From a virus: a stretch of 20,007 nt of DNA. Under the pieces are notes generated by a model. The model was not told the DNA's origin. It ran no database searches and worked only from the letters and a program-made list of their open reading frames with translations. The position numbers were made by a program, and so were the translations under genes. Below, in pieces: positions 1 through 20,007 of this stretch (positions are counted from its first letter, which is position 1; each line of letters begins with the position of its first letter). The DNA lies in IMG/VR virus record IMGVR_UViG_3300035070_000125, positions 1 through 20,007 of that record; one strand, written 5' to 3'.

Positions 1-1235
1 GGTACCCAGAAGTCATGCACTATGCCAAACGCGGCCTCTTGCTGTACTACGGCGCGAACACCCGGCATATCCCTAAATAACGTAGCCAAGGAACCCGAGC
101 AGGCGACAATCACGTCACAGCCTTTCTTGACCATGTACCGTATCATTCCGGCGCAGTGTATCTGGTCGCCCAGACCGCCTTCCATGTTGAGTAAAATAGT
201 ACCCTTACTTACCCCGTCCCACATCGGTGTGGGTACTCTGGGCGGAGGATTACCGAAGACGCTTTCATGGCGACCACGGAAAATAAGTTTATGCCCGTCT
301 AGCAAGTTACCACGGCGTATCTCGTACCAACCACGGTTAAAGGCCGCGCGGTCATTCAAAGGCTCTCTAAACCCAAGCTCGTCACCAATCTTAGCCGCCT
401 CGTCCAAGTTACCCATAAGGCCCTGAGACAGCATAATATCAAGCTGATGTACGGGCAGGTTAGAAGTCTGCTCCCCACGCCAAAAACGCGGTTGAACAAA
501 GCCACGGTACATGTGCTCTAAGGTGTCCTCGGCAGACTGGGTGTCAGCTTTCTTGAGCTTCTTACGGACGTTGTGCAGGCCCTGCACTTGCCAAACTTCT
601 TCGTCTTTCTCTTGCAGGTTGGAGGCGTCGATGTTGTTCAGATCGTAAGTATGGGGCGTAAGCTCCAAGAACTCTTCAATACCACGCAGCACTTCTTCGG
701 GCTTGCTTACTAGGTCTTCGTATTCGACGTAGTGTATGCACTCCTGTGAGAAGTTATGTGCGCCAAGCAGGGTTTGATACGACTGCTTTACGTGGTCCAC
801 AAGGTCAGAGGTACGCAAGAATTCAGTAAGATTGTCAGGCTTTGCCACACGGACCATAGAGGCCACGCAGTCTTCGACATTACGCACAGTAGCAATAATC
901 TTAGGCTTGTACCCGAGCACGTTGTACATAGTAGGCATGTTAACTTCAGAGGCCCAACTACGTGCTTTGTCGAGGATTACCGGCTTGTCGATGTCGGCGT
1001 ATTTGCTTTCGCAAATGGCTTTTAGTACTCGCTGTATTTCTTTCTCTTGTACCGTGTTGTCCTGCGTACTGGACTGTTGGCTAATAGAATCTGCCCACGC
1101 CTTTAACGTGCCCACGAGCATATCCAACAAACCCGAGGTAGCTGTGGTGTGCATCTCGGGGTGCTGCTGTAGTAACGCCGCCAGTACCGTAGAACCTGAG
1201 CGGGGTAGACCTGATAGGAAGTATATTTTTTTCAT
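1..1235 (-). CDS. Sulfotransferase fused to TPR/GT9-like glycosyltransferase (3' part missing)
   Basis: The frame opens at ATG 1235 and runs off the left edge after 411 codons. Residues 1-215 look like a PAPS-dependent sulfotransferase: SGLPRSGST (8-16) fits the 5'-phosphosulfate loop, TVRNVEDCVASMVR (116-129) fits the 3'-phosphate site, and YVEYEDLVSKPEEVLRGIEEFL (split at 169-190) is the usual late helix. Residues 258-325 look like a TPR-type helical hairpin (FNRGWYEIRRGNLLDG at 299-314). From about 330 the pattern of TPR-linked GT9-like glycosyltransferases follows: MWDG (338-341), ILLNMEGGLGDQIHCA (347-362), then a Rossmann-like stretch to HDFW. Predicted roles are sulfate transfer and sugar transfer; acceptors are unknown. 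It starts 17 bases after the propeller gene with only a weak ribosome site. The sulfotransferase call is firm; the second domain rests on remembered family patterns. Confidence 0.82.
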   Translation of the reverse strand, partial: MKKIYFLSGLPRSGSTVLAALLQQHPEMHTTATSGLLDMLVGTLKAWADSISQQSSTQDNTVQEKEIQRVLKAICESKYADIDKPVILDKARSWASEVNMPTMYNVLGYKPKIIATVRNVEDCVASMVRVAKPDNLTEFLRTSDLVDHVKQSYQTLLGAHNFSQECIHYVEYEDLVSKPEEVLRGIEEFLELTPHTYDLNNIDASNLQEKDEEVWQVQGLHNVRKKLKKADTQSAEDTLEHMYRGFVQPRFWRGEQTSNLPVHQLDIMLSQGLMGNLDEAAKIGDELGFREPLNDRAAFNRGWYEIRRGNLLDGHKLIFRGRHESVFGNPPPRVPTPMWDGVSKGTILLNMEGGLGDQIHCAGMIRYMVKKGCDVIVACSGSLATLFRDMPGVRAVVQQEAAFGIVHDFWV

Positions 1236-1251
1236 AAGTTGTTATTTACTT

Positions 1252-2700
1252 TTAAGCATCCTTAATTGCATACACTTGCTCAAAGCCTGTGCCAACATTA
1301 CTCCAAGTAGTTAGCGACCCTATTTGTATGGGACTGTTTTTAATTAGATAAACAGTGTTATCGCCTAATTGCCCCGACGCGCCGTAGCCCCAAGCCCATA
1401 AAGTACCGTCGGTTTTAACTGCAACCGAAACTTCTTTCGTTACCCTTGTTTGCGCCCAATTAGTTAAGGCCCCTATTTGCACCGGACTACTTACGTTAAC
1501 TGAGCTTCCGTTACCTAGTTTACCGTTGGAGCCTTGTCCAAGCCCCCAAAGGGTCCCGTTAGTTTTTATAAGCATAACGTGGTAGCCGTTTTGCCCATAG
1601 TCGGCCCAATTGGTATCAGAGCCTATCTGCACAGGAGAAGACCGTTTAATCGTGTCGTTTTGGCCTAAATTCCCTGTGCTGCCACTTCCCCAAGCCCAAA
1701 GCGTGCCATCTGTTTTAATAGCAGTACAGAATGGGTAACCTCCCGCAGCAGGGCCTCCCGCTTTATACCAATTGGTATCCGTCCCTACTTGTACGGGGGA
1801 AGAGCGGTGTACCGAGTAGCCAGTATTTTGACCTAAAGCACCGTGGCGACCGTCCCCCCAAGTCCACAAAGTGCCGTCGGTTTTAATTCCACAAACATTG
1901 ACTCCTGTGCCTGCCGCGACATAGGCCCAATCGGTATCTGCCCCTACTTGTACAGGAGAAGAGTAGCCTATTTGGTTGTTTTGCCCTAATTGCCCGTAGT
2001 TATTTTTTCCCCAAGCCCACAACGTACCATCGGTTTTAAGTGCAAAAGTACTGTACGTGCCTATAGCTACCAAACCGCCCCACGTAGTTAAAGCGCCTAC
2101 TTGTACAGGAGAAGAATAGGAAATACCCTCGTTATTTTGGCCCAACATCCCGTCATTAGCTCGACCCCACATCCAAAGCGAACCGTCAGTTTTAATGGAC
2201 GCTGCGGCGTTTGTGGACGCTGTACTAAACGGTCCCCAATCGGTAAGCGCGCCAATTTGTGTGGGTGAAGAAATGTTAATGTTGTTAGTGTTTTGCCCCA
2301 TCGCCCCGTTATTATCTCGACCCCATGAATAGGCTTCGGAGGGACTAGAAGGAACCACTGAATTACTCGCTGCACTTGCCGGACCTGTTCCCGTGCCGTT
2401 AGTAGCCGTTACGGTAAACGTATAAGACGTACCTCCGGTCAACCCGCTAACAACAATAGGCGAAGCAGAACCCGTAGCGGTAATAGAGCCGGGGCTTGAC
2501 GTAACAGTGTAGGACAAAGTGGCGGGATAGCCGGGGTTAGCAGGCGCGGTAAAAGCAACCGAAGCGTTTAAAGGTCCCCCAGTAGCCGTACCAATCGTAG
2601 GCGCACCGGGAACCTCGGGCCATGTACCTGCGCCCTTGGCTTGTGCTGCTTGCGTCACGGTCCACTGACCGGAGAATTGTTTCCAAATTTGGCTTGGCAT
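1252..2700 (-). CDS. Fibronectin-III-like domain plus seven-repeat RCC1-like propeller, probable virion adhesin
   Basis: This 482-residue protein begins with a short motif (MPSQIWKQFSGQW) of the type seen at the start of marine phage tail proteins. Residues about 30-116 look like a fibronectin type III domain (VPGAPTIGTA, then LTGGTSYTFTVTATNGTG). Residues 120-482 hold seven RCC1-like repeats of about 50 residues, each with LGQN, SSPVQVGALTDW and KTDGTLWAWG-like segments. The final copy ends at YAIKDA and lacks its WAWG strand, while the first copy starts with AYSWG, so the ends could close a seven-bladed propeller. There is no signal peptide or transmembrane segment. A GAGGG ribosome site precedes the ATG. 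Place among virion genes suggests an exposed tail or fibre protein binding a host surface; the RCC1 role in eukaryotic Ran exchange should not be transferred. Confidence 0.88.
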   Translation of the reverse strand: MPSQIWKQFSGQWTVTQAAQAKGAGTWPEVPGAPTIGTATGGPLNASVAFTAPANPGYPATLSYTVTSSPGSITATGSASPIVVSGLTGGTSYTFTVTATNGTGTGPASAASNSVVPSSPSEAYSWGRDNNGAMGQNTNNINISSPTQIGALTDWGPFSTASTNAAASIKTDGSLWMWGRANDGMLGQNNEGISYSSPVQVGALTTWGGLVAIGTYSTFALKTDGTLWAWGKNNYGQLGQNNQIGYSSPVQVGADTDWAYVAAGTGVNVCGIKTDGTLWTWGDGRHGALGQNTGYSVHRSSPVQVGTDTNWYKAGGPAAGGYPFCTAIKTDGTLWAWGSGSTGNLGQNDTIKRSSPVQIGSDTNWADYGQNGYHVMLIKTNGTLWGLGQGSNGKLGNGSSVNVSSPVQIGALTNWAQTRVTKEVSVAVKTDGTLWAWGYGASGQLGDNTVYLIKNSPIQIGSLTTWSNVGTGFEQVYAIKDA

Positions 2701-2705
2701 TACGA

Positions 2706-3863
2706 CTACCCTCTAATCCCGTAAGACGAATAACGACCCGGTGAAGCATCTATCCAATTTGTATCCGCTCCAATTTGAACCGGGGAAGAGTACCCTAAAT
2801 TAACGTCGTCTTGCCCAATTTGACCCCGAGAATTGTCCCCCCAAGCCCACAAAGTTCCGTCGGTTTTAATGGCAAGGAAAGCTCGGCAGTACCCACCTTC
2901 AACCTTGTCCCAATCGTTTAAAGCCCCTACTTGTACTGGCGAGGAATAATTTATTGCGTTATTTTGCCCTAACAAGCCCGCAATATTTTCTCCCCACGAA
3001 TAAAGTTGGCCTGACGCATTTACCGCTAAGCAAGTACCGTCTTTACCCACTGCAATATTTGTCCAATTAGTTAAAGCGCCTATTTGAACGGGAGAAGAAC
3101 GACTAATTAAATCGTTTTGCCCTAGTTGACCTAAGTTGTTTCTACCCCAAGCCCACAAAGTTCCGTTTGTTCGTAAACCCAGTGAAAAAACTTCCGCCTG
3201 TTGTGCGTCCAACCAAGTTTCCGCCCCCACTTGTACTGGGGAGGAGCGCCGTGCTGTAGCTCCGCTTATGTTAATGCCAAGCTCTCCGTAAACAGAGCCT
3301 CCAGAGGCGTATAAAGTCCCGTCAGTTTTAATATAAAAAGCCGCATTTTGACCCATCATAGCGGAAGCCCAGTCGGTATCCGAGCCTACTTGAATGGGAG
3401 AAGACACATTAACATTCGTTCCTTGTGCAAGTTTTCCGGCATTACCGGAACCCCACGTCCACAAAGTTCCATCAGGTTTTATAGCTCCAGCGCTTTGTTG
3501 GTTTACATCGAAAAACGCCCAATCGGTTAACGCGCCTACTTGAATGGGGGAAGAGGTGTTAGACGTTGCGCCCGCTGTGTTATTACCACTAAGTCCGGAC
3601 GATAAGTATCCCCACACAAAAATACTACCGGGGTTTTTACGCGCTCCGGCACAGTATTGACCGCCCGACACGTTTAGCCATGTTCCCCCTGAGCCGACTT
3701 GAGTAGGCGATGATCTATCTATGGTGTCGTTTAAACCTAGTACACCAATAGAAAAAACGCTACCGTTGTCCCCCCAAGCATATAAAGGCTGCGGTGCAAA
3801 TTCCCCCGGAGTCAACGGGTCAAAGTAGGCTTGGATAAATCCGCCTTCCCATCTATTAGACAT
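2706..3863 (-). CDS. Seven-repeat RCC1-like propeller, probable virion adhesin
   Basis: This 385-residue paralogue of the next gene downstream has a short N-terminal part (MSNRWEGGFIQAYFDP) that may dock it to the virion. From about residue 26 it holds seven RCC1-like repeats with the same SSPVQVG, TDW and DGTLWAWG signatures. The first strand LYAWG at the N-terminus and the incomplete last copy ending YSSYGIRG again fit propeller closure. Repeats 1 to 3 are the most diverged (for example KNPGSIFVWG and KTDGTLYASG), whereas the later ones are close to consensus. AAGGAG lies just before the ATG. It ends five bases before the second propeller gene starts, so the two are probably co-translated. 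A tail or receptor-binding role is inferred from context; the fold itself is well supported. Confidence 0.88.
   Translation of the reverse strand: MSNRWEGGFIQAYFDPLTPGEFAPQPLYAWGDNGSVFSIGVLGLNDTIDRSSPTQVGSGGTWLNVSGGQYCAGARKNPGSIFVWGYLSSGLSGNNTAGATSNTSSPIQVGALTDWAFFDVNQQSAGAIKPDGTLWTWGSGNAGKLAQGTNVNVSSPIQVGSDTDWASAMMGQNAAFYIKTDGTLYASGGSVYGELGINISGATARRSSPVQVGAETWLDAQQAEVFSLGLRTNGTLWAWGRNNLGQLGQNDLISRSSPVQIGALTNWTNIAVGKDGTCLAVNASGQLYSWGENIAGLLGQNNAINYSSPVQVGALNDWDKVEGGYCRAFLAIKTDGTLWAWGDNSRGQIGQDDVNLGYSSPVQIGADTNWIDASPGRYSSYGIRG
2839..3166. repeat. Direct DNA repeats inside the propeller genes
   Basis: A 22-base stretch is identical at 2839-2860 and 3145-3166, 306 bases apart, which is exactly 102 codons or two propeller repeats. 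It encodes the conserved LWAWG strand. Imperfect copies of the same stretch occur near 1388, 1688, 1857, 2009, 2161 and 3453, thus in both propeller genes. The spacing keeps the reading frame, so recombination between copies would remove or add whole blades. The repetition follows protein repeats and is not a separate mobile element. Confidence 0.8.
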
Positions 3864-3873
3864 ACCCTACTCC

Positions 3874-4254
3874 TTACGAGCTAGAGATCGCTTCGTAGCT
3901 AATAGTGTAGCTGATGCCGCTTGCCGTGCCGCTAGTGACTACGATGGACTGGTCTTCCATTAGGTAAATCGCCGTGGTCTTATCCGTTACGATAATAGAC
4001 GCATCCGCAGGGACTGACACCGTAGAGACGACAGGGTAAGAAGTACCCGCACCCGCCGCCGCGTTGTTTATAGCCACAGTGGTATCCACGGCGCTTGTGC
4101 CGTTGACGTTAGCCGCTACGATTTGGTTGATCTTAAGTACGTCACCAGAAGACGCCGCGTTAGACAGAAGCACGTTAGCTGCTGTGTCCGAGGGAGTCAG
4201 GAACGTCGTGTTTCCTAAAATGCTTGTTACGCTTACTATATTGGGGTTAGCCAT
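3874..4254 (-). CDS. Small beta-rich virion-type protein, unknown role
   Basis: This 126-residue protein is rich in Ala, Ser, Thr and Val and has no Cys, signal peptide or membrane span. It begins MANPNIVSVTSILGNT and contains alternating beta-type segments such as SIIVTDKTTAIYLMEDQSIV. Similar short proteins occur among the structural genes of marine phages and cyanophages as I recall, usually unnamed. A strong AGGAGAAGG ribosome site precedes the ATG, and it starts 10 bases after the 204-residue gene upstream in transcription. Its place between a fibre-like protein and the propeller proteins suggests a tail or surface component. Function is not identified from sequence. Confidence 0.75.
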   Translation of the reverse strand: MANPNIVSVTSILGNTTFLTPSDTAANVLLSNAASSGDVLKINQIVAANVNGTSAVDTTVAINNAAAGAGTSYPVVSTVSVPADASIIVTDKTTAIYLMEDQSIVVTSGTASGISYTISYEAISSS

Positions 4255-4264
4255 TTACCTTCTC

Positions 4265-4879
4265 CTAGAATCCCATGACCATCGCAAGAGCGATGCTTAG
4301 TCCGGCGGATATGCCCGCGCTACCATATTCCAATGCGGTGCCACCGCTGTTTACTACGAGTGCTTGACCTGCTGTACCTAGAGTACTTAGGTTTGTACCG
4401 CCGTTTGCTATGGGAAGCACACCGGTTACGCCGGTAGCTAAGTTTACTACGCCCGTTGAAGCATTAGCGTTAAATACCGCAGCGCCTGCACCCGCACCAT
4501 CTGTGACGACCATTGTTTTGTCGCCGTTAGCTATGTCTACCGTAGCACCTGAGCCTTGCTTGATCGTAATGATCTGGCCGCCAGTAGTAGCGTTCTCAAT
4601 AATCCACGTCTTAGATACCGTGTTTGGTCCAAGAGTAATCTCACGAGTCGCTGTTAGCGATACTGCCGAAGTAAACTTTAAGTACAGAGAGCGCGTGGCA
4701 TCTGCTGTCGCGTCCGGCATGGTGAAGGTTTCGTTAGCGTCAGCCGCTATTTCCTTCGTGCCGTAGCTAAAACCGTCGGTAATCAGCTCAAGGTTAGTGT
4801 TAGTACTGGTGCCCCAAGTGCCGTCTTCATCACCCGTGGTGATTTCTTTGAGCCGTAAGTTATTTACATAAGTAGCCAT
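4265..4879 (-). CDS. Tail-fibre-like virion protein
   Basis: This 204-residue protein has the N-terminal pattern MATYVNNLRLKEITTGDEDG followed by TWGTSTNTNLELI, which I associate with a common marine phage structural family. The middle part (about 75-140) is beta-rich: LTATREITLGPNTVSKTWIIENATTGGQIITIKQG. Near the C-terminus, VTGVLPIANGGTNLSTLG (about 158-175) is a motif found in many phage tail fibres before the distal part. The end, ISAGLSIALAMVMGF, is hydrophobic but too short to claim membrane insertion. GGAG precedes the ATG at a good distance. It is probably a tail fibre or baseplate-type protein; the receptor is unknown. Confidence 0.8.
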   Translation of the reverse strand: MATYVNNLRLKEITTGDEDGTWGTSTNTNLELITDGFSYGTKEIAADANETFTMPDATADATRSLYLKFTSAVSLTATREITLGPNTVSKTWIIENATTGGQIITIKQGSGATVDIANGDKTMVVTDGAGAGAAVFNANASTGVVNLATGVTGVLPIANGGTNLSTLGTAGQALVVNSGGTALEYGSAGISAGLSIALAMVMGF

Positions 4880-4895
4880 CTAATTTCTCCAGTAT

Positions 4896-5108
4896 CTACA
4901 CTAACGTGCTGCCGCCAGCGGCGGGGATGCTTGTCGCGTAAATCTTTGTATTCTGTCGTAAGTTTAGTGCTTCGCCGCAATCTGAGCAAGTGTCAGCGCT
5001 TAATTCAGCCTCGTTTACATCATACCCGCAGTTGCCGCATACCACTTCAATTTCATGCTTCGGGTCTATTGCGCTACCCAAGTTTGTCGCTTCGTTTACT
5101 ATTTTCAT
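4896..5108 (-). CDS. Small zinc-ribbon protein
   Basis: The chosen ATG at 5108 overlaps the TGA of the upstream gene as ATGA, a usual coupling arrangement, and gives 70 residues (MKIVNEATNLG). A start six codons earlier at 5126 is possible but lies inside the upstream gene. Two Cys pairs, CGNC and CSDC, about 17 residues apart, form a typical zinc ribbon (VVCGNCGYDVNEAELSADTC). The C-terminal third, TKIYATSIPAAGG, carries no motif I know. GGACGG upstream may serve as ribosome site. Function is unknown; it lies inside the virion gene run, so it may be a minor virion or assembly protein. Confidence 0.78.
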   Translation of the reverse strand: MKIVNEATNLGSAIDPKHEIEVVCGNCGYDVNEAELSADTCSDCGEALNLRQNTKIYATSIPAAGGSTLV

Positions 5109-6010
5109 GCTGCTATTTCCGTCCAATTAGGTGTTTGGCTGTCGTCTACGTCTACCCATCCTGCATTCTGATTCGGTACGATTTCACTCCAAACTAGAAC
5201 TGTTCCGACTTGGCCTGTGGCCTGTACGCCAATGGCGTATACCTTGGCTCCTGCTGTCTCGGTTGTCTCGCCTAGTGCTGTAGTGCCCTGAACGCCGGTG
5301 ACGTTGACGTTTTGCTGTAACAGTACAGTGATATTGCCCAGTGTAGCGGTGGCTTGCAGCCCAGTAGCATCAAGAGACGAATCCCCGATTATTTCTACAT
5401 TACCCGCTGTAGCGGTTGCGGCTACGCCTACGGCAAAGACATTTACTTGGGTTAACGGCCCGGCTATTCCTAGCTGTCCTGTCCCCTCTACACCTGTAAC
5501 AGCTACGATGGCATCCGCGTTAACTATTACCGTACCAATCTGACCGGTAGCTGCATTGCCGAGAGCTTCTATCGCTCCATCGGCTTCAACCGCAATATTA
5601 CCAAGAGCTGTGGTAGCTTCGACGCCTGTGAGGTATACCCCAACGCCTTCCTGTACTTCGACTGAGCCTATCTCACCGGTAGCTTGGAGACCTAGTGACT
5701 GCCCCCACGAACCTTGACCCCAGACTCCTCGACCCCAACCGCCTAGATAAACAGTGGCATCCCAGACCGTATATCCCGCAACGCCTGTGGCGCTAAGCCC
5801 AGTAACCGAAACGCTTGCATTTGCTTGCGCTATGGCTGTACCTAAAGCCGCTGTGCCAACTACGCCGGTAACACTTACAACTGCATCACCCGTAACACCT
5901 ACAGTCCCTACAGCACCTGTACCGATAGGCAGAGCATTACCTTCGCCCCACGAATCCGTACCCCAAGTGCTGAATCCCCAACCGGAGAGTGGGACCGTAA
6001 CGTCAGTCAT
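5105..6010 (-). CDS. Repetitive beta-rich virion protein with Trp/Gly modules
   Basis: This 301-residue protein has two Trp/Gly-rich modules, GWGFSTWGTDSWGEG near residue 10 and GGWGRGVWGQGSWGQ near residue 90. Each leads into a series of degenerate repeats of about 20-25 residues with VTGVxATxxLGxxxV character, such as VSVTGLSATGVAG and VNVTGVQGTTALG. The C-terminus, VPNQNAGWVDVDDSQTPNWTEI, resembles the tryptophan-containing ends of marine phage structural proteins I remember. No enzymatic motif, Cys or membrane span is visible. Its place between a 144-residue beta-rich protein and the fibre-like gene suggests a tail spike, fibre or tail-surface component. AGG lies eight bases before the ATG. 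The precise role is unknown. Confidence 0.8.
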   Translation of the reverse strand: MTDVTVPLSGWGFSTWGTDSWGEGNALPIGTGAVGTVGVTGDAVVSVTGVVGTAALGTAIAQANASVSVTGLSATGVAGYTVWDATVYLGGWGRGVWGQGSWGQSLGLQATGEIGSVEVQEGVGVYLTGVEATTALGNIAVEADGAIEALGNAATGQIGTVIVNADAIVAVTGVEGTGQLGIAGPLTQVNVFAVGVAATATAGNVEIIGDSSLDATGLQATATLGNITVLLQQNVNVTGVQGTTALGETTETAGAKVYAIGVQATGQVGTVLVWSEIVPNQNAGWVDVDDSQTPNWTEIAA

Positions 6011-6018
6011 ATCAGGAC

Positions 6019-6453
6019 CTAAGCGATACGGATTATAGCGTTGCTCGCGTCAGCCGCTGGGAAGACAATAGTAAAGTCGCCCGCAGTAGAGGTCTTGTCC
6101 GCACCGAAGTCCAGAACTGCAACAGCAGGGTTAGTGCCGCCGTCTGCTAAGTAGATCAAAGCGCCACGAGCAGTAATAGTCGCTGTAGACCATGTAGTAT
6201 CTGCAAAGTCTAGGAACGCTGTAGTGCCGCTAGAAGCTGGGTTTGCAGAGATAGTCAGGGTATTACCGCCTGCTGTATAACCTGTACCAGAAACCTCATT
6301 AGTTACCGAATACGCAGTTGTAGTCGCATCCAACGTAGCCGCTGAAGTAAACAGTGCGATTTTAAATGTTTGTGCTGTGCCGCTGCTAAAGTCGAACGTC
6401 CCGTCAAGGATGCCAACTTTGAACGATGTAACCATAGCCTGTGAAATAGCCAT
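6019..6453 (-). CDS. Virion-type protein of a common marine phage family
   Basis: This 144-residue protein begins MAISQAMVTSFKVGILDGT. It has a beta-rich body with KIALFTSAATLDATTTAYSV (about 31-50), SGTGYTAGGNTL and ALIYLADGG, and ends FTIVFPAADASNAIIRIA. I recall this pattern in structural gene runs of many marine phages, without an assigned function. There are no Cys residues or membrane segments. AGAGGAAA precedes the ATG. It starts 17 bases after the adaptor gene and ends eight bases before the repetitive protein, so it belongs to the same transcript. Tail or collar placement is inferred only from order. Confidence 0.8.
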   Translation of the reverse strand: MAISQAMVTSFKVGILDGTFDFSSGTAQTFKIALFTSAATLDATTTAYSVTNEVSGTGYTAGGNTLTISANPASSGTTAFLDFADTTWSTATITARGALIYLADGGTNPAVAVLDFGADKTSTAGDFTIVFPAADASNAIIRIA

Positions 6454-6470
6454 TTGTGTTTCCTCTTAAA

Positions 6471-7100
6471 TTAACGCGGGGTTATACGGAGTTGACCAGA
6501 GCGGTACATATCTTCCCGCATCTTGCCGTCCCCTAAGTTTTTGAGTAGCGCCATAGCGTCTACGTACATACTCTGGTAAAGCTGGATCATATCCGGCTCA
6601 CCTTTAATGAAGCGTATTGCCTCAACCAGAGCACCATTTAACAGCGCAGAATCAAACTCATTGCCAAGCCACGTAGTGCCCGCAGTAACAATAGACTCTG
6701 GGTAGTAGCCGTAATGAAGCTCCACCTCGTATGATGCGTCTGGTGTTGGGCCTATGATAAACGCTGTGTCATCAAAAAGACCGTAATGTCTCGGCGTCCC
6801 AGTGCTAGTAGGTCCGGGGTAAGCCTCGCGGATGAAGTTAACATCCTTATTCAGCAGGTACTCGTAGTTGCCCTGAGCGTCAATAACCGCCAAAGAGAAC
6901 GGATACAAGAAGTCTGTCGGGAACACCAAGTACTTATTTCCAGAAGTCAGGTTACCAGTCTGGTTACGACGCAAAGCCGGTATCTGAACAGTGTTATAAA
7001 TCTTCTGCTCAGCCTGATCTGTAAACATAGCAAGTTGGTCGTCCGTAAACGACTGCTCGCAGATGTCCTCAATATTTGTCTTCAGCTCGGTGTAATTCAC
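6471..7100 (-). CDS. Head-tail adaptor protein, SU10-adaptor-like
   Basis: The frame starts with GTG at 7100, supported by AAGGAG upstream, and encodes 209 residues. It is mostly helical at both ends, with TELKTNIEDICEQSFTDDQL (3-22) and NGALVEAIRFIKGEPDMIQL, around a beta-rich centre (YLVFPTDFLYPFSLAVIDAQG, split, and AFIIGPTPDASYEVELHYGY). This layout fits phage adaptor proteins of the SU10 type that bind beneath the portal in short-tailed phages. A second adaptor-type gene lies upstream at 7659-8363. The assignment rests on remembered family pattern and gene order; a connector or tail-completion role is the alternative reading. Confidence 0.78.
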   Translation of the reverse strand: MNYTELKTNIEDICEQSFTDDQLAMFTDQAEQKIYNTVQIPALRRNQTGNLTSGNKYLVFPTDFLYPFSLAVIDAQGNYEYLLNKDVNFIREAYPGPTSTGTPRHYGLFDDTAFIIGPTPDASYEVELHYGYYPESIVTAGTTWLGNEFDSALLNGALVEAIRFIKGEPDMIQLYQSMYVDAMALLKNLGDGKMREDMYRSGQLRITPR

Positions 7101-7110
7101 CTGCTACTCC

Positions 7111-7296
7111 TTAACCCATTGGGCCTCGGGCCATAGTACCTTTAGTCGCTGCACCTACACCACGAACCTTAACACCGCTAGTCTTCATGTCTTTAGGCGG
7201 TTGGTTGCAGCAGTCAGCTACTTTGTACATAACAGGCTCGTTAGGGAACTCTATTACCTTCGGGGCCTTCACGTTTGATCTTGACTTCATTTTCAT
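7111..7296 (-). CDS. Small basic protein with GAATKGTMARGPMG tail
   Basis: This 61-residue protein is rich in Lys, Met and Gly. It contains a Cys pair (ADCCNQPPKDM) and ends GVGAATKGTMARGPMG, a C-terminal pattern I recall in short proteins beside the adaptor genes of marine phages. AGGAG lies six bases before the ATG, and the ribosome site overlaps the end of the zinc-ribbon gene. It sits between two adaptor-linked genes, so it may be a small virion component or assembly factor. No enzymatic motif is visible and the function is unknown. Confidence 0.7.
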   Translation of the reverse strand: MKMKSRSNVKAPKVIEFPNEPVMYKVADCCNQPPKDMKTSGVKVRGVGAATKGTMARGPMG

Positions 7297-7305
7297 TTTG
7301 ATCTC

Positions 7306-7656
7306 CTAGCTCGTAGTTACTGTTACGGACCCTACGGCTCCTCTTCCTTCCAAATTGTCTGGGGTAAGTCCAAAAGGATCGTTTAGTCCTACTGGGTCCC
7401 ATCCCCATTGAATATCCCTACTTGATACTAACTCCGCAGAGTCCGGACGTGGGTTTCGCAGCGCCTGTGGGTCTTCAACCGGAAACTCACCTAACTTGTT
7501 CTGTGGCTGATCTGGGTTCCAACACTCGGGGCATGCCTTAATGTTGGTCTTATTTCCCTTAACAATCAGCTCTTTAAGTTCTCGTAGTCTATACTGAAAT
7601 CCGCAAACATCACAGATCGCAATAGCTTTTTGCCCAGACGCATACTTGTAGCTCAT
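7306..7656 (-). CDS. Zinc-ribbon protein next to the adaptor genes
   Basis: This 116-residue protein has a two-pair zinc ribbon: CDVC at 15-18 and CPEC at about 42-45. The sequence around the first pair is AICDVCGFQYRLRELKE. The second pair leads into WNPDQPQNKLGEFPVEDPQA and then ALRNPRPD, a conserved stretch I associate with this family in marine phages. The C-terminal part (GWDPVGLNDPFGLTPDN, GAVGSVTVTTS) appears flexible. It starts two bases after the stop of the adaptor-type gene at 7659-8363, using the GAGG in that gene's last codons as ribosome site. It probably works with the adaptors in head completion, but no activity can be read from the sequence. Confidence 0.8.
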   Translation of the reverse strand: MSYKYASGQKAIAICDVCGFQYRLRELKELIVKGNKTNIKACPECWNPDQPQNKLGEFPVEDPQALRNPRPDSAELVSSRDIQWGWDPVGLNDPFGLTPDNLEGRGAVGSVTVTTS

Positions 7657-7658
7657 GT

Positions 7659-8363
7659 CTACCTCACGCCATATATACGCGGCACCAAGCTAAGTGTGGC
7701 TTTCTCTCTATCTTCACCCGCAGCTAACTCAAACTGACGCTCGTACTCGGCCTGTAGCATAGGAATACGTGGCATTAACTCAGGGTCTTTTTGCGCTATA
7801 TAATACGCAAGCCCTGCAACGAGGCAGGGCAAGAAACGGAAGTTAACGTCTGCTGTGTTTACCCCTGTACCGGCATCTTCAATACGACGCATACGCCAAT
7901 ACTTAAGGATGTAGTAAGGCGCTACAAGCGTGCCTTGATCTGGCACCGGCCATACTGTTGCTGTTGGGTTAGCCTGCCCACGGTCTATGTACATCTGGAT
8001 GGGGCGGCCTTGGTTTAGCTTGTTAGGGATGCTGGAGTACGTAGAGACGCTGATTCGAGTAATGTTTAGGTCAGACTGAGTGCTGATGTTGCCATTACCC
8101 GTACGCACTACGTGCTCTAATAAATCTATAGTATCTGCTGGCAGGTCATAAGTGGCTGTGCCTTGAGCGAGGTTTAACGTGCCCTCTTCAATAGTCCACA
8201 TGTTAATGCCACGGTTCTGCCACTCGATAGTCAACAGGTTCATGGAACGACGAGCAGTACGCAGGTCATAACCAGAACGCATTTCTCTACCGGCACGTTC
8301 CCACGCTTCTTCCGCAATCTCGGTGAAGTCCATGTTAAACGCTGTAGTGCCAGAAGTTGCCAT
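7659..8363 (-). CDS. Head-tail adaptor, P22 gp4-like type
   Basis: This 234-residue protein has a helical N-terminus (FTEIAEEAWERAGREMRSGY at 13-32) followed by RRSMNLLTIEWQNRGINMW. A beta-rich centre then carries TYDLPADTIDLLEHVVRTG and YIDRGQANPTATVWPVPDQG. A helical C-terminus (FLPCLVAGLAYYIAQKDPEL, MLQAEYERQFELAAGED) completes it. The LTIEWQNRGINMWTIEEG region followed by a DLP segment matches what I remember of gp4-like tail accessory or head-completion proteins of short-tailed phages. It is in the right place, downstream of portal and capsid genes. Its ATG overlaps the preceding TAA (TAATG). Two adaptor-type genes near each other support a podovirus-like neck. Confidence 0.8.
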   Translation of the reverse strand: MATSGTTAFNMDFTEIAEEAWERAGREMRSGYDLRTARRSMNLLTIEWQNRGINMWTIEEGTLNLAQGTATYDLPADTIDLLEHVVRTGNGNISTQSDLNITRISVSTYSSIPNKLNQGRPIQMYIDRGQANPTATVWPVPDQGTLVAPYYILKYWRMRRIEDAGTGVNTADVNFRFLPCLVAGLAYYIAQKDPELMPRIPMLQAEYERQFELAAGEDREKATLSLVPRIYGVR

Positions 8364-8641
8364 TATTTCTTCTTCCTTTTAAGCGGTGTTACACGCTTGG
8401 GTTTTCCCGCCGGTTGCCCTAGGCGCTTCTTCTGCGCTACTCGGGACTTCTTCTCTGCCGCTGTCATTTCACCAGAGGTCTTAGGCGTTTTACTGGAGAC
8501 GCGCTTTGTGGGCCTACAGTACGGGGTTCCCCGCTTCTCGCCTTCCTTACGACCGCAGTCTTTGCCGGTACGGACATCTTTCCAGTCCTCTTTAAACCAG
8601 CGCTTTAGGGCTTTGCCCTTCTCCGTCTTACGAACGGCCAC
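8363..8641 (-). CDS. Small lysine-rich protein, unknown function
   Basis: This 92-residue, strongly basic protein contains RWFKEDWKDVRTGKDCGRKE (about 14-33), then GTPYCRPTKRVSSKTPKTSG and a Lys-rich end, TPLKRKKK. Two Cys sit in conserved-looking surroundings (DCGR and YCRP). I recall this pattern in short proteins shared by marine phages and some large eukaryotic DNA viruses, but I cannot confirm the family name. Its start overlaps the end of the 57-residue gene by 14 bases, and its TAA overlaps the next ATG. The charge suggests nucleic acid binding or DNA condensation in the head; that is inference. Confidence 0.75.
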   Translation of the reverse strand: MAVRKTEKGKALKRWFKEDWKDVRTGKDCGRKEGEKRGTPYCRPTKRVSSKTPKTSGEMTAAEKKSRVAQKKRLGQPAGKPKRVTPLKRKKK

Positions 8642-8801
8642 TGGCTTTCTTCTTCCGGCATTTAGCTATAGCACCCGAGGCGTACGCAGATGGGAAGACT
8701 TTATACGACGCCTTCACCTTGCGGTAACAATCATCTTTGACCGTACCGCCTTTCTTAAACGTAACGGGCTTCATTTTGCCCATGCCTCGGCACTTCATCA
8801 T
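8628..8801 (-). CDS. 57-residue basic protein, DUF5872-like motif
   Basis: This short frame starts at ATG 8801, overlapping the upstream TGA as ATGA, and ends at TAA 8630-8628, inside the start of the next gene. It encodes 57 residues: MMKCRGMGKMKPVTF, then KKGGTVKDDCYRKVKASYKV, then FPSAYASGAIAKCRKKK. The stretch around KASYKVFPSAYASGAIAKCR is a pattern I remember as conserved in short proteins of phages and some giant viruses, possibly DUF5872. The tight overlap on both sides fills what would otherwise be a 157-base hole in a packed gene run, which supports it as real. It is strongly basic with three Cys; function is unknown. Confidence 0.78.
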   Translation of the reverse strand: MMKCRGMGKMKPVTFKKGGTVKDDCYRKVKASYKVFPSAYASGAIAKCRKKKASGRS

Positions 8802-9151
8802 ACCATGCGACCCTTAGTGTGGCCCTTCATGCAGGCACCATCACCGCGTGTTACGCCGCCAGCTTTGTAGCCTTTACCAGCACCCATCGCCATGCCGCCT
8901 TTCGCCATTTTGTGCTCAGAGTCCTTCATCATGGTACCGTCAGGCATTTTGTGCATACCTTTAGCCATGCCGCCTTTCTTCATTTTCTTAGTTCCGCAAC
9001 CAGCCATACCGCCACTCCTAAACTTACGGCCTTTATCGGCCTCGACATAATCTTTACCCACGCTTTGTGGGATTCCGACCTGCTTAGCAAACTTGGGGTT
9101 ATTCGCCACCGCTGCCATCAGGTTGTGCTGTTTCTTGCTCTTGCTCGGCAT
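8798..9151 (-). CDS. Met/Gly/Lys-rich small virion-region protein
   Basis: This 117-residue protein starts MPSKSKKQHNLMAAVANNP and contains FAKQVGIPQSVGKDYVEADK (about 21-40), then GRKFRSGGMAG. The rest is low-complexity with repeated KGGMA units (KKGGMAKGMHKMPDG, AKGGMAMGAGKGYKAGG). I recall the N-terminal half as conserved in marine phage genomes; the KGGMA tail varies. It has a GGGAAG-like ribosome site, overlaps the preceding gene by about 53 bases and the following one by four. Positive charge and lack of hydrophobic core suggest a nucleic-acid-associated or flexible virion protein. No enzyme motif is seen. Confidence 0.78.
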   Translation of the reverse strand: MPSKSKKQHNLMAAVANNPKFAKQVGIPQSVGKDYVEADKGRKFRSGGMAGCGTKKMKKGGMAKGMHKMPDGTMMKDSEHKMAKGGMAMGAGKGYKAGGVTRGDGACMKGHTKGRMV

Positions 9152-9335
9152 CTTTCTTCCCGCCTTTGATGCTGACTAAAGTAGGTTTAGATTCTCCAGT
9201 CTCCTCAGTCTCTTCTTCATGAAAAGCCTGTAGGGCAAACGCAAACTCTAAAATCTCTTCTGGTGACCAACGTCCCTTAGAATAACTCAGAATGGCCAAT
9301 GAAACGTCTACCATCGAGTACTCTAAGTCTTTCAT
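9099..9335 (-). CDS. Small acidic protein, unknown
   Basis: This 78-residue protein begins MKDLEYSMVDVSLAILSYSK and contains RWSPEEILEFAFALQAFHEE, a likely helical pair. An acidic, flexible tail (ETEETGESKPTLV, KDAEQEQETAQPDG) follows. Its charge is opposite to that of its Lys-rich neighbours, which would fit a partner or chaperone for them, though this is speculative. It starts four bases after the upstream stop and overlaps the next gene by about 53 bases, longer than usual here, so the exact ends are less certain. The ribosome site is weak. I do not recognise a family. Confidence 0.68.
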   Translation of the reverse strand: MKDLEYSMVDVSLAILSYSKGRWSPEEILEFAFALQAFHEEETEETGESKPTLVSIKGGKKDAEQEQETAQPDGSGGE

Positions 9336-9339
9336 TTGG

Positions 9340-9615
9340 TTACCATTTTACCTTGTCGGCCCAGTAAGCTGCGCTCATTTTACCCTTGGCGATGTTCTTG
9401 CCGTGGCGGGATTTAAATGATTTGCGCTTGGCTTTCATCTTAGCAGATTCGCCCGCTTTGGGTTTACCCGCAGTAGAAGCACCTTGCTCACCGAAACGAA
9501 TAACTTTCTCCTTCCCACCTTCACAAGCCTTAACTACATGAGACTTTTTAGGGTGCGAGGGAGTTCGTTTGGGCTTATTACAAGCCATCGCTTTCTTGTC
9601 GACTTGCTTAGCCAT
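9340..9615 (-). CDS. Lysine-rich protein, DUF6321-like
   Basis: This 91-residue basic protein contains ACNKPKRTPSHPKKSHVVKA (about 11-30), CEGGKEKVIRFGEQGA, then GKPKAGESAKMKAKRKSFKS and GKMSAAYWADKVKW at the end. I remember this sequence pattern, with its SFKSRHGKNI and AAYWADKVKW motifs, as a small family (probably DUF6321) found in marine phages and large eukaryotic DNA viruses. The ATG overlaps the upstream TAA (TAATG). The repeated Lys, Cys and His hint at nucleic acid or metal binding, but there is no assigned function. It is the best-conserved member of the small basic cluster by eye. Confidence 0.8.
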   Translation of the reverse strand: MAKQVDKKAMACNKPKRTPSHPKKSHVVKACEGGKEKVIRFGEQGASTAGKPKAGESAKMKAKRKSFKSRHGKNIAKGKMSAAYWADKVKW

Positions 9616-9899
9616 TAGCTGTAGAACACCGTCATTGCAGCAATATTAGTCAGCAGAGTGATTGTTACGTCACTTGCACACCGAATGCCGTAGTCTGGGA
9701 TGTTAATGGAGTGCGAGTCGTCTGTGGCAAAATCAATGTCCAAGACCGTACGGCCACCAGCACCGTCAGTAATGGTCAATCGACCGGGACCAACATTACT
9801 AGTTAGCACTTGCACTTGGCGTATACGAGCTGGGCCTACACCCAAACTACCGGTGCCTGCGGCAGCAACCCGTTTGGTTTGAATATCTGAACTAGACAT
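9615..9899 (-). CDS. Small beta-rich virion-type protein
   Basis: This 94-residue protein has a regular beta pattern: RQVQVLTSNVGPGRLTITDG (about 27-46), GGRTVLDIDFATDD, HSINIPDYGIRCASDVTITL and AMTVFYS at the C-terminus. I recall this layout (ITDGAGG, DID, then GIR..SD..ITL and VFYS) in small structural proteins of many marine phages. GAGGAG precedes the ATG. It follows the 60-residue gene after 28 bases and overlaps the next gene by one base. It is probably a capsid-surface or neck component; the role is not established. Confidence 0.78.
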   Translation of the reverse strand: MSSSDIQTKRVAAAGTGSLGVGPARIRQVQVLTSNVGPGRLTITDGAGGRTVLDIDFATDDSHSINIPDYGIRCASDVTITLLTNIAAMTVFYS

Positions 9900-9927
9900 A
9901 GGTCTCTCCTCTAGTTAAGTCTAAAGG

Positions 9928-10110
9928 TTAGCCTGCTGAAATAGATAGAGTAACACCGTCAAGCCAGATAGCGCCCGCAACACCCGGATCAGAAGTAGGG
10001 ATTACGATTACGTTAGCAGTGCCAGTAGCAGTGATGTTGCCTGTAGTAGTTACAGTGCCTTGAAAGCCGTTAGTCGAGATGACAGGGCCTGTAAAGGTAG
10101 TATTAGCCAT
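9928..10110 (-). CDS. Short head-fibre-like or virion protein
   Basis: This 60-residue protein runs MANTTFTGPVISTNGFQG, then TVTTTGNITATGTANVIVIP and TSDPGVAGAIWLDG, ending LSISAG. The PTSDPGVAGAIWLDG-type motif followed by a short beta strand is common at the C-terminus of phage structural proteins as I recall. GAGGA lies eight bases before the ATG. It is the first gene after the intergenic region with the terminator and would head the left-hand transcript. The small size and Gly/Thr-rich sequence suggest a surface decoration or fibre-type subunit, without direct proof. Confidence 0.75.
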   Translation of the reverse strand: MANTTFTGPVISTNGFQGTVTTTGNITATGTANVIVIPTSDPGVAGAIWLDGVTLSISAG

Positions 10111-10195
10111 TTGAGAATCCTCACATGCGAGTTAATTTGGGGTGCATCTGTCTGCATGTCGTCAGCCGGGACTGTCAGATACACCGGATGACCCC

Positions 10196-10235
10196 GGTAT
10201 AGTTACTATATACCATTTCGGGGGTAAGTACACAA
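10196..10235 (-). promoter_or_regulatory. Possible promoter and inverted repeat before the left transcript
   Basis: On the minus strand, TTGTGT at 10235-10230 and TATATA at 10212-10207 are separated by 17 bases; TATAGT at 10210-10205 is an alternative -10 with 19 bases. Both boxes are imperfect matches to sigma70. A six-base inverted repeat, GGTATA at 10196-10201 and TATACC at 10209-10214, overlaps the -10 and could be an operator. The position, just after a terminator and about 90 bases before the 60-residue gene, makes a restart plausible. A phage RNA polymerase promoter cannot be excluded. Confidence 0.35.
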
Positions 10236-10244
10236 TACTTAAGC

Positions 10245-10273
10245 AAAAAAAGACCCGCCTGTGGAAGCGGGTC
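10245..10273 (-). terminator. Intrinsic terminator after the HNH gene
   Basis: A perfect seven-base stem, GACCCGC at 10252-10258 with GCGGGTC at 10267-10273, has an eight-base loop. On the minus strand it is followed directly by seven T (10251-10245). This is a complete rho-independent terminator for transcripts coming from the HNH gene. It lies 75 bases beyond the HNH stop. Confidence 0.92.
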
Positions 10274-10348
10274 AAGTCTCAAGGGAAACAAAAAAAGAAT
10301 AGTCAAAGCATTAACTGTTCACTGCGAAATTGCAGCACCACCAACATA

Positions 10349-10861
10349 TCACTTAATTCGGGTCTCGTAAATGTTCTTTACCCACCACATGAACATATCT
10401 TCGCCAAGGGTGTGTTTCATGGTATTTACCCTAGCAGCAACTAGCTGTACGTTTTCCCGTACGTAGGGGCCTTGGGGATTTATGCGGTCTATCGAAGCGT
10501 TAAAGTCTTTCTGCTTCCTATCGCCGTAAGTGCCGTCTCTTTGGTGGGTCATGAGCATACCAGATAGGGCACACTTACCGTCTTGCATTTCCCACAGGTC
10601 AATAAGGTCTTCTGTGGTCAGTTCGTAATCAACACCCTGCTTAACGCGTTGAGATTTTAACTGCGTATTTAATACTCGGAGGTACGACTCAGGGGTAGCA
10701 GAGGTCTTTCTTGCCCTTTGTAGGGTAACGCACTGCTGACACACACCACGAACAAAACCTTCTTTGAAGTGCTCGAATTGTGATACCAGCTTAGTTTTGT
10801 TGCACGAAGTGCAGATTCGAGAGCCTTGTGACTCTTGCTTTACTTTAGGTTCTCTAGGCAT
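10349..10861 (-). CDS. Free-standing HNH endonuclease with N-terminal zinc ribbon
   Basis: This 170-residue protein has a zinc-ribbon-like start with Cys17, Cys20, Cys41 and Cys44. The nuclease part covers about 86-165: GKCALSGMLMTH (95-106), NASIDRINPQGPYVRENVQL (121-140), then ARVNTMKHTLGEDMF. The SIDRINP.GPY..ENVQLV arrangement is typical of small phage HNH nucleases of homing type; the first His of the classic triad is not obvious, as in related forms with DR at that place. It would cut double-stranded DNA at a specific site. AAAGGTAG precedes the ATG. It lies between two terminators right after the major capsid gene, which suggests an inserted selfish gene or moron with its own expression control. 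Confidence 0.9.
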   Translation of the reverse strand: MPREPKVKQESQGSRICTSCNKTKLVSQFEHFKEGFVRGVCQQCVTLQRARKTSATPESYLRVLNTQLKSQRVKQGVDYELTTEDLIDLWEMQDGKCALSGMLMTHQRDGTYGDRKQKDFNASIDRINPQGPYVRENVQLVAARVNTMKHTLGEDMFMWWVKNIYETRIK

Positions 10862-10879
10862 AGGTACTACCTTTATACA

Positions 10880-10902
10880 AAAGAAAGGGGGCCGAAGCCC
10901 CC
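10880..10902 (-). terminator. UUCG-loop terminator after the major capsid gene
   Basis: On the minus strand a six-base stem, GGGGGC (10902-10897) and GCCCCC (10892-10887), is closed by a TTCG loop and followed by TTTCTTTTG. The extra-stable UUCG loop and T-rich tail make a convincing intrinsic terminator. It sits 21 bases after the capsid stop and just before the HNH start. The T tract is interrupted, so read-through into the HNH gene may occur. Confidence 0.88.
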
Positions 10903-10923
10903 AATCTTAACACCATTTGCTTA

Positions 10924-11832
10924 TTAAGCGCCCGGTGAACCGAAGATACCCAGTGGGTCAGATACGCCGAAGCTGTATCGCTCACGAGCCTTATATCGGC
11001 TGTTGCCTGTGTCAAAGTCTGCGTCCATGCTAGTTTGCATAGGTGAGCGGACAAAGTGCTTCAGGCCGTTAGGTACGTCAGTCATCAAGAACCACGCATT
11101 GGTGTCAGTCAGGTAGTTATTTACTGTATAACCACCGGGGATTGAACCGTTGTTGCGGATTGCGTTGATGTCGTTATCGGCTGTAGACACACGAAGCTCA
11201 GTATCCAACAGGCGAGTAGCAACGAATTGCAGCGCAGGTGGGATTACAAGCTTAGAGGGCTTAGCAGCGATAAGGAGACCACGCTCATCAGTCCAACCAG
11301 CGATCTGGATAACGGCAGCTTCGAGTGAAGTTTCGTTAAGATCGGCTGCAACAGCAGGACGGTTTGAGTTAGTTCCACCAGAAACTAGTGGGTGGTCAGT
11401 CGCACACAAAGTCTTGCCATCACCGTATGTAGAGCCAGCAGCAAAAGCGTTGTTGAGGATTGAAGCACCCTTAACTTGCTTAGTGTAAGCCATACCACGG
11501 GCCAGAGCCTTCGTGTAACGTGAAGAGAGTGAATCGTAGAGGTTATCTTCGATTGCTTCCTCAGTTAGCGAGAAGCCCATAGCGATTGTCTCGTGAGTGT
11601 AACGAGCAGTCCACGCTTCTTGCGCGTTGTCATACTCGATTGCAGAACCTTCACCCTTAACAGGCGCGGCACTGAAACCGGACAACTTAGTTTCTTCTTC
11701 GAAAGAACGGTCAGAAGACTCAGTCTCGAAGATTTCGGCAGCCTCATCACCATACTTAGCGTATTCGAGACCAAAGAGGGCGTTTAGACCCGGTAGTAGC
11801 TCCTTAAGGAGTTGCGCTCTTGAAATAGCCAT
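10924..11832 (-). CDS. Major capsid protein, Mu gpT-like HK97 fold
   Basis: This 302-residue protein carries the layout of gpT-like major capsid proteins. It has an N-terminal arm (RAQLLKELLPGLNALFGLEY at 5-24) and a strand block around YTHETIAMGFSLTEEAIED (78-96). A conserved loop, CATDHPLVSGGTNSNR (143-158), precedes DLNETSLEAAVIQI. A later stretch reads KLVIPPALQFVATRLLDTEL. CATDHPL with a following Ser/Asn-rich segment is the feature I trust most. It lies after scaffold and decoration-type genes and is followed by a strong terminator, as expected for a highly expressed gene. AAGGAG precedes the ATG. Processing of the N-terminus cannot be judged; no protease gene is seen nearby. Confidence 0.87.
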   Translation of the reverse strand: MAISRAQLLKELLPGLNALFGLEYAKYGDEAAEIFETESSDRSFEEETKLSGFSAAPVKGEGSAIEYDNAQEAWTARYTHETIAMGFSLTEEAIEDNLYDSLSSRYTKALARGMAYTKQVKGASILNNAFAAGSTYGDGKTLCATDHPLVSGGTNSNRPAVAADLNETSLEAAVIQIAGWTDERGLLIAAKPSKLVIPPALQFVATRLLDTELRVSTADNDINAIRNNGSIPGGYTVNNYLTDTNAWFLMTDVPNGLKHFVRSPMQTSMDADFDTGNSRYKARERYSFGVSDPLGIFGSPGA

Positions 11833-11844
11833 TTGCTAGTCTCC

Positions 11845-12429
11845 TTATACGCCAGTAGTTGAATTGTACTGGTGAGTATTGAGCTTAACAATCAACTCAA
11901 CAAAAGCATCAGCACCAGTTGCGGTATCTGTGACAACATCAATTACTCGCACAGGAACAGTTGCTGTAACAACATCTGAGCCAGCGAGGACTGATTGTCC
12001 AGAATCTCCAGTAGCAGTATCGCCTGCACCTTGTACTACGGCCATATTAGAGCCGACAACAGTACGGTCTTCTGCGGTTACTGCACCACCACTTGTTACA
12101 GCAACTTTGAAAGCCGCCATAGGGTCGTCTACTACGATAGCAAACGCGTTAGTAACGCTAGTGCCGGGGTAGTATTGAGCCGGTGTGAACTGGCCCAGAG
12201 AATTGACGTACTGGACGCCAACACAAACACCCACCGTAAGACCACTAGTGGTACCGGTGAACTTTTCACATGTGCCCGCCGCTACAGTTTGAACCATGTC
12301 ACCCGCGAAGATAGCCACGTTGTATGTACCCGCAATAGGAATAAGGCGAGTAGCACCAGCGTAAGGCATACCGTCGATACGGTTGATTGGCTTAAAGCCG
12401 TAGGGAGCGCTGACTGTTGGATAAGCCAT
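11845..12429 (-). CDS. Capsid or decoration-type protein
   Basis: This 194-residue, beta-rich protein begins MAYPTVSAPYGFKPINRIDG and continues MPYAGATRLIPIAGTYNVAI, FAGDMVQTVAAGTCE, then VGVCVGVQYVNSLGQFTPAQ, and near the end AFVELIVKLNTHQYNSTTGV. I remember this family (YGFKP..R.DG.PYAGATR.IPI and HQY..TTG) as common capsid-associated proteins of marine phages. It directly precedes the major capsid gene, ending 12 bases before its start. It probably stabilises or decorates the shell; some annotations call relatives a capsid protein outright. AGGAG precedes the ATG. No membrane segment is visible. Confidence 0.82.
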   Translation of the reverse strand: MAYPTVSAPYGFKPINRIDGMPYAGATRLIPIAGTYNVAIFAGDMVQTVAAGTCEKFTGTTSGLTVGVCVGVQYVNSLGQFTPAQYYPGTSVTNAFAIVVDDPMAAFKVAVTSGGAVTAEDRTVVGSNMAVVQGAGDTATGDSGQSVLAGSDVVTATVPVRVIDVVTDTATGADAFVELIVKLNTHQYNSTTGV

Positions 12430-12448
12430 TGTATATAACTCCTAAAAT

Positions 12449-12898
12449 TTAATTTCCGCTGCCGAAAGTAACCTTCGTTTTCCTATCGTGAAATAGGGGC
12501 ATACGAGGATCATTTTCGCGCATCAGGTTATTGTCCACAGAGTGAATTTGCGATTCAGCTTGGTGCTGGTAGTAATCGTTTCGCTCTTGGACAAGTTCTA
12601 CTGGGGCCTTACATAGCATCAAACCGCCAACGATGACATTGTCCTTAAACCGTGTATCTGCCACAGCGTCAGTAAATATCTCGGGGTGATCTTCTGCACG
12701 TACAGGTTCCCAGCCTTCACGTATTTTCGAGGAAATATTAGTGGCGTCAGATTGACCATTAGTCGAAATACGAACCCAGTGGTAAGTGTATCCGTCTTCG
12801 GGAGTGGGGTCAGGCAACACAGTGGGTCGCGTCCACGCCGTTTTACGGACTGTCTTTGCACGGGCTTCAAGGTCTCTATCTAGTCTATTTGTAGCCAT
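12449..12898 (-). CDS. Conserved head-region protein of unknown role
   Basis: This 149-residue hydrophilic protein starts MATNRLDRDLEARAKTVRKT and has AWTRPTVLPDPTPEDGYTYH (about 21-40), WVRISTNGQSDATN and REGWEPVRAEDHPEIF (about 60-75). A stretch with LCKAPVELVQERNDYYQHQA follows (about 94-113). The pattern WT.P..LP.P.PEDG with REGWEPVRAEDHP recurs between scaffold and capsid genes in marine phages in my memory. The ATG overlaps the scaffold stop (TAATG), and AGGAAAGG in the scaffold's last codons acts as ribosome site. It may be a head-assembly or scaffold-associated factor, but its activity is unknown. Confidence 0.78.
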   Translation of the reverse strand: MATNRLDRDLEARAKTVRKTAWTRPTVLPDPTPEDGYTYHWVRISTNGQSDATNISSKIREGWEPVRAEDHPEIFTDAVADTRFKDNVIVGGLMLCKAPVELVQERNDYYQHQAESQIHSVDNNLMRENDPRMPLFHDRKTKVTFGSGN

Positions 12899-13962
12899 TA
12901 TCCTTTCCTCATTAGTTCAGCAGCCTGTTTGGCGTAAGTTTCCAGTGGTACTCCAAGTTTTTTCGCAATAGCTATTTGTGATTGCGTTAGCCTAATTTTC
13001 TTAAGCCCTGTGCTCCGCGAGGCGGGGGCAACCACGTTGCTAGATTTTCTCTGAGTACTAGCTGGTTCATCTTCAATCCCATCATCAAACTGATCGGGAA
13101 ATACTTGTCGCATACGAGAATTAACTTTCTCGTAGTAAGTATCTGATTGGGGGTCTACCCCGTCTTTCGTTAACTTGTTATGTAGCCCTAATGCAAAGGC
13201 AGTCATTTCGTCATCTGAGCCGAACCACGGGTTATCATCGCGCCATGCTTCAGCTTTAACGTCCCGCTGCACTTGAGGTCGGGGTACATCTACCTGCGGT
13301 TGTACAGGAGTAGTAGTTGTTTGTAAAGAAGTTTCTGTAGTTTGCGCGCTGCTCTTAGTTACGTCCCTAGCACGCATTCCTTTAGCCCTAGTGGCTATGG
13401 CTTGCGCATTGTTCATAACTTGTTGAGCTTCTACAACAGCGTCAGCGTCTCCAGATTCGTACGCTTCCTTATATTGACGTTTAGCGGCTTCTAACTCTAC
13501 TTCTGCTTTCTGCTTAGCCGCCGCTATCATAGCGTTATAGCTACGATCCCCAGTGGTTTTAAGCTTTTCGTTCTCCGCTATAAGATTTTTGGCGTATGCC
13601 TCTAAAGCTTCTCGCTCACGTTGGGCCTCTTCTTTAGCCCTACGCTCGTCGTGGTAGCCCTTACTAAAATGCTTAATACGGTTCTTAACTTTCTCGGAGT
13701 AGTTTTCTAGCTCCTCGTTAGTAACCTCTTCTGGCGGTGGAGACGCCTTTCGCCCACGATCTTCCAGTGGAGTATCGTCTTCTACCTCAATCTCTACTTC
13801 ACCCGCCTTTATAGTATCTTTGGCGGACTTCATGTCTTCCCGACCGACAGCACCTTCTACTTCAAGGGGCGCGTCTTCTTCAGCAATATCTACTTCAACT
13901 TCTTGGGTATTAGCTTCCTTATCGGGATCGGGAAATTCAAATTCTACTTGTTGTCTAGGCAT
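12898..13962 (-). CDS. Scaffolding protein
   Basis: This 354-residue protein has an acidic N-terminus (EVEVDIAEEDAPLEVEG at 21-37; EVEIEVEDDTPLED at 55-68). Long helices with coiled-coil character follow at about 84-137 (RRAKEEAQREREALEAYAKN) and 140-197. A Gln/Thr-rich linker leads to a basic C-terminal helix pair (LKKIRLTQSQIAIAKKLGVP near 330), ending LMRKG. Acidic start, coiled coil and a short basic C-terminal capsid-binding end are typical of podovirus scaffolds. The LTQSQIAIAKKLG...YAKQ motif recurs in marine phage scaffolds as I recall. It precedes the capsid genes. AAGGAA lies before the ATG. It would guide procapsid assembly and then leave the shell. Confidence 0.87.
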   Translation of the reverse strand: MPRQQVEFEFPDPDKEANTQEVEVDIAEEDAPLEVEGAVGREDMKSAKDTIKAGEVEIEVEDDTPLEDRGRKASPPPEEVTNEELENYSEKVKNRIKHFSKGYHDERRAKEEAQREREALEAYAKNLIAENEKLKTTGDRSYNAMIAAAKQKAEVELEAAKRQYKEAYESGDADAVVEAQQVMNNAQAIATRAKGMRARDVTKSSAQTTETSLQTTTTPVQPQVDVPRPQVQRDVKAEAWRDDNPWFGSDDEMTAFALGLHNKLTKDGVDPQSDTYYEKVNSRMRQVFPDQFDDGIEDEPASTQRKSSNVVAPASRSTGLKKIRLTQSQIAIAKKLGVPLETYAKQAAELMRKG

Positions 13963-13972
13963 GGTCTATTCC

Positions 13973-14431
13973 TTATGCGCGCGAGACTGCTCGCGGATCA
14001 TCGACGACGGCCTCAATAGAGTCGTCATTCATTAAACGATATTCCTGCTTTCCAACTTTAAAGCGCGTACCAGTATTGGCACGGAACATCACGTAGTCAC
14101 CCACTTCGCACCAAGGCCCAGTAGGGAACCGTTCTTTGTCGCTATAGGCTTCTGCACCCATATCAAGTACACACCCGATAGTAGACAGGATGTACTCTTC
14201 CCGCCGCGTCTGGTCTGCCTTAATAAGACCACTATCCCCAAAGGTCTCCTCCACGTTAGGAAGGGCAATAAGCACCCTGTACCCCACCGGTTTCGGAATC
14301 GAGGCTTCTAGTTCCTCTTGGGTTTTGATCTCTTCAGCTATCTTCTTTTGCCTTTTCTCTTCGAGCGCAGTCATTGCTGGGGAAACAGAAGCTTCCGCTC
14401 CCACCCCGCTAACCGTTATAGTTTCAGTCAT
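13973..14431 (-). CDS. GroES-like phage co-chaperonin
   Basis: I start this at ATG 14431 (MTETITVSG), which overlaps the stop region of the upstream gene and follows GGACGAC; a start 11 codons earlier also exists. The 152 residues have a helical, charged N-terminal extension (TALEEKRQKKIAEEIKTQEE at 21-40) and then a GroES-like domain at about 46-145. That domain shows KPVGYRVLIALPNVEE (47-62), a mobile-loop-like stretch with SGLI (67-70), STIGCVLDMG (83-92) and CEVGDYVMFRANTGTRFKVG (108-127). GroES caps the host GroEL chamber; phage versions such as T4 gp31 help fold capsid proteins. Its place just before the scaffold and capsid genes fits that role. Sequence insertions make it longer than the bacterial protein. 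Confidence 0.85.
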   Translation of the reverse strand: MTETITVSGVGAEASVSPAMTALEEKRQKKIAEEIKTQEELEASIPKPVGYRVLIALPNVEETFGDSGLIKADQTRREEYILSTIGCVLDMGAEAYSDKERFPTGPWCEVGDYVMFRANTGTRFKVGKQEYRLMNDDSIEAVVDDPRAVSRA

Positions 14432-14621
14432 CGTTGTCGTCCATATAGTTACGCGAAAGGTCACCTACTTCTCTTAATGCGGCGTTTAGACCCCGAATCA
14501 CACCACATACCTCCCGATATTCAGCAAAGTCTTTAGCTCCGCCGCTTTTCAGGAAATCTTCGCTGGAGGCTTGAAGCTCCGTTAATTTTTCATTTAGCAC
14601 GTCAAAGACGGTTTTAGCCAT
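14424..14621 (-). CDS. Small helical protein, unknown
   Basis: This 65-residue protein is predicted to be mostly helical: TVFDVLNEKLTELQASSEDF (4-23), EYREVCGVIRGLNAALREVG, then an acidic tail NYMDDNDD. It has no membrane span and one Cys. The ATG overlaps the upstream TAA (TAATG), and its stop region overlaps the co-chaperonin start, so translation is probably coupled on both sides. Position between portal and chaperonin suggests a head assembly role, but I do not recognise the family. Confidence 0.75.
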   Translation of the reverse strand: MAKTVFDVLNEKLTELQASSEDFLKSGGAKDFAEYREVCGVIRGLNAALREVGDLSRNYMDDNDD

Positions 14622-14773
14622 TATCTTCCCTGCCCTCTATATTCTTTGAAACTGCGACGTTTGTGTTTGTTCATTGAGCCTACCTTCAAAGCCCCGTTGC
14701 CAATGCTGGTGCCTTTAACACCTTTGTTTAGCTGTAGGGCTTCTCCTGAAGTAATGCCTGACTTTTTAGCCAC
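14621..14773 (-). CDS. Small basic 50-residue protein with GTG start
   Basis: The frame starts with GTG at 14773, inside the last codons of the portal gene, and ends with a TAA that overlaps the next ATG. It encodes 50 residues: (M)AKKSGITSGEALQLNKG, VKGTSIGNGALKVGSMNKHK, RRSFKEYRGQGR. The portal's final codons supply AGAGGA as a well placed ribosome site. It is strongly basic and fills the space between two real genes exactly, with overlaps of eight and three bases. No family is recognised; a packaging- or head-associated small protein is a guess from context. Confidence 0.72.
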   Translation of the reverse strand: MAKKSGITSGEALQLNKGVKGTSIGNGALKVGSMNKHKRRSFKEYRGQGR

Positions 14774-17225
14774 CTTGCGGTCCTCTTGGTTGTTGAGCTT
14801 TAGCTAAGTCCATTATCGCCTTCGCTTCGTCCAGATCGTTCTTGGCTTGGGCCTGTTCATTTTGTGCGGCTATACGGCTAGACTCAATGGCAGCGGTAGT
14901 TTGGGCTTTCTGCGTATCCAACTGTAGTCTTGCGGCGTCAATAGCTGCATCTGCTTGATCTTTCTGGGCTTTACGCTGTATCTCTTGCTGCTTAAGCTTA
15001 AGTTCTTCTTGCTGCATCTGAATAAGCGGGTCTTGCATCTTCTGCTGTGCAGCAGCTTGTGCGGCTTGGGCCTGTTTCTGTTGAGTAAGCTGTGTGCCCG
15101 CATCAGAGATAAGTCGCGCAAGAAGTACTTCGTCTTTCTCATCGAGTTCTTGGTTAGGTGCAGGTAACGGCACACCAAGTTTTTGTTCCATCTGACTTCT
15201 ATAGTCAAAGGCAATATGCTCAGCAATATGCGCGTTTAATGCGGCCATAACTTGTTGCGCTGCTGGGTTCTGCCCAACAAATGCTGCTATTTGGGGGTCT
15301 TGCATAAACGCTTGGTGCGTAGCAATATGTGCCGCATGGTCTTGATATATAAACGCTTTTACCGGTTTCCCGACTAGGACATTCATATTCTCGCTAACCG
15401 GATCGGAAGGCTTGATGTCATCCTTGGTAGGTACGAGCTTGTCGGCGTTCTTGATACCCAAGACCTCGATCATCTGGCGATGAAGCTGCGGTAGGTCATA
15501 GATTTGTGGGGTGGCCTGTGCCATTTGCAACACGGTTTGGTACTGGACCACTCGTTGGGCCATCGTGCTGCTATTGGGGTCGCTGACAGGAATTACTTCC
15601 ACCATAGCGTAGTCGGCTTGTCTAGCACGAGGCTCGCCACGGTCAGGCACATACATATACTCCGTAGGCGCATACTCAGCGATGATTTTTCTCAGGAGTT
15701 TAAACTCCTGCTTCATCGAGAAATGGACGCGGGATTGCACCGCAGCCATTGGCTTTAGAGTACGCTCTAGTAGAGCGAGGGTAGTTCCAACAGGAGCATT
15801 AGCACTCATGTCGGATATGTTCATGTCAGAGATTGCGCCCAAACGTCGGCCTTCTTCTGTGATCTGCTGCAATAACGCAAGAAGGGTTTGGCTGGGTTCT
15901 TTATAAGGCAGCGGCATAATGTTGTCGCGGATGCTGCCAGAGGGTACGTCTACATCGCGAAATTCGCCGGGACCAATCGGTGTGTCGTCGCCCTTAACTC
16001 GTAGTCCGCGAGACTTGAGACCACCGGGGAGATTGGATAGGGTTCCAGCGTCCACGAGTTGACGGATAATACTAGTGCCAGCTTTAGCATAACCACCAAT
16101 AATATGAATGAGGCCGAGTCCATAAAATCCAAATCCGGGTACGTAAGCATAGTGTACGAAATGTTGACGCTTAAGCATCAGTGGGTCGTCAATATTCCAG
16201 TTACGTCGTATAGCTAGAATCTTGCCTGTACCCTTCTCAAGCGTTACCACATAAGGCTTTGCAATCTGTAGGTCATCGTCGTCATCTTCAGCATCTACAC
16301 CGTCAATAATCAGGTCAGCGTGGACCTCAAGTATGGTGTAACGATCATCTGAAGTAAGTGATATGCCAGATTGCTCTGCTTTCGCCTCTTCCACATCTGT
16401 AAAGAAAGATACTGGGTCTCCCAATTCGACTTCGCGGTAGAATCCAGCAGCCTGAAGTTTTATAACTTCGTTCTTAGTCTTGCGCATGACGTGCGTAACA
16501 CGCTCTGCGGACTCAATATTAGAGGCACCGTAGGGTACAATTACGTCTTCAGCAGGGATATATAGGGCCGTCTGACGCCCCATATTGGGGTCAAAATACA
16601 CCTTTTTGAAGGCAGAACCAGCCAAACCAAGGCTATATAGTAGCCTCTCATGTTCGGGGCGGTATTCTACCATAACCTCAGTTAATTCATAGTTCATATC
16701 CGTCTTAACACGCAGCGCTGCATCTTCCTTCTCTTGAGTCATTTCCCCAAGAATCTTTGTCTTAACAGGACCGGCAGCAGGGAACGTCTCACTCATGGCC
16801 TCAGCTTGGAACCGAATAGCCGCTTCGGCTAGGATGTTGCTGTAAACACCACAGGCATTTTCCCAAGGCTCAGTGCGCGCTTCGTACTTCATACCTAAAA
16901 CATCAAGACCGGCAACGTAGCTGTCTGCCCAGTCACGTCGAGCTGAAGTATCTGCGTCAATGGCTTCTTCTAAGTCCCCAGATATTTCTTGTAGCTGGCT
17001 GTCTTCTAGGTACTCAGCGAGGTTGGCATCAAAGGGCGCCATATCTACGTCTTCGTTTTCTTCTCCGAAGCTGATCTCAACACTGCCGTCTTCAAGCTCT
17101 ACCATGACAGGCATGTCTTCATCGGTGGCGATAGCCATCTCGATCATGGCGTCGGGTTCACCCATTGCGTTTATTTCGTTTTCTATGCCTTCGGGCATTC
17201 CGTACAAACCTTTTTCAATAGCCAT
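14766..17225 (-). CDS. Portal protein, P22-like long form
   Basis: This 819-residue protein has an acidic leader (about 1-90) and a portal core. Motifs include EPWENACGVYSNILAEAAIR (about 119-138), YRPEHERLLYSLGLAGSAFK, HYAYVPGFGFYGLGLIHIIG and APVGTTLALLERTLKPMAAV, followed by a helical block. APVGTTLALLERT, seen in the clip-stem helix region of many portals, is the strongest cue. From about residue 692 to the end it is a long Gln/Ala-rich coiled coil (QQKMQDPLIQMQQEELKLKQ), like the barrel of P22-type portals. The portal is the dodecameric ring through which DNA enters and leaves the capsid. AAAGGAC lies before the ATG, 13 bases after the terminase stop. The length is at the long end for portals. 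Confidence 0.93.
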   Translation of the reverse strand: MAIEKGLYGMPEGIENEINAMGEPDAMIEMAIATDEDMPVMVELEDGSVEISFGEENEDVDMAPFDANLAEYLEDSQLQEISGDLEEAIDADTSARRDWADSYVAGLDVLGMKYEARTEPWENACGVYSNILAEAAIRFQAEAMSETFPAAGPVKTKILGEMTQEKEDAALRVKTDMNYELTEVMVEYRPEHERLLYSLGLAGSAFKKVYFDPNMGRQTALYIPAEDVIVPYGASNIESAERVTHVMRKTKNEVIKLQAAGFYREVELGDPVSFFTDVEEAKAEQSGISLTSDDRYTILEVHADLIIDGVDAEDDDDDLQIAKPYVVTLEKGTGKILAIRRNWNIDDPLMLKRQHFVHYAYVPGFGFYGLGLIHIIGGYAKAGTSIIRQLVDAGTLSNLPGGLKSRGLRVKGDDTPIGPGEFRDVDVPSGSIRDNIMPLPYKEPSQTLLALLQQITEEGRRLGAISDMNISDMSANAPVGTTLALLERTLKPMAAVQSRVHFSMKQEFKLLRKIIAEYAPTEYMYVPDRGEPRARQADYAMVEVIPVSDPNSSTMAQRVVQYQTVLQMAQATPQIYDLPQLHRQMIEVLGIKNADKLVPTKDDIKPSDPVSENMNVLVGKPVKAFIYQDHAAHIATHQAFMQDPQIAAFVGQNPAAQQVMAALNAHIAEHIAFDYRSQMEQKLGVPLPAPNQELDEKDEVLLARLISDAGTQLTQQKQAQAAQAAAQQKMQDPLIQMQQEELKLKQQEIQRKAQKDQADAAIDAARLQLDTQKAQTTAAIESSRIAAQNEQAQAKNDLDEAKAIMDLAKAQQPRGPQGG

Positions 17226-17237
17226 GTTAGCTGTCCT

Positions 17238-18884
17238 TTAGTAAAATCCGCCGCGATGCCTATAGAGAGGCTCGCTTTCCGCTTCGTCCGTTGGTAGGGA
17301 AATAAATCCGCCTTGACGAAAACGCATCAATGCCATTATGGTAGTATCCACCAAGTCATCGTTAGACATAAACGGAAAACCTGCTACTTCTTCTACTAGC
17401 TCTTCCGCCCAACGTGTTTGGGGAACCCACACAAGTCCAGATCGTACTATATCAGCAACAGAGTTTAAACGCGCAGTTTTATCTCCTGATCCTCTGTGCG
17501 GTGTATATTCCTGCACCATCAGCCCAGACCTACGCATCTCCTGATACAGTGGTGTACCACTACTCTTCTTCTCCACAATAAACGCATCCGGCTCCCACTC
17601 GTTGTACTGCTCCCAAGCCAACTCTTTTAGCTCTGGAAATTCAAGCCGCTTCTTTATAGAGTTAAGCAGGATGATACAGTAACAGTTCTCCTCCTCATGG
17701 AAGAAAACGCCCCACGTAGTGAGTGCCGTGTAGTCAGCCCTATTGTTCTTTTCGGCCGCCGCGTCAAGCGTCATGATTATATATTCACAGCTGGGCGGGT
17801 CTTCGTGGGGCCATTCCTTCCACCACTCGCGCTTAACCATTGCGGCTTCTTCTGCCGTAGGCTTCTGCTGATACTGGGCATTCCACTGGAACACCGGCAT
17901 TGACGCTTTAGTTCTGTACAGGGCATCAAGATCAAAGAACTCAGGCCACAGCGGTTTCTCGATAGTCTTGTGTATGGTTAGCAACCGGTTCTTAGGGTCA
18001 GGTACTTCCGACTCTACTTCTAAAATCGCTGGAAATTCAACAACTTCGTACTTATCTGCCAGCTCATTCTGCGCCATATCCCGAACCACGCGCCCAGTCA
18101 GGTCATCCAAGTGCCAACTGGTCTGTACAATAGCGATCCGCCCGCCGGGCATGAGACGAGTACGGGCACCGAACGTAAACCATTCGTACGCTTTGTCGAA
18201 AACATCCAAGTTACCGCTAATAATGTCTTGTTCGTTATGCGGATCGTCTACCAAAAGCAAGTGGGCGCCACGACCGGCAAGTGCTGAACCCACACCACAA
18301 GCAAAATACTCCCCACCCGCACTGGTGTTCCATCGTCCTGCGCTTTTTGAGTCCGACGCTAGCTGTACTGTAGGGAATATGGCCTGATACTCGGGGGTAG
18401 ATATGAGGTTTCGCACTTTTCGACCAAAATCTACAGCAAGATCAGTAGTATGCGAGACCATCAGCACCTTTTTATCTGGGTTACGCCCCAAAAACCACGC
18501 CGGAAAGTAAATAGAGATAAGTTGGCTCTTGCCATGACGCGGGGGCATGTTCACACAAATACGATCTTGGCCTGTTCCCTCTACATCCTCACCGTCTGGG
18601 CCGTATTCTTTACCCCGCTCGATGTCCATAAGCATGTCAGCTAGGATTCGGTGGTGTTTTCCTACCTTATAGTCAGTCTGCATAGCCTTACAGAATTCAA
18701 TTAAGTCCTTATATGCCGCTTCGGAGCGCTGCCTAGCCTCTAACTCCTCTACAATCTTTAATATCTCGGCCTGTTCATCGGGAGTGTAGTTATCTAGGTT
18801 TTTTAAGAGCAGGTCTGCGTCCGCAGCAGTAAACTGTGTAGGTTTTGGTATAACCTTTAATATAGTTCTACTACTTCGACCCAC
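17238..18884 (-). CDS. terL: Terminase large subunit
   Basis: The 548-residue protein starts with GTG at 18884, overlapping the Cys-rich gene by 14 bases. The ATPase part shows a Walker A-like MPPRHGKS (113-120), a Walker B HLLLVDDP (208-215) and a coupling-type QTSWH (254-258). The nuclease part shows a first acidic strand, IIMTLDAAAEKNNRADYTAL (369-388, Asp374), a second with FIVEKKSSGTPLYQEM (435-450, Glu438), and a third near DDLVDTTIMALMRFR (509-523, Asp513). This is the usual order of TerL proteins with an RNase H-like C-terminus. It drives ATP-dependent DNA packaging and cuts the concatemer. Headful or cohesive-end cutting cannot be decided from this. All key motif residues appear present. 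Confidence 0.96.
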   Translation of the reverse strand: MGRSSRTILKVIPKPTQFTAADADLLLKNLDNYTPDEQAEILKIVEELEARQRSEAAYKDLIEFCKAMQTDYKVGKHHRILADMLMDIERGKEYGPDGEDVEGTGQDRICVNMPPRHGKSQLISIYFPAWFLGRNPDKKVLMVSHTTDLAVDFGRKVRNLISTPEYQAIFPTVQLASDSKSAGRWNTSAGGEYFACGVGSALAGRGAHLLLVDDPHNEQDIISGNLDVFDKAYEWFTFGARTRLMPGGRIAIVQTSWHLDDLTGRVVRDMAQNELADKYEVVEFPAILEVESEVPDPKNRLLTIHKTIEKPLWPEFFDLDALYRTKASMPVFQWNAQYQQKPTAEEAAMVKREWWKEWPHEDPPSCEYIIMTLDAAAEKNNRADYTALTTWGVFFHEEENCYCIILLNSIKKRLEFPELKELAWEQYNEWEPDAFIVEKKSSGTPLYQEMRRSGLMVQEYTPHRGSGDKTARLNSVADIVRSGLVWVPQTRWAEELVEEVAGFPFMSNDDLVDTTIMALMRFRQGGFISLPTDEAESEPLYRHRGGFY

Positions 18885-19056
18885 GTGCTTCCCACTTACC
18901 TAATGGGCATCGCGCACCCATTAACCAGATTTTGGCCTCCATCCAGCACCCACACTTCTTACATGTATGCATAACAGGACGGAACTCAGGGCACTCTCTG
19001 CAAATAATCCCACGTTCGGAAGCAACTTCCGTTCTAGTCTTAGGTTTAAGTTTCAC
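18871..19056 (-). CDS. Small Cys-rich protein, DUF6171-like
   Basis: This 61-residue protein starts with GTG at 19056, overlapping the terminase small gene by 11 bases and preceded by GAGG. It contains ICRECPEF (18-25), CKKCGCWMEAKIWLMGARCP (about 32-51) and ends PLGKWEARGSK. The Cys pattern C-x2-C, C-x2-C-x-C and C in KCGC...CPLGKW fits a small family (I recall DUF6171) present near terminase genes in marine phages. It is probably a metal-binding protein, and its place between the terminase subunits suggests a packaging accessory role. No catalytic motif is visible. Confidence 0.82.
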   Translation of the reverse strand: MKLKPKTRTEVASERGIICRECPEFRPVMHTCKKCGCWMEAKIWLMGARCPLGKWEARGSK

Positions 19057-19612
19057 TAGGCCCTACCTCGTCTACTACCTCATACACGCCATCGGCGTTT
19101 TTCTTTAAAATTTCTAACTTCTCGCGTAGCTTTTCACGTAGTTCGTCTGCGTTTTGATGGGTTACTGTAATTTCTTTACGCTCTGTAAACAGCCCAACGT
19201 CGGTCATCTTACCCAAAAGCTCCAAGGCACGTATCCGTATGCGGGCATCCGCATTCTCTGTCTCAAGGATTAGCTTGTTAACAACCGTGTTTCGGATTTC
19301 AGCGGAGTGGGTAGCGACCAAGTGCCCGAACTCTTTCAGGATGTCGTTGGTCTGGATTATGACGGCGGGGGTTAAGCTGTTGAATCTATTGTGGTTTAGA
19401 GCTTTTGAGGTCTTCTCTACGTTTTCTGCGTAGGTGGTAACTAGTGCGGCAGCGGTGTCATTGTCAATATCGTCGGCGTCGTCGAATTCTAAGCCGTGAT
19501 CTTCTAGCTCGTTTATTGTACGGACAGCAGCATCTACACGTTCCTTGAGGTCCATGTACGCAGCGTCGTCTGGTACTTCCATACCGAACTCGGGGTCGAG
19601 GGCTAAAGCCAT
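19046..19612 (-). CDS. terS: Terminase small subunit
   Basis: This 188-residue mostly helical protein contains YMDLKERVDAAVRTINELED (about 19-38), IIQTNDILKEFGHLVATHSA, ADARIRIRALELLGKMTDVG (about 120-139), then LFTERKEITVTHQNADELRE and KLREKLEILKK. The ARIRIRALELLGKMTDVGLF.E..E.TVTH stretch resembles the C-terminal half of small terminases in marine T4-like and podovirus genomes in my memory. It lies two genes before TerL, as usual. It would recognise the packaging start site and load TerL. The ATG is preceded by AAAAGG at about 13 bases, a weak site. A promoter-like sequence lies 44-72 bases upstream. Confidence 0.85.
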   Translation of the reverse strand: MALALDPEFGMEVPDDAAYMDLKERVDAAVRTINELEDHGLEFDDADDIDNDTAAALVTTYAENVEKTSKALNHNRFNSLTPAVIIQTNDILKEFGHLVATHSAEIRNTVVNKLILETENADARIRIRALELLGKMTDVGLFTERKEITVTHQNADELREKLREKLEILKKNADGVYEVVDEVGPSET

Positions 19613-19655
19613 CTATGTAAACACCTTTTTGCAAGCGGTTAAGCTGATGGGGTGG

Positions 19656-19684
19656 AGTATATGACACAAAAAAAATTTTTACAA
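19656..19684 (-). promoter_or_regulatory. Sigma70-like promoter for the terminase/portal operon
   Basis: On the minus strand, TTGTAA (19684-19679) and TATACT (19661-19656) are separated by 17 bases. Box matches are 4/6 and 5/6 to the consensus. The spacer is a nearly pure A/T tract, which often raises promoter strength. Transcription would begin near 19649, about 37 bases before the terS ATG. This would drive the packaging and capsid genes. Confidence 0.6.
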
Positions 19685-19836
19685 CAAGGGCTTGGGACTC
19701 CTATGGGGGGTAGTTGGTATTTGGAGGGGGTGGGGTGCGAGCCGTGGGCATAATAAAAAAGAGGGGGTGGGGTAGGCTAACTTGTTTTGGGTTCGCACTT
19801 ACGCCCGGGGGGCCTTATGTGTACATTTTGTCCGTT

Positions 19837-19866
19837 TTTACCCAGAAACCAAATCATTTGGGTAAA
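19837..19866. repeat. 8-base inverted repeat before the plus-strand gene
   Basis: TTTACCCA at 19837-19844 and TGGGTAAA at 19859-19866 are perfect inverted copies with a 14-base spacer. The second arm ends five bases before the ATG at 19872. It could be an operator or a hairpin that blocks ribosome access. There is no T-tract that would make it a terminator. Confidence 0.55.
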
Positions 19867-19871
19867 TTAGT

Positions 19872-20007
19872 ATGTATAGGACGCGCGCGGTACCTGATGA
19901 CGCTAGTGGGGGGTGGGGGGGTGGTGGGGGCAAGGCTACCCTAGACGGCCAGAAAAAGGGGGCACGCGAAGCAATTAAACTGCACGATACCCTACTAAAA
20001 CAAGTCT
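19872..20007 (+). CDS. Start of a divergent gene, unknown (3' end outside)
   Basis: A plus-strand frame opens at ATG 19872, nine bases after an in-frame TAA at 19863, and stays open to the edge: 45 complete codons. Residues 1-12 read MYRTRAVPDDAS, then GGWGGGGG from a G-rich stretch, then KATLDGQKKGAREAIKLHDT and LLKQV. The last 25 residues look like ordinary soluble protein with a charged helix, which supports coding. The Gly run is unusual and could be a chance translation of the G tract, with the true start elsewhere. The ribosome site is poor. If real, this is the first gene of the opposite-strand module; no family is recognised. Confidence 0.5.
   Translation, partial: MYRTRAVPDDASGGWGGGGGKATLDGQKKGAREAIKLHDTLLKQV
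19908..19930 (+). other. G-quadruplex-prone tract
   Basis: Over 23 bases the plus strand has G6, T, G7, T, GG, T and G5. At least four runs of three or more G can be drawn with one- to four-base loops, which meets the usual quadruplex pattern. It lies in the first codons of the plus-strand frame and near the packaging genes. A role in replication, packaging or expression is unproven. Confidence 0.65.

Follow-up and report, generated by a model that had tools for sequence, protein, structure and literature searches.

A phage sulfotransferase-glycosyltransferase fusion encoded beside RCC1 genes: a candidate enzyme for the modification of virion propellers

At one end of the window, the complete 20,007-base IMG/VR virus record analysed in this study, lies a gene that joins a sulfotransferase, a TPR-like linker and the beginning of a glycosyltransferase. 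This fusion is a new architecture of known domains, and it belongs to a cassette of which no description was found in the literature searched; the same search yielded no description of phage sulfotransferase-glycosyltransferase fusions. With a probability of roughly 0.55, we read its product as an enzyme with two activities, part of a mobile cassette, by which the phage's own RCC1 propellers would be glycosylated and sulfated. What we observed in this regard are the fusion, the folds of its domains, their conservation and purifying selection, the linkage to RCC1 genes and the existence of unfused and permuted versions. More tentative, and somewhat short of even odds, is the wider reading that a mobile cassette of podovirus-like phages, T4-like phages and cyanophages, echoed in Patescibacteria contigs, employs the fused enzyme to put sulfated sugars on virion propellers.

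All major genes of the window are encoded on the minus strand, in the order terminase large subunit, portal, major head protein, other late genes, two RCC1 genes and the fusion. The features referred to below are as follows.

3..1235, minus strand: sulfotransferase-TPR-glycosyltransferase fusion gene, initial 411 of ~612 codons, running off the contig
591..1235, minus strand: predicted sulfotransferase domain, residues ~1-215, Sulfotransfer_3 with TPST-like fold
1188..1211, minus strand: 5'-phosphosulfate (PAPS) loop GLPRSGST, residues 9-16, invariant
858..884, minus strand: 3'-phosphate-binding motif R118...S126, both ends invariant
246..473, minus strand: TPR-like helix pairs, residues ~255-330, from the predicted model of relative L003
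3..218, minus strand: start of the GT9-like GT-B domain, residues ~340-411 (first ~72), C-terminal half off the contig
156..179, minus strand: GGLGDQIH motif, residues 353-360, resembling SMGDVLH of WaaC
1252..2700, minus strand: RCC1-repeat beta-propeller with fn3-like N-terminal part, the proposed substrate
2706..3863, minus strand: second RCC1-repeat beta-propeller (Pfam RCC1 131.6 bits; phrog_4219 1e-29)
3874..4254, minus strand: small protein of the same gene run, cluster c6, in 18 of 36 related loci
4265..4879, minus strand: phrog_31104 protein, function not assigned, in 24 of 36 related loci
10924..11832, minus strand: major head protein (phrog_371 7.8e-21)
14766..17225, minus strand: portal protein (phrog_1216 2.1e-25)
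17238..18884, minus strand: terminase large subunit (phrog_38 1e-98)

An earlier note on this DNA had assumed a phage, and the terminase, portal and major head protein bear this out. Terminase and portal are nearest to HTVC023P, HTVC027P, 023Pt_psg01, Pag-Yong1 and like phages (42-45% identity), the portal being 42-44% identical to those of the pelagiphages HTVC023P and HTVC027P. Two further minus-strand genes, at 6471-7100 and 7659-8363, both exceed the Pfam cut-off for the SU10 adaptor, which suggests a duplicated head-tail adaptor. Directly after the major head protein gene, an Endonuclease VII/HNH-like gene (10349-10861, minus strand) looks like a homing endonuclease insertion.

The fusion gene forms a single unbroken frame of 411 codons, read on the minus strand from 1235 to 3 and still open where the contig ends. 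Full-length relatives comprise 585-620 residues, and the second half of the protein lies largely beyond the window. The C-terminal ~200 residues of the glycosyltransferase, off the contig here, are visible in relatives such as L003, a protein of 612 aa with 96% identity to the window protein over the shared part. The sulfotransferase, described before as near-complete, kept its domain identity, while the extent had to be corrected: the sulfotransferase is complete and it is the glycosyltransferase that is cut. Since the window ends within the gene, an assembly artefact had to be considered. However, the order sulfotransferase, TPR-like helices, GT9-like glycosyltransferase recurs in 72 viral loci, which come from many independent metagenomes and fall into 41 protein clusters at 95%, with pairwise identity down to 44%. 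This count stems from a separate scan in which the TPR-glycosyltransferase half alone served as query, and covers viral loci whose frame is readable. In 71 of them both parts share one frame. The remaining locus, L097, holds both parts separated by a frameshift; as its sulfotransferase is present in another frame, we rejected L097 as a natural glycosyltransferase-only version. Because 71 of 72 loci hold both parts in one frame, a contig-join artefact is excluded, and the probability that assembly created the fusion is negligible. The earlier claim of two domains on one uninterrupted frame is therefore confirmed and cannot be put down to chance, and the join artefact it had allowed for between residues 230 and 330 was looked for and not found.

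The fusion gene is under strong purifying selection. Compared with the closest relatives, dN/dS is ~0.05-0.09 for the sulfotransferase part (dN 0.03-0.06 and dS 0.35-0.65 against the three nearest) and ~0.03-0.08 for the glycosyltransferase part. It is low across the junction as well, the linker and TPR-like part giving similar values. In one contig (L014/L033, 6001-7875), ~37 residues of the sulfotransferase are duplicated in tandem, either naturally or through an assembly error.

Residues 6-193 match Pfam Sulfotransfer_3 (PF13469) at 75.2 bits, well beyond the cut-off of 27. Across 20 relatives the PRSGST of the PAPS loop is unchanged and R118 and S126 are invariant, so that the sulfotransferase with both nucleotide-binding motifs seen in the earlier reading holds. 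According to Foldseek and VIA-align, the nearest solved folds are the protein-tyrosine sulfotransferases TPST1/2, followed by the sulfotransferase domains of CurM/OLS; residues 1-212 of the L003 model superpose on TPST1 with a VIA-align Z of 15.7 (198 aligned, 3.7 A). In a HMMER alignment, a mapping by sequence only, Thr33 occupies the place of Glu99, the catalytic glutamate of TPST2. Tyrosine sulfation as the specific reaction is not claimed, because this TPST base is replaced by Thr. Judged by profile, the first half is filed as a predicted PAPS-dependent sulfotransferase of the Sulfotransfer_3 family and not as a member of the TPSTs.

The linker and the second half were characterized on an AlphaFold2 model of L003, built with 20 relatives. 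Its confidence is mostly 80-90 in the glycosyltransferase, mostly ~55-88 in the sulfotransferase and <50 in the linker at 203-260. The model places helices at 264-273, 277-290, 295-307 and 311-320. Among TPR profiles none exceeded the Pfam cut-off, while L163 and L166 matched TPR_16 weakly (E 0.02-0.03). Since no TPR model reaches the cut-off, the predicted linker is only likely to be a TPR; as for the TPR hairpin proposed earlier, the model shows helix pairs of TPR type.

For the second half the fold comparison is decisive. Residues 345-587 of the L003 model align with WaaC at a Z of 15.6 (230 aligned, 3.2 A), and against the GT9 heptosyltransferases WaaC, WaaF and TibC the scores range from 15.6 to 14.4 (Foldseek, VIA-align). 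A glycosyltransferase fold after residue 330 had been set as a test beforehand, and structure prediction found it; together with the GGLGDQIH motif, the WaaC-like fold of L003 also bears out the GLGD-type, GT9-like region noticed at the outset. Profile-profile comparison with WaaC/WaaF gave a short local match only, four full-length relatives searched up to E 5 did not match Pfam Glyco_transf_9, and no Pfam family describes this half of the fusion. Both GLGDQIH and SCTSVAHL are preserved. D357 of GGLGDQIH is invariant, and the GD was matched by motif, not by residue-level superposition, to SMGDVLH of WaaC, whose Asp13 is catalytic. The half further has a ..HL.AA.G motif. At the position of WaaC Asp261, which sits in a DTG..H motif, a Cys is found throughout (SCTSVAHL); bacterial relatives were picked using a SCTS search pattern, and its conservation there is partly by construction, whereas the viral sequences were found with other patterns. 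In its predicted fold, the second half is thus GT9-like, yet we do not file it as a member of GT9.

The gene directly upstream of the fusion, separated by 16 bp, encodes the first RCC1 propeller (Pfam RCC1 155.7 bits, RCC1-like domain 244 bits, phrog_4219 4.5e-35), and phrog_4219 is the best-matching family for both RCC1 proteins of the window. This arrangement is general: of 36 distinct viral loci, 33 have an RCC1-repeat gene as the immediate same-strand neighbour upstream, and RCC1 genes occur at or near the fusion gene in all 36, with the RCC1 assignment checked by Pfam in sampled phage and bin loci. Often the upstream gene overlaps the start of the fusion gene by 1 or 4 bp. The window-like RCC1 protein is rare among phages, with matches in 9 of 50,697 records, while four of the twelve records that match the fusion protein also match it (chance p ~2e-13; ~4e-10 after removal of a duplicate). 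That such proteins belong to virions is known from other phages, not from this one. In phage W70, phrog_4219 RCC1 proteins were detected in purified virions by mass spectrometry (PMC11370258), and GAP_001 of phage GAP32, which bears a RCC1 domain, is a structural virion protein (PMC5259590).

The genes after the fusion vary among loci, and all are drawn from one common set. It comprises a ~140-residue protein, another RCC1 protein, a GT25, an APS-kinase-like protein, often with an adenylyltransferase-like part, as well as GT32-like, Methyltransf_24 and weakly GT2-like proteins, and in some loci UDP-galactopyranose mutase, a cupin, a HldE-like adenylyltransferase and a HldE-like kinase. Most cassettes include the APS-kinase-like gene plus further glycosyl- and methyltransferases. 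In 30 of 36 loci, the ~140-residue protein (cluster c2; L004 7787-8212 and relatives) comes directly after the fusion gene, whose end it overlaps in some; it is possibly a tail-fibre chaperone. In the same gene run, a lipase-like protein with a GHSLGG motif was seen (L019 8421-9191).

The APS-kinase-like domain, which lies outside the window, resembles APS kinase in fold (Z 15.9), and its best 26 fold matches consist exclusively of APS kinases and of enzymes that include a domain of this type. The Pfam APS_kinase cut-off was passed in seven of nine phage records, while the protein missed the NCBIfam apsK equivalog cut-off with 22.5 against 138.7 bits. Since fold and Pfam agree and the stricter NCBIfam cut-off fails, PAPS supply by this gene is likely rather than certain. 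Its C-terminal part was considered as an ATP sulfurylase and rejected, as it resembles NMN adenylyltransferases. One locus (L024 12170-13586) encodes parts similar to HldE domain II (heptose adenylyltransferase, 164.9 bits) and, on the other side of a cupin, domain I (kinase, 110.6 bits). GmhA is the first enzyme of ADP-heptose synthesis, and a search of nine phage records for SIS_2 gave no match to it. With GmhA not found in these nine records and HldE-like parts in some only, a full heptose pathway is not claimed.

The core of the cassette is found in three records of phages with the portal type of the window (phrog_1216) and in two with T4-type portals (E ~1e-177). Because it occurs with both, the core appears to move between phage types. 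Unfused versions exist as well. In cyanophage S-SRM01, a TPR-glycosyltransferase gene starts 36 bp behind one RCC1 gene, and a sulfotransferase gene 18 bp behind another. Marine virus AG-345-E08 carries RCC1, sulfotransferase and GT25-like genes consecutively, with a TPR-glycosyltransferase gene in the same run, and BUCT-ZZ01 a row of annotated tail fibre, hypothetical, RCC1 and TPR-glycosyltransferase-methyltransferase genes. In reversed order, glycosyltransferase before sulfotransferase, the fusion occurs on two Patescibacteria contigs (L166 5947-7899, Nomurabacteria; L167 4273-6225, Taylorbacteria), the former behind three RCC1 genes; in trees of both domains, with mixed support, these reversed fusions fall outside the phage-type fusions. 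Domains that are fused in both orders and are also neighbours show a classic sign of working together, and on this ground we propose that sulfotransferase and glycosyltransferase do so. A further Patescibacteria bin contig encodes, behind a RCC1 gene, a protein of 1,349 residues (L164 1649-5698) with the domain order sulfotransferase, TPR-like, GT9-like, methyltransferase, TPR and GT41 (OGT-like). Contigs of this kind from metagenome bins may be misbinned phage.

How might such an enzyme act? A single protein of the late-gene cassette would combine an N-terminal PAPS-dependent sulfotransferase, a short TPR-like adaptor and a C-terminal GT-B (GT9-like) glycosyltransferase, and its targets would be the RCC1 propellers encoded directly before and after it. 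These are proposed because RCC1 proteins are virion proteins in W70 and GAP32, together with gene adjacency, which does not prove a substrate. The TPR-like part would most likely hold the propeller. The GT9-like domain might then transfer a sugar whose nucleotide-linked donor is possibly ADP-heptose or similar; the HldE-like genes of some relatives fit such a donor, though the records examined contain the pathway in part only. The sulfotransferase would sulfate either this glycan or the protein itself, prior to assembly or in its course, with PAPS supplied in most relatives with the help of the APS-kinase-like protein. Elaboration of the glycan could follow through GT25, GT32-like and GT2-like proteins and methyltransferase, joined in some relatives by UDP-galactopyranose mutase or HldE-like proteins. 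The phage might benefit through altered adsorption or by shielding its receptor-binding part. Catalysis by both halves, the RCC1 acceptor, the reaction order, the donor sugar and the benefit are what we infer here. Given Cys for D261 of WaaC and Thr for Glu99 of TPST, the enzyme may use a different donor and acceptor, or have an altered domain.

The same two replacements, and the failure of full-length relatives to match Pfam GT9 even at E 5, would also suit an enzyme of which one half only is catalytic, for example with the GT9-like half binding glycan or RCC1 while the sulfotransferase acts, or the reverse. We consider this improbable, since nucleotide-binding motifs are kept in both halves, purifying selection acts on both and the fold is complete. 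More weight, while still unlikely, is due to the main rival reading, in which sugar and sulfate are added to the host surface (LPS, capsule or another glycan) and thereby block adsorption of other phages or free new virions. GT9 heptosyltransferases such as WaaC act on LPS, and it is WaaC that the glycosyltransferase half matches in fold; moreover, the HldE-like kinase/adenylyltransferase and UDP-galactopyranose mutase of some cassettes are typical of surface glycan synthesis. However, the tight pairing with RCC1 in unrelated phages, whether fused, unfused or permuted, speaks against a host target, as does the position of the fusion gene at the end of the late structural run. In addition, flippase, polymerase and membrane anchor were not found among the annotated cassette genes, the annotation being partial. 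Decoration of the phage's own virion is favoured over host-surface modification. Both roles had been suggested in the earlier note: that of the phage's own tail proteins is the better supported, through the RCC1 adjacency in 33 of 36 loci and the virion proteins of W70, whereas modification of the host against rival phages gained no specific support.

A role in auxiliary metabolism independent of RCC1, with a free small molecule as product or a lipid as target, is highly improbable. The folds of sulfotransferases and glycosyltransferases are permissive, and phage sulfotransferases have been listed as AMGs of unclear function (PMC10580990, PMC12285232), yet such a role leaves unexplained the RCC1 linkage, the two-domain fusion and the co-location with glycosyltransferases and methyltransferases.

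Sulfotransferases in phage genomes have been reported without known role, as stated outright in PMC10580990. Fused, unfused and permuted forms, nearly all beside RCC1, provide a testable proposal for what both enzymes act on. If it is true, phages encode a route to sulfated virions, of which no report was found in the literature searched; glycosylated and sulfated propellers would represent a new kind of chemistry on the phage surface, one that bears on adsorption and host range. The question is testable now, as unfused or related forms occur in S-SRM01 and BUCT-ZZ01, both isolated phages whose hosts are in culture.

Among known systems, virion glycosylation in mycobacteriophages is similar in that glycans are placed on phage virion proteins, whereas there the glycans sit on capsid and tail tube subunits instead of RCC1 propellers, and the passage that cites this work (PMC12619734) does not mention a sulfotransferase. 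With Sulfotransfer_3 and TPST1/2 the fusion protein shares the predicted fold over residues 1-212, the PAPS loop and the 3'-phosphate motif, but differs from TPSTs in Thr33 for Glu99 and in the attached glycosyltransferase. It resembles GT9 heptosyltransferases in its modelled GT-B fold, a GD..H near the domain N-terminus and ..HL.AA.G in the C-terminal half, and differs in the missing Pfam GT9 match, the Cys at the place of D261 and the TPR-like part and sulfotransferase in front. TibC is a GT9-type enzyme that glycosylates a protein. The stand-alone phage sulfotransferases (S-SRM01 QPX48310, S-SKS1, L039-L079) have a related domain of ~250 aa, which adjoins RCC1 in S-SRM01 and AG-345-E08; they are unfused, and in the tree their main clade branches apart from the fused sulfotransferases. 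In the TPR-glycosyltransferase proteins (S-SRM01 QPX48303, BUCT-ZZ01 UTS52179, L173, L174), a TPR or TPR-like part is followed by the same GT-B domain; these bacterial and phage proteins come without the sulfotransferase, and some end in a C-terminal methyltransferase-like part instead.

Follow-up and report, generated by a model that had tools for sequence, protein, structure and literature searches.

Why does a phage encode a co-chaperonin of the GroES kind among its head genes, which protein would it serve, and how would it engage GroEL? These questions are raised by a marine phage whose virus record of 20,007 bases, analysed here in its entirety, is referred to as the window. The genes concerned lie on the minus strand in the order terminase large subunit, portal, a 65-aa ORF, the GroES-like gene, three genes for proteins of 354, 149 and 194 aa, and the major capsid protein gene. 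The features are listed below with the evidence for each.

17238..18884, minus strand: terminase large subunit (PF17289, phrog_38)
14766..17225, minus strand: portal protein (phrog_1216)
14424..14621, minus strand: 65-aa ORF overlapping the GroES start; a small ORF is directly before GroES in most annotated relatives
13973..14431, minus strand: GroES/Cpn10-like co-chaperonin, 152 aa (Pfam PF00166, phrog_3188, AF2 model, PDB matches to GroES and gp31)
14303..14368, minus strand: predicted N-terminal helix, residues 22-43, inside an extension of about 45 residues (AF2 model)
14219..14227, minus strand: codons for L69-I70-K71, the tripeptide that aligns with I25-V26-L27 of E. coli GroES (alignments)
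12898..13962, minus strand: charged protein of 354 aa in scaffold position (phrog_28737, function unknown); same position in 13 annotated loci
12449..12898, minus strand: 149-aa protein of the conserved block (phrog_36003, function unknown)
11845..12429, minus strand: 194-aa protein of the conserved block, immediately before the capsid gene; conserved position, no family match
10924..11832, minus strand: 302-aa major capsid protein with HK97 fold, the proposed client (phrog_371, Phage_capsid_4, AF2)

The 65-aa ORF may be translationally coupled with the GroES gene. A preliminary description of this DNA had placed the co-chaperonin next to a scaffold gene and a capsid gene. The capsid gene was correctly recognised, as its product matched the major head protein family phrog_371 and its AF2 model (pLDDT 88.6) had the HK97 fold with HK97 matches. 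The neighbouring gene has the position and the charge of a scaffold, but its product (12898-13962) matched only a PHROG of unknown function and is therefore a putative scaffold here. Elsewhere on the minus strand of the window, two consecutive genes at 1252-3863 contained RCC1-type beta-propeller repeats (Pfam RCC1, 156 and 132 bits), one of them with a fibronectin type III domain, in what is presumed to be the tail or fibre region. This one phage also encodes two distinct SU10 adaptor family members (PF24175, 77 and 46 bits), at 6471-7100 and 7659-8363. Directly downstream of the capsid gene, a 170-aa ORF at 10349-10861 displayed zinc-finger-like cysteine pairs and by eye resembled an HNH-type endonuclease; Pfam and NCBIfam searches with it gave no match.

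The GroES-like ORF starts with the ATG at 14431 and encodes 152 aa, and an alternative GTG at 14464 would give 163 aa. The dN/dS values between the window gene and seven relatives were 0.09-0.25, and about 0.1 in most pairs (eight pairs were tried, the eighth giving no value), which rules out a chance ORF; the gene is real and under purifying selection. Pfam Cpn10 (PF00166) matched residues 47-143 with 33.7 bits against a cut-off of 21.1, spanning profile positions 3-93 of 93, and PHROG 3188, 'co-chaperonin GroES', matched with E 7e-12. Among the members of the homologue set A5, 96 of 101 matched PF00166 at E 0.01. The cut-offs of the NCBIfam GroES models were not reached by the window protein (best 28.7 versus 96 bits). 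An AlphaFold2 model made with 101 sequences (pLDDT 90.5) displayed a helix at residues 22-43 followed by the GroES strands, and all 31 Foldseek matches in the PDB at E <=0.001 were Cpn10, GroES or gp31, with Cpn10/GroES proteins in the best ranks and gp31 of phage T4 at rank 28. In VIA comparisons the model aligned with 8wuc_a at Z 9.6 (rmsd 3.3, 92 residues), and only distantly with the gp31 structures 1g31 (Z 7.5, rmsd 4.3, 86 residues) and 2cgt (Z 8.0, rmsd 2.1, 71 residues), at 15-18% identity. By profile and predicted fold, the window protein is thus a member of the Cpn10 family. This agrees with the identity given in the preliminary description, which had also proposed structure prediction as a check. 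A likeness to pentatricopeptide repeats was rejected, as a phmmer search of PDB sequences gave only designed PPR proteins with less than 7 bits for each repeat, amounting to summed noise on the N-terminal helix.

The same description had called co-chaperonins uncommon in phages with genomes of modest size, which does not hold for the lineage of the window. GroES is annotated in its relatives and is reported within the 13-gene core genome of the HTVC023P-type pelagiphages (PMC9599517, in extract), so it is not rare there. A tblastn search with the window GroES matched 14 deposited phage records, most of them already annotated with co-chaperonin GroES or chaperonin 10, and 217 related stretches were found in IMG/VR, of which 80 were kept. 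The 13 annotated related records span 40 to 65 kb, and GroES was located directly before the scaffold-position gene in all 13 annotated loci. The GroES genes of HTVC023P, HTVC027P, 023Pt_psg01, DSL-LC04 and CRP-901/902 agree with the window gene in position and in capsid family. For the first four the identity to the window protein is 33-38%. The N-terminal extension is present in all of these as in the window and is shorter in CRP-901/902, for which GroES is named both in the records themselves and in a figure legend of the paper (PMC10149686, in extract). The closest deposited phage relative is the GroES of Planktothrix phage Pag-Yong1 (47% identity), with the same match in MinM2 and Pra-JY27. 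Pag-Yong1 shares with the window the gene order and a basic third residue in the tripeptide (IIR), and differs from it by keeping KTAGG before the tripeptide and by a shorter N-terminal extension. Three cyanophage records, OL906435, OQ594354 and PP438419 (L082, H1-H3), agree in length (65,014) and in their protein matches despite different claimed hosts, which suggests that a single phage was isolated, or given a name, on three occasions.

A search of 20 related phage records, of which five had been deposited as complete genomes, found Cpn60 in none (0/20), which makes host GroEL the obvious partner. Judged from this gene content, these phages would have to use the host chaperonin, if they use any.

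GroES in these phages is bound to one family of HK97-fold capsid proteins, and the linkage is genetic. Of 50,697 phage records, only 22 contained relatives of the window capsid protein, and 20 of the 22 carry GroES (19 by annotation or tblastn; in MW202601 it was found by searching the whole record and by annotation), the examination for GroES covering all but MW202604, which has the same length as MW202601. Approached from GroES, 51 of 51 testable IMG/VR loci (of 80) had the capsid gene 2.09-2.19 kb downstream; approached from the capsid, the first IMG/VR scan gave GroES in 69 of 69 testable loci (of 80). With three further capsid scans added, one of them led by a distant capsid, GroES was found in 271 of 274 testable loci, equal to 248 of 251 distinct capsid DNAs, and the distance between the two genes was 1.7-2.6 kb in 245 of 248. 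For the capsid-first loci with sufficient upstream sequence the count was 225 of 228, nearly always about 2.1 kb upstream. Less than 2.8 kb of upstream sequence led to 91 of the 365 capsid loci being set aside, and 19 of these 91 showed GroES.

Three testable loci lacked GroES in the fetched stretch: L096 (MW202601), L180 and BK070158. MW202601 and the record of L180 encode Cpn10 elsewhere. A record search of the Helicobacter prophage BK070158, whose capsid is distant (58% coverage, 29% identity), found no Cpn10. Five further loci were considered as GroES losses and rejected. In the MAG contigs L403 and L405 the upstream sequence consists of bacterial genes that have no relation to the phage and are fused to a truncated phage block, in L405 with a run of N, so these are untestable for a loss, and L399, L408 and L415 offered too little upstream sequence.

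The linkage follows the capsid rather than the terminase. Cpn10 was found nowhere in the records of eight phages whose terminases are related but whose capsids are of other kinds (0/8), a control hand-picked from 60 listed of 2209 records for absence from the capsid-relative matches. In published trees CRP-901/902 lie beside HTVC023P by capsid but not by terminase (PMC10149686, in extract), a discord which indicates that GroES stayed with the capsid. The presence of GroES in HTVC023P-type relatives was known before; the linkage in quantified form, as well as the lysine loop of phage GroES described below, was not found in the open-licence literature searched.

We consider it probable that the phage co-chaperonin caps host GroEL and helps to fold the phage's own HK97-fold capsid protein, by way of an altered interface. 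The window GroES would form a ring, presumably a heptamer as in GroES, which would cap host GroEL and displace the host GroES, and the client would be the major capsid protein encoded four genes downstream in the conserved block. A capsid client had been suggested earlier from gene position; the linkage supports the suggestion far beyond a single position, with the client itself still the likely rather than the observed part. BK070158, with its distant capsid and no Cpn10, is a point against this explanation.

Another reading is that the protein supplements or replaces host GroES in general, raising or redirecting the overall GroEL capacity of the infected cell and serving no dedicated client. 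It would agree with the ability of T4 gp31 and RB49 CocO to replace GroES for all essential folding in E. coli (PMC3012670, in extract) and with the location of the Cpn10 gene outside the capsid block in outgroup phages, but the tight linkage to one capsid family and the lack of Cpn10 in the phages with related terminases make it unlikely. A further point against capsid folding as the function is that synteny spans the whole block, so the dedicated client could be another of its products, that is, the scaffold-like 354-aa protein, the 149-aa or 194-aa protein, or the portal, whose genes share the synteny of the capsid gene to the same degree. We regard such a client as quite unlikely, given that in T4 the known client of GroEL/gp31 is gp23, a capsid protein with the HK97 fold (PMC3012670, in extract), and that carriers have kept the capsid sequence highly similar, with 70% identity between Pag-Yong1 and the window versus 47% for GroES.

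The standard case of a co-chaperonin that a phage devotes to its capsid has so far been T4 gp31 with gp23. There, gp31 and GroEL fold gp23, and a larger cage has been invoked (PMC3012670, in extract). Like the window protein, gp31 and RB49 CocO are phage co-chaperonins with the GroES fold, and the loop of gp31 reads SGLII. The window differs from T4 in its GroES-capsid block, no capsid gene being present within the 7 kb fetched at T4 gene 31. T4 gp23 is also larger than the window's 302-aa capsid protein, for which, unlike gp23, there is no obvious need for a larger cage. This counts against the capsid-folding explanation, and it also means that the 'bigger cage' argument need not apply. A phage with a small capsid protein might need its own GroES for supply at the time of infection, to fit a host interface that has changed, or for special handling of the client. 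In the abundant and mostly marine phage group described here, the pairing of GroES with one HK97-fold capsid family is near-obligate across several hundred loci.

The mobile loop of the window protein departs from that of GroES. The segment SGLI had been named as a candidate for the GroEL-binding tripeptide. Its L and I do belong to the aligned tripeptide, but this reads LIK and ends in a lysine: the loop is D-S-G-L-I-K, with L and I at positions 25 and 26 and K at position 27 of the E. coli numbering. The hydrophobic signature that marks a GroEL contact is present in part. E. coli GroES binds GroEL through I25-V26-L27, L27A and I25A lower the affinity more than 1000-fold, L27A abolishes function, both L27A and L27D abolish GroEL binding, and organisms from bacteria to human are reported to have chiefly Ile and Leu, occasionally Met, at positions 25 and 27 (PMC5575113, in extract); L27 is described as highly conserved (PMC3514286, in extract). 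With such a cost of L27A, a lysine at this position might mean lost or different binding.

Among 262 distinct GroES proteins of the window capsid family, the L27 position was K in 137, R in 4 and L/I/V/M/F/Y in 121, the set having been gathered partly around the window so that the K/R share is not a frequency in nature. Positions 25 and 26 were hydrophobic in nearly all. Cellular GroES had a hydrophobic residue at the L27 position in 40 of 40, a control that leans to canonical proteins because its loci are nearly all the best-scoring ones; two of its rows, L439 and L420, have the loops SGIII and GGIII. The HTVC023P-type relatives have tripeptides with a hydrophobic third residue (ILF, LIL, IVL, VIL and ILL) as opposed to LIK in the window. 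In the lysine class (141 distinct proteins) the lysine codons were 70 AAA and 67 AAG, both being used, which means that the residue and not the codon is kept; judged from these sequences, the lysine at the L27 position is kept by selection. Trees gave three changes for the K state both for GroES with the loop masked, where one clade of 31 rows contained 22 K and 9 of the hydrophobic class, and for the capsid (60 representatives). In these trees the K proteins do not strictly form a single clade, a result compatible with one origin of the lysine as well as with several.

The loop of the lysine class has the conserved motif S/T-x-[LI]-[LIV]-K and often lacks one of the two glycines. Intermediates in which KT-GG is kept and the third residue alone is changed were found in L218 (EEKTEGGIIKAEET), L387 (EEKTAGGIFKSDAT) and Pag-Yong1 (EEKTAGGIIRPDET), and canonical members inside the same clade were L244 (GGIFV) and L400 (GGIFL), a pattern that fits a stepwise rebuilding of the interface. 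Conceivably, the lysine-class ring has kept the fold but not GroES-style GroEL binding, its loop binding another partner such as the scaffold, the portal or a capsid assembly intermediate. The loss of the L27-type residue and often of a glycine, the conservation of a new motif and the abolished GroEL binding of L27A and L27D in E. coli GroES (PMC5575113, in extract) would agree with this. We nevertheless judge it decidedly improbable, since positions 25 and 26 are still hydrophobic in nearly all members, the L218 and L387 intermediates look like gradual tuning of the same interface, and relatives with canonical loops share the gene order and the capsid family.

For a rebuilt GroEL contact, as in the preferred explanation, two hydrophobic contacts would be kept in the window lineage and the third replaced by lysine, whose long aliphatic arm together with a polar contact probably substitutes for Leu27 and would tune the affinity or specificity for host GroEL. 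The broader proposition, that in a large and mostly marine phage clade a near-invariant lysine has taken the place of the Leu27-type contact, rewiring the chaperonin interface to a charged GroEL contact or to another partner while the protein stays locked to one capsid family, is put forward tentatively and with some doubt. A lysine where alanine abolishes binding of E. coli GroES is a natural test of what the GroEL interface requires, and the lysine-loop reading, if true, would mean that a co-chaperonin can work in nature with an incomplete hydrophobic tripeptide.

Other parts of the protein differ from E. coli GroES, which has the same fold and family but is 97 aa long, has the tripeptide IVL and has no N-terminal extension. 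The extension of about 45 residues noticed earlier in the window protein was confirmed, with its predicted helix at residues 22-43; among relatives its length (10th-90th percentile) was 19-47 residues in the lysine class and 8-56 in the others. The loops had also been described as longer than in GroES, which is true after the tripeptide, where every one of the 141 lysine-class proteins has a spacing of 14 before the next conserved Gly, four more than the 10 of E. coli, and where the AF2 model has a helix at 73-81. It is not true of the roof, a segment kept in the window GroES as against T4 gp31; its length is nearly that of the E. coli roof (19 versus 18 residues, the E. coli length counted by hand from sequence).

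The bins carrying relatives were mixed. AG-910-K03, which from its name we take to be a single-cell genome, the only such among these bins, carries a hydrophobic-class GroES. Besides one normal GroES, the genome G078 (Maricaulis sp. MAG IN14, behind L401) gave ten more matches to Cpn10, all on other contigs, which would fit the co-binning of many such phages. The methanogen virus vir526 (BK063670, L095), which encodes a distant member of the window capsid family, has groS at 1027-1383, upstream of the terminase.
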